From positions 3,968,001 to 4,032,000 of the forward strand of contig NZ_MODU01000004.1 of assembly GCF_001885075.1 (NCBI RefSeq): 64,000 bases of DNA, read 5' to 3'. The number at the start of each line of letters is the position of its first letter. The stretch's first letter is position 1. This document shows positions 1 through 64,000 of the stretch, one piece after another. The notes under the pieces are model-generated. The model had not been told where the DNA came from. It saw nothing but the letters and a program-made list of their open reading frames with translations, and did no database searches. The stretch is from Alteromonas sp. V450 (GTDB taxonomy: Bacteria > Pseudomonadota > Gammaproteobacteria > Enterobacterales > Alteromonadaceae). The translations under genes and the position numbers were made by a program.

Positions 1-17
1 GCACGGCAATGCTGAAA

Positions 18-52
18 AATGTTATAACATCACTAGATAATGTTATAACATC
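18..52 (+). promoter_or_regulatory. Tandem TGTTATAACA palindromes, probable Zur-type operator
   Basis: The 14-mer AATGTTATAACATC occurs twice, at 18-31 and 39-52. The copies are exactly 21 bp apart, so they lie on the same helix face. Each contains the perfect palindrome TGTTATAACA. They end 15 bp before the start codon of a metal-receptor-like TonB gene. Zur operators in gammaproteobacteria are TA-rich dyads built on TGTTATA/TATAACA half-sites, so Zur is the best guess; this dyad is shorter than the enterobacterial one. Another Fur-family regulator is possible. Confidence 0.6.
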
Positions 53-67
53 CTCAGAGGAATACCC

Positions 68-2581
68 ATGAAAATGCGTTCGCTGCTAAGTTTGTCCATA
101 GCAGGGCTGTTAAGTGCGCCTGTGTATGCCACCACAGTAACGGGAAAAGTCACCGACACGGCAGGGCAACCTGTCGCAGGGGCTGAAGTAAAAATTGAAG
201 GCAGCCGCCGCGTGGCTTACACCGATGTAAACGGTGTGTACCGCTTCGACGATGTAAAGCAGCCACATATTCATTTACATGTTTATTCTTCTAACTACAT
301 TCATGGCGATAACGACTTAGGCGACGTTAATACCGACCAAAAAGTCGACTTTGTCTTAAAGCCAGCATCCGTTGAAAATATTGTGGTTACCGCCAACGCG
401 CTTCAATCATCGGTACTCGAATCGGTTACGCCAGTGACGGTTATCGGAGCTGACAAGCTACGCAAAATTGAAGCACCAACCTTAGGTGAAACTCTCAAAA
501 ATGCGCCCGGTGTACACAGTACCTATTTTGGCCCAGTTTCAAGTAGCCCAATTATTCGTGGTAACGATGGTCCGCGTGTCAAGATTGTTCAAAACGGTTT
601 AGATGTTTCTGACGTATCTCGCGTTGGTCCAGATCATAACGTAGCGGCTACCCTTTCAAGCGCAACCCAAGTTGAAGTGTTGCGCGGCCCAGCAACGCTT
701 CAATACGGCAGTGGCGCTATTGGTGGTGTGGTGAACGTGGTTGACAAACGTATTCCTCAGTATCAGATAGACGGCGTAGAAGGTGAAGCTGAAACTAGCT
801 ACAGCACGGTGAATAATGGTTCTTATACCCGTGCTGATGTAACGGGTGGTAGCGGTAATATCGTATGGCATGTAGATGGCTTTTATCGCGACACAGACAA
901 CGCGGATATTCCGGGCTTTGCGTCTATCGAACCCGATGACGATGAGCCTAACGGTGAATTAGAAAGCAGCGCGATGGAAACTCGCAATATTGTTGCAGGT
1001 CTTTCTTACGTGGCAGAAGAAGGCTACTTCGGTTTTGCTGTAGAGCAGCTTGACAACGAATATGGCGTACCTGGTCATAGTCATGCTCATGGTGAAGAAG
1101 AGCACCATGAAGATCACGACGAAGAGCATGAGGGTGAAGAGCACGATCATGAAGAGCATGGTCATGACGAGCACGGTGAAGAAGGTGTGTTACTTGATGT
1201 GGATATGACTCGCTATCAAGCAGCAGGTGAATGGCACTCTCCAGTACGTGGGCTGACAAACCTCAAGTTTGCAGCAGCCTACACCGATTACAAACATGCT
1301 GAAATTGAAGACGGCGAGCCAGGTACGGTTTTTACTAATGAATCGAGCGATATCCGTCTATCTGCTTATCATGAAGAAGTGAATGGCTGGCATGGCGTAT
1401 TCGGCCTACAGTTTAATCATAGTGATTATAACGCTGTGGGTGAGGAAGCCTTTACTCCGGCTAATACTACATCAAGCTACGCACTTTATATTGTAGAGCA
1501 AAAAAATGTAGGCGATGTGACGTTTGAGCTTGGCGGCCGACTTGAGCGTACCACCTTGGACGCTGACGCCAGCGAAGTGGAACTTGAGGTTTTACATGAA
1601 GAGCATGAAGGCGAGGAACACGAAGGCGAAGAGCACGACGAGGAGCATGAAGGTGAAGAACATGAAGAGCATGCTGTTGCTTTCAACTTCCCTGACTACG
1701 ATTTTACCAGCTTATCGCTTTCAGCGGGCGCTAACTGGGAATACCAGGAAGGTCATTCAATTGCTGTGACCTTATCACGCAGCGAACGCGCGCCTAGCCA
1801 GCAAGAACTTTTCTCTGCAGGCCAGCATTTAGCAACGCAAAGCTACGAGGTGGGTTTAGTATTTGATATGGATGAAGAAGGCCATATTGAAGAAACGCTT
1901 AAAGGCGTAAAAGAAGAAGTCAGTACCAATCTTGACATTACGTTTCGTAAATATACCGGCAGTTGGGGCTACAGCGCGTCTTTCTTCTACAATCAAGCTG
2001 ACGACTATATCTTCCAAACAAGCACTGGCTTAATTGCGCTTGGTGAGCACGAAGAACATGATGAGCACGAAGAAGAAGGATTAGAGAGCGAGCATGAAGA
2101 GCATGGACATGATGAGCACGGCGATGAAGAAGGTTTGCCAATCTATTATTTCCAGCAGGCTGACGCCGACATCTGGGGCTTCGAAGCGGAGACTTACGTT
2201 GATTTAACAGACACGCTGCGCTTAACTGTATTTGGTGACTATATTCGTGCAGAGATAGAAGATGACAATCTTCCGCGCACACCGCCAATGCGTTTTGGTA
2301 GTGAACTAAGCTACGTGAACGATGGTTTGAGCGCTGACGTGGGCTTTACGTGGTACGACGACCAGGAGGACGTTGCATCATTTGAGACTACAACAGATGG
2401 CTATACGCTAGTTAACGCGAGCGTACAATATGAGTTTGGCACACAGGGCATTGAATGGGTAGTGTTTGCTCGTGGTGAAAACCTAACTGACGAAGAAGCC
2501 CGTGTTCATACATCTTTCTTAAAAGACCAAGCACCGCTTCCAGGTAGAAACTTTACTATGGGTGTGAGAGCGTTGTTTTAA
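68..2581 (+). CDS. TonB-dependent outer-membrane receptor with His-rich loops (ZnuD-like, probable zinc uptake)
   Basis: This is an 837-aa outer-membrane receptor. A signal peptide of about 21 residues ends at VYA. A carboxypeptidase-regulatory-like beta domain follows (about 22-97), then a TonB-box-like ENIVVTA (about 103-109), a plug (about 115-225) and a beta-barrel ending in aromatic Phe. Three His/Glu/Asp-rich inserts lie at about 336-372, 509-536 and 658-688, in positions expected for surface loops. Such loops are known from the zinc receptor ZnuD and suggest capture of zinc or a similar divalent metal. GAGG at 57-60 supports the start. Two palindromes immediately upstream point to metal-dependent repression. 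It is monocistronic, with a strong terminator 30 bp downstream. The metal specificity is inferred. Confidence 0.85.
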   Translation: MKMRSLLSLSIAGLLSAPVYATTVTGKVTDTAGQPVAGAEVKIEGSRRVAYTDVNGVYRFDDVKQPHIHLHVYSSNYIHGDNDLGDVNTDQKVDFVLKPASVENIVVTANALQSSVLESVTPVTVIGADKLRKIEAPTLGETLKNAPGVHSTYFGPVSSSPIIRGNDGPRVKIVQNGLDVSDVSRVGPDHNVAATLSSATQVEVLRGPATLQYGSGAIGGVVNVVDKRIPQYQIDGVEGEAETSYSTVNNGSYTRADVTGGSGNIVWHVDGFYRDTDNADIPGFASIEPDDDEPNGELESSAMETRNIVAGLSYVAEEGYFGFAVEQLDNEYGVPGHSHAHGEEEHHEDHDEEHEGEEHDHEEHGHDEHGEEGVLLDVDMTRYQAAGEWHSPVRGLTNLKFAAAYTDYKHAEIEDGEPGTVFTNESSDIRLSAYHEEVNGWHGVFGLQFNHSDYNAVGEEAFTPANTTSSYALYIVEQKNVGDVTFELGGRLERTTLDADASEVELEVLHEEHEGEEHEGEEHDEEHEGEEHEEHAVAFNFPDYDFTSLSLSAGANWEYQEGHSIAVTLSRSERAPSQQELFSAGQHLATQSYEVGLVFDMDEEGHIEETLKGVKEEVSTNLDITFRKYTGSWGYSASFFYNQADDYIFQTSTGLIALGEHEEHDEHEEEGLESEHEEHGHDEHGDEEGLPIYYFQQADADIWGFEAETYVDLTDTLRLTVFGDYIRAEIEDDNLPRTPPMRFGSELSYVNDGLSADVGFTWYDDQEDVASFETTTDGYTLVNASVQYEFGTQGIEWVVFARGENLTDEEARVHTSFLKDQAPLPGRNFTMGVRALF

Positions 2582-2611
2582 GCACAAGCTAGAAACATAG
2601 CGCGGTTTTAG

Positions 2612-2639
2612 AAGGCGGTGTAGCAACACCGCCTTTTTT
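2612..2639 (+). terminator. Rho-independent terminator of the TonB receptor gene
   Basis: A perfect 10-bp stem (AAGGCGGTGT / ACACCGCCTT) encloses an AGCA tetraloop and runs into a T stretch. Confidence 0.93.
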
Positions 2640-2683
2640 GTTAGTACGAAAATTACCGATGACGCAGCCAAAAAAGGTATTGA

Positions 2684-3325
2684 ATGAGTGATGTTGTAAA
2701 GTGGTTAAACAATCTCAATCACAAGCACATGGTATTGGGGTATGGAAGCTTGTTAAGTAAAGACAGCCGAGAACGTTTTTCAAACATTTATACACAATCT
2801 ATTCCCGTAAATGTGAAGGGGTTTGAACGGGGCTGGATAACCCGTAGTGAGCAAGAGCAACAGACGTACGTGGGGGCTATTCGAAACCGAGATAAACAAT
2901 TAAACGCACACTTGATCCCCACCGATATCAATCCCGGCTTACAAGAGCGAGAAAAAGATTATCGATTTATACAGGTGGCTCTACACGATATTCATCTTAA
3001 CCGTTCAACTTCCCTCGCAAGAGAAGAGCAAGTTGCAATTGAAAATGCGCTCGCACCTTTTACGTTTTGGATGTGTGAAACATTGGCTGTTCAACCTGCT
3101 TCACACCGTTATCCGGTGCACCAAACGTATATCGACACATGTATTTCAGGGTGCTTGGAACAGGGAGGGGAAGTTGAAGCACAAGCATTTATTGCTCAAA
3201 CATCGTTCTGGCGACACAATAGAGTGAATGATCGACGTTCACCGAAGTATCCGAGAGCGGCCGTAGTCGATATAGCCAACCAACAAAAAATAGACGAATT
3301 GCTGGTAGGCACTGAGTCGATGTAA
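2684..3325 (+). CDS. Gamma-glutamylcyclotransferase-like protein
   Basis: This 213-aa cytoplasmic protein has the glycine-rich signature LGYGSLLS near residues 18-25. That signature begins the AIG2/ChaC-like gamma-glutamylcyclotransferase fold and shapes the gamma-glutamyl binding pocket. Family members release 5-oxoproline from gamma-glutamyl compounds, but small bacterial paralogues differ in substrate and none can be assigned here. There is no signal peptide or membrane segment. It stands alone between the TonB receptor terminator and a GNAT gene 58 bp downstream. The fold call is good; the reaction is uncertain. Confidence 0.7.
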   Translation: MSDVVKWLNNLNHKHMVLGYGSLLSKDSRERFSNIYTQSIPVNVKGFERGWITRSEQEQQTYVGAIRNRDKQLNAHLIPTDINPGLQEREKDYRFIQVALHDIHLNRSTSLAREEQVAIENALAPFTFWMCETLAVQPASHRYPVHQTYIDTCISGCLEQGGEVEAQAFIAQTSFWRHNRVNDRRSPKYPRAAVVDIANQQKIDELLVGTESM

Positions 3326-3383
3326 CTACTGCTACAAGACGCAATGATAACGTTGAGAACACTGCCCCTAAGAGGTAACGCCT

Positions 3384-3908
3384 GTGGCCGAACGGATCGC
3401 ACATTTAAAAAGTGAAAGACTCTTTCTAAGACCGCTTACCTTTGCTGACAAACACTGGGTCTTAGCGCTTCAGAAAGAGGAAATGTGGTTAAAATTTATT
3501 GGCAGCCGAAATGTTAATTCACTCGATGACGCGTGCGATTATATAGCAAGAACTAACGCGCAAAGAGAAGAGTGGGGATACGGTTTGCTTGCTGTTGAGG
3601 ATAAGCATAACAACATACCGCTCGGTGTTTGCGGTCTGTTTAACCGCTTTGCTTTTGAATGTCCCGATTTGGGTTTTGCTATGCTGCCTCAGGCAAGGGG
3701 ACAGGGGCTCTGCTATGAAGCGTGCAATGCAGTAATAGGCTGGGCACGCGAAAATGGGTATGCGTTTCTCACTGCAATGACACATCCTAAGAATAAAAAA
3801 TCTCAGCAATTGTTACTGCGTTTAGGGTTTGAGGACCACGGGTTTTACTTTGATAAAAGCTTTGAACAACAGCGCCTATTTTGGTTGACGCTACACCGAC
3901 CACGCTGA
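3384..3908 (+). CDS. GNAT-family N-acetyltransferase (RimJ/RimL type)
   Basis: This 174-aa protein starts at a GTG codon preceded by AGAGG (3371-3375). It opens with SERLFLRPL, the usual first strand of RimJ/RimL-type acetyltransferases. The acetyl-CoA pyrophosphate loop is visible as QARGQGLCYEA (about residues 105-115). The NKKSQQLLLRLGFEDHG segment (about 137-153) matches the conserved C-terminal NxxSxxllxklGF element. It would transfer acetyl from acetyl-CoA to a protein N-terminus, amino acid or small amine. The acceptor cannot be told from sequence. Confidence 0.85.
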   Translation: MAERIAHLKSERLFLRPLTFADKHWVLALQKEEMWLKFIGSRNVNSLDDACDYIARTNAQREEWGYGLLAVEDKHNNIPLGVCGLFNRFAFECPDLGFAMLPQARGQGLCYEACNAVIGWARENGYAFLTAMTHPKNKKSQQLLLRLGFEDHGFYFDKSFEQQRLFWLTLHRPR

Positions 3909-3958
3909 ATAGGTAGGTAACGACGCGCCCGTCGCAACCTACGTTCACGAAGGTAAAT

Positions 3959-4567
3959 TTATAGTGGCGGTAGTACGGTCATTTTTTTTATGATTATCGG
4001 CTCAATAGGCACGTTGTTAGCATTTAAGCGAATTGAGTATTCAGTTTCTACCTCTGACATGGCGTCAACAATTTCTTCGCCTTCTACTATGACGCCAAAA
4101 ACTGCGTAACCCCAGTCTCTTCCCGGATTTAAGCTGCTGTTATCATTCACGTTAAAGAAAAACTGCCGGTTCGCCGTGTGCGGATCATTTTGCCTGGCCA
4201 TTGCAATGGTATAAAGGTCGTTAGTTAAACCATTACCCGACTCATTGAAGATATCTGGAAAGTTTGACTTGCCGTTGAAGTCGGCGGTATACCCTCCACC
4301 TTGCACAACAAATCCTCTCACAATGCGGTGAAAAATAGTGTCTTCATAAGCGCGCTTGTCTACATAGCGCAGAAAATTATTTGCGGTAATGGGCGCCCGT
4401 CTTCGGTCTAACTCAACCACGATATCGCCCATAGTGGTTTCAATCTTAACCCGTGGATAGTAGTTATCAGGCTGTACGTGAGAGCCATCGTCTTTTTTTG
4501 CCATAACCGCAGAGCTACTGGTTATCAGCATAATAGCGAAAAGAACGGGGAAGAGTAGTCTATTCAT
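3959..4567 (-). CDS. Periplasmic cyclophilin-type peptidyl-prolyl isomerase
   Basis: This 202-aa exported cyclophilin catalyses cis-trans isomerisation of prolyl bonds during folding of envelope proteins. The Met at 4567 is preferred over an upstream in-frame start at 4603. AAAGG lies seven bases before it, and the protein then begins directly with a Sec signal peptide (cleavage near VMA). The cyclophilin core shows TIFHRIVRGFVVQGG with the catalytic Arg, and QFFFNVNDN in the substrate pocket. The usual distal Trp region reads GYAVFGVIVEG, as in bacterial PpiA/PpiB. It lies 50 bp downstream of rlmG on the same strand and may be co-transcribed. PpiA is the nearest named relative. Confidence 0.9.
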   Translation of the reverse strand: MNRLLFPVLFAIMLITSSSAVMAKKDDGSHVQPDNYYPRVKIETTMGDIVVELDRRRAPITANNFLRYVDKRAYEDTIFHRIVRGFVVQGGGYTADFNGKSNFPDIFNESGNGLTNDLYTIAMARQNDPHTANRQFFFNVNDNSSLNPGRDWGYAVFGVIVEGEEIVDAMSEVETEYSIRLNANNVPIEPIIIKKMTVLPPL

Positions 4568-4617
4568 AAACGTGCCTTTAAAAGTATTTCTTATTTCGCG
4601 CATCTCATTTTAAGCGC

Positions 4618-5850
4618 TTAACGTTTTGCTGTGCCTAAGATAACGAACTTTTTGTCACTCGCAAGTACCTTTGCGCCGCCAAACAGCTTTTTAAGTTTAA
4701 TGTGATAGTCGAGGTGTCGGTTTCCTACCACGACCAAGTGACCACTTTTGATAAGCAGTTCACGAGAGTCTGTAAACATTTGCCAGGCAATGTGATCGGT
4801 AATGGCGTTTTGCTGATGAAAAGGCGGGTTACACAAAATTTTGGTAACGGCAGGTCTATTTTCACGATTCAAAAGAGTTTCTAAACAGTTACTTGCCACA
4901 AATTCGCACTGGTCAATTTTATCCGGAAAGTTGTTTAGTACATTACGTCTGGCACTTTCTAGCGCCATATATGACTCGTCCACGAATATAACTTTGGCAT
5001 CAGGAGCAAGCGACAGCGCATTTACCCCAAGAACGCCGTTGCCGCAGCCTAAATCTACTACCACGTCATTAGCACTCACCGTCATGTGTTCAAGCATAAT
5101 GCGTGCGCCGATATCTAGTGATTGTCGGGAGAACGTGTTAGCAAGGTTATCTATGGTAAGTAGTTCACCCGTTGTGCTTTTACACTGCCAACGCGTTGGA
5201 TAAGGCGAATTAGCGAGTTTGATTGAATTACGAGGGGTGGCAAACACAAGTCGTGATTTCTTTTTGGCAAGAGAAGTCGTGGTGGGACCAATGTATCGCT
5301 CAAATAGGTTGAGTACCGATTTGGTAATCGCTTTCACTTTGCCCGTGGCGACAATATGTGTGTCAGGTGTAATATATTTCTGTAAATCAATCAGCTGTTG
5401 CTCAAGAAGAGCAAGGGCGCGGGGGACCTTAAGCACTATAAGACTCGGGGCTTGTGCTGGCTCGAACGTTAAGCTTTGCACGCTGGTTAGTGTCTTTAGC
5501 GGCGCGCAATGTAGTGCATTTTTGTCATCGGCTGCAGAAATATCTAGTAGCTGGTTGGCTTTCAAATTCTCATGTAACGATCGTAGCGATATGTAGGAGT
5601 CAGAAACCCAGTGCGGCGCCAAATGAGAGAACCAGCAACCCAATGCGCCAAAATCATCGTTAAATATCATCACCGCGCCGTCACTATCACCGCGGCCAAC
5701 GGGAAGCTTCGCGTCACTTATTAACGTCTCAATATGTTCAATGATAAGTTCATCGGCGCTATCCCATGCTTGAAGGCTTACGTGCTGATGTTTCTCGGGA
5801 TAGCGGATCAGCGAAAACTGTCGGTCGGCAAAAATAAATTCTGTATTCAT
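4618..5850 (-). CDS. rlmG: 23S rRNA (guanine-N2) methyltransferase RlmG
   Basis: This 410-aa SAM-dependent methyltransferase is expected to modify G1835 of 23S rRNA, as E. coli RlmG does. Like RlmG and RsmC it has two methyltransferase-like halves: a degenerate N-terminal half (about 1-190) and a catalytic C-terminal half. The C-terminal half carries the SAM loop DLGCGNGVLGVNAL and the target-base motif CNPPFH. The early segment LQAWDSADELII matches the RlmG N-terminus. ATG at 5850 is chosen; the alternative is a GTG at 5886 with no better ribosome site. The next gene, a cyclophilin, follows on the same strand. Confidence 0.9.
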   Translation of the reverse strand: MNTEFIFADRQFSLIRYPEKHQHVSLQAWDSADELIIEHIETLISDAKLPVGRGDSDGAVMIFNDDFGALGCWFSHLAPHWVSDSYISLRSLHENLKANQLLDISAADDKNALHCAPLKTLTSVQSLTFEPAQAPSLIVLKVPRALALLEQQLIDLQKYITPDTHIVATGKVKAITKSVLNLFERYIGPTTTSLAKKKSRLVFATPRNSIKLANSPYPTRWQCKSTTGELLTIDNLANTFSRQSLDIGARIMLEHMTVSANDVVVDLGCGNGVLGVNALSLAPDAKVIFVDESYMALESARRNVLNNFPDKIDQCEFVASNCLETLLNRENRPAVTKILCNPPFHQQNAITDHIAWQMFTDSRELLIKSGHLVVVGNRHLDYHIKLKKLFGGAKVLASDKKFVILGTAKR

Positions 5851-6144
5851 TGAAGTCTTTTTTAAAGAAAGGCGCAAAGCATTCACATTTGGGAATGCGT
5901 TTTTAATTTAAGTACTCAATAGCTATATTAACATATCAATACCATGGCTCTAACCAATTAGGCGTTATTCTAGATTTTGAATGTAATTTAATAAAAGGCC
6001 ATCTTGCTTACGCTCACAACAATCCACATTTGCAGTACGTACGTAAACAATCGTATAAGCTGTGTTTATTGGTGTTTAATTGGCACCATCAAACTGTTGT
6101 TTTAAAAACAATTTTACTCATCTATAAAAGACACATAGTTACGC
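5851..6144. other. Divergent intergenic region between rlmG and the alkB-like gene
   Basis: These 294 bp are AT-rich and must hold the promoters of both divergent genes. I found no convincing operator, RNA gene or small ORF. Confidence 0.5.
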
Positions 6145-6786
6145 ATGCAATTTTCTCTTTTTGAGACACCAAAAGACCGTATTACACCTTTTAAGCTGCC
6201 GCTGTCAGAAGGCGACGTAACTTATTTTCCCAATGCATTATCAAAAAATGACGCAGATCTTTTTTTTACGCAACTGCAGAACGAATTACCCTGGCGACAA
6301 GATACGATTAAGTTGTTTGGCAAGCCGGTAAAAATACCTCGTCTTCAAAGCTGGCACGGTGATCCTGCGTGTACTTATACCTATTCAAACCTGACCATGT
6401 CGCCGAATCCTTGGACTACAAGTCTTTCCCACATTAAAGATCGTTGTGAAGCGCTATGCGCTTTAAACCACAAATCGACGTTTAACAGTGTACTAGCGAA
6501 CTGGTATCGAGACGGGCAAGACAGCATGAGTTTTCATTCAGATGATGAACCTGAATTGGGTGTCAACCCCGTTATTGCTTCAGTCACCTTAGGAGAGGCA
6601 AGGCCGTTTGTGTTAAAGCACAAAGAAACAAAAGAAAAGTTTACTCAAATCCTTGAGCACGGCAGTTTATTGATAATGGCAGGAACGACACAAAGTCATT
6701 ATGTACACGGTATTGCTAAGACGGCTAAACCTATTGGTGGTAGAATTAACCTCACATTTCGACATCTTATTCAAAGAGCAAGGTAA
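6145..6786 (+). CDS. AlkB-like 2-oxoglutarate/Fe(II) dioxygenase (DNA/RNA dealkylation)
   Basis: This 213-aa protein is of the AlkB family (ALKBH2/3-like branch). These enzymes remove methyl groups from 1-methyladenine and 3-methylcytosine by oxidative demethylation. The iron-binding pair is visible as HSDDE (about residues 131-135, His and Asp). The distal His is in SHYVHGI (about 190-196), and the 2-oxoglutarate-binding Arg lies in GGRINLTFR (about 200-208). NWYRDGQDSMSFHSD is typical of the ALKBH2/3 group. It is followed after 5 bp by bolA, so the two are probably translationally coupled. There is no adaptive Ada gene nearby. Confidence 0.9.
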   Translation: MQFSLFETPKDRITPFKLPLSEGDVTYFPNALSKNDADLFFTQLQNELPWRQDTIKLFGKPVKIPRLQSWHGDPACTYTYSNLTMSPNPWTTSLSHIKDRCEALCALNHKSTFNSVLANWYRDGQDSMSFHSDDEPELGVNPVIASVTLGEARPFVLKHKETKEKFTQILEHGSLLIMAGTTQSHYVHGIAKTAKPIGGRINLTFRHLIQRAR

Positions 6787-6791
6787 GCCAA

Positions 6792-7112
6792 ATGCAAATA
6801 AAAGCGTTTCTAGAAACCACAATCGAGTCTGCACTTAGCCCAAGGTATCTCGAAGTCGTTGATGAGAGCTTTATGCACAATGTGCCAGAAGGTGCGCAAA
6901 GCCATTTTAAAGTAACGGTAGTGAGTGACGCCTTCGAAGGAAAACGATTAATTGCACGGCACAGAGAAATTAACGGCCTTGCGGCTGAAGTCTTACAGGG
7001 ACCTGTGCATGCGTTAGCACTTCATACATATACGCCCGACGAGTGGGAAGCACGAGGCGGGCAAACACTCTCATCGCCCCACTGTCTAGGCGGTAGTAAA
7101 CACGACAAATAG
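6792..7112 (+). CDS. bolA: BolA family protein
   Basis: This is a 106-aa BolA protein. BolA proteins pair with monothiol glutaredoxins around a [2Fe-2S] cluster and influence cell shape, stress response and iron handling. The family core appears as SHFKVTVVSDAFEGKRLIARHR (about residues 36-57), with the HALALHTYTPDEW end that separates BolA proper from the shorter IbaG. The conserved C-terminal His is in HALALH. It begins 5 bp after the alkB-like stop codon. No glutaredoxin is nearby. Confidence 0.92.
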   Translation: MQIKAFLETTIESALSPRYLEVVDESFMHNVPEGAQSHFKVTVVSDAFEGKRLIARHREINGLAAEVLQGPVHALALHTYTPDEWEARGGQTLSSPHCLGGSKHDK

Positions 7113-7142
7113 CGTCTTTATTAACTAAATGGAAGTAGAGTT

Positions 7143-7835
7143 ATGACAAGCAGCAAATCGAAAGCCGGCGGTGTGCTTACCCCGTTTTGGGACATTATCA
7201 AAACCCCCTCTATTCAGGTTTTATTACTTGGAACCGGGTTCTTGTTAACCATGCTTTTTGTATACATGGGTGTTCTAACAGCGTTCGATAAAGCTGTTTT
7301 TAATACGCTAAGCGAATTTGGCAACGTATCAGGCTGGAAGAGTGACGTACTTAGAGATACTACGGCACTAGGCAGCAACACCGTGCTCATTTTTGTTGTG
7401 GTATCGGTCGCGGGAGCATTAAATATAGCGGGCGAGAATAAAAAAGCACTCACGTTTGTCGTTGCTGTTGCAGTTGGAATTGCTATGACATTTCTGCTTA
7501 AAGCCGGTATTGCGAGACCGCGTCCTTCGTTAGCCCTGCAGCATGTTGACGTGTACACGCAAAGTTTTCCTTCCGCGCACGCTACGCTATCTACACTCGT
7601 TTACTTTTATGTGGCCCACTTACTTACGCATCTAGCACGAAGCAAACCTGTTCGAATATGGATATATATTGCCACTACGTTGCTAGTTTTTTGCATTGGT
7701 TTAAGCCGAGTTTTGCTTGGCGTACACTGGCCTAGCGATATTATTGCTGGGTGGTTCGCAGGCGGAAGCATGGCCGCGTTTTGCTTCTACATCATAAAAT
7801 GGAAACGTAGGCTAAGTATTAAAAGCGAAGAGTAA
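7143..7835 (+). CDS. PAP2-family membrane phosphatase
   Basis: This is a 230-aa integral membrane phosphatase with about six hydrophobic segments. All three phosphatase motifs are present: KAGIARPRP (KX6RP, about 119-127), PSAHA (about 142-146, with the catalytic His) and SRVLLGVHWPSD (SRX5HX3D, about 190-201). The family removes phosphate from lipid phosphates such as phosphatidic acid, phosphatidylglycerol phosphate or undecaprenyl pyrophosphate. The active site faces the periplasm. The exact substrate cannot be read from sequence. It follows bolA by 30 bp on the same strand. Confidence 0.88.
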   Translation: MTSSKSKAGGVLTPFWDIIKTPSIQVLLLGTGFLLTMLFVYMGVLTAFDKAVFNTLSEFGNVSGWKSDVLRDTTALGSNTVLIFVVVSVAGALNIAGENKKALTFVVAVAVGIAMTFLLKAGIARPRPSLALQHVDVYTQSFPSAHATLSTLVYFYVAHLLTHLARSKPVRIWIYIATTLLVFCIGLSRVLLGVHWPSDIIAGWFAGGSMAAFCFYIIKWKRRLSIKSEE

Positions 7836-7982
7836 GCGGCCTAACTAATTAACCACAGAACCGCACCGGTTTCCGTTTACATATTCAGGCGGGGTGCTTG
7901 TATGCATATAGCGCCCTCTCAAATCATTGTCGAATGATGTAGTTAAAAAGCAGTTAAATTTTGCCCGCTTAGGCATACGTCG

Positions 7983-7998
7983 TTGTAAATTGTTACAA
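7983..7998. promoter_or_regulatory. Inverted repeat upstream of the ABC/peptidase operon
   Basis: TTGTAA-ATTG-TTACAA is a 6-bp perfect dyad 72 bp upstream of the ABC ATPase start, in an otherwise featureless 234-bp gap. It could be an operator. Nothing identifies the regulator. Confidence 0.3.
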
Positions 7999-8069
7999 AT
8001 TTAGAGGTTACGCCTTTCAAAGGATAGCGTAGCTTAGAAAACACACAATTTTAAGCAGACGGACCAGCA

Positions 8070-8957
8070 ATGCTCTCAATTAGTCATCTTACCAAAACAT
8101 ATTCAAATGGCGTTCGCGCGCTTGACGGTATTAATCTCAATATTCCTAAAGGCATGTTTGGCCTGCTCGGCCCTAATGGTGCGGGCAAGTCGTCTTTGAT
8201 GAGAACGATTGCTACATTACAAGCACCTGATGAGGGCAGTATTGTTTTCGATGGAACGGACGTGATTGCCAAGCCTAACGAATTGCGTCAGCGGCTGGGA
8301 TATTTGCCGCAAGATTTTGGTGTGTACCCACGAATAAGCGCGCAAAAGCTGTTAGACCATTTGGCTGTTCTAAAGGGGTTAAGTAACAAAGCGGAGCGCA
8401 AAGAAGCTGTGGAAGGGCTATTGGTACATACCAATCTGTGGCAGCATCGAGATAAGGCGGTTAGCGGCTATTCGGGGGGAATGCGTCAGCGTTTCGGTAT
8501 CGCTCAAGCGCTACTTGGCGATCCCGACTTGATTATTGTGGATGAGCCAACTGCGGGTCTTGATCCTGAAGAACGCAATCGATTTCATAACCTTTTAGTG
8601 AGTTTGGGCGAAGAAAAAGTCATTATTCTTTCTACACACATCGTGGATGATGTTTCTGAGCTTTGCCCTAATATGGCAGTGCTCGGGCAGGGACAAATCT
8701 TGTTAGAGGGGAACCCTGTTGAACTCACCTATCAGTTAGAAGGGCGTATTTGGTGTAAGCAGGTCAGTGTGGAAGAACTGAAAGAAATTGAGCAACAGTA
8801 TAGCCTTATTTCTTCTCGTCTTATTGCCGGTAAGCATGTTGTGCACATTATGGCCGATGAAGCGCCAGAAGGCTTTATCGCGGCACCAGCCAACCTTGAA
8901 GATGTTTATTTCTCAACGCTTTACAATTCCCGCAAGAGTCCGGCAAAGGCAGCATAA
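8070..8957 (+). CDS. ABC transporter ATP-binding protein
   Basis: This is a 295-aa ABC-2-type ATPase. Walker A is GPNGAGKSS (about residues 34-42), the signature is YSGGMRQR (about 136-143), Walker B is LIIVDEPTAGLDP (about 156-168), and the switch His is in STHIVDD. The C-terminal 80 residues lie beyond the ATPase core. It sits 11 bp upstream of the fused permease/peptidase and is clearly its energy-coupling partner. Together they form a two-gene transporter of unknown cargo at the inner membrane. Confidence 0.93.
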   Translation: MLSISHLTKTYSNGVRALDGINLNIPKGMFGLLGPNGAGKSSLMRTIATLQAPDEGSIVFDGTDVIAKPNELRQRLGYLPQDFGVYPRISAQKLLDHLAVLKGLSNKAERKEAVEGLLVHTNLWQHRDKAVSGYSGGMRQRFGIAQALLGDPDLIIVDEPTAGLDPEERNRFHNLLVSLGEEKVIILSTHIVDDVSELCPNMAVLGQGQILLEGNPVELTYQLEGRIWCKQVSVEELKEIEQQYSLISSRLIAGKHVVHIMADEAPEGFIAAPANLEDVYFSTLYNSRKSPAKAA

Positions 8958-8968
8958 GGAGATACATC

Positions 8969-11900
8969 ATGTTCTGGAAAAGCCTGGCTTTTGAATGGCG
9001 CTATTACCTCCGTCAGCCGTCGTTTACGGTAACGACCCTCGTATTTTTTCTGTTGCCATTTCTAGCGACTACCACCGATAACGTGCGCATAGGTGGTGGC
9101 GGAAACGTACTTTACAACGGCAGTTATGCGGTTACCCAAACGATGCTAATTATGGGCGTATTTGCCCTTTTCTTGTTGGTGAATTTTATTGCAGGTACCG
9201 CGACTCGCAATCACACCACAAAAATGAGTGAGCTCATCTACACGCGCCCCGTAAACCCCATGCAGTATCAGCTGGGGCGTTTTCTCGGTGCAACGCTGGT
9301 CACGTTGACGGTGTTCGCGGCGGTGCCGCTGGGTATTTTACTTGGTTCGCTCATGCCTTGGGTTGATCCAGAACGTATTGGGCCAACGGAACTCAGTTAT
9401 TACTTAACGCCGTTCTTTTACATCATAGTGCCAGGTTTTCTATCATTGGGGATGGTGTTTTTTGCCTTGGCGCAGCGCGTAAAATCAATGATGGCTGCCT
9501 ACCTTACAGCGCTTGGCGTGTTTATTGTTTACGTTGTGGGAGGCGTTCTCACCAGTGAACCCGAGTACCGTGAAATTGCAGCATTACTGGATCCATTTGG
9601 GTTAAGAACGTTTGCTGAGATTAGCCGTTACTGGACTGTATTTGATAAAAATGTCACTGCGATTACGCTAGATGGGGTGTTGTTACAAAACCGCATAATT
9701 TGGCTTGGTATTGGCAGTATTATTCTACTGACATTTGGCAGTATCTTTTCGTTTAAGTGGCAGCATGGCTCGAGAAAGGTCAAAGCCAGTAAAGCATCGA
9801 AGGTGCCTGCGCCAGAAAACAACCGTATAAACTATAAGGCATCTGGCGATCATCAATGGCATAAGTTTGTCACCAATCTTGGGTTTGAAATGCGCCAAGT
9901 GCTGTTTAGCCCGGCGATGATCGTACTGGTATTATTCAGTGTTTTTAATCTTACCTCACTTTACGCCGTCGCATACGGTGGACTTTACGGCACCGACAGC
10001 TGGCCGTTAACGCAGAACATGACCAAAGCTATAGTGGATAACTTCGGTCTTACTATGATGATTGTGGTGATTTATTACAGCGGGGAAATCGTCTGGCGTG
10101 AACGCGGCAGCGGTATGGGTGACATTATTGAGTCTACGCCTGTTTTTAATGCGGTATTCTGGGTGTCGAAATTGCTATCGATGTGGGCAGTGTTGGCGGT
10201 GCTCTATGCTATTGGCATGTTGTTCACAATTTTCTTTCAGATCACTAAAGGGTACACCAATCTAGAGCTTGGGCTTTACTTTAGCGACTTGTTTTACGTT
10301 GCCCTATTGCCTTGGATGTGGGTAACAGTATTGGCGTTCTTTATTCAGGTGCTCAGTCCCAATAAATACATGGGGATGCTAATTACCTCTGCTTATTTGA
10401 TCTCTACGCTTGTGCTCAGCCAGCTTGGCGTTGAGCACAATATGTGGACATTCGGCAATGCACCGCGGGTATTATACTCTGATTTAAATGGATACGGTTG
10501 GTTCCTTACTGGTTTCAACTGGTACATGCTTTACTGGGGTGCCCTTAGCTTGGTGCTTTCTGTTATTGGTTACGGTCTTTGGCAGCGCGGCCCTGAAAGT
10601 AAACTAAAAGACCGACTCAGGCTGCTGGGTTATCAAATGGGAAACACAGGCAAGGGGCTATTAGCTGCTGGTATTCTTGTGTTCTTGGCGACCGGTGGAT
10701 ATATCCATTACAACACTAAGGTGTTAAATGAGTTTGTGGGGCGGGACGAGGGGCTCGACCTGCGTGCTGAGTATGAGCGTCAATACGTCCAGTACGAAAA
10801 CGCAAACATTCCGGTGGTAATTAAAGCGAATGCATTAGTAGATATCTTTCCGTCAGAACGTCGAATAGAGGCCACAGCTGAAGTAACAATAAAAAATAAG
10901 CGTGAAACCGCTATCAACCGTGTCCTGGTGTCAATTCCTAGTAATACGCCTACATGGCAGGTAGACATTCCTGGCGCAAAAATCACGCAAGTTATAGATG
11001 ACTTTGATTCAGCTTGGCTAGAATTTGATGAGCCAATGATGCCCGGTGATGAGGTGGCCGGAAGTGTAAGCGTTGTCCGAGAGCACAACGGGTTCAGAGA
11101 TCGCGGTTTTGACCTTATGGTGGCCGAAAACGGTACGTTTATAAATAATTATGAACTCTTTCCAATTTTCGGTTTTCGGAGCGACCTTTTGATAAGCGAT
11201 CGTCACGAAAGAAGAAAGCGCGATTTACCTGAAAGGCCGCGAGCGCATAAGCTCGAGGACACCAGTAAGTACAATCAGAGCTTCTTCGGTCCTGGTGTCG
11301 ATTTTATTGACTTTGAGACAACAATTTCTACATCTGAAGATCAAATTGCGATTGCACCGGGGTATTTACAGAAAGAATGGACCGATAACGGCCGTCGTTA
11401 CTTCCATTATAAAATGGATTCACCAATGGTGGCTTTCTATTCATTCCTTTCTGCCCGTCATGACGTAAAACGAGATGAACATAAAGGTGTGAATATTGAG
11501 GTTTATCATGACCCAAAACATGCTTGGAATGTCGATTTGATGGTTCAGAGCGTTAAAGATTCACTGGATTACTTTGAATCTCAGTTTGGTCCGTATCAGC
11601 ACAAACAAATGCGCATCATCGAGTTCCCAGGATATCGCTCTTTTGCTCAAAGTTTCGCGAATACTGTTCCGTATTCTGAGGTCATTGGCTTTACTGCTGA
11701 TTTGCGTGACCCTGAAGATATTGACTATGTTTATTATGTTACCGCTCATGAAGTAGCACACCAATGGTGGGGACACCAACTTGGCGCCGCAGACGTTCAG
11801 GGAAGTGCTATTTTGTCTGAGAGCCTGTCTCAGTACAGTGCCATTATGGTACTGAAGAAGCGCTATGGTGAAACACAAATTCGCAAGTTTCTTAAATATG

Positions 11901-12523
11901 AATTAGATCGTTATCTACGTGGTCGTAGCGGTGAATTGCTAGAAGAAATGCCCTTTATGCGCAGTGAAAATCAGCAATACATACATTATCGCAAAGGCTC
12001 TGTGGTCATGATGTCAATTCTAGACCGTCTGGGTGAGGAGCGGGTGAATACAGCACTTAAACAGCTCATGTCAGAATTCCGATTTAAGTCTGACCCTTAT
12101 CCTACAACATTGGATTTACAGCGAGTACTCAATGCGCAAGCGAGCCCTGATGAGCAAGCTTTCATTGCCGATATCTTTGAGCAGATTACGTTGTATGACT
12201 TAAAAATGGACGCCGTTGAAGTTACCCCATCAGAGGATGGTTATGAGGTGACACTGACTATTAGTGGCGCGAAGTATGCCGCAGATGGACAGGGGCTGGA
12301 AACTGAGCAGGCACTTGACGAATGGGTAGATGTGGCTTTATTCACGAGCGATCCAGCTAAATTGACCGATGCCGAACAAGTGCTGTACAACGCAAAGCAC
12401 AAAGTAAAAAGCGGTGAGACAGTGATTACGATCACGGTCGATGAGATGCCGCTTTATGCGGGTGTCGATCCGTTTGTGAAACTTATTGACCGTGACAGCG
12501 GAGATAATATTAAACGCTTGTAA
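8969..12523 (+). CDS. ABC-2 permease fused to an M1-family (gluzincin) aminopeptidase domain
   Basis: This single 1184-aa polypeptide has two halves. Residues about 1-600 are ABC-2 permease, with roughly twelve hydrophobic segments in two blocks (about 15-270 and 310-595). Residues about 630-1184 are an M1-like peptidase on the far side of the last membrane span. The zinc motif is HEVAH (927-931), with the third ligand Glu in LSESLSQYS near 951. That gives a 19-residue spacer where classical M1 enzymes have 18. A canonical GAMEN motif is not visible; the region reads GYRSFAQSFANTVPY. AAGGAG sets the start. The topology implies that export and peptide trimming are coupled in the periplasm. The cargo is unknown. 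Confidence 0.9.
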   Translation: MFWKSLAFEWRYYLRQPSFTVTTLVFFLLPFLATTTDNVRIGGGGNVLYNGSYAVTQTMLIMGVFALFLLVNFIAGTATRNHTTKMSELIYTRPVNPMQYQLGRFLGATLVTLTVFAAVPLGILLGSLMPWVDPERIGPTELSYYLTPFFYIIVPGFLSLGMVFFALAQRVKSMMAAYLTALGVFIVYVVGGVLTSEPEYREIAALLDPFGLRTFAEISRYWTVFDKNVTAITLDGVLLQNRIIWLGIGSIILLTFGSIFSFKWQHGSRKVKASKASKVPAPENNRINYKASGDHQWHKFVTNLGFEMRQVLFSPAMIVLVLFSVFNLTSLYAVAYGGLYGTDSWPLTQNMTKAIVDNFGLTMMIVVIYYSGEIVWRERGSGMGDIIESTPVFNAVFWVSKLLSMWAVLAVLYAIGMLFTIFFQITKGYTNLELGLYFSDLFYVALLPWMWVTVLAFFIQVLSPNKYMGMLITSAYLISTLVLSQLGVEHNMWTFGNAPRVLYSDLNGYGWFLTGFNWYMLYWGALSLVLSVIGYGLWQRGPESKLKDRLRLLGYQMGNTGKGLLAAGILVFLATGGYIHYNTKVLNEFVGRDEGLDLRAEYERQYVQYENANIPVVIKANALVDIFPSERRIEATAEVTIKNKRETAINRVLVSIPSNTPTWQVDIPGAKITQVIDDFDSAWLEFDEPMMPGDEVAGSVSVVREHNGFRDRGFDLMVAENGTFINNYELFPIFGFRSDLLISDRHERRKRDLPERPRAHKLEDTSKYNQSFFGPGVDFIDFETTISTSEDQIAIAPGYLQKEWTDNGRRYFHYKMDSPMVAFYSFLSARHDVKRDEHKGVNIEVYHDPKHAWNVDLMVQSVKDSLDYFESQFGPYQHKQMRIIEFPGYRSFAQSFANTVPYSEVIGFTADLRDPEDIDYVYYVTAHEVAHQWWGHQLGAADVQGSAILSESLSQYSAIMVLKKRYGETQIRKFLKYELDRYLRGRSGELLEEMPFMRSENQQYIHYRKGSVVMMSILDRLGEERVNTALKQLMSEFRFKSDPYPTTLDLQRVLNAQASPDEQAFIADIFEQITLYDLKMDAVEVTPSEDGYEVTLTISGAKYAADGQGLETEQALDEWVDVALFTSDPAKLTDAEQVLYNAKHKVKSGETVITITVDEMPLYAGVDPFVKLIDRDSGDNIKRL

Positions 12524-12531
12524 ATGTTAGG

Positions 12532-12562
12532 TGCACTGGCTTTGTTAGGCAAAGCCAGTGCA
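12532..12562 (+). terminator. 13-bp perfect hairpin after the ABC/peptidase operon
   Basis: TGCACTGGCTTTG / CAAAGCCAGTGCA form a perfect 13-bp stem with loop TTAGG, 8 bp after the stop codon. No T run follows, so it may act as an RNA 3'-end stabiliser or an imperfect terminator rather than a classical one. Confidence 0.55.
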
Positions 12563-12626
12563 AATAAGTGAGTAAGTCCGCAGTTTCAGCCAGAAGTATG
12601 TCTATGTTTTCTTTTTTTCGCGTGTA

Positions 12627-12953
12627 TCAAATATATCGTCTGCGCTCGGCGGCTATCCCAAGAGCAATAAAGGCAGCGATATAAGCAACACCGCGATATT
12701 CGTAAGCGACGAAATTAAATATGTGATGCAGCAATGGGGCACCGTATATGGTTAGCGCGCCATAGCCAAAAGCGCAAAGCAGTACAAACAGGGCACTGCG
12801 TATAATGAAATGTAGGTTACTTAAACTGCGTTTAAACTGGCGATTAATGATATCGCCGTATACCACTAAAAGCGTGGCCATCAGCATTAAACTCATTTCA
12901 ATGTAATAATCAGCCAGGAATTGGCTAATGGGAATAGTCACCGACGACAACAT
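12627..12953 (-). CDS. DUF3392-like small inner-membrane protein
   Basis: This 108-aa protein has three hydrophobic helices (about 18-36, 48-72 and 82-100) and an Arg-rich C-terminus. The segment FIIRSALFVLLCAFGYGAL resembles the DUF3392 family of gammaproteobacterial membrane proteins as I remember it. No function is known for that family. It is convergent with the ABC/peptidase operon and separated by about 150 bp from the NIT-ANTAR gene on the same strand. Confidence 0.65.
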   Translation of the reverse strand: MLSSVTIPISQFLADYYIEMSLMLMATLLVVYGDIINRQFKRSLSNLHFIIRSALFVLLCAFGYGALTIYGAPLLHHIFNFVAYEYRGVAYIAAFIALGIAAERRRYI

Positions 12954-13108
12954 TCTACTTCTCTTCTTCTTACAGCGATAAAACCTGCCGCAAGCTTAGC
13001 ATTGTCAAAAAACGTTAGCTAACCAAAGCAATAAAAAGCGAGATAAGGCATCAAACGTTCAAAATCAGGCCCGCCGAAGTGCATACCGCTCAGCGAGCTC
13101 GTTTTTTA

Positions 13109-14449
13109 TTACTTTCGTTGGGGGCTTTTGGTCGCAATATCTACTATGCGAGTAGCAATGCTCGAGATGGTGGTATTTTCATTCATGGCCTGCTTTTGGA
13201 GTCTACGATACGCGTTATTTTCGCTTAACCCGAATTGCTCCATTATGACCAGCTTTGCTCGTCCAATCAGTTTTTGTTCCTGTATTGCGCGTTTAGCCTC
13301 GTCGAGCTCTCGCCCCATGTCCTCTATGTGTTGCGCCTGTGAGCGAAGTAAATCATAAAAAGAACGATGGGCAGATAAGGTTTTAGTTTGCTCGTTAAGT
13401 GTCAGCGCACTTGTATTGTCCTCTTTCGTGTCCTCTGCTAGGCCCGGCATGCTGGGGTCGAACAACAGCGTGAGGGGAGAGCCATCGGTGGCGTGTTCAT
13501 CATTAAAGCGCTTGAGTAACTGTTGGTGATTGGCCATTTCATTTTTTGCATTTTCTACCTTCGTGTTGGCCTGTTGCGCTAAGGCTTCAGTAAGTGCTAC
13601 CTCGATAGTTTGCATTGCATCAATGCGACGTGTTGCAACATCAAACCATACTTCTGATATTTCACCAGAGATAGGGCTACCGTCACCTAGTTGTGCAATC
13701 ATATTTCTAAGTTGGGCTATATCTATTGCGGCTGGGCTTTTATTGAGTGCGTCCAATGCGTCTTTATGCGCTTTGCAACTGAATTCACAAAAAATACTGA
13801 AGTGATGTTCCTGCGCATGTTGGAGGGCAGCAAGCTTTTCACACAGGCGCACATCAAAATGGGTTTCTGCGAAACCAATGGCGCCCCACGCTCGCTCTTG
13901 GCCGGCATATTCCTTGGCCTGCATGAAATTAAACAAAGCCACCAACAAACGGGTAATGGTAGGGTCGCTCGCAATATCTGCTGCTTCAAAAATAACGGTA
14001 AGCAGACTTGCGACAAGGCGGCTGTAAGCGCGTGTGGATTCTAATGGGGTTAACTGATGGTTGTTTACCTGCTCTCGCAGCCGCGGTAGATAGTCGGTAG
14101 CTTGCATGGCAAGGGTAATACTGCTTAACAAACGAGGATTACCTGTGGCGATTTCGTCAGCAAGATATAGAGATTTTAAATGACTTTTTAGCGTTGACTC
14201 TGCGCGCTCGCTTGCACTGACATACTGGTCGCGCTCAGCAAAGTAGCGCTCACCCTTTGAAGCAAGAAATATATTACTGGCTCCACGTTCTTTTTGTAAT
14301 TCATGAATAAGTTCTCGAACGGCGATAACAATACGACAGTTGCTTGAGAGCTGCTCTAGCACCGTAATTTCTGCATGCTTGGCGGCCAGCAAAAAGCGTT
14401 TAGTTGCATCACTACAAAGTGCAATGGTCTGTTCTGGTTCTTGAAGCAT
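13109..14449 (-). CDS. nasR: NIT-ANTAR nitrate-responsive transcription antiterminator (NasR type)
   Basis: This 446-aa cytoplasmic regulator has a nitrate/nitrite-sensing NIT domain (about 35-290; note HELQKERGASNIFLASKG). A coiled-coil linker (about 290-370) leads to a C-terminal ANTAR RNA-binding domain (about 375-440; AKLVIMEQFGLSENNAYRRL and the conserved AM). In Klebsiella NasR this arrangement binds nitrate and then a hairpin pair in the leader RNA, preventing termination ahead of the nas genes. Two matching leader/terminator regions occur in this window, before nirB and before nrtA. It is transcribed away from nirB and separated from it by a small membrane gene and sulP. There is no NasS/NasT pair here, so this protein is likely the sole nitrate sensor of the locus. 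Confidence 0.9.
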   Translation of the reverse strand: MLQEPEQTIALCSDATKRFLLAAKHAEITVLEQLSSNCRIVIAVRELIHELQKERGASNIFLASKGERYFAERDQYVSASERAESTLKSHLKSLYLADEIATGNPRLLSSITLAMQATDYLPRLREQVNNHQLTPLESTRAYSRLVASLLTVIFEAADIASDPTITRLLVALFNFMQAKEYAGQERAWGAIGFAETHFDVRLCEKLAALQHAQEHHFSIFCEFSCKAHKDALDALNKSPAAIDIAQLRNMIAQLGDGSPISGEISEVWFDVATRRIDAMQTIEVALTEALAQQANTKVENAKNEMANHQQLLKRFNDEHATDGSPLTLLFDPSMPGLAEDTKEDNTSALTLNEQTKTLSAHRSFYDLLRSQAQHIEDMGRELDEAKRAIQEQKLIGRAKLVIMEQFGLSENNAYRRLQKQAMNENTTISSIATRIVDIATKSPQRK

Positions 14450-14691
14450 TAGAGGCCCTGCTTATTTTGATATAAGCACTTCGCTTTTCTTTTATGTGTT
14501 TTGATTGCGAAGCTTTGCTTTACATGTAGAGGGTTAAGCAACACTTATGCCTTGTTTATAGAAACGTAACGATGGAAATTGATATAACAGTGAAATTCAC
14601 TAAGTAGTTGGTATTATTTGTTTTTTATCCATTGCACTAGGGCTGTAGGGTGAAAAAGCCGATTGAACGTCTGACTAAATGAGGGAGGGCT

Positions 14692-14724
14692 AGCAGGGTT
14701 GCATTATTATGGTGCAACCCTGCT
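14692..14724. terminator. 12-bp perfect inverted repeat beyond the 95-aa membrane gene
   Basis: AGCAGGGTTGCA / TGCAACCCTGCT form a perfect stem with a 9-nt loop, 28 bp after the stop of the minus-strand gene at 14752. Neither strand has a T run. It probably marks a transcript end. The rest of the 302-bp gap (14450-14751), which also holds the nasR promoter, shows nothing else I can identify. Confidence 0.5.
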
Positions 14725-14751
14725 GTTGTGCTTGTAGCAGGCGTCGTTCAG

Positions 14752-15039
14752 TTAGCTTCGCACTACGCGAAGAAACCAACCTACAAACAGTGAAATTAAG
14801 AAGCCGAAGAAGGTAATCATTGTAGTTATGGTAAGCATTTGCCCAGAAAAGTCAGCATTCTCGCCAGTGTGCTCGCTAACTAGCATTCCTGAAGCCTTAA
14901 AAATAAACAGTGCAGCGACAGAAAAGAGCAAAATAACCGCCGTAGACATAATCGTGGCTTTCCAATAAGCCTTTGGCGACACCCAATGAATGGCGCCTGC
15001 TACAAGTACGCACAAAATAGTAAGAATATAAGGTACCAA
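14752..15039 (-). CDS. Small three-helix membrane protein of unknown function
   Basis: I do not recognise this 95-aa protein. It has hydrophobic helices at about 2-18, 29-48 and 68-90, with a polar segment (about 52-66) between the second and third. The start is a TTG codon. It is chosen because GAGGAG lies six bases upstream and no in-frame ATG is near. It is divergent from sulP across a 426-bp gap and lies upstream of nasR on the same strand. Confidence 0.6.
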   Translation of the reverse strand: MVPYILTILCVLVAGAIHWVSPKAYWKATIMSTAVILLFSVAALFIFKASGMLVSEHTGENADFSGQMLTITTMITFFGFLISLFVGWFLRVVRS

Positions 15040-15190
15040 TTTAACTCCTCGTTGATAAAGGCTTAAGCCTTACATCGATGCCACGTCATCAAGCACGCTT
15101 ACCTTAAAGTAACGTTTGATATTCAAAAGAGAAGCGCACAGACGGGCATGTTCAATAAAATACTGTAATACGATGCCATGTAAGCAGTAC

Positions 15191-15212
15191 TTTGTCAGCA
15201 CAGACTGACAAA
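15191..15212. promoter_or_regulatory. Inverted repeat TTTGTCAG-N6-CTGACAAA
   Basis: This 8-bp perfect dyad with a 6-bp spacer lies between two divergent transporter-type genes and is symmetrical enough for a dimeric regulator. Apart from this and a short AAGGCTTAAGCCTT palindrome near 15059, the 15040-15465 gap shows no gene or recognisable element. Confidence 0.35.
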
Positions 15213-15465
15213 TAAACCAGATACCGCGTTTGTAAAGCGAGCACATCACTGCAGTTGCTAAAACACAAAGTCACCATTTACAAAGCTTGACTGCATAGTG
15301 CAACGCACAGAGGTGTTTTTATTCTGGTAACAATCTATTAAAAGATTTTAAGCTACAATGGTGATAGAATCGCCGAAAATTTCTCCTACCTACTTGGTGT
15401 TCTGCTTCAACGCGGTGTACGCCACGGTGGGTTGTTGTGTTTAACATCTTAGCTTCTGAGAGAAC

Positions 15466-17031
15466 ATGTTCGATTTAATTACCAGTAAAGACAGCAACGT
15501 TAAAAACGACGTGCTATCAGGTATCACCGTGGCGCTTGCCTTGGTCCCTGAAGCCGTAGCATTTGCATTTGTAGCCGGCGTAGAACCCATGATAGGCCTT
15601 TATGCGGCTTTCATGATGGGCTTGATCACTTCTGCTATTGGTGGCCGTCCAGGAATGATTTCTGGTGCTACCGGCGCCATGGCCGTTGTAATGGTGGCTT
15701 TGGTTGCCCAACACGGGGTTCAGTATCTATTTGCTGCGGTTATTCTGGCGGGTTTGCTGCAAATAATGTGCGGTATCTTCAAGCTAGGGAAATTTATCCG
15801 GCTGGTGCCATACCCGGTGATGCTGGGCTTTGTAAATGGTTTGGCAATCGTAATTTTCTTGGCGCAATTAGGCCAGTTCAAAGTCACTAATGCAGCGGGT
15901 GAATTACAATGGATGGAAGGTACACTGCTGTATTGGATGCTAGGGCTTGTGGCATTAACCATGGCCATTATCTACTTGTTACCCAAGCTAACTAAGGCCG
16001 TGCCGGCGTCGCTGGTGGCAATTATTACGGTAACCCTGCTAGTGCACGGACTTGACCTGGAAGCACGCACGGTAATCGACTTCGTTCGCGACTTGCTACC
16101 TGCTGACCAGCGCGATAGTGCAACGCTAGCGGGCGAACTTCCTAGCTTTGCTATTCCTATGGTGCCGTTCACCTGGGAGACTTTCATGATCATCTTACCT
16201 ACCTCAGTGATTCTTTGTTTAGTTGGCCTAATTGAATCCCTTCTTACTCTTTCGCTAATTGATGAAATGACAGATACCCGCGGGCGCGGTAATAAAGAGT
16301 GTGTTGGCCAAGGTGTTGCAAATACCGTAAACGGTTTCTTCGGTGGTATGGGCGGTTGTGCCATGATTGGTCAAAGTATGATTAACATTAACTCTGGTGG
16401 CCGTGGCCGCTTGTCAGGTATTACCGCGGCGGTTGTTTTATTAGGCTTTATTTTATTTGCAGCTCCACTAATTGAAATGATCCCTCTTGCTGCCCTTGTC
16501 GGCGTTATGTTTGTGGTGGTTATCGCTACTTTTGAGTGGGCGTCATTCAGAATTATTCGCGGCGTAAACAAAGAAGATGCCTTTGTACTATTCCTGGTAA
16601 CAGGCGTTACCGTTATCGCCGACCTGGCTATTGCCGTTGTTGTTGGTGTTATCGTTTCAGCCCTTGTGTTTGCATGGAAACATGCTCGTCATATCGAAGC
16701 GAAGTCGCACGTTGATAACGACGGTTGGAAAGTCTATGAATTAGACGGTCCACTATTCTTCGGCTCGGTATCGCATTTCAAAGATTTATTTGATATTGCC
16801 AATGACCCACAAGATGTGGTGATCGACTTTAAAGAGTCACGTATTTGGGATTCATCAGGTATCGATGCACTAGATACTCTTGCTGACAAATACGAAGAGC
16901 AGGGTAAAAAGCTACACATTCGTCATATCAGCGATGAATGTCGTTCATTGCTTCGCAAGGCAGATAAGTTTGTTGAAATTAACGTAGTTGAAGACCCTCG
17001 CTACCGTGTAGCGACAGATAAACTGGCCTAA
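15466..17031 (+). CDS. SulP-family anion transporter with STAS domain
   Basis: This is a 521-aa inner-membrane transporter. The membrane part (about 15-405) has the SulP opening [20 protein letters not shown] and ten to twelve helices. The cytoplasmic STAS domain (about 420-515) includes [19 protein letters not shown], the usual anti-sigma-antagonist-like core with the phosphorylatable Ser region. SulP proteins carry sulfate, bicarbonate, nitrate or dicarboxylates, and sequence alone does not decide. Its place between the nitrate sensor gene and nirB makes nitrate, nitrite or bicarbonate conceivable. That is inference only. Confidence 0.88.
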
Positions 17032-17049
17032 GGTATTTGGTAACCTCAA

Positions 17050-17087
17050 TGCACCAAGTAAACACAGTTTTGCGTTTGTTTGGTGCA
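17050..17087 (+). promoter_or_regulatory. NtrC-like half-sites upstream of nirB
   Basis: TGCACCAA (17050-17057) and TTGGTGCA (17080-17087) are the two halves of the NtrC consensus dyad. Here they sit 22 bp apart, each as the strong arm of a degenerate 17-mer, with centres near 17058 and 17079 (21 bp, two turns). They lie 65-100 bp upstream of a sigma-54-like promoter. The same sequence can also fold as a hairpin after sulP, so the reading is tentative. Confidence 0.45.
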
Positions 17088-17150
17088 GTACAGAAGTCTG
17101 AATATTACTCGTTTTTCTGTAAATTAAATAAAAACAATTGCTTACGGTTT

Positions 17151-17166
17151 TGGCACTGAACTTGGA
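17151..17166 (+). promoter_or_regulatory. Sigma-54-like promoter of nirB
   Basis: TGGCACTGAACTTGGA matches the -24 element perfectly and the TTG of the -12 element. The expected final GC reads GG, which weakens the call. The inferred transcript start is near 17177, giving a leader of about 165 nt. Confidence 0.45.
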
Positions 17167-17228
17167 TAGCTATTAACGTAAAGTGTGTTTTGGTGATTTG
17201 TGTCAATCGCTGAAAATTGTGTGATTTA

Positions 17229-17269
17229 TAACACTCCGTAAAATGTGTTAGCCGACCTAAACCGTCGGC
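17229..17269 (+). promoter_or_regulatory. Tandem RNA hairpins in the nirB leader (candidate ANTAR target)
   Basis: Two adjacent stems are visible: TAACAC/GTGTTA (17229-17234 with 17245-17250) and GCCGAC/GTCGGC (17251-17256 with 17264-17269; loop CTAAACC). ANTAR antiterminators bind paired hairpins placed just before a terminator. The canonical hexanucleotide loops (A1, G4) are not clearly matched, so the binding site itself is inferred from position. Confidence 0.55.
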
Positions 17270-17283
17270 AAAATAGGCAACGA

Positions 17284-17320
17284 AGCCCGCATCAACGAAA
17301 GTTGAAGCGGGCTTTTTTTT
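17284..17320 (+). terminator. Leader attenuator terminator before nirB
   Basis: AGCCCGC-A-TCAAC / GTTGA-A-GCGGGCT form a stem with one A/A mismatch and a GAAA tetraloop, followed by eight T. It lies only 23 bp before the nirB ATG, so it ends transcripts before the operon unless antiterminated. The motif GGCAACGAAGCCC (17277-17289 region) leads into its 5' arm and recurs in the nrtA leader. Confidence 0.88.
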
Positions 17321-17342
17321 GTCCCGAAAAAAGGGGAATACC

Positions 17343-19892
17343 ATGACTTCATTGGACTCAAAAACGCAAATTGTCGTCGTAGGCAACGGCATGGTGGGGC
17401 ATCATTTTGTTGAGCAGCTTCACCAAAGCGATGCCAATGTAGAAATAACCGTTTTATGCGGCGAGTCTCGCCTCGCGTACGACCGCGTTTATCTGTCATC
17501 TTTTTTTAGTGGCGCGAGTGCTGATGACTTAGCGCTTACTACACCCGCTCAGTACGCCGAATGGGGCGTAAACGTAGTCACCAATGCCTTGGTAACCGAT
17601 ATAGACCGTGACAATAATAAAGTGACGACGTCGGAAGGGCAGGTGTTTAGCTACGACAAGCTGGTGCTAGCCACGGGCTCGTACCCATTTGTGCCACCCA
17701 TCCCTGGCAACGACCAAGAGCATTGTTTGGTTTATCGCACCATAGACGATCTACTTGCCATTGAAGCGTCAGCAGCGGTGAGCAAAGTAGGTGTAGTTGT
17801 TGGTGGTGGGCTTTTAGGCTTAGAAGCCGCTAACGCACTAAAACAAGCCGGTCTAGACACCCACGTGGTAGAGTTTGCCCCGCAGCTTATGGCGGTGCAG
17901 CTAGACCAAGCTGGTGGTAACGTTCTTAAAGATAAAATCGAAGCATTGGGCGTAACGGTTCACACCCAAAAGGCCACCCAAACTATTGAGGCCGGTGATA
18001 CCTGCCGCTATAAAATGGTGTTTGCTGACGGCACTGCACTAGAAACCGACATGATTCTTTTCTCTGCTGGTATTCGACCTTCCGATCAGCTTGGCAGAAA
18101 GTCGGCACTAACACTGGGTGAGCGCGGCGGTATTGTCATTGATAACCATTGCGTAACGTCTGATCCAAACATTTACGCTGTGGGTGAATGTGCGCTGTGG
18201 GATAACAAAATCTTTGGCCTTGTTGCACCTGGTTATACCATGGCGCGCACGGCCGTAAGTCATATAACCGGCGGCGATGCCGAGTTCGCTGGCGCAGATA
18301 TGAGTACCAAACTCAAGCTAATGGGTGTGGAAGTGGGCTCAATTGGCGATGCGCATGAACGCACAGACGGAGCGCTTAGCTACACCTACTTAAATCAGCC
18401 CGAGGGCGTGTATAAAAAGCTGGTGGTAGATAGCGAGCAAAAGCATGTACTTGGTGCGGTCCTTGTAGGTGATACTGGTGACTACGACACGCTCCTACAG
18501 TATGCGCTTAATAATATCGAATTACCTGAACACCCAGAAAGCCTGATCCTACCATCATCTGATGCGGCACCAGCGTTAGGTGCCGATGCACTACCAGACA
18601 CCGCGTCTATTTGTTCATGCCTAAATGTGACAAAGGGCGATATTGTTTCAGCCATTGAAGGCGGCTGTTGTAGCGTTGGCGATGTAAAAGGCGAAACCAA
18701 AGCCAGCACAGGGTGTGGAGGTTGTGCTGCCTTACTTAAAAATGTTGTGGATAGCGAACTTGAAAAGCGCGGTGTGGAAGTATCAAAAGCCATTTGTGAG
18801 CACTTCAACCATACCCGACAAGAACTCTTTCACATTGTTAAGGTAAACGGCATTCGCACCTTTGACGAGCTACTAGAACAGCATGGTGAAGGTCTAGGGT
18901 GTGAAATTTGTAAGCCCGCTGTCGGCTCAATTTTAGCCTCGGTGTATAACGACTACATTCTTAAGTCTTCACATCTTCCACTACAAGACACCAACGATAT
19001 CTACCTTGGCAACATGCAAAAAGATGGCACGTATTCCGTTGTACCGCGTGTACCGGGCGGGGAAATTACGCCAGAAAAATTGATTCTGCTCGGCGAAGTA
19101 GCAAAAGAATACAACCTGTACACCAAGATCACAGGTGGCCAGCGCATTGATTTATTTGGAGCGCGCGTAGAGCACTTACCTGATATCTGGGAAAAACTGG
19201 TCGCTGGTGGTTTTGAAACCGGCCACGCCTACGCGAAGGCACTGCGTACTGTTAAATCCTGTGTGGGCAGCACCTGGTGCCGCTACGGTGTTCAGGATTC
19301 TGTTGGCACTGCCATTGATTTAGAGAATCGTTACAAAGGCTTACGTGCACCGCACAAAATTAAATTTGCGGTTTCGGGGTGTACCCGTGAGTGCGCAGAA
19401 GCCCAAAGCAAAGACATTGGCGTTATTGCTACCGAGCAAGGTTGGAACCTGTATGTTTGCGGGAATGGCGGCATGAAGCCGCGACATGCAGACCTGTTTG
19501 CCACCGACCTAGATACCGAAACCCTTATAAAGTACATCGACCGCGTGCTGATGTTTTACGTCAAAACGGCTGATCGCCTACAGCGCACATCGGTGTGGAT
19601 GGACAACTTAGAAGGTGGGTTAGCTTACTTGCAAGACGTTGTAATAAACGATGCTCTTGGCATTAATGATGAGCTTGAAGCACAGATGGATACGGTGGTT
19701 GATGCTTATCAGTGCGAATGGAAAACCACCATTGAAAACCCTGAGTCGCGCAAGCGTTTCCGTCAATTTGTAAACAGCGATGCTAGCGACACCAATATTC
19801 AGTTCGTTTCAGAGCGAGGCCAGGTTCGCCCAGCTACGGAAGCTGAAAAAGTAGCAGGTAAAGATCAGTTCATTCCTGTCTCTATGGTGTAG
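17343..19892 (+). CDS. nirB: Assimilatory nitrite reductase [NAD(P)H] large subunit
   Basis: This 849-aa cytoplasmic enzyme reduces nitrite to ammonium with NAD(P)H. An N-terminal FAD/NAD oxidoreductase half (about 1-400; VVGNGMVGHHF, then VVVGGGLLGLEAANAL) passes to a BFD-like [2Fe-2S] domain (CSCLNVTKG... CGGCAA, about 420-480). The sulfite/nitrite reductase repeats follow. The siroheme-[4Fe-4S] cysteines are in SCVGSTWCRYG and GCTRECAEAQ. ATG 17343 is chosen over an upstream TTG (17319), because AAGGGG precedes the ATG and the TTG lies in the terminator T run. It is the first gene of the nitrate assimilation unit. Confidence 0.96.
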   Translation: MTSLDSKTQIVVVGNGMVGHHFVEQLHQSDANVEITVLCGESRLAYDRVYLSSFFSGASADDLALTTPAQYAEWGVNVVTNALVTDIDRDNNKVTTSEGQVFSYDKLVLATGSYPFVPPIPGNDQEHCLVYRTIDDLLAIEASAAVSKVGVVVGGGLLGLEAANALKQAGLDTHVVEFAPQLMAVQLDQAGGNVLKDKIEALGVTVHTQKATQTIEAGDTCRYKMVFADGTALETDMILFSAGIRPSDQLGRKSALTLGERGGIVIDNHCVTSDPNIYAVGECALWDNKIFGLVAPGYTMARTAVSHITGGDAEFAGADMSTKLKLMGVEVGSIGDAHERTDGALSYTYLNQPEGVYKKLVVDSEQKHVLGAVLVGDTGDYDTLLQYALNNIELPEHPESLILPSSDAAPALGADALPDTASICSCLNVTKGDIVSAIEGGCCSVGDVKGETKASTGCGGCAALLKNVVDSELEKRGVEVSKAICEHFNHTRQELFHIVKVNGIRTFDELLEQHGEGLGCEICKPAVGSILASVYNDYILKSSHLPLQDTNDIYLGNMQKDGTYSVVPRVPGGEITPEKLILLGEVAKEYNLYTKITGGQRIDLFGARVEHLPDIWEKLVAGGFETGHAYAKALRTVKSCVGSTWCRYGVQDSVGTAIDLENRYKGLRAPHKIKFAVSGCTRECAEAQSKDIGVIATEQGWNLYVCGNGGMKPRHADLFATDLDTETLIKYIDRVLMFYVKTADRLQRTSVWMDNLEGGLAYLQDVVINDALGINDELEAQMDTVVDAYQCEWKTTIENPESRKRFRQFVNSDASDTNIQFVSERGQVRPATEAEKVAGKDQFIPVSMV

Positions 19893-19928
19893 CCATTGGC
19901 TTATCAACCTTGTTAGGAGAATCAAATT

Positions 19929-20300
19929 ATGTCAGCAGCGCAAAATGTAATGGCGTCAGAACCACAACAAGTGCAATGGCACTATGTTTGTGAGACGAAC
20001 GACTTAGTGACAAACAGTGGGGTTTGCGCCCTTGTCGACTCACAGCAAGTGGCAATTTTCAGTTTGAAGATAAACGGCGAAACCCAGGTTTTCGCCATTA
20101 GTAACTACGACCCTATTGGTAAAGCAAACGTACTCTATCGCGGGCTTCTAGGGTCGATAGGCGGTGCGCCTGTTGTCGCTTCGCCTTTATACAAAGAGCA
20201 TTACTTTCTAAAAACCGGGCTGTGTAAAGAACACGACGATGTTTCCGTCACGGCTTACGCTGTGAAGGTAGAGGGCGAAAAGGTTTTTGTCGGCGTTTAA
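19929..20300 (+). CDS. nirD: Nitrite reductase small subunit, Rieske-like
   Basis: This is a 123-aa NirD subunit with a Rieske-type beta fold. The residues that hold the Fe-S cluster in true Rieske proteins are missing: the pattern ends SPLYKEHYFLKTGLCKEHDD. This is normal for NirD, which lacks a complete CxH/CxxH pair set. It assists the NirB subunit. AGGAG lies upstream, and the gene follows nirB by 36 bp. Confidence 0.93.
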   Translation: MSAAQNVMASEPQQVQWHYVCETNDLVTNSGVCALVDSQQVAIFSLKINGETQVFAISNYDPIGKANVLYRGLLGSIGGAPVVASPLYKEHYFLKTGLCKEHDDVSVTAYAVKVEGEKVFVGV

Positions 20301-20386
20301 GAAAACTGCCTTTACTTGAACGCCCACATGAAAAAGCCTTCTAGCCAAATGCATTCAAAAGCTGTGAAATCGAAAAAGGTAATGAA

Positions 20387-23260
20387 ATGAATATGCCTAC
20401 ACGACAACCCGACATGATGTCTGAACAATTAAGACAAACAACATGCCCATACTGCGGCGTAGGGTGTGGTGTAGATATCAGTTGCAACGTAAGCAAGCGT
20501 GCCACAACCCTGGACACTGTTAAAGGCACGCCAGAGCATCCCGCCAATTTTGGAAGATTGTGTGTTAAAGGAACAAACCTGCTTGAAACAAACGACTTAA
20601 ACGGACGTTTGCTTCACCCAACCATGGCAGGTCAATCGGTGGATTGGGACACGGCCACCGATGTAATTGCGGATAAGATCACCTCTACCATTGCGCAGTA
20701 TGGCGCGGATGCCGTTGCTTTTTATGTATCAGGGCAGCTTCTTACCGAAGACTATTACATTGCCAACAAGTTTATGAAAGGTTATATCGGCAGTGCCAAT
20801 ATTGATACGAATTCACGCCTATGTATGTCATCAGCCGTTGCCGCCTACAAGCGCGCGTTCGGGGAAGACGTGGTGCCATGCGATTATTCCGATCTGGAAT
20901 GTACAGATTTATTGGTAATTACGGGAAGTAATACGGCCTGGGCGCACCCAGTGCTTTTTCAACGCATTCAGCGAGCAAAGCTGAAAAACCCTGATATGAA
21001 GGTCATTGTTGTTGACCCGCGCAAAACCGAAACCTGTACCATTGCCGATTTACACCTTCCATTAAAGCCAGGTAGCGACGTGGCGCTATTTAACGGCTTA
21101 CTCAGCTATGCAAACGCACAAGGTCGAATAGACAAATCCGCCGTTGAGGCCTATGCCGAGGGGCTTGATGAAACGCTCAGTAGTGCAAATGCTTTAACGT
21201 TAGACGACGTTGCTAAAGTATGCGACCTGGACATTAACAGCATTAAGGCCTTCTTTGATGCCTTCTGCAAAGCCTCTAGCGCAATTACTTTTTATTCTAT
21301 GGGCGTAAACCAGTCTTCTGCTGGTGTGGATAAAGCCCAAGCTATTATCAACTGTCACTTAGCTATGGATTTAATTGCTAAAGACGGTTGTGGCCCGTTT
21401 TCAATTACTGGCCAGCCCAATGCCATGGGAGGGCGTGAAGTCGGTGGGTTAGCCAATATGCTAGCTGCACATATGGACCTTGAAAACCCTGAGCATATCA
21501 GCGCTGTTAAAACCTATTGGAATGCCCCTGTTATGCCTAAAGGGCAGGGGCTTAAAGCTGTCGATTTGTTTAATGCAATTGAGAGTGGAAAGGTAAAATT
21601 CGTTTGGATAATGGGGACGAACCCTGTTGTCAGTATGCCAAATCGAGGTCAAGTTGAGCGCGCACTTTCAAAATGTGACATGGTTGTAGTGTCTGATATT
21701 GTTGAGTCCAACGATACACTTAACTACGCGCACATAGCCCTCCCTGCCACCGGTTGGTCGGAAAAAGACGGCACAGTGACTAACTCAGAGCGCCGTATTT
21801 CACGTCAGCGCGGTATATTGCCTCCACCAGGTAGTGCAAAACACGACTGGCAAATCATGTGCGAAGTGGCGGGTAAAATGGGCTTTGGCGAGGCATTTAA
21901 TTTTACCCATCCGTCACAAATATTCGTTGAATACGCTGGGCTAACCGGCTATCAAAATAACGGTAAGCGTCAGTTAGACCTGTCACCTTTACAAGCGTTA
22001 AGTGAAGCTCAGTACAATGGGCTATCGCCTTTGCAGTGGCCTTTTCAAACAGTTACAAAAGCTGAGAATACGGCCAATGCTAATTTTAAAACTAACCCTA
22101 GCCTTACCAGTAAACGTCCTTTTGAAGACAAACGATTTTCAACCCCTAGCGGCAAAGCTAAACTTATTCCCGTAGCTTACAAAGCGCCATTGCAGGTGAC
22201 ATCAGACGCTTATCCTTTTATTGTGAACAGCGGGCGAGCGCGAGATCAGTGGCATACCATGACGCGCACGGGTAAAGCGGCAAAGTTACTTGCTCATATG
22301 CCAAGTGCTAACGTGCATATTAACCCTAAAGACGCTGCTGCAATGGGCGTTGAAAACGGAGATCTTGTTTCTCTTTCAAGTGCAGTATCTAAAGACGCCC
22401 CTGTTATCTATCCGGTAAGAATAGATGCGGACATGCGAAAAAAAGAAGTATTCATTCCCATTCACTGGTCGGCGCAATGGGGGTCGCACAGTAAACTAGG
22501 CGCACTTTACGCCAGCGCGGTAGACCCTATTTCAGGGCAACCTGAGTTAAAACACGCGGCGGTTGCTATTGCGCCAGTTACTTTTACTACCTACGGTAAG
22601 CTCTTTGTTTCATCAGTAAACCCATCAGTACATAATTCAGAACTTAGTTCTTCATATGAAGACGCGCTAAAGCATGTATGTGACTACTGGAATACAACAC
22701 CGCTTGAAAGCACAGAGGTGTCTTCACCTGTAAATAACTCGGATGCAGCATTATCAGTATTGAATGTTGCTTCGAACAAAGGCCGTCGAGAGTTTGTACA
22801 ATCATTAATACCTCTTCTACCGCAAAACGCGGTGCTATTGCAGTTTCATCATCATACATACTCAGTATGCCTTGCGCTTGTCGATGACACTCTCTGTTTC
22901 GCTGCGTTTTTAGGCGATAAGCCGGAAAATACGACAAAAGCTTTGGCAGCACCACACCCAGAAAGTACGTGGTCAGTACCTAACGCATGGCTTGCCAGCC
23001 TCTTAAATACACCTATTTCGGTAGAGACTCAGCGCAACTTATTGCGAGGCCAAGTCGACGACGTATTTTTAAATGGTGACGTGGTTTGTAGCTGCTTTGA
23101 AGTACGAGAAAAGACCATAACAGATGCCATCAACGGCGGTTGTTCTACAGTAGCTAGCCTAGGAGAGCAGTTAAAGTGCGGTACCAACTGCGGCTCGTGC
23201 AAGCCCGCCTTGTCTCAGCTTATAGACAAGCATTTAGTCATTGAAACCCAATCTGTATAG
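20387..23260 (+). CDS. nasA: Assimilatory nitrate reductase catalytic subunit
   Basis: This is a 957-aa cytoplasmic molybdopterin enzyme that reduces nitrate to nitrite. The [4Fe-4S] motif TCPYCGVGCGVDI starts at about residue 17, with the fourth Cys in GRLCVKG. A molybdopterin oxidoreductase domain (about 60-560) and a dinucleotide-binding domain (about 600-715; VNSGRARDQWHTMTRTGK) follow. The last 60 residues form a BFD-like [2Fe-2S] domain (CSCFEVREKT, CGTNCGSCKPAL), as in the Klebsiella-type NasA. That domain accepts electrons from an NADH-oxidising partner. No separate nasB/nasC gene is present, so electron donation may come from another protein. Confidence 0.95.
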   Translation: MNMPTRQPDMMSEQLRQTTCPYCGVGCGVDISCNVSKRATTLDTVKGTPEHPANFGRLCVKGTNLLETNDLNGRLLHPTMAGQSVDWDTATDVIADKITSTIAQYGADAVAFYVSGQLLTEDYYIANKFMKGYIGSANIDTNSRLCMSSAVAAYKRAFGEDVVPCDYSDLECTDLLVITGSNTAWAHPVLFQRIQRAKLKNPDMKVIVVDPRKTETCTIADLHLPLKPGSDVALFNGLLSYANAQGRIDKSAVEAYAEGLDETLSSANALTLDDVAKVCDLDINSIKAFFDAFCKASSAITFYSMGVNQSSAGVDKAQAIINCHLAMDLIAKDGCGPFSITGQPNAMGGREVGGLANMLAAHMDLENPEHISAVKTYWNAPVMPKGQGLKAVDLFNAIESGKVKFVWIMGTNPVVSMPNRGQVERALSKCDMVVVSDIVESNDTLNYAHIALPATGWSEKDGTVTNSERRISRQRGILPPPGSAKHDWQIMCEVAGKMGFGEAFNFTHPSQIFVEYAGLTGYQNNGKRQLDLSPLQALSEAQYNGLSPLQWPFQTVTKAENTANANFKTNPSLTSKRPFEDKRFSTPSGKAKLIPVAYKAPLQVTSDAYPFIVNSGRARDQWHTMTRTGKAAKLLAHMPSANVHINPKDAAAMGVENGDLVSLSSAVSKDAPVIYPVRIDADMRKKEVFIPIHWSAQWGSHSKLGALYASAVDPISGQPELKHAAVAIAPVTFTTYGKLFVSSVNPSVHNSELSSSYEDALKHVCDYWNTTPLESTEVSSPVNNSDAALSVLNVASNKGRREFVQSLIPLLPQNAVLLQFHHHTYSVCLALVDDTLCFAAFLGDKPENTTKALAAPHPESTWSVPNAWLASLLNTPISVETQRNLLRGQVDDVFLNGDVVCSCFEVREKTITDAINGGCSTVASLGEQLKCGTNCGSCKPALSQLIDKHLVIETQSV

Positions 23261-23272
23261 GAGCGTTAAATT

Positions 23273-24256
23273 ATGTCAATTGCATCTAGTTGGTCGTTAC
23301 CGTTTTTGCGCACCTTATTTAAACCGCAGAAGTCTTTTCTTAATCTGTTTACTCGCAATGCTATTTCGGCGAGAACCTCGACTAAAACCACAAACCAGCG
23401 CTCTGCGAATGCTAAAACTTCATCTGAGCATTCGTACCTAGATAAGTGGTTGAAGTCAGCAACTAGACACAATGAATGTCGTAAAAAGGGACACGTGTAT
23501 ATCGTAGGTGCTGGCCCTGGCGATGCCGAGTTACTTACACTGAAAGCGCTTCGTCTATTACAACAAGCCGATGTCGTGCTTTTCGATGCTTTAGTAAGTG
23601 AAGATATTCTTGCGCTAATTCCCTCTAAAGTGGTGAAAGAGTATGTAGGGAAGCGCTGCAAAAAGCACAGCTTTACTCAGGATGCTATTTGCAAACGCGT
23701 CGTTGAATTGGCAAGTGAAGGGCATACTGTCGTGCGGTTAAAAGGTGGTGATCCCGCCCTATTTGCAAGAACTTGCGAAGAAACTGATGCGCTAACAAAA
23801 GCCCACATCCCTTTTGCTATTGTTCCTGGTATTACGGCGGCATCGGGTGTGTCTGCCTATACGGGGATCCCATTAACAGACAGGCGCTGCGCTCAGTCGG
23901 TAAGCTTTATGACCGCACATTTTAAAGACGCGAACCAATGGCCTGAAATGGCGACTATGGCACAAAATGTGTTGAAGCAAACCATGGTAGTTTATATGGG
24001 GCTTAGCCGACTAGAAGGGTTATGCAAAGGCTTGGTTCACAATAAAGTGCCGAACTCATGGCCCGTAGCGGCAATTGAAAATGCTACGTCTCCCGAACAG
24101 CGCGTAATTACTGGCGTGCTTGCCGATATTTATAGCAAAGTTAACGCTGCAAATTTGACAGGGCCTACGTTACTTATATTTGGAAAAGTGGTAGAGTCTC
24201 GCCAACAAGTAAACACTCTTCTACTACATTCATCCGAGCATGCAGCAACCATTTAG
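23273..24256 (+). CDS. cobA: Uroporphyrinogen-III C-methyltransferase (siroheme branch)
   Basis: This 327-aa SAM-dependent methyltransferase makes precorrin-2 for siroheme, the cofactor of NirB. The catalytic domain begins near residue 74 with VYIVGAGPGDAELLTLKAL and includes VVRLKGGDPALFAR and the VPGITAASGVSAYTGIPLTDR loop. The first ~73 residues are an unusual Ser/Thr/Lys/Arg-rich extension not found in typical SUMT proteins. It is retained because AGGAG precedes this start. Its stop overlaps the next gene by 17 bp. The ferrochelatase and dehydrogenase activities of CysG are absent here. Confidence 0.93.
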   Translation: MSIASSWSLPFLRTLFKPQKSFLNLFTRNAISARTSTKTTNQRSANAKTSSEHSYLDKWLKSATRHNECRKKGHVYIVGAGPGDAELLTLKALRLLQQADVVLFDALVSEDILALIPSKVVKEYVGKRCKKHSFTQDAICKRVVELASEGHTVVRLKGGDPALFARTCEETDALTKAHIPFAIVPGITAASGVSAYTGIPLTDRRCAQSVSFMTAHFKDANQWPEMATMAQNVLKQTMVVYMGLSRLEGLCKGLVHNKVPNSWPVAAIENATSPEQRVITGVLADIYSKVNAANLTGPTLLIFGKVVESRQQVNTLLLHSSEHAATI

Positions 24257-25229
24257 CGACTACATAAAAATTATTGGTAAGGGCCAAAAAGGAGGGCGTA
24301 GCCTCACCCGCGATGAAGCTTACCATGCCATGAAAATGGTGTTGGCCAACGAAGTGACGGGCGATCAACGCGGTGCATTTCTCATGCTGCTTCGTACCCG
24401 TGAAGAAACGCCAGAAGAAGTTATTGGCTTTGTCGATGCGTGCAGAGAGCTGATAGAGCCAGAGGTAAAAACACTCACTCCTACAATAGATATTGGCTGC
24501 TACGCCGGAAAACGTCGCCAGTTACCGTGGTACTTATTGGCTGTAGCGGTACTGGCCAACAATGGTTATTCCGTTATGCTTCACGGTGCCCATGAACCGG
24601 GGTCGGGGCGCCTTTACGCTAGTATAGCGCTGCCTAAATTAGGCCTTCCTGAGGTGAACAGCATCAGTGACGCAAAGCAGCAGCTGGCAGAAAAGGGCGT
24701 TACCTATCTCGACTTGTCTTATTTACTGCCTGCTCTCGATACGATTATTAAACTTCGCGAGGTCTTTGGCCTGCGTTCATGCGCAAACACGCTTGCAAGG
24801 TTGCTGAACCCCACCGCAGCGCGATATTGTGTACAAGGGGTTTACCATATGCACCTTGACCATAAACACTGCCGCGTTAATGAAAATTATCCTTCTATCG
24901 ATGCGCTTTGTTTTCGTGGGGATGGAGGAGACCCTGAAGTAAACGGTGAGCGAGAGACCGAACTTTTCATTACCCGAAATGGTAAGACTGAAGAAGTGAT
25001 TATGCCTGTGGTAGCAGATAAGTGGGCGCTTAAAGACAAAGACATGAATATAGACGATATGCTTGATGTTTGGGCGGGTAACGCAAGTAGCCTCTACGGT
25101 GAGCAGGCTATCTTAAGCACACTTGCCAGCTATTTAGTATTTCTACAACGCTGTGATGTTGCAGATGCCTTATCGCTAGCACGACAGCTTTGGGCACAGC
25201 GAGATAAAACGGCAACACCATTTTCATAG
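24240..25229 (+). CDS. TrpD2/YbiB-like protein (anthranilate phosphoribosyltransferase fold)
   Basis: This 329-aa protein has the nucleoside phosphorylase class-III/TrpD fold. An N-terminal helical domain (about 5-75; RSLTRDEAYHAMKMVL) is followed by the alpha/beta domain with VMLHGAHEPGSGR in place of the PRPP-binding GTGGD loop. It resembles YbiB/TrpD2, a TrpD homologue reported to bind nucleic acid instead of making tryptophan. The degenerate glycine loop argues against anthranilate phosphoribosyltransferase activity. It overlaps cobA by 17 bp, so it is translated with the nitrate genes. Its role there is unknown. Confidence 0.8.
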   Translation: MQQPFSDYIKIIGKGQKGGRSLTRDEAYHAMKMVLANEVTGDQRGAFLMLLRTREETPEEVIGFVDACRELIEPEVKTLTPTIDIGCYAGKRRQLPWYLLAVAVLANNGYSVMLHGAHEPGSGRLYASIALPKLGLPEVNSISDAKQQLAEKGVTYLDLSYLLPALDTIIKLREVFGLRSCANTLARLLNPTAARYCVQGVYHMHLDHKHCRVNENYPSIDALCFRGDGGDPEVNGERETELFITRNGKTEEVIMPVVADKWALKDKDMNIDDMLDVWAGNASSLYGEQAILSTLASYLVFLQRCDVADALSLARQLWAQRDKTATPFS

Positions 25230-25373
25230 GCAATCGCCTACGCGAACGGGTATGACGTAATTATATCTAAACACTTCTGGTAAGACCTTCGCGCATTTTT
25301 CTGGGCACTACATTGACATATTCACAGTGATGCATGTTAATGAACGTAACACGTCACTGCTCACCCTACATTT

Positions 25374-26885
25374 ATGTGGCAATTATTTAGGTGTCTTCTT
25401 TTTTTAAGTATCTCCTTCGCAGGGTTGACGAAAGAAGCAACCCTGTTACAAGATGGCGATGATATTGCGTCAAAGGTTACCTTTGTGTTTACTGCTGATA
25501 TGCCCAATATTAGCGATCCCATCACAGGTCGATATGCGAATTTACACACGTTATTAGATGAAGTTCGAGGGCAGTACAGCCCCGTATTTTTCATTTTTGG
25601 CGGAGGGTCAATAGGGCCTAGCGCAATGTCTTCTTTTGATCGTGGATCGCATATCATCGATTTACTCAATACCATTGAACCCGATGTAATGGGAGTAACA
25701 AAGCGAGAGTTCAGCTTCTATGAGAATGAACTTTCTCTTCGCTCGTTCGAAGCCGCCTTTCCTATCGTAGCAAGTAATGTGGCCACCAAGCGCCAAGGTA
25801 ATGCTCTAGAAGGGCTGTATAAATCTATTGTGGTAGAAAAACAGGGTGCATCGGTCGGTATTATCTCCGTGTTACATGAAAGAGTTATTGAGGAGTATCA
25901 GCTAACCGATATTGCTATCGACTCTCCACTGCAAACTATTTATCAAGAAGCAAAATCATTACGACGCAATGGAGCACAGTTCGTGCTTTTGCACTATTCG
26001 TATCCATTCGCATTTGTGAATAATTTGCTAGACCAGGGTGTGATAGACGCAGCATTTATATCTGATAGTCGGCTTGATGCAGTATTGCTTGAAAGTCATG
26101 CACGGCATGAAAATAGTATGGCACTCACCCAGCAAGGCTCAGCCCTTGTCGCCACCTTCGAAAAAAAGGTGATGTGGGAAAATACGCATACTAAAGAACA
26201 CGATTTATCACGCTTTTTGCCTAATGAAACGGTTATTTCTCAGGTGGCCGATTATGAAGCCAGACTTCAACGCCTTTTAAATATAAAAATAGGAGAATGG
26301 AAGTCGAATACGTCAACCATGCGTAATCAAGTCAGACGCGGTGAAAATGGGTTTGCGAACTTTATTGTTGATACATTAAGGACACATACAAAAGCAGATG
26401 TTGCGCTATTAAACGGCGGGAGTATCAGAGGCGATAAACGATACACAGCCGGTGAGCCAATCACACGGCAAGATATTATAGTAGAAATGCCATTCAGAGC
26501 ACATGCCGTTACGTTGGGGGTAAGTGGTGAGCAATTGATGATAGCGCTAGAAGAAGGGCTTGCGCAGTATGAACATACTAAGGGTGGGTTTCCCCATGTT
26601 TCTGGTATGTCGTACACCTTTGACTCTACCGCCAAACCTTTTGAGCGAGTGCGCGACGTCTTCATCGGTGCAAAACGTCTTCAAAAAGACAAGCTGTATA
26701 CAATCGCCACGAGCGACTTTTTAGCAAACGGCGGTGATGGGTATTATTCCCTAAAAAATGCTGAGCAGCGTTTTCCCGTAAACACCCGGCCTCCTCAAAT
26801 TGCTGAGCTTGTAATGCAAGCGGTAGGAAACCAATTTACTGTTAAAGCAACGACAGACGGACGAATACGCGATGTCTCAAAGTGA
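25374..26885 (+). CDS. Degenerate UshA/5'-nucleotidase-like exported protein
   Basis: This 503-aa protein has a short Sec signal peptide (about 1-19). The overall order matches UshA-type 5'-nucleotidases: metallophosphatase domain (about 30-275), then the substrate-binding C-terminal domain (about 310-495). The C-terminal part is well kept (NGGSIRGD, DFLANGGDGY). The N-terminal metal ligands are not. DxH(H/G) reads TADMPNIS, the GD motif reads FGGGSIGPS, GNHEFD reads VTKREFSF, and no GHTH-like His pair is visible. It therefore probably binds a nucleotide-like ligand without hydrolysing it. Its end overlaps the start of a membrane diguanylate cyclase by 14 bp, hinting at a periplasmic sensor role. 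Confidence 0.82.
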   Translation: MWQLFRCLLFLSISFAGLTKEATLLQDGDDIASKVTFVFTADMPNISDPITGRYANLHTLLDEVRGQYSPVFFIFGGGSIGPSAMSSFDRGSHIIDLLNTIEPDVMGVTKREFSFYENELSLRSFEAAFPIVASNVATKRQGNALEGLYKSIVVEKQGASVGIISVLHERVIEEYQLTDIAIDSPLQTIYQEAKSLRRNGAQFVLLHYSYPFAFVNNLLDQGVIDAAFISDSRLDAVLLESHARHENSMALTQQGSALVATFEKKVMWENTHTKEHDLSRFLPNETVISQVADYEARLQRLLNIKIGEWKSNTSTMRNQVRRGENGFANFIVDTLRTHTKADVALLNGGSIRGDKRYTAGEPITRQDIIVEMPFRAHAVTLGVSGEQLMIALEEGLAQYEHTKGGFPHVSGMSYTFDSTAKPFERVRDVFIGAKRLQKDKLYTIATSDFLANGGDGYYSLKNAEQRFPVNTRPPQIAELVMQAVGNQFTVKATTDGRIRDVSK

Positions 26886-28506
26886 GCCAATGACAGCGCA
26901 CAAAAACAACAAGACGTTGTACCTTTTCATCACTGCTCAGACCGTAGTGGTAGGCTCGTTTCTTTTCGTTTTACTGGCATCGTTATTGCGGTTGAACGAT
27001 ACGCGCCTAGTTCTCGATGAAATATCATCCTCTTCTATTCCCGCGCTTTCGCAGGCCACGTCGATAACCAGAGATGTACAGCATCTTATCTCTTTGACGT
27101 CTCGTCTTACCACCTCGGAAAATAACGCCTCTCGTCTTATTATTAAAAATCGCATTGACGATACGATAAAAGGGTTAGACACCACAAAACTGAAGTTAGA
27201 TCAGGGCGGGCGCTATCTCGCCACGCAGTTGAGTGTTCTGATGCTCGAGATTGAAGAGCTTAACGAACTTGTAGAGTTGCGCATAAACACTGAAAAAGAG
27301 GTAAATACAAACCAAGCACTTCTTTTCGCTTATTTTAACGACTTTTTTGCACATACGGTTTTTAAGGGGGAAAACGCCAAGTACGCACAATTAACCGTAC
27401 CATTACTTTTGCAAATAGCCCAAATTAATCAACAGGTAAAATTGTTCAGGTTGAGACAGCTAGAAAGTAGCATCGAAAGAAATATAGCCTTGCTAAAAAC
27501 GCAGCCATTTTTCGACGACAACCATCGTCAATTCATAACGACAATGCGTGAAATTGTGCTTGGAAGCGATGGAATGGTTGAAAAACAAGCCAGCGCCATG
27601 CGTATTCGCGGGCGTTCAATAGGGAGAGGGAGTTTTGTAGAGAATTTGGCTGAGGATATAGCCTCAAGTATCGAGTTTAAAGCAACGTTAGTGACCGAAG
27701 AAACCTATGACCATGCTATAACGGCTAATAGACATGTTACCAATCAGGTTTGGTTGTCGCTGGGGCTTTCGATTATCGCGTTATTTGTTTGTTGTGCCAT
27801 CATTTGGTTTATTTACAAAAAGATAATTCTCAGATTAATCACACTGACAACGCTGGTAGAGAGAGGGAGCCACAAGCTAGATACCTTTAAAGGGCAGGAT
27901 GAAATTTCACGGCTTGCAAGCACGTTTGCAATGTACATGGAAAAAGTAGAGGCGCAAGAAAAGAGATTGATTCAGTTATCGTTGAGTGATCCGCTTACGG
28001 GTATACCTAATCGTCGAGCGTTTGAACGAGAAGCTGAAAAAGGAATAGCGCTGGCAAAAAGGCAAACTTGGCCGCTGACATTGGTTTTGCTCGATGTTGA
28101 TAATTTTAAACTGTACAACGATTACTACGGACACACTCAAGGAGACTCATGTCTTAAATCAGTGGCTAAAAAACTTAAAAGCGTTGTATCGCGTGACACC
28201 GACTTTTGTGCGCGCTACGGGGGGGAAGAGTTTGTTGTATTGCTGCAAAATACCAATGCAGAAGGCGCTAAGGTTAAAGCTGAAGAGATCCGGCAAGCAA
28301 TAGAATCACTCGGCCTCGCGCACAGTAAAAGTGATGTCTCGCCTTTCGTCACTGCCAGCTTAGGCGCCGCAACATTCTTTTTGGAGCATTATGATAATGT
28401 GTCGCTCAGTAGTTTGTTGGATTGCGCAGATGAAGCGCTCTATCACGCCAAACGTTCGGGAAGAAATCGCTGCAGTTATTCAGTTTCATCAATACCGAAA
28501 GCCTGA
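26872..28506 (+). CDS. Membrane-bound GGDEF diguanylate cyclase
   Basis: This is a 544-aa protein. Transmembrane helices at about 18-40 and 300-322 bracket a periplasmic, mostly helical sensor region (about 41-299). A short HAMP-like linker with coiled coil (about 325-370) leads to the GGDEF domain (about 380-540). The active site is GGEEF, and RDTD five residues before it is a product-inhibition I-site. So c-di-GMP synthesis with feedback control is expected. No EAL domain is present. Its start overlaps the pseudo-UshA gene, which suggests that the two periplasmic domains work together. Confidence 0.92.
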   Translation: MSQSEPMTAHKNNKTLYLFITAQTVVVGSFLFVLLASLLRLNDTRLVLDEISSSSIPALSQATSITRDVQHLISLTSRLTTSENNASRLIIKNRIDDTIKGLDTTKLKLDQGGRYLATQLSVLMLEIEELNELVELRINTEKEVNTNQALLFAYFNDFFAHTVFKGENAKYAQLTVPLLLQIAQINQQVKLFRLRQLESSIERNIALLKTQPFFDDNHRQFITTMREIVLGSDGMVEKQASAMRIRGRSIGRGSFVENLAEDIASSIEFKATLVTEETYDHAITANRHVTNQVWLSLGLSIIALFVCCAIIWFIYKKIILRLITLTTLVERGSHKLDTFKGQDEISRLASTFAMYMEKVEAQEKRLIQLSLSDPLTGIPNRRAFEREAEKGIALAKRQTWPLTLVLLDVDNFKLYNDYYGHTQGDSCLKSVAKKLKSVVSRDTDFCARYGGEEFVVLLQNTNAEGAKVKAEEIRQAIESLGLAHSKSDVSPFVTASLGAATFFLEHYDNVSLSSLLDCADEALYHAKRSGRNRCSYSVSSIPKA

Positions 28507-28644
28507 TCCGCGGCATTAATCAACGCGACGACTTTCTGATTTAACTAATATTTTTTGAAACCTCTGCTATCTTTATTCTCAAAAGTAAAAAAGTATTCTA
28601 TACGCGAAGGTTATTTGCTCAAGCGGTTGCATCAGGAGTGCAAG

Positions 28645-29961
28645 ATGTTTTTCAAAGATAAAGAAATGATTGCTGAAAACGAAAGGTTAAAAAAAGAGTT
28701 AGCCGCTTATCAGACAGTTCAAGAAGAGCTGAGAGAAGAGATGCTGTTCTTTGAACTGGCAGCCGATGGACGTATCCGCGGTTTGAACGACCTGTGCTCC
28801 CAAGCGTTAGGTTATAAAGAAAACGATGTAAATGGTAAAACGTTAGATAGCTTAATGCCGCCAAGTGCACTAAAAAAGTCTGACGTACAAGACATGTTGG
28901 GAGCAATAAAAACCCATCGTCATTGGCACGGCGCTGTAAGCTTTTTAAATGCAAAAGGCGAAGAAGTATGGGTACGTGGTATTTTGCAGCCTGTAGATGA
29001 CACTTTTGGCAACGTTAATTACATTTCTTTTTACATGGCAGAACAAACAAGGAACATAACCTACAGCAATGAATTAAGGGATATGATTTCTGCCCTGCAT
29101 CGCTCTTCTGCCGTAATCGAATTTAATTTGGATGGTACTATCATTAAAGCCAATGATAATTTCCTTAAAGGCATGGGTTATTCGCAAGAGCAAATTGTGG
29201 GTAAACATCACCGTATATTCTGTACCAGTGAAGAAGCGAACTCTGAAAAATATCAACAGTTTTGGCGTGACCTAGCGCAAGGTAAACTTGAATCAGGTCG
29301 GTTTAAGCGAGTAGATAGCCGCGGCAATGATGTGTGGTTAGAAGCTTCTTACAATCCCATCCGCAATGAAGACGGCGTACTTTACAAGGTAGTAAAATTT
29401 GCAACGGTTATTACCGAGCAAATGGAGAGAGAGTTTGCTATTTCTGAAGCGGCGAATGTTGCGTTTAACATTTCGCAAGAAACCGGTGAACAAGCCAGAA
29501 AGGGAAACGAGGTGCTTGACGCTACCGTAAACGCAATGAACGAACTCACCACTCAAATGGGTAACGCGAGTGCAGGTATCAAGGACCTTGATGAGCAGTC
29601 GCAGAAAGTAGCAGACTTGGTGAAAAGCATCAGTGGAATAGCCGACCAGACTAATTTGCTTGCCTTAAATGCAGCAATAGAAGCAGCGCGTGCAGGTGAT
29701 CAAGGTCGAGGTTTCGCGGTCGTTGCTGATGAAGTACGCCAACTTGCGTCGAGAACGAGTAGTGCAACTGAAGAAATTGTTAACGTGGTAGTAGAAAACA
29801 GAAAGCTAACTGAGAATGCAGTGCAACTTATTGAAGCAGGGCAAGAAAAAGCCAGAGAAGCGCTAGAGTATTCGACTGAGTCCGGTAGGGCGATGAATGA
29901 AATTCAAAAAGGTGCAAACGAGGTAGTTAACGCCATTGGGCAGTTTACCAAACGGCTGTAA
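28645..29961 (+). CDS. PAS-PAS soluble methyl-accepting chemotaxis protein
   Basis: This is a 438-aa cytoplasmic chemoreceptor without membrane helices. A short coiled coil (about 5-28) precedes PAS 1 (about 30-145) and PAS 2 (about 150-265; [15 protein letters not shown]). A methyl-accepting signalling hairpin follows, with the near-invariant tip [25 protein letters not shown] sets the ATG at 28645; the longer reading from a TTG at 28555 has no ribosome site. The PAS domains could sense redox or a ligand such as FAD or haem; none can be chosen from sequence. It is the last gene before the terminator at 29987. Confidence 0.9.
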
Positions 29962-29986
29962 ATACCTAAATCGACGATATCTCGAA

Positions 29987-30027
29987 GGGGGCGCTACGCA
30001 CCACAGTTGAACAGCCCCCCCTTTTTT
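29987..30027 (+). terminator. Terminator ending the nirB-chemoreceptor unit
   Basis: GGGGGCGCT pairs with AGCCCCCCC (30013-30021) with one bulged C, followed by six T. Confidence 0.8.
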
Positions 30028-30046
30028 GGTGCACATTAAGACATGC
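30026..30046 (+). promoter_or_regulatory. NtrC-like half-site upstream of nrtA
   Basis: TTGGTGCA (30026-30033) carries the strong NtrC half-site and overlaps a second weak dyad, TGCACATTAAGACATGC (30030-30046). The half-site lies 78 bp upstream of the -24 GG, similar to the 65 bp seen at nirB. Confidence 0.4.
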
Positions 30047-30109
30047 TTAACATAACCATTTCTTTGCCGTAAAACGATAACCTTATGAATTAAAAGGTTT
30101 TTGTTTTTT

Positions 30110-30125
30110 TGGCACAAAGGGTGCT
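30110..30125 (+). promoter_or_regulatory. Sigma-54-like promoter of nrtA
   Basis: TGGCACAAAGGGTGCT has the diagnostic GG (30111-30112), exactly ten bases, then GC (30123-30124). The inferred start near 30136 gives a leader of about 310 nt. The remainder of 29962-30449 holds the preceding terminator and this promoter/leader; no small ORF looks real. Confidence 0.6.
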
Positions 30126-30348
30126 AACTACAATGTATAGTGGGCGCTCCTGCGTACCACTCACCCATTGCAAGACATATGAAATGGTGATGCTTGGAGA
30201 GCGTAAGGAAACACAAAAATCTCCAATTCTTCCAATAGGTGCATAATAATAAAAAATTGTGGTTTTATGAGCTATCGCTTTTTATAAACCTCCTTAAAGA
30301 TGAGGTATGTGAGTGGGATAAACCTACTTGCAACTAACAACTTGTGCG

Positions 30349-30373
30349 TTTGTAATTACTCCGATGTTACAAA
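30349..30373 (+). promoter_or_regulatory. RNA hairpin in the nrtA leader (candidate ANTAR target)
   Basis: TTTGTAA (30349-30355) pairs with TTACAAA (30367-30373). Its loop contains CTCCG, also found in the loop of the first nirB leader hairpin. A weaker stem, AGTGGG-ATAAA-CCTACT, lies upstream at 30312-30328, so a hairpin pair precedes the terminator here too. Confidence 0.5.
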
Positions 30374-30375
30374 CA

Positions 30376-30432
30376 CGGCAACGAAGCCCACTAGCGCAGA
30401 CACTTTGTGTCAACGCCAGTGGGTTTTTTTTT
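30376..30432 (+). terminator. Leader attenuator terminator before nrtA
   Basis: CCCACT (30387-30392) pairs with AGTGGG (30418-30423), with inner stems GCG/CGC and GACAC/GTGTC, followed by nine T. It ends 17 bp before the nrtA ATG. GGCAACGAAGCCC just before and within the 5' arm is identical to the motif in the nirB leader. Confidence 0.87.
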
Positions 30433-30449
30433 GGCTACGAGGAACACGT

Positions 30450-31859
30450 ATGACTGGATTAAAAAGAACATCAATATTAAAACGCCTACAGGTGGTGAGT
30501 AAGAGTGTGTGTGCGGCGTTAGTGGTTTCGGTTGCAACGTTTTCAACGTCGGCAATGGCACAACAACAAACCGTTGGCTGGCCTGAAAAAGAAGAATTAA
30601 AGTTTGGTTTTATAAAACTGACAGATATGGCGCCGCTTGCTGTAGCGTACGAAAAAGGTTTTTTCGAAGACGAAGGGTTATACGTCACATTAGAAGCGCA
30701 AGCTAACTGGAAAGTGCTGCTAGACAGGGTTATTGATGGTCAGCTAGATGGTGCTCACATGCTTGCAGGTCAACCACTTGGCGCGACAATTGGCTTTGGT
30801 ACGGAATCTCATGTAGTTACCGCGTTTAGTATGGATCTAAATGGTAATGGCATTACAGTCTCGAACGAAATTTGGGACAAAATGAAGGCGCACATTCCAC
30901 AAGAAAATGGCAAGCCTGTGCATCCCATTAAGGCTGATTACCTAAAGCCGGTTGTTGATGAATACCGCAACGCCGGGAAACCTTTCAATATGGGCATGGT
31001 ATTTCCTGTATCTACTCACAACTACGAGCTGCGCTATTGGCTAGCAGCAGGTGGCATTCACCCAGGGTACTACGCGCCTCACAAGGGGGATACTGCAGGT
31101 CAAATCGATGCACAAGCACTATTGTCTGTAACGCCACCACCACAAATGCCAGCGACCATGGAAGCGGGCACTATTTATGGCTATTGCGTAGGTGAGCCAT
31201 GGAACCAGCAAGCGGTATTTAAAGGTATTGGTGTACCTGTGATCACCGATTATGAAATCTGGAAAAACAACCCAGAAAAAGTATTTGGCGTAAGCCAAGG
31301 CTGGGCTGAAAAGTACCCTAATACTCACATTCGTGTGGTTAAAGCATTAATTCGTGCAGCAATGTGGCTGGATGAAAATGACAATGCTAACCGCCCTGAA
31401 GCAGTAAAAATTCTTGCCAAGAGCAACTACGTTGGCGCAGACGAAGATGTACTGGCTAACAGCATGACAGGGACTTTTGAGTACGAAAAAGGCGACAAGC
31501 GTGAAGTACCAGATTTCAACGTATTCTTCCGCTACAACGCCACTTACCCGTATTACAGTGATGCAATTTGGTACCTTACTCAAATGCGTCGTTGGGGCCA
31601 AATTTCTGAAGCTAAATCTGACGATTGGTACAAGGAAACCGCGAAAAAAGTATACAAGCCAGAGGTTTATGCTCAGGCGGCAAAAGCGCTAATAGCAGAG
31701 GGTAAAGCAAAAGCATCTGATTTCCCTGAGTTTGGAACGGAAACGGGTTATAAACCTCCTCAGAGTGAATTTATTGACGGTGTGACGTTTGATGGAAGCA
31801 AACCGAACGCTTACTTAGAGCAGTTCGACATTGGTCTTAAAGGCGACACTGTACTGTAA
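30450..31859 (+). CDS. nrtA: Nitrate ABC transporter substrate-binding protein
   Basis: This is a 469-aa periplasmic nitrate-binding protein of the NrtA/NasF/CmpA family. A signal peptide of about 37 residues ends at SAMA. The mature protein begins with the family-typical [20 protein letters not shown], then [19 protein letters not shown], and later [12 protein letters not shown], which lines the anion pocket. The start at 30450 follows CGAGGA. The longer frame from 30300 would read through the attenuator terminator. It heads the nrtABC-porin unit. A GC-rich hairpin after it probably raises its level over the membrane parts. Confidence 0.94.
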
Positions 31860-31874
31860 GTGTCTTGTAGAACA

Positions 31875-31904
31875 GCCCCGCCGTTGCCTTTGTGAAGGCG
31901 GGGC
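31875..31904 (+). promoter_or_regulatory. Intercistronic GC-rich hairpin between nrtA and nrtB
   Basis: GCCCCGCC pairs with GGCGGGGC across a 14-nt loop, 16 bp after the nrtA stop, without a T run. Such elements after binding-protein genes commonly stabilise the upstream message or partly reduce read-through. Confidence 0.6.
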
Positions 31905-31948
31905 ACTTACACAGCGCATTAGCGCATACAAAGAGTCAGGAGCAAGCA

Positions 31949-32944
31949 ATGAGCAAGATGACAACCATTCTTCGCCTTCCATCATCGCCGTCAAACGCCA
32001 ACTCTGTGTTGAGCCGTTTATATCAATCCATGCCTGCGTTGCTGTTGCCCGTTATCGGCTTGCTAATGTTCTTGGCCATTTGGAATGGCGTTGCAAAGAG
32101 TATCGACACGTCGTTAGGGCAGTTTCCAGGGCCTGCACAGGTTTTTGAGCAAGCAGGTGCCTTATTGGATGAGCACGTTGCTCAGCGTGAGAAAGCGGAC
32201 GCTTTCTATCAACGTCAAGAAGAAAGAAATGCAGCGCGTGTAGCGCAAGACCCTACATACCAGCCTAAAATTAGAGAGTTTACAGGGGCGCCTACTTTCT
32301 TCGACCAAATATGGACAAGCCTCTACACTGTCATGGTTGGCTTTTTTATCGCGTCAGTAGTGGCAGTGCCTGTGGGTATTTTATGTGGTTTAAGCAAATC
32401 GGCATACACAGCGATAAACCCGCTTATTCAGTTATTTAAGCCAGTTTCACCGCTAGCATGGTTGCCGTTAGTTACTATGGTGGTTAGTGCGCTTTATGTC
32501 AGTGACGACCCAGCTTTTTCTAAGTCCTTTGTAACGTCTGCCTTTACCGTTTCACTTTGCTGCTTGTGGCCAACGCTAATAAATACCGCGGTGGGCGTAT
32601 CAAACATTGAAAAAGACCTCATCAATGTGAGTAAAGTGCTGCGTCTTACCCCTTTTGCACACCTGACCAAGATAGTACTGCCGTCTTCTATTCCCATGAT
32701 TTTTACCGGACTTAGATTGTCCCTTGGTATTGGCTGGATGGTACTCATCGCTGCCGAAATGCTTGCTCAAAACCCTGGTTTAGGAAAATTTGTATGGGAC
32801 GAATTTCAAAACGGAAGTTCAGAGTCATTAGCCAGGATCATGGTTGCAGTGCTTACTATTGGGGCAATTGGTTTTGTTCTTGACCGCTTAATGCTATCAA
32901 TTCAGCGCGCGGTTAGCTGGGATAAGTCGAGCGTATTACGCTAA
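31949..32944 (+). CDS. nrtB: Nitrate ABC transporter permease
   Basis: This is a 331-aa inner-membrane permease. A first helix lies at about 28-46, followed by a charged loop (about 60-115). The permease domain (about 125-325) carries the coupling element EMLAQNPGLGKFVWDEFQNG, typical of nitrate/sulfonate/taurine permeases. ATG 31949 is chosen because AGGAG precedes it; the in-frame reading from 31892 adds 19 residues with no ribosome site. It lies between nrtA and the ATPase gene. Confidence 0.92.
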   Translation: MSKMTTILRLPSSPSNANSVLSRLYQSMPALLLPVIGLLMFLAIWNGVAKSIDTSLGQFPGPAQVFEQAGALLDEHVAQREKADAFYQRQEERNAARVAQDPTYQPKIREFTGAPTFFDQIWTSLYTVMVGFFIASVVAVPVGILCGLSKSAYTAINPLIQLFKPVSPLAWLPLVTMVVSALYVSDDPAFSKSFVTSAFTVSLCCLWPTLINTAVGVSNIEKDLINVSKVLRLTPFAHLTKIVLPSSIPMIFTGLRLSLGIGWMVLIAAEMLAQNPGLGKFVWDEFQNGSSESLARIMVAVLTIGAIGFVLDRLMLSIQRAVSWDKSSVLR

Positions 32945-32960
32945 TTTTGAGGAGAAATTT

Positions 32961-33836
32961 ATGCACACTAAACACTTAGAGTTAGAGCAGGTAGGTATCG
33001 ACTTCCCAACACCGAAAGGGCCATTTACTGCGCTTCAAGATGTAAATCTTAAAATTAGCAAAGGTGAATTTGTATCACTAATTGGTCACTCGGGTTGCGG
33101 TAAATCGACGGTTTTGAACATCATTGCCGGCTTGCACCAAGCAACTACAGGCGGTGTTATTTTAGATGGTGCTGAAGTAAAACAGCCTGGGCCAGAGCGC
33201 GCCGTAGTGTTTCAAAACCACTCTTTGCTGCCTTGGCTTACGGTATATAAAAATGTAGAGCTGGCCGTGAAATCGACCATGCGGGGCAAGAGTAAAAGCG
33301 AGATGCGTGACTGGATAATGCATAACTTAGAGCTTGTACACATGACCCACGCTCTCGACAAACTGCCTAGTGAAATTTCAGGTGGTATGAAGCAGCGAGT
33401 GGGCATTGCGCGCGCGCTGGCTATGGAACCTAAAGTACTATTGATGGACGAACCGTTCGGTGCACTAGACGCGTTAACGCGCGCTCACCTTCAAGACTCA
33501 CTAATGGAAATTCATGCTGATTTGGGTAATACCGTCATCATGATAACGCATGATGTGGATGAGGCCGTTTTACTATCTGATCGCATTGTTATGATGAACA
33601 ATGGTCCTGCAGCCACCATCGGCGAAATCTTGGATATTGAATTGCCGCGTCCACGAGACAGGTTGGCACTTGCAGACAATAAACAATACAACCACTACCG
33701 ACATGAGGTATTAACCTTCCTTTACGATAAGCAGAAAAAGGTTGAAACCGTTACTTCACGTACTAACAACGGAACATCAAAATCCAGCGGGGTGACATCT
33801 GAAAAAAAAGACGCTAAAAAATCAGATGCTGCCTAG
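32961..33836 (+). CDS. nrtC: Nitrate ABC transporter ATP-binding protein
   Basis: This is a 291-aa ATPase. Walker A is GHSGCGKST, Q-loop VFQNHSLLPWL, signature ISGGMKQR, Walker B VLLMDEPFGALDALT and switch His ITHDVDEA. It resembles NrtD/NasD. It lacks the extra substrate-binding-like C-terminal domain of cyanobacterial NrtC, so the gene symbol is approximate. The last 45 residues are Lys/Ser/Thr-rich. It starts 16 bp after nrtB behind GAGGAG. Confidence 0.9.
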   Translation: MHTKHLELEQVGIDFPTPKGPFTALQDVNLKISKGEFVSLIGHSGCGKSTVLNIIAGLHQATTGGVILDGAEVKQPGPERAVVFQNHSLLPWLTVYKNVELAVKSTMRGKSKSEMRDWIMHNLELVHMTHALDKLPSEISGGMKQRVGIARALAMEPKVLLMDEPFGALDALTRAHLQDSLMEIHADLGNTVIMITHDVDEAVLLSDRIVMMNNGPAATIGEILDIELPRPRDRLALADNKQYNHYRHEVLTFLYDKQKKVETVTSRTNNGTSKSSGVTSEKKDAKKSDAA

Positions 33837-33855
33837 CAATATCGACATCTGATAA

Positions 33856-33928
33856 GGGCGGTAGCTTCACCGCCCACAACCCATGAATTTTACTTACTAA
33901 CCGGCATTTTTATGCTGGCTGGGTAAGT
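33856..33928 (+). promoter_or_regulatory. Two hairpins between nrtC and the porin gene
   Basis: GGGCGGT/ACCGCCC (33856-33875) is followed by a longer interrupted stem, ACTTAC...GTAAGT with CCGGCAT/ATGCTGG (33892-33928). Neither has a T run. They may set the porin level relative to the transporter or act as a weak terminator. Confidence 0.5.
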
Positions 33929-33965
33929 GTTGACTGATAAAAATCAAAACCGATAGGGAACACGC

Positions 33966-35186
33966 ATGAACACGTTACAAAAATTAAGCATGAATGTGCT
34001 AGCGGCATCTGTTATGGCTGTGTTGGGCGGCAGCGCGATGGCTGTCGATATCCACGCTGCTCTTAGTGATTCAAAAGCATGGGCAGACTTGAACCTGCGT
34101 TACGAGTCTGTTGATCAAGACAATGCATTAGAAGATGCTAGCGCACTGACTTTACGCACGCGTTTAGGGTTTAGTTCGGGCAGCGTTAATGGATTTTCGT
34201 TTACTGCCGAGGTTGAAGATAGCCGCATTGTACTTGGGCAAGATGAGTTTACCGTAGGGCCTACGGGCTTTAATGTAGGTGAATACTCGGTGATTGCCGA
34301 CCCTGAAACAACGGAGGTTGACCAGGCTTTTATTCAATATAAAACGGATAAGTTCACTGCCAAAGTAGGTCGGCAAGTGATTACGCTAGACGATCACAGA
34401 TTTGTTGGCCACGTTGGCTGGAGACAAGACCGTCAGACCTTCGACGCCGTAAGTGCTAAATATGCGGCAACCGACAATCTAGCGCTTTTCTACAGCTATT
34501 TGTACAAGCGCAATCGTATCTTTGCAGAAGCTGCTGATCTTGATTCAAAAGACCACATCCTTCACGCAACCTACACATCTAAGATAGGTAAATTTGTGGC
34601 CTATGCTTATTTGTTAGAAGTTGATAATGATACTGACAACGCACTAGATACGTATGGTGTAAGCTACGATGGTAAAATGAAAGGCGATAACGTTAGTTGG
34701 GCTTACGGGGGGGAATTTGCAACTCAGTCGAGCGAAGCCGGTGCGGGTGAAACTGCCACCGACTTTGATGCGTCTTATCTTAATGCATATTTAGCTGCCA
34801 CATTCTCTGGCGTAACGGCTAAAGTGGATTACGAAATTTTAGGCTCAGACGATGGCATGTACGGATTTGCAACGCCCCTTGCTACTCTGCACAAATTTAA
34901 CGGTTGGACCGATCAGTTTTTGGGTACGCCTGCCCAGGGGTTGAAAGACCTTAAGTTTTCACTTTCTGGAGGCTTAGCGGGGGGGAAATGGCTATTGGCT
35001 TATCATGACTTTTCTGCAGACGATAGCAGCAATGGCGTTGACGATTTAGGTAGCGAGATTAACGTTCAATACACTAAGAAATTTGCTGGTAAGTATAATT
35101 TCGGTATCAAGTACGGCACCTATGATGCGGGCGATGTAAAAGTAGATGCTAACCGCTTTTGGATGTGGGTTGGTACCCGCTTTTAA
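33966..35186 (+). CDS. Alginate-export-family outer-membrane porin
   Basis: This is a 406-aa beta-barrel protein with a signal peptide of about 26 residues (SAMA-VD). Alternating amphipathic strands run throughout and it ends FWMWVGTRF, a typical outer-membrane C-terminus. Segments such as VDQAFIQYKTDKFTAKVGRQ resemble the alginate export/AlgE-like family. Following nrtABC directly, it most likely lets nitrate cross the outer membrane. The anion specificity is inferred from position only. Confidence 0.85.
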   Translation: MNTLQKLSMNVLAASVMAVLGGSAMAVDIHAALSDSKAWADLNLRYESVDQDNALEDASALTLRTRLGFSSGSVNGFSFTAEVEDSRIVLGQDEFTVGPTGFNVGEYSVIADPETTEVDQAFIQYKTDKFTAKVGRQVITLDDHRFVGHVGWRQDRQTFDAVSAKYAATDNLALFYSYLYKRNRIFAEAADLDSKDHILHATYTSKIGKFVAYAYLLEVDNDTDNALDTYGVSYDGKMKGDNVSWAYGGEFATQSSEAGAGETATDFDASYLNAYLAATFSGVTAKVDYEILGSDDGMYGFATPLATLHKFNGWTDQFLGTPAQGLKDLKFSLSGGLAGGKWLLAYHDFSADDSSNGVDDLGSEINVQYTKKFAGKYNFGIKYGTYDAGDVKVDANRFWMWVGTRF

Positions 35187-35242
35187 TCGCAGGGTGAATC
35201 GATTTTTATATACAACATAGCGAAATAGCTACATCAAGTTTG

Positions 35243-35279
35243 GGTTGGCTAAGTCATTATTGACTTAGCCAACCTTTTT
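35243..35279 (+). terminator. Porin terminator sharing its 3' arm with the convergent HD gene
   Basis: GGTTGGCTAAGTCA / TGACTTAGCCAACC form a perfect 14-bp stem with a TTAT loop, then five T. The 3' arm and loop are the last codons of the minus-strand gene (Gly-Trp-Leu-Ser-Gln-stop). Confidence 0.93.
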
Positions 35280-35847
35280 CAACGGCTATATCTAGCTGCT
35301 GCAATACGTAGTCCCACAGCGCTGGTGCGCAAGATTTTAGATGGGCATTACGCTTTTCAATCTTCTCTCTTGCAATTGAATGGCGTTTCCAGCTTCCCCC
35401 ATTGTCTTTCATGTTTTGAAAAACAGGTAGCACTCGGTCCATTGCTTTAGCAAACTCTGCATCGGCGGTTTCGGCCGCTTCAAACTCAAGCCATAACTCA
35501 AGCATTTCATTATCCAGTGGACTGGGCAACAAGCCAAAAATGCGCTTTGCGGCAGCAATCTCTTTCTCAGCTTGCGCGTCGTGATCACTTTGATGATTGA
35601 AAGCAAACATATCGCCAGCGTCAATTTCCACGATATCGTGAATAAGGATCATGCGAGTGACGCGGGTAATGTCGATAGGTTTAACCGCATATTCGCTCAG
35701 CATATTTGCCATCAGCGCAACATGCCAGCTGTGCTCAGCGGAGTTTTCTTGACGGTAATTGTCAGCAGGAAGAGTAATTTGTCGCTTCACTGCCTTTAAT
35801 TTATCAAGTTCACAAATAAACTCAGCTAAGTCACACACAGAATGCAT
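35257..35847 (-). CDS. HD-domain phosphohydrolase (YfbR-like)
   Basis: This 196-aa protein has the HD metal site: His39 in EHSWH, His70-Asp71 in IHDIVEID, and a later Asp in AMDRVLP. The relatives closest by motif are YfbR-type 5'-deoxynucleotidases and other small HD hydrolases acting on nucleotides. Glu74 next to the HD pair is shared with that group. It is cytoplasmic and monocistronic. Its last seven codons also encode one arm of the terminator of the convergent porin gene. Confidence 0.85.
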   Translation of the reverse strand: MHSVCDLAEFICELDKLKAVKRQITLPADNYRQENSAEHSWHVALMANMLSEYAVKPIDITRVTRMILIHDIVEIDAGDMFAFNHQSDHDAQAEKEIAAAKRIFGLLPSPLDNEMLELWLEFEAAETADAEFAKAMDRVLPVFQNMKDNGGSWKRHSIAREKIEKRNAHLKSCAPALWDYVLQQLDIAVEKGWLSQ

Positions 35848-35924
35848 TGAGCGTCTCCTTAGGTGTTATGGAATAGGACAAAAAAGGGCGCTTTCGCGCC
35901 CTTAGTAAGCTCGTAACGGCTTAA

Positions 35925-36557
35925 TTACTTTTGCTCAGACAACCACACAATCAAATCAACAATGTCGTCGTACGACATATCACGAGTGAATGTTGGCTGG
36001 TATTTACCGTTAATAATAAAGCTAGGCACACCATTCAGGTACTCGCGGTAGTCATCGATTTGTTGTTGGTTCTTTCGAACCATGCTGTTTACACCGAAGC
36101 TATTCGCTAGTTTATCAAACTCTTCACCTTCTACGCCGTTTACCACGAAGATATTGCGAAGATCTTTTAACCCTGTAATAGACGCACGCTGTTTGTGGAT
36201 ATAGTTAAATATTGCGCCATTCATTGCTTCTTCTTGCTTTAAAGAGCGTGCGATAAGCATCGCTTTTGTGGCATCGTTTTGCGTATCTGGGCCAGCAAAG
36301 CGCATGAAATTCACATGAACTTTGGTGAATTTCGTGCCGTCGCTCTTCTTTTCTTTAATTTGAGCAACAATAGGCTCAAATTGGAAACAGTGCGGGCACC
36401 AGTAAGAGAAGTACTCAGTAATTACGGGCTTATCCGTTGCCTCTCTGTCGAGAACGGTGTAGTGAGTACCTTCTTTCCACTTGCTATTTGATTCCTGTGC
36501 GCACGCAGTAAGCGGCATTAGCACTGCCATTACAAAGAACACGGCAAACTTTTTCAT
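35925..36557 (-). CDS. dsbA: Thiol:disulfide interchange protein DsbA
   Basis: This is a 210-aa periplasmic oxidase that inserts disulfides into exported proteins. The active site is CPHC (54-57) in YFSYWCPHCFQFEP, with the cis-Pro loop NGVPSFIINGKY near 175. The signal region ends LTACAQ. This fits either ordinary cleavage (A-C-A) or a lipobox with Cys19, so membrane anchoring is possible. It lies downstream of srkA on the same strand, as in E. coli, with a 240-bp gap. Confidence 0.94.
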   Translation of the reverse strand: MKKFAVFFVMAVLMPLTACAQESNSKWKEGTHYTVLDREATDKPVITEYFSYWCPHCFQFEPIVAQIKEKKSDGTKFTKVHVNFMRFAGPDTQNDATKAMLIARSLKQEEAMNGAIFNYIHKQRASITGLKDLRNIFVVNGVEGEEFDKLANSFGVNSMVRKNQQQIDDYREYLNGVPSFIINGKYQPTFTRDMSYDDIVDLIVWLSEQK

Positions 36558-36797
36558 GCAATCTATTCCTATTTCTTATAAAAATAATATCGGGTAAAAG
36601 GTTATCACACGCGTTAGTGCTTAACTAGACTGTGTTCATGTTGAAACCGTGCTAACGCGATAAGTGAGCTAAAAAATACAATGAAACGCGCGTAAATATC
36701 TACTTGCGCTTCATCACCACGTTAAAAGTACCAATATCCGACTGAATATAAAATGAATCGCAAAATAGGGCAGTGAAGTCTTGTCTAGAATGTGCCT

Positions 36798-37781
36798 CTA
36801 AAAGCCAAGTTTTAGCGCAGGCTCTTGAAGAGAAGACAGTTGTTCCTTCAACGCTAAAATTTGTCCTTCCCAATACTTGTCTTCGGCAAACCATGGAAAA
36901 GCTCTCGGGAAAGCAGGGTCTTGCCAGCGCCGTGATAACCAGGCCATGTAGTGAACCATACGCATTGCTCGAAGTGGTTCTATCAATATAAGCTGCTTGG
37001 AATCAAAAGGCTGGAATTCTTCGTATGCTTCCACAAGCGTATCGAGTTGAATGAGTTGCTGTTGTCTGTCGCCACTTAACATCATCCATAAATCTTGAAC
37101 AGCGGGCCCCATTCTACAATCGTCTAAATCGACAAACGTTGGACCGTCCCTCCATAAAATGTTTCCCGGATGGCAATCACCGTGCAATCGAATAGGGTTC
37201 ATTGTCTTATAGGCGTTTTCAGTGGCCTTTATTACGGGGTCTAAAATGGCGAAAAAGGCGGTTTTGAGGTGGTCTGGTAATAAACGACTGGTTTCAAGAG
37301 TCTGCCGGGGCTCATGCAGATAACTTGGCGTGTCGATGTGTGGGCGCGAAGAGAACGCGCTAGCCTTCGAAACGCTATGAATTCGACCAATAAAACGTCC
37401 CATCCACTCTAACTGATCTAAATTATCGTTCTCAAATTGCCTTCCTCCTACTGATGGGAATAAGGTAAAACGGTAATCAGTTCCGTTAACGTTGTGATGA
37501 TGTAGCGTTTGACCGTTAAGCGCAATGGGCGCTGCAAGCGGTATTTCAGACTCAGCAAGTTCGTTAGCAAAAGCGTGTTCTTCGAGAATTTGTGCATCAG
37601 ACCAACGACCGGGTCGATAGAATTTTACTACGTAGCGCTGATTATCTTCGGCCAAGAATTGATAAACGCGATTCTCATAGCTGTTTAAGGCTAGTAAGCC
37701 ACTTTGCAGAAAAATGCCCTGAGATTCCAGGGCATCCAAAATTGTGTCAGGGCTTAGCCCTGAGAAAGAAAAATCTGTCAT
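36798..37781 (-). CDS. srkA: Stress response kinase A (SrkA/YihE/RdoA)
   Basis: This is a 327-aa Ser/Thr kinase of the aminoglycoside-phosphotransferase fold. The catalytic loop is HGDCHPGNILW (about 196-206) and the metal-binding Asp lies in FVDLDDCRMGPAVQDLW. SrkA protects E. coli against stress-induced death and sits upstream of dsbA there too. Its start overlaps the ccoG stop by four bases (ATGA), so it is translationally coupled to ccoG. Confidence 0.93.
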   Translation of the reverse strand: MTDFSFSGLSPDTILDALESQGIFLQSGLLALNSYENRVYQFLAEDNQRYVVKFYRPGRWSDAQILEEHAFANELAESEIPLAAPIALNGQTLHHHNVNGTDYRFTLFPSVGGRQFENDNLDQLEWMGRFIGRIHSVSKASAFSSRPHIDTPSYLHEPRQTLETSRLLPDHLKTAFFAILDPVIKATENAYKTMNPIRLHGDCHPGNILWRDGPTFVDLDDCRMGPAVQDLWMMLSGDRQQQLIQLDTLVEAYEEFQPFDSKQLILIEPLRAMRMVHYMAWLSRRWQDPAFPRAFPWFAEDKYWEGQILALKEQLSSLQEPALKLGF

Positions 37782-39208
37782 CGATAGAGGAATTTAGTCG
37801 GTTCATCAACAGTAACCACCTCACCGTCTATGGTTGTGCTCACGCTGATTAAGATATCGGTAACCGTATCTTCCAGATTATAGGCGTCTGTTGCAACAGA
37901 AATTGGTGTACTGTACACCTCACCACCCCCAACAGTTACCGTTTGTTCACCAATGTATTCGTATTCCGGTAAACCTTTTATCGCAATGCTATAGGTGTGG
38001 GTTTGTTGTGTTTTATTGAGCACCTTGATGGTGTAAACATTTTCAATTAGTCCTTCGTTTGTCTCGCGATAAAGCGAATTACGATCTCTAATAATGTCGA
38101 CTTCCGTTGGGCTTCGCATCCATATATTTGCGAACAATAAACCAGTCATTACAATGAGAACGACAAAGTAACCGACGAGCTTGGGTCTTATAATATGTGT
38201 TTTGCCGCCTGACAATTCTTCTTCAGACGTAAAGCTAATCAGCCCCTTGGGATACCCCATTTTGTCCATTACGCCGTTACACGCGTCGACGCAGGCGCCG
38301 CAGTTTATGCATTCATACTGCAAACCGTTGCGAATATCGATACCCGTAGGGCAAACTTGTACACATAGGTTACAGTCTATACAGTCGCCTAAGCCTTTTT
38401 CTTGAACTTGTTCATGGCTGAGCTTACGGGGACGTGGACCACGCTTTTCACCGCGTTTTGCATTGTAAGATACGGTGAATGTGTCTTTATCGAACATGGC
38501 AGACTGAAAGCGTGCGTAGGGGCATATATGGGTACACATTATTTCCCGCATATACCCGGCATTGCCGTAGGTGCAAACGGCAAAGAAAATAACTGAAAAC
38601 GCAGCCCAAAAACTGGTGTTAAACGTAAAAAATTCAATAAAAAGCTGGTCTATCGGTGTGAAATAGCCCACGAACGTCAGTGCAGTAAGTAGTGCTACTG
38701 CTACCCAAGCGGTGTGTTTAGCCGTCTTTCTGATAAATTTGTCAAAATCCATTTTCCGATTATCAAGGGCGATACGTTTGTTTCTGGTGCCTTCGCACTT
38801 TTCCTCAAACCAAGTGTAAATATAAACCCATGTAGTTTGAGGACACATGAAACCACACCAAACCCGCCCTGCAAATGTCGTAACGAAGAAAAGGGCGAAT
38901 GCAGAAACGATGAATATATAAGCGAGAAGCGTAAGGTCTTGAGGCCACAGTGTCAGAGAAAATATCGTAAACCGCTGCTCACCAATATCGAGCAATACTG
39001 CCTGTTGTCCGTTAAATTGAAGCCAAGGAATTATGGCGAACAGCCCCAAGAAAAATAACCCAAAAAGGCGTCGAAAAGACTCTAACGGCCCTTTAACCGC
39101 GCGCACATAAATTCGGCTTCTAGAGTCTCTGCGCTTCCCTTCAACGGTGCCTTTGGGCTTGTGTACTTTTACCGGAGTAACATTTTTTACCGGTATTTGT
39201 TCATTCAT
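37778..39208 (-). CDS. ccoG: Cytochrome c oxidase accessory protein CcoG (RdxA/FixG)
   Basis: This is a 476-aa membrane ferredoxin-like protein involved in copper handling during cbb3 oxidase assembly. About five helices (about 35-60, 83-108, 160-180, 190-212 and 340-360) flank two [4Fe-4S] sites, CIDCNLCVQVCP and CINCGACVDAC. The periplasmic C-terminal domain (about 365-476) has an Ig-like fold. An upstream CGFMCPQTTW matches the family. The rest of a ccoNOPQ operon is not in the window. An FNR-like box lies 64 bp upstream. Confidence 0.93.
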   Translation of the reverse strand: MNEQIPVKNVTPVKVHKPKGTVEGKRRDSRSRIYVRAVKGPLESFRRLFGLFFLGLFAIIPWLQFNGQQAVLLDIGEQRFTIFSLTLWPQDLTLLAYIFIVSAFALFFVTTFAGRVWCGFMCPQTTWVYIYTWFEEKCEGTRNKRIALDNRKMDFDKFIRKTAKHTAWVAVALLTALTFVGYFTPIDQLFIEFFTFNTSFWAAFSVIFFAVCTYGNAGYMREIMCTHICPYARFQSAMFDKDTFTVSYNAKRGEKRGPRPRKLSHEQVQEKGLGDCIDCNLCVQVCPTGIDIRNGLQYECINCGACVDACNGVMDKMGYPKGLISFTSEEELSGGKTHIIRPKLVGYFVVLIVMTGLLFANIWMRSPTEVDIIRDRNSLYRETNEGLIENVYTIKVLNKTQQTHTYSIAIKGLPEYEYIGEQTVTVGGGEVYSTPISVATDAYNLEDTVTDILISVSTTIDGEVVTVDEPTKFLYR

Positions 39209-39271
39209 ATTTTAACCTTAGCTGACATCATGAACTGCGACTGCAGTATATCAATTCATCATCCCGCTTTT

Positions 39272-39285
39272 TTAATGTAGATCAA
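39272..39285 (-). promoter_or_regulatory. FNR/Anr-like box upstream of ccoG
   Basis: Read on the minus strand the site is TTGATctacATTAA, matching nine of ten defined positions of TTGAT-N4-ATCAA. It is centred about 70 bp before the ccoG start. Oxygen control by FNR is known for cbb3 oxidase assembly genes. Confidence 0.55.
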
Positions 39286-39311
39286 TCTTTGTGACATGAT
39301 CTAACTTTTTA

Positions 39312-39335
39312 AACTTTCAGTCAATACTGAAAGTT
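39312..39335. repeat. 24-bp perfect dyad between ccoG and the 118-aa gene
   Basis: AACTTTCAGT-CAAT-ACTGAAAGTT is a 10-bp perfect inverted repeat with a 4-bp spacer in the 351-bp divergent gap 39209-39559. There is no T run, so an operator is as likely as a hairpin. Apart from this dyad and the FNR-like box the gap holds nothing I recognise. Confidence 0.5.
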
Positions 39336-39559
39336 CAGAAAGATCTTCCGGCTGTGTGCAGTTTCCTTGTCAGCATGTTTGTCTCTTATACTGATGCCTA
39401 CCTGTGAGAGTAGAGAGTGCAGAATCTGTCAGAAATGTGATAAGTGGTATACTTGTACGAGACAGTAATCTATGATGTTTGTTTAATGTACAGTTGTGTG
39501 ATGCTCGGTTTCGTTCATCACAAGGCAAAACCTATCGTTGTCGAGTTTGTTGAGAAGTC

Positions 39560-39916
39560 ATGTTACGTTTTTTTATCATCGCCGCAGAAATTATTGTTTT
39601 AGTTATGATTTTGCGCTCCCCTTTCGTTCAATATTTATTTGCCGATGTGCAGGCGTCTATCTCTAATTGGCTTATTCACGTAACCACTATCCCTGAACGA
39701 AGAGAATTAAAAAGCCTGCGAGACAAAATAAATATCCAGCTTAGTCCATTAAAACCTTACCAACAAAGCTATGTTGAGCAGATTACCCAAAGCAAGGCTG
39801 GGTTGAATCAGTTTTACGTCGATTACTGTAAGACTGAGGAAATCAATCCTAATTTTTCGGGAACTAAACGACTGCAAATTTGCCAAATAATAGAACAGTC
39901 GCCGTTTATGAATTAA
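39560..39916 (+). CDS. Small membrane-anchored protein of unknown function
   Basis: I do not recognise this 118-aa protein. A single hydrophobic helix (about 3-20) anchors it, followed by an amphipathic segment and a charged C-terminal domain with two Cys (in DYCKTE and RLQICQI). There is no strong ribosome site before the ATG. It is followed by a DUF3016 gene 110 bp downstream on the same strand. Coding potential is supported by the intact frame and plausible composition only. Confidence 0.6.
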   Translation: MLRFFIIAAEIIVLVMILRSPFVQYLFADVQASISNWLIHVTTIPERRELKSLRDKINIQLSPLKPYQQSYVEQITQSKAGLNQFYVDYCKTEEINPNFSGTKRLQICQIIEQSPFMN

Positions 39917-40026
39917 ATGTTGTCGAAAGTAAAGGTTTGCTTCAGAGGCGGGCTAGGTAAGTTTGTCGAGATTGAGCGTTGCTCGCGAACAGCGAAAATA
40001 CGGTAATAAACAAGTAGGAGTCTTCT

Positions 40027-40569
40027 ATGCGTTTGATAAATACTTTTTCATGCTTTGGCATTGCCGCAAGTCTTTCAGGTTTATTAATTGCGACACCTGT
40101 TAGTGCTGCTGAAGTCGAGGTTGTGTGGGAAAAGCCAGAGTCTTATGCGGATCTGAGGCCTGCAAATGAATCGAGAAAGCGATTTCGTGAACGGGTAATG
40201 ACTCAGTTAGCGTCACACATTGAAACCTTGGCTGAGACGATGCCAAGCGAGCAAACCCTGTCTATCACGGTAACAAATTTAGACCTTGCAGGTCAGGTTT
40301 GGCCCAGCCAGTTTGTTGGTTTCGGCACCGGCGGGGGGGATGTGCGCTTAATTCAACGCATCGATATTCCGCGCATGTCGCTTAACTATAAGTTGACTGA
40401 TGAAAGCGGCAATATTTTACAAGAAGCGCATGACGTAAAAATAAAAGATATGGATTTTCTAGACTCAAATATGAGACGCACAGGGAGAGACTCGCTTTCC
40501 TATGAGAAAGCAATGCTTGATGAGTGGTTTGCCGATACTTTCTCCACAAACGTTGCGGCAAGCGGTTAG
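40027..40569 (+). CDS. DUF3016-like exported protein
   Basis: This is a 180-aa protein with a Sec signal peptide of about 27 residues (VSAAE). The mature part, with VEVVWEKPESYADLRPANESRK, LDLAGQVWPSQF and RLIQRIDIPRMSLNY, matches DUF3016 as I remember it. This is a periplasmic family of unknown function common in marine gammaproteobacteria. AGGAG supports the start. It ends at a strong bidirectional terminator. Confidence 0.8.
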   Translation: MRLINTFSCFGIAASLSGLLIATPVSAAEVEVVWEKPESYADLRPANESRKRFRERVMTQLASHIETLAETMPSEQTLSITVTNLDLAGQVWPSQFVGFGTGGGDVRLIQRIDIPRMSLNYKLTDESGNILQEAHDVKIKDMDFLDSNMRRTGRDSLSYEKAMLDEWFADTFSTNVAASG

Positions 40570-40582
40570 TTTTAAATATAAG

Positions 40583-40620
40583 AAAAAGGGGCGTTTATTT
40601 CTAGTAAACGCCCCTTTTTT
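40583..40620. terminator. Bidirectional terminator between the DUF3016 and acyl-CoA dehydrogenase genes
   Basis: GGGGCGTTTA / TAAACGCCCC are flanked by A5 and T6, so it serves both convergent genes. Confidence 0.93.
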
Positions 40621-40640
40621 AATGGTTACGTTAGCGCCGC

Positions 40641-42401
40641 TTACAAATAGTCGAACTCACTGCCGCTAATAGCTAGCGTGCTTTCAGGGCCGGCCATATA
40701 AGCGACTTTGTGCGCATCGCGTCGCGGCAAAATACGCTCAATGTAAAAATCGCGTGTTTTAACTTTTGATGCGGCTAATACAGCGTTGTCACTATTTTGC
40801 GCCGCGTCTGCCATGCTATACCACAACACGCCTAGCAACGAGTAGGCACTGTATGCGAGGTAATCACACGCTGCCGATGCCGCTGTTGTAGGGTCCATCC
40901 CCAGACAATCTGCTGATGATGCTCGCCAGTCGTCAAGAAGACCCTGCGCTAGACCTTGTGCTTCATTATCTTGAATTTTATGAACCAGTTCATTGAAAGC
41001 ATTATAGGTTGCTTCCATCATCTGGCCGCCATCTCGGGTTAGCTTTCGGCCAATCAAATCAAGTGCCTGAATGCCGTTGGTGCCTTCATAAAGCATCGCA
41101 ATACGAACATCACGCATAAGCTGCTCCATGCCCCACTCACGTATGAAGCCGTGGCCGCCGAAGACTTGCACACCAATACTGGTGGTTTCAAGGCCCATAT
41201 CAGTCATGAAGGCTTTACAAATAGGCGTTAGAAACTGCAATATTTTCTCTGCATTTTCCTTGTCTTCCCCTTCGCTAAGCTTTTCTACATCCATAAATTT
41301 AGCGTAAAGAAGTGAAAGCGCACGACACCCTTCAATTAATGATTTTTGCGTGAGCAACATGCGTGCAACGTCTGGCTGAAAAACGATGGGATCAGCTTTG
41401 CCTTCAGGATTTTGAATGCCTTGAGGGGCGCGAGATTGCAAACGCTCTCGCGCATAGGTTAATGCGCCTTGGTATGACGCTTCAGCCGCCCCAAGGCCCT
41501 GCATGCCTACTTGGAAACGCGCATCGTTCATCATTGTAAACATACACGCCAGCCCTTGGTTCTCCTCGCCAACTAACCAGCCAGTGGCACCGTCAAAGTT
41601 CATTACGCAAGTTGGACTAGCCTTAATCCCCATTTTATGTTCAATGCTGCCCACAGAAAGGCTATTTGCCTCACCAGGTTCGTTGCTTGCGTCTGGCAGA
41701 AACTTAGGCACAAGGAACAGGCTAATGCCTTTAACGCCTTTTGGTGCGTCTGGAAGGCGAGCTAGTACTAGGTGAATAACGTTCGAGCTCCAATCGTGAT
41801 CACCCGCAGTAATAAAAATCTTGTTGCCGGTTATTTTGTAGCTACCGTCACCTTGAGGTTCAGCTTTAGTGCTAAGTAAACTTAAATCTGTTCCGGCATG
41901 AGGTTCGGTCAGGTTCATCGTGCCTGTCCACTCGCCGCTTATTAGTTTGGCAAGGTAGATATCTTTCAATGCTTTGCTGGCATGCTTAGTTACCGCCAAT
42001 GTCGCGCTTTCTGTAAGCATGGTGGTTAAACGCCAGCTTAAGTTCGCCGCGTTTAGCATTTCGTGAACAGGAACCGCCATCGTGTAGGGCAAATCTTGTC
42101 CTTCATACTCAGCGGTGCCTAGCATCGCATTCCAGCCGTTAGCGACATATTCTTGGTAAGCTTCAGCAAACCCTTTCGGCGTTGTAATCTTTCCATCTTT
42201 AAGGGTACAGCCCTCTTCATCGCCTTCACGATTTAGGGGGGCAACAACGTCCAGCGCAAACTTTGCACCTTGAGAAATAATTTCATTCGCTAATTCACTA
42301 TCGAAATCACTAATTCCAAGTTTTTCGTAGTGGGCATCAAGTCCAAGCCAATCTTTTAAAAGAAACTGAAAATCAGCAGTGGGTGCATGGTATAGAGGCA
42401 T
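40641..42401 (-). CDS. Acyl-CoA dehydrogenase
   Basis: This is a 586-aa FAD enzyme for the first step of fatty-acid beta-oxidation. The N-terminal helical domain includes AEYEGQDLPY. The middle domain has TGTMNLTEPHAGTDLS and the FAD loop GNKIFITAGDHD. The C-terminal helices contain the catalytic-base region MLYEGTNGIQALDLIGRKL. A further ~120-residue C-terminal extension makes it a long-form enzyme. ATG 42401 is chosen for its AAGGAG; the frame reaches a TTG at 42419. No thiolase or hydratase gene is adjacent. Confidence 0.92.
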   Translation of the reverse strand: MPLYHAPTADFQFLLKDWLGLDAHYEKLGISDFDSELANEIISQGAKFALDVVAPLNREGDEEGCTLKDGKITTPKGFAEAYQEYVANGWNAMLGTAEYEGQDLPYTMAVPVHEMLNAANLSWRLTTMLTESATLAVTKHASKALKDIYLAKLISGEWTGTMNLTEPHAGTDLSLLSTKAEPQGDGSYKITGNKIFITAGDHDWSSNVIHLVLARLPDAPKGVKGISLFLVPKFLPDASNEPGEANSLSVGSIEHKMGIKASPTCVMNFDGATGWLVGEENQGLACMFTMMNDARFQVGMQGLGAAEASYQGALTYARERLQSRAPQGIQNPEGKADPIVFQPDVARMLLTQKSLIEGCRALSLLYAKFMDVEKLSEGEDKENAEKILQFLTPICKAFMTDMGLETTSIGVQVFGGHGFIREWGMEQLMRDVRIAMLYEGTNGIQALDLIGRKLTRDGGQMMEATYNAFNELVHKIQDNEAQGLAQGLLDDWRASSADCLGMDPTTAASAACDYLAYSAYSLLGVLWYSMADAAQNSDNAVLAASKVKTRDFYIERILPRRDAHKVAYMAGPESTLAISGSEFDYL

Positions 42402-42595
42402 GGATGACTCCTTTTTCAAACAAGTGTTTTAATTGTGCTTATTATAGCCACAAAAAGCATAGTGAGAGTAGTGCGTTAAAGGAAAGTTAATAATAAATCT
42501 CGCTTATATGTATGCAAAAAGCCAACTTGCAATTCTAGTTTCCACTGGCATGCTATCGTCACAAACAAAAATACTTTCAATAAGCAGAAACGGTA

Positions 42596-43390
42596 ATGTC
42601 AGAAGATCACGCTATAGAAAATGAAGTTAGCCATTCAGCACCTGAAATCACTCCACCTGTTTGTATTGTAACGGGAGGGAGTATGGGGATAGGACTTGCT
42701 GTTTGTGAATTATTCGCAGCACATGGCTATACCGTCATAAATTTGGACATTCGAGATTTTGAACGCAAGCCTAAATGTGCAATTTGGAAGCCATGCGATG
42801 TCAGCGACGTGCCAACGGTCAGTGCGACAATAGACGAAATCATAAAAACCTATGAGCGGGTTGATGCGCTGGTATGTAACGCGGGAATGCATGTGTCTGC
42901 CACTATTGAAGACACCGACGAAGCATTATTAGACCGCGTGTTAAGTCTCAACGTGAAAGGCGCTTACGCCTCAATAAAAGCGTGTTTACCGGTAATGAAG
43001 CGCCAGCGTGGCGGCGCCATAGTGGTAATGGGCTCTGATCAGTCTTTTGTTGGCAAGCGAAATTCTTTTGCTTATGGTTTGACGAAATCGGCACTTGCGT
43101 CCATCGCCAAAACCACCGCACTTGACTACGCTTCATACAACATTCGAGTAAATGCAGTGTGCCCAGGTACAATCGAGACACCGCTGTTTCACAAGGCAAT
43201 CGATAGTTATGTTTCGCGCTCTAAAGTAGATAAAGCGGTGGTGGTTGCAGAAGAAGCGGCCGCGCAACCCTTAGGAAGGTTAGGGCAGCCAAAGGACGTT
43301 GCTGAACTTACGTATTTCTTGTGCAGCGATAGTGCGTCTTTTATAACGGGTAGTTTGCACGCAGTTGATGGTGGCTACACTGCACAATAA
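42596..43390 (+). CDS. Short-chain dehydrogenase/reductase, probable sugar dehydrogenase
   Basis: This is a 264-aa NAD(P)-dependent oxidoreductase. The cofactor loop is TGGSMGIGLA (about 26-35), with NAG in VCNAGMH, catalytic Ser in VVMGSDQSF and YGLTKSA (Tyr/Lys). Asp in NLDIRDF suggests NAD preference. It is followed after 15 bp by a lactonase-like amidohydrolase. That pairing is typical of oxidative sugar routes in which the SDR makes an aldonolactone. Confidence 0.88.
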   Translation: MSEDHAIENEVSHSAPEITPPVCIVTGGSMGIGLAVCELFAAHGYTVINLDIRDFERKPKCAIWKPCDVSDVPTVSATIDEIIKTYERVDALVCNAGMHVSATIEDTDEALLDRVLSLNVKGAYASIKACLPVMKRQRGGAIVVMGSDQSFVGKRNSFAYGLTKSALASIAKTTALDYASYNIRVNAVCPGTIETPLFHKAIDSYVSRSKVDKAVVVAEEAAAQPLGRLGQPKDVAELTYFLCSDSASFITGSLHAVDGGYTAQ

Positions 43391-43405
43391 GGGAAATTCT
43401 CATCA

Positions 43406-44299
43406 ATGGGTTTTGATCTGAATAATGTGAATAAACAGCGTACGTGGGTAGACCCTCATGTCCATTTTTTTGCCTTAGATAAAGGCGCTTACGCTTGGCT
43501 TAAGCCTAATAACCCCCCCTTTTGGGCTGATAAAACGGATATTGCACGAAATCATTATGAAGTGGATCTCACGCGTGCCGCGGGCCCTAACTTAAGCGGG
43601 TTTGTGCATGTTGAAGCGGGCTTTGACAACACAAAGCCATGGCGCGAAATTGAATTTTTAGAAGGTCATTGTCGCCTGCCTTTTCGCAGCGTAGCTTGTA
43701 TAGATTTATCGTCAAAATATGCTGAGAGCCACATTAACAAACTTGCTGGTTACTCGTCCGTGGTTGGCCTACGTGATATTTTGGATGATAACGCAACCAC
43801 GATGCTCAACAACCCAAAGGTGCAGTGGTTGCTTGGGTTTATGGCAAAAAAAGGTCTGAGCTTTGATGCGCAGTTTGATCTTGCTGACACTGCTGTAGTA
43901 AACGCTCTTCTGAAAGTATTAGAACGCTATCCATCATTGAGGGTAATCGTTGATCACAGCGCGGTTGCACCGTTAACCATTGAAAGTTTAGCGTTTAAAC
44001 GCTGGACAAAAAATATTGCAAGTTTAACAGAGACAGAGCAAGTCGCATTTAAGTTCTCAGGGTTAGAAATGCAGGACAGGCAGTGGTGTAAGCGCAGAGC
44101 TCAGCAAGTTTTAAGCGCATTATTAGCAAACGCTTCTCGTGATAAAGTTATGTTGGCCAGCAACTATCCCCTATGTACATGGCGAATGCCGTATCAATGC
44201 CTCTGGAAAGTGTATCACGAATTAACGTGTCCACTGAGTGAACACGAAAAAATGTGGTTGTTTGAGAATACCGCGAAAAATTGGTATCGCCTGACTTAA
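43406..44299 (+). CDS. Amidohydrolase-family protein, probable sugar lactonase
   Basis: This is a 297-aa TIM-barrel protein of the amidohydrolase_2 group. The metal motif is WVDPHVHFF (about 16-24). VIVDHSAVAP carries the strand-6 His, and YPLCTW replaces the usual N-F-P-V metal/substrate loop near the C-terminus. The opening HVHFFALDKGAYAWL resembles fucono- and rhamnono-lactonases. Together with the SDR before it and the dehydratase after it, hydrolysis of an aldonolactone is the likely job. Confidence 0.82.
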   Translation: MGFDLNNVNKQRTWVDPHVHFFALDKGAYAWLKPNNPPFWADKTDIARNHYEVDLTRAAGPNLSGFVHVEAGFDNTKPWREIEFLEGHCRLPFRSVACIDLSSKYAESHINKLAGYSSVVGLRDILDDNATTMLNNPKVQWLLGFMAKKGLSFDAQFDLADTAVVNALLKVLERYPSLRVIVDHSAVAPLTIESLAFKRWTKNIASLTETEQVAFKFSGLEMQDRQWCKRRAQQVLSALLANASRDKVMLASNYPLCTWRMPYQCLWKVYHELTCPLSEHEKMWLFENTAKNWYRLT

Positions 44300-44320
44300 C
44301 TGATAGGCAAAAGTCAGGCG
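44288..44320. terminator. Hairpin at the convergent end of the amidohydrolase and dehydratase genes
   Basis: CGCCTGACTT / AAGTCAGGCG form a perfect 10-bp stem with a 13-nt loop. The 5' arm overlaps the last codons of the amidohydrolase gene. There is no T run on either strand. Confidence 0.5.
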
Positions 44321-44332
44321 ACGAGACGTCAG

Positions 44333-45517
44333 TTATTTTAATGCCGTTACCGTCATGTTAGGTGACCGATAAACCACTTCATCATTGAGTTCTATGCCCA
44401 GCCCTGGTGTGTCTGGCGCTTCAATAAAGCCATTTACAGGCTGTGGATCTTGAATACACAGTTCTCTATTCCAGTCTTTAATCGCATAGGTGTGGTGCTC
44501 ATGAATGAGGAAATTCGGGATTGCCGTTTCTAAGTGTAGACTAGCAGCAGTCGCCACTGGGCCGCCACACACGTGTGCCTGAATACGAACGTCGTAAATA
44601 TCTGCATAATCACACACTTTTTTCGCTTCAGTGAAGCCTCCGCAAAGTCCAACGTCAGGTTGTAGTACGTCTATCGATTGATCTTCAAGATATGGGCGCA
44701 CGTCCCAGCGATGATATAAACGTTCTCCACCAGCAATAGGAACATTCACGTTTTTGGCCACTTTGTCATGCAGTTTTGAATTTAAGTAGTTCACCGGCTC
44801 TTCATAATACAAACAGCCAATTTCTTCTACGATGCTGCCTAACTGAATAGCGGTAGATGCACCAAGTAAACTATGACATTCAAAGATAATGTCGCCATCA
44901 TCACCCATCGTGTCGCGAATTGCTTGTAAGCGTGCTTTGAACAGTTTGAGTTCGGGCTTGGTAAATAGCTTTGTACGATCAAAGTGCGTATTACCGTCTT
45001 TGTCATACACGATGGGGTCAACCTTTACTGCGTCATAACCCTCTTTGAGCGCTTTTTCTGTGGCCCTCGCATAGTCGGCAGGATCGTTAAGCTTAGTGAC
45101 TTCTTTATCCCAATCAAACTGTAGCTGACTAGCATAACTGCGTAGTTTACCATTTGTCTTACCGCCCAACAGTTCATAAACGGGAAGGCCAAGTGCTTTA
45201 CCTTTAATATCCCAAAGCGCTGTGTCAATTGCACTCATTGCTGCATAGATAACAGGACCTCCACCTAAGCCCCAAAAACCCTCGCGCAGCATGCGCGACC
45301 ACAGTAGTTCAGTATGGAAGGGGTTAAAGCCAATGAGCATGGCCTCTGCAATTTCTTTTATCATATGGGCAGCGGCGCTGTGGCCCCAATCATAAGCCAA
45401 GCCGGCTTCACCTACACCGGTGATCCCCTCGTCAGTATACACGCGCACAAAAACAGGGTTCCATTGAGGTCTTTTGGGACATTCAATATCAAATATTTCT
45501 ACTTTAGTAACTTTCAT
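44333..45517 (-). CDS. Enolase-superfamily sugar-acid dehydratase (mandelate racemase/muconate lactonizing type)
   Basis: This is a 394-aa protein. The N-terminal capping domain (about 1-125) is followed by the barrel. KVDPIVYD carries the barrel-start Lys region. Metal ligands appear in IFECHSLLG (Glu), YYEEPV (Glu) and GGERLYHRW (Glu). The C-terminal His is in QAHVCGGPVA. The segment order resembles galactonate-type dehydratases, which convert an aldonate to a 2-keto-3-deoxy acid. The exact sugar is not decided. It is convergent with the SDR/lactonase pair and upstream of the aldolase on the same strand. Confidence 0.85.
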   Translation of the reverse strand: MKVTKVEIFDIECPKRPQWNPVFVRVYTDEGITGVGEAGLAYDWGHSAAAHMIKEIAEAMLIGFNPFHTELLWSRMLREGFWGLGGGPVIYAAMSAIDTALWDIKGKALGLPVYELLGGKTNGKLRSYASQLQFDWDKEVTKLNDPADYARATEKALKEGYDAVKVDPIVYDKDGNTHFDRTKLFTKPELKLFKARLQAIRDTMGDDGDIIFECHSLLGASTAIQLGSIVEEIGCLYYEEPVNYLNSKLHDKVAKNVNVPIAGGERLYHRWDVRPYLEDQSIDVLQPDVGLCGGFTEAKKVCDYADIYDVRIQAHVCGGPVATAASLHLETAIPNFLIHEHHTYAIKDWNRELCIQDPQPVNGFIEAPDTPGLGIELNDEVVYRSPNMTVTALK

Positions 45518-45598
45518 ATACGTTATTCTTTCTTTTGGTGTGGGCCTACCGCACTATCGAGGCCTATTGATGTCTATATGCTTTTGACGAACCTTTAT

Positions 45599-46366
45599 TT
45601 ATTCGCAAAAAGTAGGGTCAAGTTTATACGCTTTTCGCAGCATAGCCGGCCATGCTTTTTGACCACCCGTTTCGCCACTATGAACAACTTTTGCCTGCTG
45701 ATAAATGTTATCAATGATAGATTGTGGGATCTCAATGACATCTTCATTTGACTGCATAAGCGCAAGCTGAATTTCACACGCGCGCTGTAAATCGTAAAAA
45801 CGCATAAAAGCATCGCCAACGGTAGGCCCAATTGTCAGCCCGCCATGATTAGGCAATAGCATGTGGTTAGTGTCGCCTAAATCCTCTTGAAGCCTTTTTT
45901 TCTCACTGTCGTCAACAGCCAGCCCCTCATAATTGTGGTACGACAATGAGGGCAAGGAAAATAACGAATATTGGCTCCACGGTCTAAGCCCCCCCTTTAC
46001 CGAAGCTACTGCGATGGTTGCCAATGTATGTAGATGAATAACGCACTGAGCGTCGTCTCTAACTTCGTGTATGGCACTGTGGATTGTAAATCCTGCTGGA
46101 TTTATATCGAAAGGGGTATCGTCAAGGATCTTGCCCTTGAGATCGACCTTTACAAGGTTTGATGCCGTTACCTCGTCGAAAGCCAGGCCGAAAGCGTTAA
46201 CCAGATAGTGCTCAGTTCCTGGTACTTTAGCTGAAATGTGGGTATAAATTAGGTCGCCCCAACGCATATCTGACACCAAGCGGTAGCAGGCTGCTAGGTC
46301 TACGCGGGTTTGCCATTCGCTCTCAGAGACCTGGTCTTTGAGGCTTTTTTTGGGCAGTGAGAACAA
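45599..46366 (-). CDS. Class II aldolase/adducin-family protein
   Basis: This is a 255-aa metal-dependent aldolase-like protein. IHLHTLA (about 98-104) supplies the zinc His pair, and LLPNHGGLTIGPTVGDAF supplies the third His. The start is a TTG codon seven bases after AAGGAG. Relatives cleave phosphorylated sugars such as L-fuculose phosphate, or act on non-phosphorylated keto acids. In this setting it could split a 2-keto-3-deoxy acid. It precedes the dehydratase gene on the same strand. Confidence 0.85.
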   Translation of the reverse strand: MFSLPKKSLKDQVSESEWQTRVDLAACYRLVSDMRWGDLIYTHISAKVPGTEHYLVNAFGLAFDEVTASNLVKVDLKGKILDDTPFDINPAGFTIHSAIHEVRDDAQCVIHLHTLATIAVASVKGGLRPWSQYSLFSLPSLSYHNYEGLAVDDSEKKRLQEDLGDTNHMLLPNHGGLTIGPTVGDAFMRFYDLQRACEIQLALMQSNEDVIEIPQSIIDNIYQQAKVVHSGETGGQKAWPAMLRKAYKLDPTFCE

Positions 46367-46456
46367 GTCGCTTCTCCTTTACTGTGTATCTCATGAATGT
46401 ACCAACACCAACGGCGTTGAACAACGCTTCAATAGTACTTAGCTGCAACCAGATTG

Positions 46457-47002
46457 TTATTTCTTAGCGTCAAAGGAAATAAAACTGTCGCGAAGTAAAA
46501 TGAGATCATCTTTAAAACGCAAATCCTGATGGTCAATTAAAAACGGATCGACTTTTTCTATCGCGCTCACTTCAATCGTTGCCCACGGAGGTGGTTCGAA
46601 TACATCGGGAAGCGTGTCAATGCCTGCATCGAGGTCACACCCAAATAATAGTAGGCCATTGTTCGTTTTAGCTAAGTAGGTTTCGACAGAAACGTTAAAA
46701 CCGGTTTCTTCCCATGTTTCTCGGTGTGCGGTACAGGCGGTGGAATTATCATCGGAGAAACCGCCACCCGGAAAATCCAATTTTCCAGTTAGGCGATGGC
46801 GAATCAAAACAACCTTTTCTTGCGATTTAATGATGCAGGCTGCGCCTTTTGCAGTCGCTATTTCTTGTGCATGGTGAGCGTCGATTTCCGTTTCTAGCGT
46901 TGGTGACATTCGACAAGCAGGCTCGTTTGGTGCCAGCGGCGTGCACCCTAAAAGCGTTAAAAGCGCGAAAATAGGTGACAAGCGAAATAAGAATGAAGTC
47001 AA
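46457..47002 (-). CDS. Nudix hydrolase with lipoprotein signal
   Basis: This is a 181-aa protein. The N-terminus is a hydrophobic signal ending in the lipobox LLGC (Cys about 20), so a lipid-anchored envelope location is predicted. The Nudix box lies near residues 77-100: GGGFSDDNS...HRETWEETGF. The REtWEEtG core is intact, but the first Glu of GX5E is replaced by Asn. Start is a TTG with no clear ribosome site. A Nudix enzyme outside the cytoplasm is unusual; its substrate is unknown. Confidence 0.75.
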   Translation of the reverse strand: MTSFLFRLSPIFALLTLLGCTPLAPNEPACRMSPTLETEIDAHHAQEIATAKGAACIIKSQEKVVLIRHRLTGKLDFPGGGFSDDNSTACTAHRETWEETGFNVSVETYLAKTNNGLLLFGCDLDAGIDTLPDVFEPPPWATIEVSAIEKVDPFLIDHQDLRFKDDLILLRDSFISFDAKK

Positions 47003-47036
47003 TTTAGGTAAAATACTCTTAGCAAATAAAAATAAA

Positions 47037-47059
47037 GACCAAGTTACGTTGCCTTGGTC
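47037..47059. repeat. Inverted repeat upstream of the Nudix lipoprotein gene
   Basis: GACCAAG-N9-CTTGGTC is a 7-bp dyad 35 bp upstream of the Nudix start, in the divergent gap with the RND operon. It is a possible operator. Confidence 0.3.
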
Positions 47060-47233
47060 AAGTCGGTCTTAGCGTGAATTTGACGTTGACTGTCGCTGAC
47101 GAAAAAGTCGCAAGTCAACGCAAATAATTAATCTCTCTTTCACTAAAGAAAATGATGATTTTACGCATTTTTATCACCGCCCAAACTATAGCATGCGGTG
47201 GGCACGGTTACTTCTACCTTAAGGAAAAGTTGT

Positions 47234-48283
47234 ATGTTATCCAAGTTTTCATTACCACCTTTATTTTTAGGCGTAGTAATGCTTTTAGGAGTATTGGTTT
47301 ACATTAATATTCCACATACACAGGCTGATGGAAAGAATGAGGCCCGTGCCACACCAGTAAAAACATCCAAAGCGGAACCCCAAGCATTCCCCATTACTAT
47401 TGAGTCACTCGGTACGGCAATAGCCAATGAGTCGGTCAATCTTACATCTCAGGTTACCGACAAAGTTATTTCGGTCAATTTTAATGACGGCGACGCGGTT
47501 GAAAAGGGCGCCATTCTAGTGCAGCTCAACAATTTTGAAGAAATGGCAAGAATAGAAGAGTTGAAAGCCAATATTCAAGAAGCGAAGCGTCAGTTTTCGC
47601 GAATTGCGAACTTAAGGCAGAGCAATGCAACGTCTGAGCAATTGCTTGACGAACAGAAAGCACGCGTAAAAGCACTCGAAGCGCAATTGGATGTGGCGCA
47701 AGCTCAGTTAGACGATTTGCAGATAAAGGCGCCATTTAGTGGCCTGTTGGGCAACAGAGAAATTAGTGTGGGTTCACTTGTCCAACCCGGAAGTACAATT
47801 ACGACGCTTGACGACATAAGCGTTATTAAGGTCGATTTTAATATTGCCGAAAATCACCTCGGCAGTGTCGCAAAAGGTCAAAAGGTTTCTGCCACCTCTG
47901 TTGCCTACCCGGGTACAAACTTTGAAGGTCAAATAAGCAATATTGACACGAGACTTGATCCTGTTAGTCGTTCAATAAGCGCGCGAGCTACTATTGCAAA
48001 CCCTGACGGTAAATTGCGTCCCGGTATGCTGTTAACTGTTGTGGTGGAGAAGCGTGTTTTAAATGCGCTAGTGTTGCCTGAAAAGTCGCTGGTGCCGGTA
48101 CAAGACAAGCAATTTGTTTACGTTGTAAAAAATGACATAGCGCATCAGGTAGAGGTAATTACAGGTGAGCGTCGTCCTGGCTTAGTGCAAATTATTGAGG
48201 GGCTAGAAAGCGGTGACGAGGTGATCACAGAGGGCACGCTTAGAGTGCGTGACCAGTCTCCCGTCAATGTGTTAAATCGATAG
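47234..48283 (+). CDS. RND efflux periplasmic adaptor (membrane fusion) protein
   Basis: This is a 349-aa adaptor. An N-terminal hydrophobic anchor/signal (about 7-25) leads to the lipoyl-like domain, split around a short alpha-hairpin (about 100-150). A beta-barrel domain and a C-terminal membrane-proximal domain follow (GERRPGLVQIIEGLESGDEV). The short hairpin is typical of the MexH/HlyD-like small adaptors. ATG 47234 is chosen because AAGGAAA precedes it. The pump gene follows after 12 bp; no outer-membrane channel gene is present. Confidence 0.92.
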   Translation: MLSKFSLPPLFLGVVMLLGVLVYINIPHTQADGKNEARATPVKTSKAEPQAFPITIESLGTAIANESVNLTSQVTDKVISVNFNDGDAVEKGAILVQLNNFEEMARIEELKANIQEAKRQFSRIANLRQSNATSEQLLDEQKARVKALEAQLDVAQAQLDDLQIKAPFSGLLGNREISVGSLVQPGSTITTLDDISVIKVDFNIAENHLGSVAKGQKVSATSVAYPGTNFEGQISNIDTRLDPVSRSISARATIANPDGKLRPGMLLTVVVEKRVLNALVLPEKSLVPVQDKQFVYVVKNDIAHQVEVITGERRPGLVQIIEGLESGDEVITEGTLRVRDQSPVNVLNR

Positions 48284-48295
48284 GGAACCGCTTCT

Positions 48296-51200
48296 ATGTT
48301 GCTTTCAGACGTATCAGTAAAAAGGCCGGTATTTGCTACAGTAATGAACTTACTGTTAGTCATTTTTGGTGTTGTCGCGGTATCGATGCTTTCCCTGCGA
48401 GAATATCCTGATATCGATCCGCCCATCGTATCGGTGTCTACAACCTATACCGGTGCTTCAGCAAATATCGTGGAGACACGAATAACGCAGCTACTCGAAG
48501 ACAGGATTTCAGGGATTGAAGGAATAAAAAATGTCACTTCAACCTCTCGTAATGGACGTTCTGACATTACCATTGAATTTAAATTATCGCGCAATATTGA
48601 TGCTGCTGCCAACGATGTTCGAGAAAGAGTTAGTCGGGCGCTAAATAATTTACCCGATCAAGCAGACCCCCCTGAAGTTTCAAAAGCGAATTCTGATGAA
48701 AGTGCCGTTGTTTGGTACAACTTGAGAAGTACCAATCTCAATACGATGGAGTTAACAGATTATGCTGAACGGTTTTTGATTGACCGTCTTTCTATTGTTG
48801 ATGGTGTTGCCAGAGTTCAAATTGGCGGTGGCCGGCGCTATGCCATGAAGGTATTTTTAGACAGGAATGCGATGGCAGCGCGGGGAATAACGGTTAGCGA
48901 TGTTGAGCGAGTTATACGCGCTGAAAACGTTGAACTACCTGCGGGCGAAGTTGAATCCTTAGACCGAAATTTTGAGGTACGGGTTGCACGTACGTTTTTA
49001 ACGCCCACAGATTTTGCTGCGCTAACCGTTGCCGTTGGTGACAATGGCTATCTAGTTCGCCTTGGTGAAATAGCGAATGTCGAGTTAACCGCGGAAGATG
49101 ACGAGACTGAATTTCGGGGTGACGGCGTTAATATGATAGGGCTGGGGATCATTAAACAGTCTAAAGCTAATACATTAGATGTGGCCAGAGCCGCCAAAGC
49201 GCAAATTGAAAAAATAGAAGCGTCATTACCAGACAATATATTTATCGTACCAAGCTACGACTCATCAGTGTTTATAGAAGCATCTATTGACGAAGTATAC
49301 GAAACGTTAGCTATCGCGATGATGATGGTAGTGATTGTTATCTATGTATTTTTAGGTAATGTTCGTGCAACCCTTATTCCGGCAGTGACTGTACCGGTAT
49401 CAATTGTCGCTGCTTTTATCGTTATGTACGCCCTTGGCTTTTCTATCAACCTTCTTACGTTGCTCGCAATGGTACTCGCTATCGGGTTGGTAGTGGACGA
49501 TGCAATCGTGGTACTAGAGAATATTTATCGTCGCATTGAAATGGGAGAGCCTCCCATGCTGGCGGCATATCGGGGGGCAAGAGAAGTTGGCTTTGCCGTT
49601 ATTGCGACGACACTCGTGCTGATTTCTGTTTTTGTGCCTCTTGTTTTCCTTGAAGGCAATATTGGGCGCTTGTTCACCGAATTCGCGCTAGCAATTGCGG
49701 CAGCCGTTGCATTTTCGAGTTTCACGGCGTTGACTTTATCGCCAATGATGGCGTCTAAAATTCTTAAAAAGCGCAACCGGTCATCCGGATTTGGCAATTG
49801 GGTAGACAAACGCTTCTCTGCGCTTGAGGTGCGTTACTTCAATAGTTTGGGCAAAGCGCTCCATCAGCCTCTTTTAATGGTCGTTATGTTGACCATGGCA
49901 ATTATTGCGGTAGTTCAACTATCCGACCGTGTACCCAGTGAGTTTGTACCAAAAGAAGATAGGGGCAACTTTTTCATTCTTATGAATGCACAAGAGGGGG
50001 CAAGTTTCGAAAGCAATGCTAAAAATTTGAAACAACTTGAAGATATACTGATGCCCTATCGTCAAAGCGGTAAAATAAACAGGCTTTTAGTTAGAACCCC
50101 TGGCTTTGGAGGGAACGCTGGTATTGCCATTGTCGGGGCTGCAGATTGGGATGAACGAGACTTTAGCACTTTTGCTTTGATGGACGAAATAAGTGCAAAG
50201 CTCAGCAACGTACCTGATGTCCGCGCGTTTGCGATAATGCGAAGCGGTATATCCGGGGGAGGCTTTGGCAGACCAGTTCAATTTGTTCTGCAAGGCGATA
50301 CTTATGAGAACCTTGTTAAGTGGCGCGACATTGTCATTGAAAAAGCATCAGGTAATCCGGGGCTGCTACGCATAGATTCAGACTATAAAGAAACGTCTCC
50401 GCAACTGCTGGTTAATATAAATCGCGACCGTGCGGCAGACCTCGGCGTCTCAATTAGCGACATTGGAGGAACACTAGAAGTTATGCTTGGGCAACGCCGC
50501 GTGTCGACTTTCCTCGATAGAGGAGAAGAGTACGACGTTATCTTAGAAGGAATAGAGAACGATTTTAGAAGCCCCAATAGCATAGAAAACCTGTATGTAC
50601 GCTCTGCGCGCACTGGCCAGCTAATTCCTATGGATAATCTCCTTACTTTTGAAGAACAGGCCACGTCCGCTCAGTTAAATCGCTACAACAGAATGCGCTC
50701 GATCACGATATCGGCGAATTTGGCAGAGGGCTACACGCTAGGACAGGCATTGGCGTATTTGGAGCAGATCGTCAAGACAGATTTACCTGACAACGTGTCG
50801 ATAGATTACAAGGGAGAATCTCAGCTTTATCAAGAAGCGGGTAATTCATTTGTGTATGTTTTTCTACTTGCGTTAGCGGTGACATATCTCATTTTGGCAG
50901 CACAATTTGAAAGTTGGATCCACCCCTTAGTTATAATGCTTACTGTCCCTTTAGCGTTGGTTGGCGCTTACATTGGACTGTATTTTTCTAACATGACAAT
51001 AAACATCTACAGCCAGATAGGGTTAGTTATGCTAATTGGACTGGCGGCTAAAAATGGCATTTTGATTGTCGAGTTTGCCAATCAACTTCGTGACACAGGG
51101 CTTGCGTTCGAAGAGGCTTTAAAGCGTGCCGCATCGCAGCGTTTAAGACCCATAGTGATGACTGGCTTCACCACTGTGTTCAGTGCACTTCCACTGGTCT

Positions 51201-51403
51201 TGGCGTCAGGCCCAGGCGCTGAGAGCCGCATGGTGATTGGTATGGTAATTTTTTCTGGCGTGCTTGTGTCTGCGTTCATGACATTGTACGTTGTGCCGGC
51301 GGCGTATAGCTGGTTAGCAAGAAACACGGGGTCGCCGCTTCGAAGAACGCAACAAATTGCAAACCTTGAACGCGAAATTCCTTATAAAAAAGGTGAGCCA
51401 TAA
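48296..51403 (+). CDS. RND multidrug efflux pump (HAE1 family)
   Basis: This is a 1035-aa inner-membrane proton antiporter with twelve helices and two large periplasmic loops. The family start SVKRPVFATVMNLLLVIFG and the proton-relay Asp pair in VVDDAIVVLENI (helix 4) are present. IGLAAKNGILIVEFANQ is the matching helix-10 segment with the essential Lys. It exports hydrophobic compounds together with the adaptor. The substrate range is unknown, and it must borrow a TolC-like channel from elsewhere. Confidence 0.94.
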   Translation: MLLSDVSVKRPVFATVMNLLLVIFGVVAVSMLSLREYPDIDPPIVSVSTTYTGASANIVETRITQLLEDRISGIEGIKNVTSTSRNGRSDITIEFKLSRNIDAAANDVRERVSRALNNLPDQADPPEVSKANSDESAVVWYNLRSTNLNTMELTDYAERFLIDRLSIVDGVARVQIGGGRRYAMKVFLDRNAMAARGITVSDVERVIRAENVELPAGEVESLDRNFEVRVARTFLTPTDFAALTVAVGDNGYLVRLGEIANVELTAEDDETEFRGDGVNMIGLGIIKQSKANTLDVARAAKAQIEKIEASLPDNIFIVPSYDSSVFIEASIDEVYETLAIAMMMVVIVIYVFLGNVRATLIPAVTVPVSIVAAFIVMYALGFSINLLTLLAMVLAIGLVVDDAIVVLENIYRRIEMGEPPMLAAYRGAREVGFAVIATTLVLISVFVPLVFLEGNIGRLFTEFALAIAAAVAFSSFTALTLSPMMASKILKKRNRSSGFGNWVDKRFSALEVRYFNSLGKALHQPLLMVVMLTMAIIAVVQLSDRVPSEFVPKEDRGNFFILMNAQEGASFESNAKNLKQLEDILMPYRQSGKINRLLVRTPGFGGNAGIAIVGAADWDERDFSTFALMDEISAKLSNVPDVRAFAIMRSGISGGGFGRPVQFVLQGDTYENLVKWRDIVIEKASGNPGLLRIDSDYKETSPQLLVNINRDRAADLGVSISDIGGTLEVMLGQRRVSTFLDRGEEYDVILEGIENDFRSPNSIENLYVRSARTGQLIPMDNLLTFEEQATSAQLNRYNRMRSITISANLAEGYTLGQALAYLEQIVKTDLPDNVSIDYKGESQLYQEAGNSFVYVFLLALAVTYLILAAQFESWIHPLVIMLTVPLALVGAYIGLYFSNMTINIYSQIGLVMLIGLAAKNGILIVEFANQLRDTGLAFEEALKRAASQRLRPIVMTGFTTVFSALPLVLASGPGAESRMVIGMVIFSGVLVSAFMTLYVVPAAYSWLARNTGSPLRRTQQIANLEREIPYKKGEP

Positions 51404-51470
51404 GTGAAATTTTGCTTATTTGTTGAGCTGAATTCCCGTTGAATGGCCCTGCTGGGTGTTTTGAAAAGGT

Positions 51471-51508
51471 ATGATTAGCGATACCTGTATATTGCTAATC
51501 ATTCCTTT
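51471..51508. repeat. Interrupted inverted repeat downstream of the RND operon
   Basis: ATGATTAGC (51471-51479) pairs with GCTAATCAT (51494-51502), extended by AAAGG/CCTTT across one mismatch. It is the only structure I see in the 479-bp gap 51404-51882, which must also contain the promoter of the PstS-like gene. Confidence 0.45.
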
Positions 51509-51882
51509 GATAAAAAGCTGTTGCAAACCTAGTATATTGAAATAAATAGTAATTTTTCACTTTTCTGCCATCTCCCAATTATCATGATTTTTTCATTTCA
51601 AGAAAATTAGTATGCATTAGACAATGGTATAGTTGTCACGCTTACTGCTTCCTCTACACTTCGCGCCGAATTTGGTATGCGGCATAAGTCATTAATTTCT
51701 AATGTTAAAAAAATTGATGGCAAATTGGCGATAATGGCATTTGTGACTAATACTTACAGCGTCGTAAAACGATGGGCTACACGGCACTAAAGTCGTAAGA
51801 AAGCCTTGGAGTTCGTTTTTTATATAACGTGTCGTTGAGCGACGGTGATTATTAATCACAATAGAATTTAGAGGAAACACTC

Positions 51883-52287
51883 ATGAAGAAATGGATACTT
51901 GCAGCAGCATTGTGTTGCAACGTAGCTTTTGCTGAGGTAGCAGTCATCGTTCACCCTAGCAACACAGATAATCTGGATAAAGACAGTATTAGCCGGTTGT
52001 TTTTAAACAAAGCTAAAGCATTTCCTAGTGGAACCCAAGCCAAACCTCTCGCATTATCTGAAGGTGAGGCGGCAACAGAAGAATTCAACGGAAAGGTGTT
52101 GAATAAAACTGCGTCTCAGTTAACAGCATTTTGGTCAAAACTCGTGTTTACCGGAAAAGGTCAGCCACCTGAGTCAATGGGAAGCGACGCGGATGTCGTT
52201 GCTGCCGTTGCAAGCAATCCCAATGCAATTGGTTTTATCGATGCAAGCGCTGTGAATGACAGTGTGCGCGTGGTTGCGACTTTCTAA
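51883..52287 (+). CDS. Small PstS-like periplasmic protein
   Basis: This is a 134-aa exported protein with a signal peptide of about 17 residues (AFAE). The mature ~115 residues resemble one lobe of phosphate-type binding proteins: IVHPSNTDNLDKDSISRLFLNK, FWSKLVFTGKGQPP, and NPNAIGFIDASAV. A complete PstS is over twice as long, so this is a single-domain relative and not a truncated transporter part. AGAGGAAA supports the start. It precedes a porin by 33 bp, and a chemoreceptor follows. It may bind a ligand for sensing. Confidence 0.8.
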   Translation: MKKWILAAALCCNVAFAEVAVIVHPSNTDNLDKDSISRLFLNKAKAFPSGTQAKPLALSEGEAATEEFNGKVLNKTASQLTAFWSKLVFTGKGQPPESMGSDADVVAAVASNPNAIGFIDASAVNDSVRVVATF

Positions 52288-52320
52288 ACTCCCATTATTC
52301 AAAGATTTTAAGGAACACGT

Positions 52321-53502
52321 ATGAAAACCAAAATAGCACTCTTATCTTTGGCGAGCGCGTTGGCACTACCTGCTTTCGCAGATATCCAAGTAAACGGTTT
52401 TGCAAACTTAATTGGTGGCATGACGTTAGACGACGATGAATCTGTATACGGTTATGACAGTGATTTTGATTTTGAGCCGGCCAGTGTATTTGGTCTGCAG
52501 GTCCGTGGTGAAGTTAGCGACAAGCTTTCAGCAACGGCGCAGCTTGTAGGTCGTGGTAGCGAAGACTACGAAGTAGATTTCGAATGGGCGTACATGACAT
52601 ACGCGCTCAACAATAACGTTAACATCAGCGCTGGCCGCCTTCGTATGCCGTTATTTAAATATTCTGCATCACTTGATATTGGTTACTCTTATCATTGGTT
52701 AACGCCACCTGACTCAGTATACGGCATAGATTTCAATAACATTGACGGTGTTCGTGTCGACTATACAAATTATTCTGGAGACTGGGAATACGGCAGCCAG
52801 TTAACAATGGGTAAAGTAAAAGCAGACACCACAATCTCTGGAACACCTGCATTGCTTGAGCTTGAAAACGTTGTAGCCTTATCGTTTGAAGCAACTCGTG
52901 ATTGGTTCAGTGCAAGAACCTTGTTTGCACGCGGCAAAACCACTGCAACTAATGAAGAGTTCGATACGTTTATCGGCGGTATGGCACAATTTGGTGCAGT
53001 CATCCCTGCTGCAGTAACGTCTGCATCTGGTTTTAGCGTTGATGGTGATACCGGAACGTTCTTTGAAATTGCCATGGACATCGACAAGTACGATTGGTTT
53101 GTGGGCGCTGAATATACGCATACCCAAGTTGATAATGCCGTAATAGCAGACAATGATGCTTGGTATGTTACTGCTGGTATGCGCTTCGGTAAGTTTACTC
53201 CGCATATTACCTACGAAGTTGAGGAAGCCGACAACGCAAACCAACTAGGTCTTGTAAGTGCATTGCCATCAACAATCACAACAGGTGATGCAGCAACCGA
53301 CGCAACTTGGGCAGCTATTTACCAAGGCGCTGCAGGCATTGCTGCGCAACAAAAACTTGAAGTGTCAGCTGTAACTGTTGGATTGCGTTATGATGTTGAG
53401 CCAGGGTTTGCCGTTAAAACTGACGTAACATGGTATTCCGATGACTTGAACGGCGCTAACGATGCTACGTTGTTGAAAGTTGGTGTTAACTACACGTTCT
53501 AA
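52321..53502 (+). CDS. Outer-membrane porin
   Basis: This is a 393-aa protein with a 20-residue signal peptide (AFAD). Alternating beta strands and the C-terminal LLKVGVNYTF ending in Phe mark a barrel. VNISAGRLRMPLFKYSASLDIGY resembles porins annotated in marine gammaproteobacteria near PstS-like genes. The solute is unknown. AAGGAA precedes the start. Co-transcription with the small PstS-like gene is likely. Confidence 0.88.
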   Translation: MKTKIALLSLASALALPAFADIQVNGFANLIGGMTLDDDESVYGYDSDFDFEPASVFGLQVRGEVSDKLSATAQLVGRGSEDYEVDFEWAYMTYALNNNVNISAGRLRMPLFKYSASLDIGYSYHWLTPPDSVYGIDFNNIDGVRVDYTNYSGDWEYGSQLTMGKVKADTTISGTPALLELENVVALSFEATRDWFSARTLFARGKTTATNEEFDTFIGGMAQFGAVIPAAVTSASGFSVDGDTGTFFEIAMDIDKYDWFVGAEYTHTQVDNAVIADNDAWYVTAGMRFGKFTPHITYEVEEADNANQLGLVSALPSTITTGDAATDATWAAIYQGAAGIAAQQKLEVSAVTVGLRYDVEPGFAVKTDVTWYSDDLNGANDATLLKVGVNYTF

Positions 53503-53510
53503 TACAACCA

Positions 53511-53551
53511 AATAAGGCTTCGGTTTAACTGCCGAGGCCTTTATTTTTATT
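53511..53551 (+). terminator. Terminator after the porin gene
   Basis: AATAAGGCTTCGG pairs with CCGAGGCCTTTATT, with one G/T pair and one bulge, then T-rich sequence. Confidence 0.75.
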
Positions 53552-53646
53552 AAAGATTTTCGTTATTTGGTAGATACATTACAATAAGACGGTATTTCAG
53601 AGCATTCTGAATGCAGTTACGCGAACAAAAAACAGTGAGATAGCCG

Positions 53647-55266
53647 ATGAATTTCTTAAAAAAAATGCCCATTGCGACAAAGATATTTTTAATCCCAGGG
53701 ATCGCAGCGCTTAGTTTTGTTATCTATCTACTCATCACTGTTTACACTGCCCTGAATAACGGCGCAACGCTCGAGAGGGTACAAGAAGTTCAGTTTCCAG
53801 CGCTTCAGCTATCTGCATCTACGCTCGTGGACATGCAAAAAGTAAGAGACACGCTTTCAAGCGCCGTTACAACCGGTGACCAAGATACGCTGACGGTAGC
53901 TAAAGAACTTGCAGAAGAAGCCAAAAATGGGCTGTCGAAAATATCATCAATAAGCCCGGAGTTCAGAGCGGAAATTTCGAGCATTTCATCGGGTTTTGAT
54001 GATTATTTTAAGGTGGCATTCGACGTGTCGCAGTCCATGGTAGATGGCACCGCTGATTTCAGCAGACTAGGTGAATTATCTGCACAAATGAATAGCTCTT
54101 ACGATGGCGTTATTGCATCGATGTCACGCTTTAGAGACGCTCAACAAGCAGCATTCGAAGAAGCATTCGAGAATACCGACAGTGCTAACACCTCGTTAAT
54201 TAGTACAGGTGTCATCTTAGCCATTGTTGTTACCGTGCTGTTGTTTGCCACCGCAGTGCCCATAGTTCGCGGTATCAAGCAAAGCATTGACGATGTTGTT
54301 CGTTCGCTTAAAGATATTGCACAGGAAAATGGCGACCTCACGGTAAGGATAGAGACAAAAAGCGAAGATGAAATTGGTGAGTTGGTGTATTGGTTTAACC
54401 AGTTTATGGACAAGCTACAAGGCGTTGTTCGCGATGTCGTAGAAGCAAGTTTGCCACTGTCTAATCTTGCGCAAAACTTGCGTGGTGTGACTGAAGAGAC
54501 ACAGCGTACTATTGATGTACAGCAAACTTCTGCAACTAACGCGAAGCGCGCGGTAGACACTATGAGTGGCTCTGTAGATGGCGTGGCACATAGCGCTGCA
54601 CAAGCGGCGAGTGACGCTAACGAAGCTACGTCTGCTGCCAGCGAAGGTCGCCAAATTGTTCAGCAGACGGTTACTAGCATCCAACAGCTTGCGGACAATG
54701 TGCGTGAAACCGCTGACGTAATCGCAAGACTTGAAGCGGATTCAAATAAAGTGGGTTCCGTGCTTGATGTAATTAAGGGTATCGCTGAACAGACTAACTT
54801 GTTAGCGCTTAACGCGGCCATTGAGGCAGCGCGGGCTGGCGAACAGGGCAGGGGATTTGCGGTTGTTGCCGATGAGGTGAGAACGCTAGCGTCTCGAACA
54901 CAACAGTCAACGGAAGAAATTCAAAGCACCATTGAGCAACTTCAAAACGCAGCACACTCTGCGGTTGAGGTTATGGCTCGTGGTACAGAGCAAGCGTCAA
55001 ACAGTGTAGAAACTGCAAACAAGGCGGGAAGTAGCCTAGAAACGATTACTAGTACTATCGGACGCATAAACCAAATGAACGAACAAATTGCTCACAACAC
55101 TGAAGATCAGCGCACGGTAGCAGTTGATATTGTACGTCACGTTGATGAGATCCACGAGCGTACCGAGCAAACCGCAAACCGTTCGGGCGAACTGGGTACA
55201 ATGTGTAACGAGCTGGCTGATCTGGCGCAGCACTTAGAATCCATAGCCAAGCAATTCAGAGTATAA
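53647..55266 (+). CDS. Transmembrane methyl-accepting chemotaxis protein
   Basis: This is a 539-aa chemoreceptor. Helices at about 12-32 and 185-207 bracket a periplasmic four-helix-type sensor of about 150 residues. HAMP (about 209-262) and the signalling domain follow. The hairpin tip is [20 protein letters not shown]; methylation helices flank it, and no C-terminal NWETF-type tether is seen. The ligand is unknown. It follows the PstS-like and porin genes after a terminator, so it has its own promoter in a 144-bp gap. Confidence 0.93.
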
Positions 55267-55292
55267 GCGCTAGCTCTTCTTCAAAAAATGTT

Positions 55293-55318
55293 AAAAGCCT
55301 CCTACTGGAGGCTTTTTT
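55293..55318 (+). terminator. Terminator of the chemoreceptor gene
   Basis: AAAAGCCTCC / GGAGGCTTTT form a perfect stem with a TACT loop and a T run. Confidence 0.93.
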
Positions 55319-55396
55319 GTGTCACCTTGATGTAGAACCACTACACCTGCACTACCACGCCGCGATCACGAACATGCTAACTCTCGCTGAAGGGGT

Positions 55397-55428
55397 AATG
55401 ATCAATGCGGATTGGTATTATTAATAAA
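55397..55428 (-). repeat. Interspersed 32-bp repeat, copy 1
   Basis: This 32-bp segment (core ATGCGGATTGGTAT) recurs in inverted orientation at 60146-60177 with only three differences. It lies between the chemoreceptor and rpoD terminators. Similarity continues weakly on the left side. Confidence 0.65.
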
Positions 55429-55440
55429 CGGTAGACATAA

Positions 55441-55470
55441 AAAAATCCCCAGCAAGTGCTGGGGATTTTT
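55441..55470. terminator. Bidirectional terminator at the 3' end of rpoD
   Basis: AAAAATCCCCAGC / GCTGGGGATTTTT form a perfect 13-bp stem with an AAGT loop. Confidence 0.93.
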
Positions 55471-55490
55471 AATTCGAAGCAATACTTCAA

Positions 55491-57323
55491 TTATTCGTCT
55501 AAGAAGCTACGTAGCTGCTCAGAGCGGCTAGGGTGGCGAAGTTTACGAAGGGCCTTCGCTTCAATCTGACGAATACGCTCACGCGTTACGTCAAACTGCT
55601 TGCCTACTTCTTCTAGCGTGTGGTCGGTGTTCATATCGATACCAAAACGCATGCGAAGTACTTTAGCTTCACGGGCGGTCAAGCCTGCTAATACTTCCTG
55701 CGTTGCATCCTTCAAGCTACCGCCTGTTGCTGAATCGAGGGGCTGAATAATCGTGCTGTCCTCGATAAAGTCGCCAAGATGTGAATCTTCATCATCACCG
55801 ATAGGCGTTTCCATCGAGATTGGCTCTTTAGCAATTTTAAGTACCTTACGAATTTTGTCTTCAGGCATTAGCATGCGCTCTGACAATTCTTCAGGTGTAG
55901 GCTCACGGCCCATTTCCTGAAGCATTTGGCGAGAGATACGGTTAAGCTTGTTGATTGTCTCAATCATGTGAACAGGGATACGGATAGTACGCGCCTGGTC
56001 AGCAATTGAACGAGTGATTGCCTGACGGATCCACCACGTTGCATAAGTTGAGAACTTATAGCCGCGACGGTATTCGAACTTATCAACCGCCTTCATTAGA
56101 CCAATGTTACCTTCTTGAATAAGGTCGAGGAATTGAAGACCACGGTTGGTGTACTTTTTAGCAATTGAGATAACAAGACGTAAGTTAGCTTCAACCATTT
56201 CTTTCTTCGCTCGGCGTGCTTTTGCTTCACCGATTGACATGCGACGGTTGATGTCTTTAATGTCTGCAATTACTAAACCAGTTTCTTGTTCAACCTGGTT
56301 CATCTTGCTAATGCAACGCTCAATTTCTTCCTGGTTTACAGCAAGGTCTGCAGCGTAAGGTGCACTTGATTTAACCGCCTCATGAAGCCAAGCACTAGAG
56401 GTTTCGTTACCAGCGAAGGCCTTGATGAAGTCTTTCTTCGGCATTTTTGCGTTAACAACGCAGAACTTCATCACTAGACGCTCTTGAATACGCACCTTGT
56501 CCATCATTTCACGCATGTTTCTAACCATGCGATCGAACTGTTTTGGAACTAAGCGGAATTCTTTAAATACATCGCTTAATGCATTAATTTGCGCGCGCGA
56601 GTCGGCGTGAGCACGGCCTTTCTTCTCGATAACTTCACGAGTTTTCAGGTATTGTTCACGAAGCTCTGCGAAACGTTCGCGTGCCAATTCAGGGTCTACA
56701 CCGCTGTCATCTTCATCGCTATCTTCGTCATCTTCATCGTCGTCTTCATCATCTAACTCTTCTTCAGATAATTCAGAACCAACGTGAGTTGCCGTTGGGG
56801 CAAGGTCTTGCTCATCATTAGGATCGACAAAGCCAGAGATGATGTCGCTCAAGCGAATCTCTTCAGCTTCGTAAAGATCCCACTGATCTAATAGATACGT
56901 GATGGCTTCTGGGTATTCTGCAACTGAACACTGTACTTGATTGATCCCATCTTCAATTCGCTTAGCGATTTCAATTTCGCCTTCACGAGTAAGAAGTTCA
57001 ACCGTACCCATTTCACGCATGTACATGCGAACCGGGTCAGTCGTACGGCCAATTTCACTTTCTACAGTCGCGAGTGCTTGTGCTGCTGCTTCGGCAGCAT
57101 CTTCATCAGCATTCGCTTCTTGCATGAGAAGTTCATCTGCATCAGGAGCTGATTCAGAGACTTGAATTCCCATGTCGTTAATCATGCGGATTATGTCTTC
57201 GATTTGATCAGAATCGACAATATCTTGCGGCAGGTGGTCGTTAACTTCTGCAAAGGTTAAGTAACCTTGCTCTTTACCTTTTGCAATCAGGAGTTTAATC
57301 TGAGACTGCTTGCTTTGCGCCAT
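55491..57323 (-). CDS. rpoD: Primary sigma factor RpoD (sigma-70)
   Basis: This 610-aa housekeeping sigma factor directs RNA polymerase to most promoters. Region 1.1 (about 1-80) and region 1.2 ([11 protein letters not shown]) precede the non-conserved region with an acidic Asp/Glu run (about 180-205). Region 2 includes [11 protein letters not shown], and region 4.2 carries the helix-turn-helix [21 protein letters not shown] 57323 (MAQSK) is chosen; 50 further in-frame codons upstream have no family resemblance. It is last in the rpsU-yqeY-dnaG-rpoD order. The 392-bp gap to dnaG suggests that rpoD has its own promoter. Confidence 0.98.
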
Positions 57324-57715
57324 ATAACCTACACTTCTCACATTCAATAAGTTTGCAATAGAAAAAGACAACATACGTAAATGTATGTTCCCCGTTCTGC
57401 TGTAGTTTTGCTTTGTATCACGGCCGTTAATGCTAAATGCCACGCTGGTCTTAACCATTATTTCGCGATGCACATCTGCTCGGGTTCGGTTCTGCCCGTT
57501 ATGTTCGGCTATATCTTTGCTATTCGTGCTGCTCTATTTTTGTTCGCGTCAATGCGAATAAGACACGTTTAATCTGTGCCCGCAGCGAATTAGTCAGTAT
57601 AGCAGAATATGCAGTGGTTTTACCAGATTGATGGCCGATTTTTTAGCCAGTAATATTTGCAAAAGCATAAGCCCCAACTTTGAAGGTTTAGGGGACTAAG
57701 TTACATCACAACAGG
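57324..57715. other. Intergenic region between dnaG and rpoD
   Basis: These 392 bp presumably hold rpoD promoters, as in other gammaproteobacteria where internal promoters lie before rpoD. I see no hairpin with a T run and no credible small gene. Confidence 0.5.
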
Positions 57716-59494
57716 TTAACTTTTCTGCCTTTCCCTCATAAGCAGGTTCAATTCCTGTTTTTCCGCTTGTGTCAGCGGCTGAACCCGCGAGCGTGAAATT
57801 AAGGTTTCAATGCGGCTATCGAAATGCCCGTCCAGTAAGCGAGCGAAGCTGTCGTTATAAACCCGTTCAGCGTCCTCGTCTTTAACCAAGTGTTCTTGTA
57901 ACAATAATTTCGCGATAGTAGAAGAATGGGGATGGTCGCGGAAATTTTCAACAAGCTGCGCGGTTTTTGCTTGTGGGTGACTTACACAATAGCGATGCAC
58001 GTCGCGTAATAAATCCATGCCAGCAGCATTGCTGCCCGCGAAAATATCAATTTGTACATCTTCGCATAGTGTGGCTAATTCAGGTTTATCAAGTAGCAAG
58101 CGTATTAGCATGCGAAGGGGTGATAGTTTAGGCTTGTTTACTTGATTGCGATTCGGTGAATACGCTTGCTTCGAACCTTGATTGGCTTTGGTGATATCTT
58201 GCTGAAGTTTAAATCGATCGAATTCGCCGGTGTGCTTGGCTAATTCTTCCAACAACATTTGCTTTTGATCATCACCTAATGTGCTTTCAATAAGCGGCAT
58301 TGCCGCTTTTTTAAGAGCAATTTTACCTTCTGGTGTACCGACATTATGCGTTTTTAACAAGTTTTCAAAAAAGAAGCGGGATAACGGCATAGCGTTATCT
58401 AATAATTCCATAAACGCATCTTTACCCACCTGACGCACCATAGTGTCGGGGTCTTCGCCATCGGGTAGAAATAAAAACGAAATTCGCACGCCGTCTTTTA
58501 GTGCGGGTAAGGCGTTTTCTAAGGCGCGCCAAGCCGCTTCACGGCCTGCGCGGTCACCGTCATAACAGCACACAATATGAGATGTGGCGCGAACCAGCAT
58601 TTGAATATGTTCAGGCGTGGTAGCCGTGCCTAGCGCGGCAGTTGCAATATTAATATCGAACTGACTGAGCGCCACCACGTCCATGTAGCCCTCTACAACA
58701 ACGACGGTATCTAAAGTTCGATTATTCTGACGTGCTGAGTAAAACCCAAAGAGTTCACTACCCTTATGGAAGATGCGGGTTTCTGGCGAGTTTAGATATT
58801 TTGGTCCGCCGTCATCTAATACCCGGCCGCCGAAACCTACTACACGACCCCGTTTGTCTCTAATAGGAAACATAATGCGGTCGCGAAAGAAGTCGTAGGT
58901 ACGTCCTTGGTCGTTTTTATTGACCAGCTTTAAATCGACCAGTTGCTTGATGCGCTGTGGATCTTTGCCAAAGGTATTGAGCAGCGCGTCCCAACTATCT
59001 GGAGCGTAGCCAATTTCCCATTGTTTAACGATATCGCCGCTCAGTCCACGGTTCTTTAAATAGTCGATAGCTTTCTTACTATTACCGTTTTGACGTAACT
59101 GATGCTGGAAAAAACGAGCAACTTGCTCCATGACTGCGTAATCGTCTTGCTGTTGCTGCTTTTTCTCTTCGCTCATAGCAGGGCGACTGCCCTTTTCACG
59201 GGGCACTTCAAGTCCGTGATAGCGAGCAAGTTCCTCAATCGCTTCGACAAATTCTAAGCGGTCGAACTCCATAATAAACGAGATAGCATTGCCATGTGCA
59301 CCACAGCCGAAGCAGTGATAAAACTGTTTGTCTTGACTAACCGTGAAAGATGGCGACTTTTCGTTGTGAAAAGGGCAGCATGCTTGATAGTTTTTACCTG
59401 CTTTTTTAAGTTTAACTCGGCTATCTACCACTTCTACCACATCGGTACGTGACAGCAGGTCGTCTATAAAATCGCGAGGTATCTTTCCAGCCAT
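57716..59494 (-). CDS. dnaG: DNA primase DnaG
   Basis: This 592-aa primase makes RNA primers for replication. The N-terminal zinc site is CPFHNEKSPSF with CFGCGAHG. The TOPRIM catalytic core shows VVVEGYMDVVAL and CYDGDRAGREAA. The C-terminal helicase-binding domain spans about 450-592. Length is normal for the family. It lies between yqeY and rpoD. Confidence 0.98.
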   Translation of the reverse strand: MAGKIPRDFIDDLLSRTDVVEVVDSRVKLKKAGKNYQACCPFHNEKSPSFTVSQDKQFYHCFGCGAHGNAISFIMEFDRLEFVEAIEELARYHGLEVPREKGSRPAMSEEKKQQQQDDYAVMEQVARFFQHQLRQNGNSKKAIDYLKNRGLSGDIVKQWEIGYAPDSWDALLNTFGKDPQRIKQLVDLKLVNKNDQGRTYDFFRDRIMFPIRDKRGRVVGFGGRVLDDGGPKYLNSPETRIFHKGSELFGFYSARQNNRTLDTVVVVEGYMDVVALSQFDINIATAALGTATTPEHIQMLVRATSHIVCCYDGDRAGREAAWRALENALPALKDGVRISFLFLPDGEDPDTMVRQVGKDAFMELLDNAMPLSRFFFENLLKTHNVGTPEGKIALKKAAMPLIESTLGDDQKQMLLEELAKHTGEFDRFKLQQDITKANQGSKQAYSPNRNQVNKPKLSPLRMLIRLLLDKPELATLCEDVQIDIFAGSNAAGMDLLRDVHRYCVSHPQAKTAQLVENFRDHPHSSTIAKLLLQEHLVKDEDAERVYNDSFARLLDGHFDSRIETLISRSRVQPLTQAEKQELNLLMRERQKS

Positions 59495-59684
59495 GAGGGT
59501 ACTTTCAACAAGGGTTAGTTAAAAAAAGAATGAGAAACGCATGCGAAGTAATTACGCTTAAAACGACAAGTTACGACGCTGTGTAAACAGTAGAATACTG
59601 TAACAGGGAAGTGTAAAAATGAGAATAAGGAAGGTGTGGCATTACACACCTTCTATACGCTTCACTCTAAACCAAGTGCCATGC

Positions 59685-60131
59685 TTAAGCGTTCAAACGT
59701 GCCTTAATTTTCGCGCTTAATGCGCCCATGTCGGTGCGACCTTGAACCTTAGGTTTCAATGCACCCATTACTTTACCCATATCCTGCATACCCGATGCGC
59801 CGGTTGCTGTCATGGTTTCGTCGATAAGCGCATTTAGTTCATCGTCGGTCAAAGGCTGAGGTAAGAAGTCTTCAATGTACGTAATTTCTTCACGCTCTTT
59901 GCTGGCAAGGTCGTCGCGGTTTGCTGCGTCGTATTGTGCTGCGGCATCTTGGCGCTGCTTAACCATTTTGGTTAGCACCGCTAAGATTGCGCTATCGTCT
60001 AGCGTAATTTGTTCATCGATTTCTTTTTGTTTAATGGCAGCCATTGCCATACGAATAGTACCAAGACGTACTTTTTCTTTCGCGCGCATCGCATCTTTTT
60101 GCGCTGCTTTTAAATCATCAATTAGTGCCAT
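59685..60131 (-). CDS. yqeY: GatB/YqeY-domain protein
   Basis: This is a 148-aa protein with the helical domain found at the C-terminus of GatB and in YqeY. That domain is thought to bind tRNA. KEREEITYIEDFLPQPLTDDEL and GMQDMGKVMGALKPKVQGR are the family core. Its place between rpsU and dnaG is common in gammaproteobacteria. Function in the cell is not established. Confidence 0.95.
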   Translation of the reverse strand: MALIDDLKAAQKDAMRAKEKVRLGTIRMAMAAIKQKEIDEQITLDDSAILAVLTKMVKQRQDAAAQYDAANRDDLASKEREEITYIEDFLPQPLTDDELNALIDETMTATGASGMQDMGKVMGALKPKVQGRTDMGALSAKIKARLNA

Positions 60132-60145
60132 GATGTTTCCTGATT

Positions 60146-60203
60146 TTTATTAGTTATACCAATCCGCATAGATCATTGCCCACTGAGAAAGTAATGATCT
60201 ATG
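60146..60203 (+). repeat. Interspersed repeat, copy 2, with attached hairpin
   Basis: Positions 60146-60177 are the inverted copy of the repeat at 55397-55428 (29 of 32 identical). The repeat runs into an 11-bp perfect inverted repeat, CATAGATCATT / AATGATCTATG (60167-60203, 15-nt loop). The combination looks like a small palindromic intergenic element. It lies between rpsU and yqeY, so it is transcribed with the operon. Confidence 0.65.
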
Positions 60204-60308
60204 AGGAATAGTATTATGAAGCCCCAGGTTGAAAATCAAATGCAACCATTCGAATAGGAAAAAACCGCTCTGTTTTTCACGCCTCTCAAAAATAGAGGCC
60301 CAGAAACG

Positions 60309-60338
60309 CGAAAGGTGCTGCAATTGCAACACCTTTCA
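60309..60338 (-). terminator. Hairpin after rpsU
   Basis: AAAGGTG-C-TGCAATTGCA-A-CACCTTT is a near-perfect stem 22 bp after the rpsU stop. It has no clear T run, so it may be a processing or attenuation site between rpsU and the downstream genes. Confidence 0.5.
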
Positions 60339-60359
60339 GACTCGTTACTTAACCCTATA

Positions 60360-60575
60360 TTAGTAGAGTTTTACGCGACGTGCGTTTTCACGAGCTAGCT
60401 TCTTAAGATGACGCTTTTTAGCGGCAGCTTTCTTGCGCTTGCGTTCCCAAGTTGGCTTTTCGAAGAATTCACGACGACGAACTTCAGAAAGAACACCTGC
60501 TTTTTCACAAGAACGCTTAAAACGACGCAGCGCCACATCAAACGGCTCGTTTTCTCTAACTTTAACGATAGGCAT
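60360..60575 (-). CDS. rpsU: 30S ribosomal protein S21
   Basis: This 71-aa S21 helps mRNA binding at initiation. It opens [20 protein letters not shown] and ends in the Arg/Lys-rich tail ENARRVKLY. Length is identical to the usual 71 residues. It is the first gene of the macromolecular synthesis operon and divergent from tsaD. Confidence 0.99.
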
Positions 60576-61097
60576 TAAACACTCACCTCAAAACTTTTAC
60601 TGTGTAAATCCGGGTAAAATTGTGCGCTAAAAAGGCCACCCGGGTTAAAAATGGTGCGAAATTCTAATCATATCTACAGAGAAAGTAAAGGATGAATTGC
60701 CAAAAAATAGCCAATATTGTGCATTTACCGTTCATTTACCCGTTCACTGGCATTCCATGAATGCAGGAATAAAGGTAAACTCTGCGCTCGTTAAGCACCG
60801 CGTTGTTTAACTCGGTATATATAAGCGCCCTTTTCAGAATGTTTTCTTGCTCATTTCCCTTTCGAAAAACGAAAGTGACCAAAAGAAACGAGCCAATGAT
60901 CCTGAACAGGGTAGTGTTATGATCGCGGCGGGATCATAAAGATGATCGCACTAGATCGCCAGAATTATTTTCTCAGTTTTTGGAATTCGCTTAGTCATTG
61001 TGGCTCTCAACAAGTGTGTGAAAACCTGTTGTGATAAAAAGACGACAGTCATTTTAGAAACTAAGCATTGAAGTTAGTAGTAAAAGGGTTACTCCCC
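60576..61097. other. Divergent promoter region rpsU/tsaD with a phased GATC cluster
   Basis: This 522-bp gap includes a TATA-rich stretch near 60815 and a TTTCG/CGAAA mini-hairpin (60860-60874). Five GATC sites lie within 60 bp, at 60898, 60921, 60932, 60944 and 60954. The last four are 10-12 bp apart. No gene or terminator was seen. Confidence 0.6.
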
Positions 61098-62123
61098 ATG
61101 CGTATTTTAGGAATAGAAACATCTTGTGACGAAACTGGCATTGCCGTTTACGACGACGAAAAAGGGTTGTTGTCGCACGAACTATATAGTCAAGTAAAGC
61201 TGCACGCTGACTACGGTGGTGTTGTGCCTGAACTTGCGTCACGTGATCACGTGAGAAAGATCATTCCTTTAATTGAAAAGGCTATGGAAGACGCTAACAC
61301 CGAGCCATCACAGATCGACGGCGTTGCTTTTACCCAAGGTCCGGGTCTAGTAGGGGCATTATTAGTTGGATCGTCGGTCGGGCGCTCATTAGCCTATGCG
61401 TGGAACGTACCTGCGGTGGGGGTTCATCATATGGAAGGGCATTTATTAGCGCCCATGCTTGAAGATGATGCGCCGGAGTTTCCTTTTGTTGCCTTGTTGG
61501 TATCGGGTGGTCACTCAATGCTGGTTAAAGTTGAAGGCATTGGTCAATACGAAGTACTTGGCGAATCTATTGATGATGCGGCAGGCGAGGCCTTTGATAA
61601 AACGGCGAAATTGTTGGGTCTTGATTACCCGGGCGGCCCACTATTAGCTAAGCTGGCTGAAAAGGGAGAAGCGGGACACTATAAATTTCCGCGTCCGATG
61701 ACCGACAGGCCCGGGCTTGATTTCAGTTTTAGCGGTCTTAAAACCTTTGCGGCTAACACCATTCGCGATGCAGATCTCACAGGTGAAGATGCTGAACAAA
61801 TAAAAGCGAACATTGCTTACGCATTTCAAGAGGCCGTGGTTGATACGCTGATCATAAAGTGTAAGCGAGCGTTAAAACAAACTGGTATGAAGCGTTTGGT
61901 GATTGCCGGAGGCGTAAGTGCAAATACAATGCTACGCAGTGAGATGAAAACCCTGATGCAAACGCTAAACGGCGAGGTGTTTTATCCCAGCTTAGCGTAT
62001 TGTACGGACAACGGTGCCATGATTGCGTATGCGGGTATGCAGCGTTTGAAAGCAGGTGAAACGTTGGCCTTGTCTTCGCAGGCCAAACCGCGCTGGCCTC
62101 TTGATACGCTATCATCGATTTAG
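61098..62123 (+). CDS. tsaD: tRNA N6-adenosine threonylcarbamoyltransferase TsaD
   Basis: This 341-aa ASKHA-fold enzyme completes t6A37 synthesis on ANN-decoding tRNAs with TsaB, TsaC and TsaE. It begins [14 protein letters not shown]. The metal His pair is in [10 protein letters not shown], with SGGHSMLV and the C-terminal [12 protein letters not shown] also present. ATG 61098 is chosen because the conserved N-terminus starts exactly there. Divergence from rpsU is the usual gene order. Confidence 0.97.
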
Positions 62124-62313
62124 GTGTTTACTTGTAGTGTGGCAAGACACGGTAAAATACGGTGAATGGTACTTTGCCACTGCATGTTCATTAGGTAGAT
62201 ATTGAGCATAGCAAGCAGATAGAACCAAGATTTTAAAGGTTAAAGGCAATGGGAACGTCTTCCATTGCCTTTTGTTTTAATAAAATTAACACTCAGTAAG
62301 GACATAAGAAGGC

Positions 62314-63630
62314 ATGCGCGTAACAACCAACGGAGCAAGACAAAAGGCACAATTATTACATGTTGTGATGTCGCTATTGATTTTCCTTTTTTCTACAGTG
62401 TTATCCGCGCCCAATGCATTTGCTTCGAGCAAAGTTCCGTTAAACGAATCAGCTAAATCACTGAGTCAAGACGGGCAGGACCAGTATGTCGTGCTTATCT
62501 CACTTGATGGGTTTCGTCACGACTATATCGAGTTACACAATGCACAACACTTAGGGGCCATTGCGAAAAAGGGGGTAAGGGCCTCGTCTATGACACCCGT
62601 TTATCCCTCAAATACCTTTCCTAACCATATTTCATTGGTCACCGGATTACTGCCAAAGCATCACGGTATTGTAAACAATCGCTTTTACGACAAATCTCGA
62701 CCAACTAAAGACGGCTACGCGCAGTATCGATTGGGTTATGGAAAAATGGACAGTACCTGGTTAACGGCTACACCGCTTTGGAACTTGGTGGAATATCATG
62801 GCATGAAGGCTGCCACTTTCTTTTGGCCTGAATCGGATGCTCGTATATCAGGTATGTCACCGAGTTACTTTTATCACTACTCGAAATATGCTGATTACCA
62901 GATGCGTATTGATCAGATTGTTAATTGGTTGAAATTACCCGAGGTGTCGCGCCCTCGCTTTATTGCTGGTTACTTTTCACTTACTGATACTGTGGGTCAT
63001 GATGAAGGGCCTTTGGCAGATAGAACGAATGATGCGGTACAGGAAGTGGATGCGCTTATCGGTCAATTATATGAGCGCATTAATGCACTAGATTTACCGG
63101 TAAACCTAGTCGTTGTATCGGATCACGGCATGACACCCATTGACGAAAACAAGCTTATTGACGTGGAGTCATTATCAATTCCTGAAAGCTTTGTTATTGA
63201 AAACGAAGGGGCCCAGGTTCATCTTTACGCCAGAGAAGGCGTAACTGATAAAGCAATTGCCAACGAGGCAACGCGTCTGACAAATATTGCTACAAACCGC
63301 TATGTTGTATTGAATGAAAAACAGCGTGCTGAGCGCCACATGGAAGTAGATGATAGAACCGGCGATATTATTATCGAAATAGCGCCGCCGGGCCGCTTTA
63401 AAAATGCCAACAGTATGCATGTAAGCAAAGGTGGGCATGGCTACATCAATACGTTGCCAGATATGGGAGCGACGTTTGTTGCAGTGGGGCCTGCGTTTAA
63501 AAGAAATATCACCTTACCGGTATTCAGCAACTTAGAGGTTTATCCCGCGCTTGCAAAGATACTTGGCATCTCGCCGATTACGCCCATCGACGGTAAGCTG
63601 AATGTGTTAGAACAAGCACTTACTCTTTAA
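62314..63630 (+). CDS. Exported nucleotide pyrophosphatase/phosphodiesterase-family protein
   Basis: This is a 438-aa protein of the alkaline-phosphatase superfamily, with an N-terminal signal/anchor (about 15-39, AFAS). Metal and nucleophile motifs are SLDGFRHDY (Asp), [14 protein letters not shown] (Thr nucleophile), [18 protein letters not shown] (Asp/His) and KGGHGY (His). Family members cleave nucleotide or lipid phosphodiester bonds outside the cytoplasm. Its last 11 bp overlap the 3' end of the convergent plsY. Confidence 0.9.
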
Positions 63631-64000
63631 CTTTTCCTTTATCCCATACTTTACTTTCATTACCTGCTAGAAGGCGGGTAATGTTGTCTTTATGACGCAA
63701 AATGATAAGCAGCGAAAGCATTGCGACGGGAACGGTGTACAAAGGCTTGATTAAAAATGTGAATACAGGTGCAAGAGACACTGCTATAAGTGCACCTAGC
63801 GAGGAATAACCAGAAAGAAAAACCACCACTATCCAGCACATGACAAGCAGTGCTGCTAAATCGAGCCCAATTGGCAACATCGCTCCAAAGGCGGTCGCCA
63901 CTGCCTTACCGCCCTTAAAGCCAAAATATAACGGAAATATGTGCCCTAAACAGGCTGAAATAGCAATGATGCCCAGGGGTATGGGGTCAATGCTTAAAAA
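63620..64000 (-). CDS. plsY: Glycerol-3-phosphate acyltransferase PlsY (partial, 5' end outside window)
   Basis: The C-terminal ~126 codons of PlsY are present; the reading frame stays open to the window edge. This membrane enzyme transfers acyl from acyl-phosphate to glycerol-3-phosphate, starting phospholipid synthesis. Visible family motifs are [18 protein letters not shown] (residues run off the edge) and [15 protein letters not shown] near the end. An in-frame GTG at about 63901 is internal (Val of KAVAT), not a start. It converges on and overlaps the preceding gene by 11 bp. Confidence 0.93.

Follow-up and report, generated by a model that had tools for sequence, protein, structure and literature searches.

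A predicted nitrate-responsive attenuator of the NasR-ANTAR kind, with one consensus hexaloop, upstream of nirB in Alteromonas sp. V450

Introduction

The assimilatory nitrite reductase gene nirB of Alteromonas sp. V450 lies directly behind a strong terminator. Alteromonas is a common marine heterotroph and a competitor of diatoms for nitrate (PMC4899447). An original prediction proposed that a NIT-ANTAR protein encoded nearby controls this leader, and that the RNA recognised may be a variant. ANTAR targets are defined by hexaloops with A at position 1 and G at position 4, a closing C:G pair and overlap with a terminator (PMC3369931, PMC7496416), the evidence on hexaloop features in PMC7496416 coming from a NasR selection experiment. 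No report of NasR/ANTAR control in Alteromonas was found in the literature; an earlier listing in the supplementary tables of PMC3369931 is possible. The DNA analysed, here called the window, was a stretch of 64,000 nt from contig NZ_MODU01000004.1 of assembly GCF_001885075.1 (positions 3,968,001-4,032,000, forward strand).

Results

Promoter, hairpins and terminator of the nirB leader

17050-17055, plus strand: NtrC-like half-site TGCACC, 100 bp 5' of the -24 element; near -100 in most nirB orthologues
17082-17087, plus strand: inverted NtrC-like half-site GGTGCA, 68 bp 5' of the -24 element; near -68 in most nirB orthologues
17150-17167, plus strand: sigma-54-type promoter TTGGCAC-N5-TTGGAT, conserved in 41/41 nirB leaders; predicted transcription start near 17176
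17192-17211, plus strand: upstream leader hairpin GGUGAUU-UGUGUC-AAUCGCU (predicted fold), with similar sequence in the nearest relatives only
17229-17250, plus strand: first hairpin of the original prediction, 10-base loop (predicted fold), conserved in the nearest relatives only
17251-17269, plus strand: P1-position hairpin GCCGAC-CUAAACC-GUCGGC, not an ANTAR hexaloop (predicted fold, -8.8 kcal/mol)
17276-17287, plus strand: P2, a hairpin with the canonical ANTAR hexaloop, GGC-AACGAA-GCC, present in 40/40 fetched nirB orthologues; putative antiterminator and site of NasR binding
17282-17320, plus strand: intrinsic terminator overlapping the 3' arm of P2, fold -22.8 kcal/mol followed by eight T, kept in the fetched orthologues
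17343-19892, plus strand: nirB, assimilatory nitrite reductase large subunit (NCBIfam TIGR02374, 1099 bits)

The main elements expected of this leader were recovered. The sigma-54-like promoter predicted at 17151 was present as a -24/-12 element, the two hairpins predicted at 17229-17269 folded separately at 17229-17250 and 17251-17269, and the strong terminator predicted close before the gene was found to end 22 bases 5' of the nirB ATG (17343). The leader as a whole (17175-17321) folded at -48.3 kcal/mol, compared with -31.7 kcal/mol (sd 3.6) for shuffled sequences (z -4.6). The stem of the P1-position hairpin showed compensating substitutions among relatives, while its loop varied freely.

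The promoter pattern TGGCA[C/T]-N6-TG was kept in 41/41 nirB leaders and in 41/41 leaders of nrtA, a gene described below, and RpoN is encoded in the genome. The mean best promoter score of the nirB leaders was 20.2 against 14.9 (sd 1.2) for shuffles, by a scheme that favours this pattern itself and was applied likewise to the shuffles. The -12 base, following TTG, was T, G or A in 39/41 nirB leaders, mostly T or G; the usual base at this position of sigma-54 promoters is C. The upstream motifs TGCACC and GGTGCA resemble NtrC half-sites and presumably act as such. They are inverted and lie ~32 bp apart, or three helical turns, both at 17050-17087 and in most nirB orthologues, at a fixed distance from the -24 element, a spacing that exceeds that of the usual NtrC dyad.

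A canonical hexaloop overlaps the terminator

The loops of this leader had been described as matching the ANTAR hexaloop poorly. That description was taken from the two upstream hairpins and overlooked P2, an exact match to the consensus (A1, G4 and the closing C:G pair) that folds between the second of them and the terminator. In the nirB and nrtA leaders of the window, as in the orthologous leaders that were read, the terminator's 5' arm includes the 3' arm of P2, GCC, and the two structures are mutually exclusive. P2 alone folded at only -2.8 kcal/mol against -22.8 kcal/mol for the terminator; therefore a protein would be needed to shift the balance.

In one sequence alone such a motif is not striking, as the hairpin pattern had four matches in the window against 1.6 expected and, when followed by a T-run, five matches in the whole genome, three of them unrelated. 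Orthologues were therefore decisive for its assessment. nirB was found in 48 of 60 Alteromonas genomes, seven near-duplicate genomes standing outside the set of 40 nirB leaders. Orthologous leaders devoid of the hairpin, which would count against the proposal, were looked for, and P2 was present in 40/40: a C:G-closed A-N-N-G hexaloop occurred at the same place, ~30 bases 5' of the T-run, in every fetched nirB leader of the genus. The stem and loop positions 1, 2 and 4 were 100% conserved and positions 3, 5 and 6 were 80-98% conserved, compared with ~45-50% for the preceding bases. Across the genus only the 12-base P2 and the terminator were conserved in the nirB leader. P2 with A1, G4 and the closing C:G pair was found in all 80 fetched orthologous leaders (40 nirB and 40 nrtA), and this invariance in two operons indicates that it is a real element.

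Gene neighbourhood and predicted regulon

19929-20300, plus strand: nirD, nitrite reductase small subunit (NCBIfam TIGR02378)
20387-23260, plus strand: NasA-type nitrate reductase, a molybdopterin oxidoreductase related to the NasC/NasA models, under their cut-offs
23273-24256, plus strand: uroporphyrinogen-III methyltransferase (siroheme; NCBIfam TIGR01469)
30109-30126, plus strand: sigma-54-type promoter TTGGCAC-N5-GTGCTA of the nrtA leader (motif scan)
30348-30374, plus strand: P1-position hairpin of the nrtA leader, loop not ANNGNN, with compensated stem changes in relatives
30377-30388, plus strand: second P2, GGC-AACGAA-GCC, identical to that of nirB, in all 40 fetched nrtA orthologues
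30383-30432, plus strand: intrinsic terminator overlapping the second P2, fold -24.9 kcal/mol followed by nine T
30450-33836, plus strand: nrtABC-type nitrate ABC transporter genes (NMT1_2, BPD_transp_1, ABC_tran)
556776-556789 of contig C4, outside the window, minus strand: third ANTAR-type leader, GGAC-AAAGGC-GTCC, with terminator and sigma-54-type promoter, before a nirC-type gene and then a PP2C-type gene

A third leader type, typically GGAT-AAAGGC-GTCC, occurred in other Alteromonas clades, Microbulbifer and Pseudoalteromonas. Where loci were read, in Alteromonas and Pseudoalteromonas, the genes behind it were a nirC-type (FNT) gene and then a PP2C-type gene, these names being taken from the sequences without a domain search. 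The P2 pattern of the nirC leaders from other genomes had one exact match in Alteromonas sp. V450, which was followed by a terminator and nirC. The genome thus has three predicted targets, before nirB, nrtA and nirC, and these match the kinds of gene needed: a nitrite channel, a nitrate importer and the reductases.

Several further features of these loci were recorded. At its C-terminus (residues 899-947) the NasA-type nitrate reductase has a BFD-like [2Fe-2S] domain, a domain type also present in NirB. A SulP/STAS transporter gene (BicA-like, 15466-17031) lies between nasR and nirB and adjoins nirB also in A. aestuariivivens and A. confluentis; its cargo could be nitrate, bicarbonate or another anion. 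A long inverted repeat of 16 pairs (14691-14725, AGCAGGGTTGCA) separates nasR from a small membrane-protein-like frame and has no clear T-run behind it. The sequence ACAAYTT, sometimes 3' of GCGCT, recurs directly 5' of the P1-position hairpin in nrtA and many nirB leaders of Alteromonas. In the nrtA leader of locus L142 (minus strand, ~19716-19731) two hexaloop hairpins overlap, TTGC-AACGGG-GCAA and GGGC-AACGAA-GCCC. Finally, ACUCCG is common to the loops of the upstream hairpins at 17230-17249 and 30348-30374; the idea that it marks a variant recognition loop was abandoned, because it is restricted to the nearest relatives.

The NIT-ANTAR protein

13109-14449, minus strand: NIT-ANTAR protein, 446 aa, proposed nitrate/nitrite-responsive antiterminator (Pfam NIT 9e-52, ANTAR 8e-17)

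The protein has the domain composition of NasR, with Pfam NIT at residues 46-290 and ANTAR at 384-436; its best PDB match was Klebsiella NasR (4AKK, E 1e-36), and it was the only ANTAR match in the whole genome. Of the 60 Alteromonas genomes, 47 encoded an ANTAR protein, comprising 47 of the 48 with nirB and none of the 12 without it, and its gene lay nearby on the same contig; the lone nirB genome lacking one is a highly fragmented assembly. This co-occurrence can stem in part from linkage inside one nitrate gene cluster.

Among the RNA-binding residues of NasR (Klebsiella numbering), Lys347, the aromatic residue 362 (Tyr) and Asn373 were kept, while Arg340 and Arg366 were both replaced by Gln. 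Arg340 is reported to be nearly invariant and, in Klebsiella, indispensable for binding RNA (PMC7496416), and the matching residue of EutV, Arg142, makes contact with RNA and bridges the ANTAR dimer through hydrogen bonding (PMC8934654). With Gln at both positions, RNA binding by the Alteromonas protein is therefore not to be assumed. The position of Arg340 was occupied by Gln, His or Leu in every resolved protein of Alteromonadaceae and Pseudoalteromonas, and by Arg in Enterobacterales, Microbulbifer, Motiliproteus, Thalassolituus, Marinobacter and Azospirillum. The NIT-ANTAR proteins of strain XY-R5 (L143) and Paraglaciecola hydrolytica (L153) have Lys at the position of NasR Asn373, and a search within 10 kb found a P2 leader in neither.

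The first hexaloop is absent

In enterobacterial NasR targets the first hairpin has a conserved hexaloop, CC-AAYGGC-GG, and 17 leaders with this motif upstream of P2 were extracted. In leaders of Klebsiella, Pantoea and Erwinia the canonical first hexaloop was recovered by the same analysis. At the P1 position of the nirB leader the loop is a heptaloop, CUAAACC, and not an A1/G4 hexaloop. By folding, an A-N-N-G hexaloop at this position was detected in only 1 of 96 distinct Alteromonas leaders; a scan of whole leaders upstream of P2 gave 3/41 for nirB and 6/41 for nrtA, four of the latter six being the same weak distal hairpin. A search for a canonical P1 farther upstream in the leaders yielded nothing conserved.

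The covariance search suggested in the original prediction was run with a model built from 15 dual-hairpin leaders, mostly enterobacterial. The nirB and nrtA leaders were not found, and only the second-hairpin half of the model matched in most Alteromonas nirC leaders, including that of V450. The best match in the window was the NtrC-like inverted repeat, not the leader, and was discarded as support. P2 and the terminator were the only elements common to the nirB, nrtA and nirC targets. The nirB leader RNA is classed as a variant of the dual-hairpin ANTAR targets because the first hexaloop is lacking. A variant had been suggested as possible and does exist, but it is a different one from that envisaged, the first of two canonical hexaloops being absent rather than the loops being generally divergent.

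A rather unlikely reading is that the P1-position hairpin is in fact a second ANTAR site, its loop relaxed or altered; these leaders would then be ordinary dual-hairpin targets whose first loop has drifted. The P1-position hairpin of nrtA is strong (mean -9.6 kcal/mol against -2.1 for shuffles), its stem is upheld by compensating changes, a weaker counterpart exists in nirB (-5.8 against -2.4 kcal/mol), and leaders of Microbulbifer and Motiliproteus keep remnants of the ACGGC type. However, the P1-position loops share neither size nor sequence, the P1 hairpin of the nirC leaders does not exceed chance (-2.1 against -3.2 kcal/mol), and A-N-N-G hexaloops 5' of P2 are as rare as the counts above indicate.

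Loss of the first hexaloop was compared with the state of Arg340. Under a uniform rule, a C:G-closed A-N-N-G first hairpin was present in 19 of the 25 genomes that have Arg340 and in which a leader was detected, compared with 1 of the 40 without Arg340 (1/70 leaders). A single change on the protein tree accounts for the absence of Arg340 (support 99/97); it is therefore one event and not independent evidence of co-evolution. The link between the two losses, both of which fall in one lineage, is only suggestive, and perhaps the loss of Arg340 followed the onset of first-hexaloop decay in the wider clade. Arg366 was tried as a correlate and set aside as weaker than Arg340, since one Alteromonadaceae protein (L150) keeps Arg366 without P1. 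In vivo, EutV depends on the pair of hexaloops (PMC3369931, PMC8934654). For Klebsiella NasR, binding to P2 alone was ~12-fold weaker than to the two hairpins together (PMC7496416). Tentatively, and with not quite an even chance of being correct, we suggest that antitermination by NasR in Alteromonadaceae and Pseudoalteromonas relies on one consensus hexaloop, the upstream one having been lost along with Arg340, so that the protein would act without the recruitment hairpin that EutV requires.

Discussion

Proposed mechanism and its alternatives

From these comparisons of sequence, the nirB leader of Alteromonas sp. V450 very probably acts as a transcription attenuator that responds to nitrate through a NasR-type ANTAR protein. 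The promoter motif, the overlap of P2 with the terminator, the conservation of this overlap, the predicted regulon and the co-occurrence are established; from them we infer protein-RNA binding, nitrate dependence and activation by NtrC. Under nitrogen limitation the sigma-54 promoter, probably activated by NtrC, would start the leader RNA near 17176. When nitrate and nitrite are absent the terminator would form and transcription would halt ~145 nt in. When either is present the NIT domain of the protein would free its ANTAR domain to bind and hold P2; the terminator could not then form, because the 3' arm of P2 is common to both, and polymerase would continue into nirBD-nasA. The same protein would likewise govern nrtABC (through 30377-30432) and the distant nirC operon by the same device. 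Nitrate-use genes in this strain thus appear to be under a NasR-type protein that grips a small hairpin and blocks a terminator.

The proposal that the NIT-ANTAR protein controls the nirB leader is supported as regards NasR-type control of the terminator, although not in its account of the loops. This control is favoured by the NIT and ANTAR domains, the status of the protein as sole ANTAR protein of the genome, the match to 4AKK, the co-occurrence with nirB and the canonical hexaloop overlapping the terminator. It is very unlikely that the terminator works independently of the protein, setting a constant level of readthrough or ending upstream transcription, with P2 incidental. The terminator is strong by itself and the tie between protein and RNA is a predicted one, but loop letters A1 and A2 of P2, which the terminator does not need, are invariant or nearly so in nirB and nrtA leaders, the same P2 element stands before other operons, and the promoter is sited 3' of the preceding gene and 5' of the terminator. 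That another signal reads this long structured leader before molybdoenzyme and siroheme genes, through a riboswitch (for molybdenum cofactor or siroheme, for example) or a leader peptide, is scarcely credible, as no Rfam family, ANTAR included, reached threshold (sub-threshold matches to Bp2_287, Trp_leader and rli40 were judged chance), the sole ATG frame in the leader is ATG-TGT-stop at 17243, and conservation across the genus is limited to the 12-base P2 and the terminator.

Significance

For nitrate use in Alteromonas, a regulator, a signal and three RNA targets can provisionally be named. The structural study of EutV did not settle why a pair of hexaloops is required if a dimer engages a single loop at a time (PMC8934654). 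Naturally occurring targets with one conserved hexaloop, together with a protein lacking a supposedly essential residue, make this question directly testable in a genetically tractable bacterium; with one of the two Klebsiella recognition loops present, the system is a natural test case for the workings of the ANTAR protein family.

Comparison with known systems

The closest known system is NasR and nasFEDCBA of Klebsiella (PMC7496416; K. pneumoniae locus L198), which shares the NIT-ANTAR protein, the sigma-54 promoter, the leader hairpins, a P2 hexaloop overlapping an intrinsic terminator and, downstream, genes for a nitrate transporter and for nitrite/nitrate reductase. As a positive control, the Klebsiella nas leader gave the same order of sigma-54 promoter, hairpins, terminator and nrtA-type gene as in Alteromonas; its first gene is of the same type as nrtA of the operon at 30450-33836, and the logic of the nirB leader is that of Klebsiella nasF. 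The systems differ in that Klebsiella P1 is a consensus hexaloop (GAACC-AAUGGC-GGUUC), absent from the Alteromonas leaders, that P2 is GGAU-AAAGGC-GUCC in Klebsiella and GGC-AACGAA-GCC before Alteromonas nirB, that one operon in Klebsiella compares with three separate operons in V450, and that Arg340 and Arg366 of Klebsiella NasR are replaced by Gln in the V450 protein.

The eut leaders read by EutV in Enterococcus (PMC3369931, PMC8934654) likewise have a P2-type hexaloop with A1 and G4 that overlaps a terminator. EutV, however, is a phosphorylated response regulator for which both hexaloops are needed in vivo. Unlike Klebsiella nasF, the Alteromonas leaders have only one consensus hexaloop, with an upstream hairpin that varies between genes. 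NasS-NasT of Paracoccus and Bradyrhizobium (PMC3795266, PMC6759348) resembles the Alteromonas system in nitrate-responsive ANTAR antitermination of nitrate genes, but comprises two proteins, with NasS as a separate sensor, whereas the V450 genome encodes no second ANTAR protein.

Follow-up and report, generated by a model that had tools for sequence, protein, structure and literature searches.

The 64,000-nt stretch of Alteromonas sp. V450 DNA analysed here (the window) carries two adjacent genes on the + strand whose products, in our preferred reading, form a single receptor. A dead 5'-nucleotidase of the UshA type (pseudo-UshA) would have been recruited as a solute-binding protein, and its ligand-driven hinge closure would be read by the TorS-like sensor of a membrane diguanylate cyclase, setting the synthesis of c-di-GMP. 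We assign this reading a probability of about 0.6. It draws on the conservation of pseudo-UshA, the pairing of the two genes across many genomes and the exchange of the output domain behind a common sensor.

Two adjacent genes encode a 5'-nucleotidase-fold protein and a membrane GGDEF protein

The two open reading frames are present as described in the first-pass annotation. The first (25374-26885) encodes a periplasmic 5'-nucleotidase-fold protein of 503 aa, pseudo-UshA. A probable Sec signal peptide at about residues 1-22 (25374-25439) is indicated by a hydrophobic helix at residues 2-16 and a low-confidence linker at residues 24-28, and TM prediction gave no TM segment besides the signal-peptide helix. 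The sole Pfam match is the nucleotide-binding domain 5_nucleotid_C (PF02872, E 1.5e-35; residues 313-459, 26310-26750); the metallophosphatase model PF00149 did not match the protein in this search. The AF2 model of pseudo-UshA (pLDDT 93, pTM 0.86) was best matched by Foldseek, over its whole length, to the 5'-nucleotidases 2z1a (E 3.6e-38) and 3ive (E 1.5e-37).

The second gene (26872-28506, alternative start 26890) encodes a protein of 544 aa which, in agreement with the first-pass annotation, has the features of a membrane GGDEF enzyme with a large periplasmic sensor. TM helices at residues 18-36 and 293-311 delimit a periplasmic part of about 255 residues (~37-292), and the all-helical TorS-like sensor was placed at residues 40-300 (26989-27771). 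The Pfam match of the protein is GGDEF (E 6.8e-47; 27985-28470), and the GGDEF fold in the AF2 model (pLDDT 88.7) matches WspR with a VIA Z of 28. The GGEEF active site (28219-28233) is invariant in 72/72 cyclase homologues and an RxxD I-site is present as RDTD at residues 441-444 (28192-28203). The protein is thus predicted to be a diguanylate cyclase in which both the GGEEF motif and the I-site are intact.

The 14-bp overlap of the two genes reported earlier presupposes that the cyclase starts at ATG 26872. A second in-frame ATG is found at 26890, four bases past the pseudo-UshA stop codon; orthologous cyclases mostly begin near this stop and ATG 26890 is closer to their starts than 26872. 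The exact overlap is therefore uncertain, but tight coupling of the two genes is likely whichever start is used.

Pseudo-UshA has lost the catalytic residues and kept the nucleotide site

The motifs of pseudo-UshA were compared with those of 13 canonical UshA-type proteins of the same order by profile-profile alignment. The DxH motif of UshA corresponds to D42-M-P44 in the window protein, within a degenerate metal motif I (TADMP, residues 40-44, 25491-25505) in which His43 of UshA is replaced by Pro. The GGD motif corresponds to GGG78, within a degenerate metal motif II (FGGGSIGPS, residues 75-83, 25596-25622) in which Gly replaces the metal-bridging Asp. In the degenerate motif III (TKREFS, residues 109-114, 25698-25715), which aligns with GNHEFD, Lys stands for Asn116 and Arg for the catalytic His117. 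The GGHSQ motif is lost and ISDSR is found instead. The window protein consequently lacks equivalents of UshA His43, Asp84, Asn116, His117 and His252. This alignment and the unmatched PF00149 model bear out the earlier observation that the metallophosphatase motifs are replaced.

Conservation was then scored over 76 homologues. A check for orthologues with intact metal ligands, suggested in the first-pass annotation, returned none: a His was present in none of the 76 homologues at the position of His43 or at that of His117 (residue 111), an Asp was found at the position of Asp84 in five, and an Asn at that of Asn116 in one. The substitutes are conserved, G77 and P82 being invariant and K110 and R111 being present in 66/76 and 73/76 homologues, respectively. 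The replacement motifs GGGSxGPS and KREFS are likewise maintained among the homologues and the N-domain loops 73-130 are highly conserved. His117 is shared by UshA and CpdB; in CpdB, a relative of the same architecture, this residue is essential for 3'-AMP hydrolysis and the H117A variant is essentially inactive (PMC7922932). Loss of the catalytic residues in pseudo-UshA is well supported by these comparisons. In the tree, the pseudo-UshA proteins form a separate, long-stemmed clade with respect to UshA and CD73 5'-nucleotidases; the nearest named relative in it is Alteromonas portus. No further PF02872 protein was found in the window genome.

The C-domain motifs, which had also been noted as kept, are present in the window protein (R321, N347-G-G-S-I-R352, PF374, F449 and GGD455). 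Residues R321, E324, N347, G349, R352, P373, G453, G454 and D455 are invariant (76/76) in homologues that share 32-57% identity with the window protein. Positions 374 and 449 are aromatic in all 76, either Phe or Tyr; in UshA, Phe429 and Phe498 sandwich the base (PMC7922932). UshA Asn431 is not kept. Since the metal and catalytic residues are gone and both the replacements and the C-domain site are conserved, the pattern is that expected of a protein that no longer cuts and still binds. The two conserved positive charges at the old metal site suggest that the terminal phosphate is held there by side chains.

Pseudo-UshA and the cyclase form a patchy two-gene cassette

Pseudo-UshA orthologues were found in 12/36 listed genomes of the genus, including that of the window, and in 37/196 genomes of the family. 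A GGDEF gene directly follows pseudo-UshA on the same strand in 47/47 neighbourhoods, that of the window included. A scan of 84,980 species genomes yielded 154 relatives, and 80 loci were kept for the neighbourhood count; the cyclase lies directly downstream in 79 of them, the exception being L190. These loci belong to Alteromonas, Paraglaciecola, Glaciecola, Rheinheimera, Arsukibacterium, Marinomonas, Nitrincola, Psychrosphaera, Pseudoalteromonas and other genera. When the 196 family genomes were searched independently with the sensor domain, exactly the 37 genomes carrying pseudo-UshA were recovered and no genome was discordant. Co-conservation of the pair, for which a check had been proposed, was thus observed both as adjacency and as common presence. 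A class-wide search with a strict cut-off retrieved the window genome only among 368 sampled genomes, which is a sampling effect.

The genes flanking the pair differ between lineages and just the pair is conserved, so its conservation does not reflect inherited gene order. Combined, these data make the pairing of pseudo-UshA with the cyclase well supported and define a patchy two-gene cassette. Covariation between the two proteins (MI-APC, 90 distinct pairs, effective number ~69) placed 48 of the top 100 residue pairs in the sensor, where 49 were expected. There was no sensor excess among the top 100-200 pairs, and the weak excess among the top 500-1000 may only mirror the higher column entropy of the sensor. 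At the Nitrincola loci L184, L185, L187 and L188, a second GGDEF-containing gene is found after the cyclase, ~1.6-2.6 kb downstream of the pseudo-nucleotidase.

The periplasmic sensor is related by profile to that of TorS and is found with two kinds of output

At L190, from a Desulfobulbaceae MAG, the pseudo-nucleotidase gene lies 12 bases upstream of a gene for a hybrid histidine kinase of 1147 aa. The periplasmic region of this kinase is matched over its whole length by the profile of the cyclase sensor (E 5e-29). A phylum-wide sensor search revealed a second such arrangement (G986, locus L257), in which the pseudo-nucleotidase is encoded beside a 1179-aa hybrid kinase with a sensor match of E 2e-24. 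A kinase output accompanies pseudo-UshA at these two loci only; their pseudo-nucleotidases group in the tree (95/43) on long branches, a grouping that does not establish a single origin. As both kinases carry the same helical sensor, the pseudo-enzyme appears to follow the sensor and not the GGDEF output. That the output domain changes and the association of pseudo-enzyme with sensor persists is the best non-experimental evidence of contact between these two, and we infer that pseudo-UshA may bind the sensor physically.

The sensor profile was aligned by hhalign to TorS sensor domains with probabilities of 94.6 (local) and 96.6 (global) and an E of 7e-8 or lower; the controls, the 4HB_MCP chemoreceptor domain and a reversed TorS profile, gave about 1% or less. 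The Pfam model TorS_sensor_domain (PF21689) is matched by 8/38 sensor members, with a best E of 2.9e-6, and the window sensor sequence alone has no Pfam match. A PDB sequence search with the sensor gave TorS structures as best matches (3i9y, E 3.3e-4), an unrelated coiled coil scoring similarly, and the Foldseek and VIA lists for the full-length cyclase contained GGDEF-type structures only. By profile comparison, then, the cyclase sensor and the TorS sensor are distantly related. The known partner of TorS is TorT, a periplasmic binding protein that controls it. A hybrid histidine kinase of another pseudomonadotal genome (G755, L258:5478-8645) has a weak, partial match to the cyclase sensor (2.8e-12); pseudo-UshA was not found in this genome, so the TorS-like sensor family also exists without it.

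The pair is kept or lost as a unit and lies in a diverged block

In the closest Alteromonas, the pair lies within a nitrate-assimilation cluster, where its neighbours are a trpD2-like gene on one side and a PAS chemoreceptor gene on the other. In the window (17343-33836), the pair interrupts a run of nirBD-like genes, nasA, a cobA-like uroporphyrin methyltransferase gene and the trpD2-like gene, and is followed by the PAS chemoreceptor gene and an nrtABC-like transporter. The chemoreceptor-like gene (28555-29961), which in the closest relatives comes immediately after the cyclase gene, encodes PAS and MCP signalling domains and no TM helix; its start is uncertain, TTG 28555 being the called start and ATG 28645 a possible one. 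Placement in the nitrate cluster is common to close Alteromonas only. A functional link to the nitrate genes was considered and rejected, because nitrate-assimilation flanks occur in the closest Alteromonas only and other flanks are found elsewhere.

When the window is compared with L039, the products of the flanking genes trpD2 and nasA show 96-97% identity and the fourfold sites of these genes 80-88%, whereas the pair reaches 57-58% identity and 28-31% at fourfold sites. With respect to L038 and L039, the whole segment 25374-29961, comprising the pair and the PAS chemoreceptor gene, is near-saturated at fourfold sites and the flanking proteins are 95-97% identical. This difference at fourfold sites between the pair and its flanks suggests that the block was replaced by a diverged allele through recombination, which fits better than fast evolution in place.

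Among close relatives, the pair is intact at L286, reduced by decay to remnants of the two genes at L285 and L287, and absent at L288 and L289, where a gap of 197-250 bp is found. The pseudo-UshA and cyclase genes are thus kept or lost together at the same locus. The remnants span L287:6164-8001 and L285:7217-8001; at L287, sequence has been deleted so that the middle of the pseudo-nucleotidase is fused, behind a frame disruption, to the cyclase's HAMP/GGDEF part.

A proposed mechanism and its alternatives

In the proposed receptor, pseudo-UshA would be the periplasmic ligand-binding protein. Judging from the conserved residues, this ligand is probably a nucleoside or nucleotide; it would most likely be bound in the C-domain with its base between F374 and F449, the ribose on D455 and phosphates on R317, R321 and R352. 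In UshA, ligand binding is followed by a large hinge rotation (PMC8071527). A hinge closure of this type would carry the ligand into what was once the active site; there the conserved K110 and R111 would replace the metals, and the ligand would be held and not hydrolysed. Pseudo-UshA, in its open or its closed form, would then dock on the neighbouring cyclase at its TorS-like helical sensor, and the signal would pass via TM2 and a HAMP-like linker to the GGDEF output, hence to c-di-GMP. The ligand may turn the cyclase on or off.

Ligands of other kinds bound by the PF02872 domain, or no ligand, are possible. Two alternatives are more probable than the others. According to the first, pseudo-UshA signals through the cyclase in response to a ligand that is neither a nucleotide nor a nucleoside, such as a phosphorylated sugar or inorganic phosphate. 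UshA acts on UDP-sugars and CDP-alcohols (PMC8071527), so its pocket accepts larger ligands, and the loss of Asn431 from pseudo-UshA would suit such a change; the retention of both aromatic sandwich positions and of D455 argues instead for a base and a ribose, and we consider this alternative unlikely. Next comes a role as cyclase partner or inhibitor that requires no small-molecule ligand, as in YfiR/YfiN: pseudo-UshA would keep the sensor in a single state until envelope, redox or surface-contact cues led to its release, and the nucleotide site would be a structural relic. All the pairing evidence fits this arrangement equally well. However, ligand-site residues that are invariant at 32-57% identity would be needless in a relic and the TorS-like sensor suggests a binding-protein partner, which leaves this explanation improbable too.

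It is far less probable that the protein remains enzymatically active with a remodelled catalytic site, the operon tying the breakdown of extracellular nucleotides to c-di-GMP without direct contact between the products. Some metallophosphoesterases tolerate altered ligands and the N-domain loops 73-130 are still highly conserved, but the five metal-site and catalytic equivalents are all absent from the window protein, and plain metabolic linkage leaves unexplained why the family tracks the sensor whether the output is a kinase or a cyclase. A chance neighbourhood of two unrelated genes in this lineage has nothing in its favour and is refuted by their co-occurrence, namely 79/80 loci drawn from many genera and differing in their flanks, and an identical presence in 37/196 genomes.

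Beyond the receptor of the window, there is roughly an even chance that the dead 5'-nucleotidase represents a new class of periplasmic binding protein, reporting extracellular nucleotides or nucleosides via TorS-like sensors to interchangeable outputs (c-di-GMP and the two phosphorelays). Because cyclases and kinases alike occur beside the same pseudo-enzyme, ordinary domain exchange would be a way to test the signalling logic.

Significance and comparison with known systems

No published description of a pseudo-UshA/cyclase pair was found in the open-licence literature. A 2022 review of c-di-GMP inputs names, as means of sensing nucleotides, degenerate GGDEF and cNMP-binding domains, and its main text mentions neither nucleotidase nor UshA (PMC8846402). 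Receptors triggered by a binding protein are known, their partners coming from recognised solute-binding families; the Pfam list of an SBP census includes neither PF02872 nor PF00149, so that pseudo-UshA, with PF02872 as its only match, falls outside the listed families (PMC9602780). A binding protein of this kind therefore appears to be undescribed for that role. A dead enzyme recruited as binding partner would show a route by which such receptors can arise. With c-di-GMP as a messenger of lifestyle switching, the pair is a direct candidate for sensing extracellular nucleotides, for instance from dying plankton or biofilm DNA, in marine Alteromonadaceae, Marinomonas, Rheinheimera and Nitrincola and, if the reading is true, would constitute a modular bacterial receptor for environmental nucleotides.

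Pseudo-UshA shares with UshA and CD73 the two-domain fold and the nucleotide-binding residues of the C-domain; unlike them, it lacks the di-metal centre and the catalytic His and Asn, and is almost always encoded beside a receptor gene. In the YfiBNR system, the periplasmic YfiR is encoded next to the membrane diguanylate cyclase YfiN and controls it. The likeness to the pair is one of architecture only, as YfiR is small and unrelated and the sensor of YfiN is different. In NspS-MbaA, which senses polyamines in Vibrio, a periplasmic ligand-binding protein controls a membrane c-di-GMP enzyme (PMC8967002, PMC5646818), an arrangement like that proposed here, with protein relatedness compared for the GGDEF domain only; NspS is, however, a conventional periplasmic binding protein and MbaA is a bifunctional c-di-GMP enzyme. 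The TorT-TorS system also combines a two-lobed periplasmic binding partner with a membrane protein carrying an all-helical sensor, and the sensors are homologous by profile. It differs from the pair in its partner, TorT being a PBP and pseudo-UshA a dead 5'-nucleotidase (PF02872), and in its output, which is a histidine kinase in TorS and GGDEF in the window receptor as in 79/80 loci; a TorS-like hybrid-kinase output is found at both L190 and L257. The hinge and the two lobes of UshA-type proteins resemble those of such binding proteins. The parallel is a strong one: the same kind of sensor would be served by a different binding protein.
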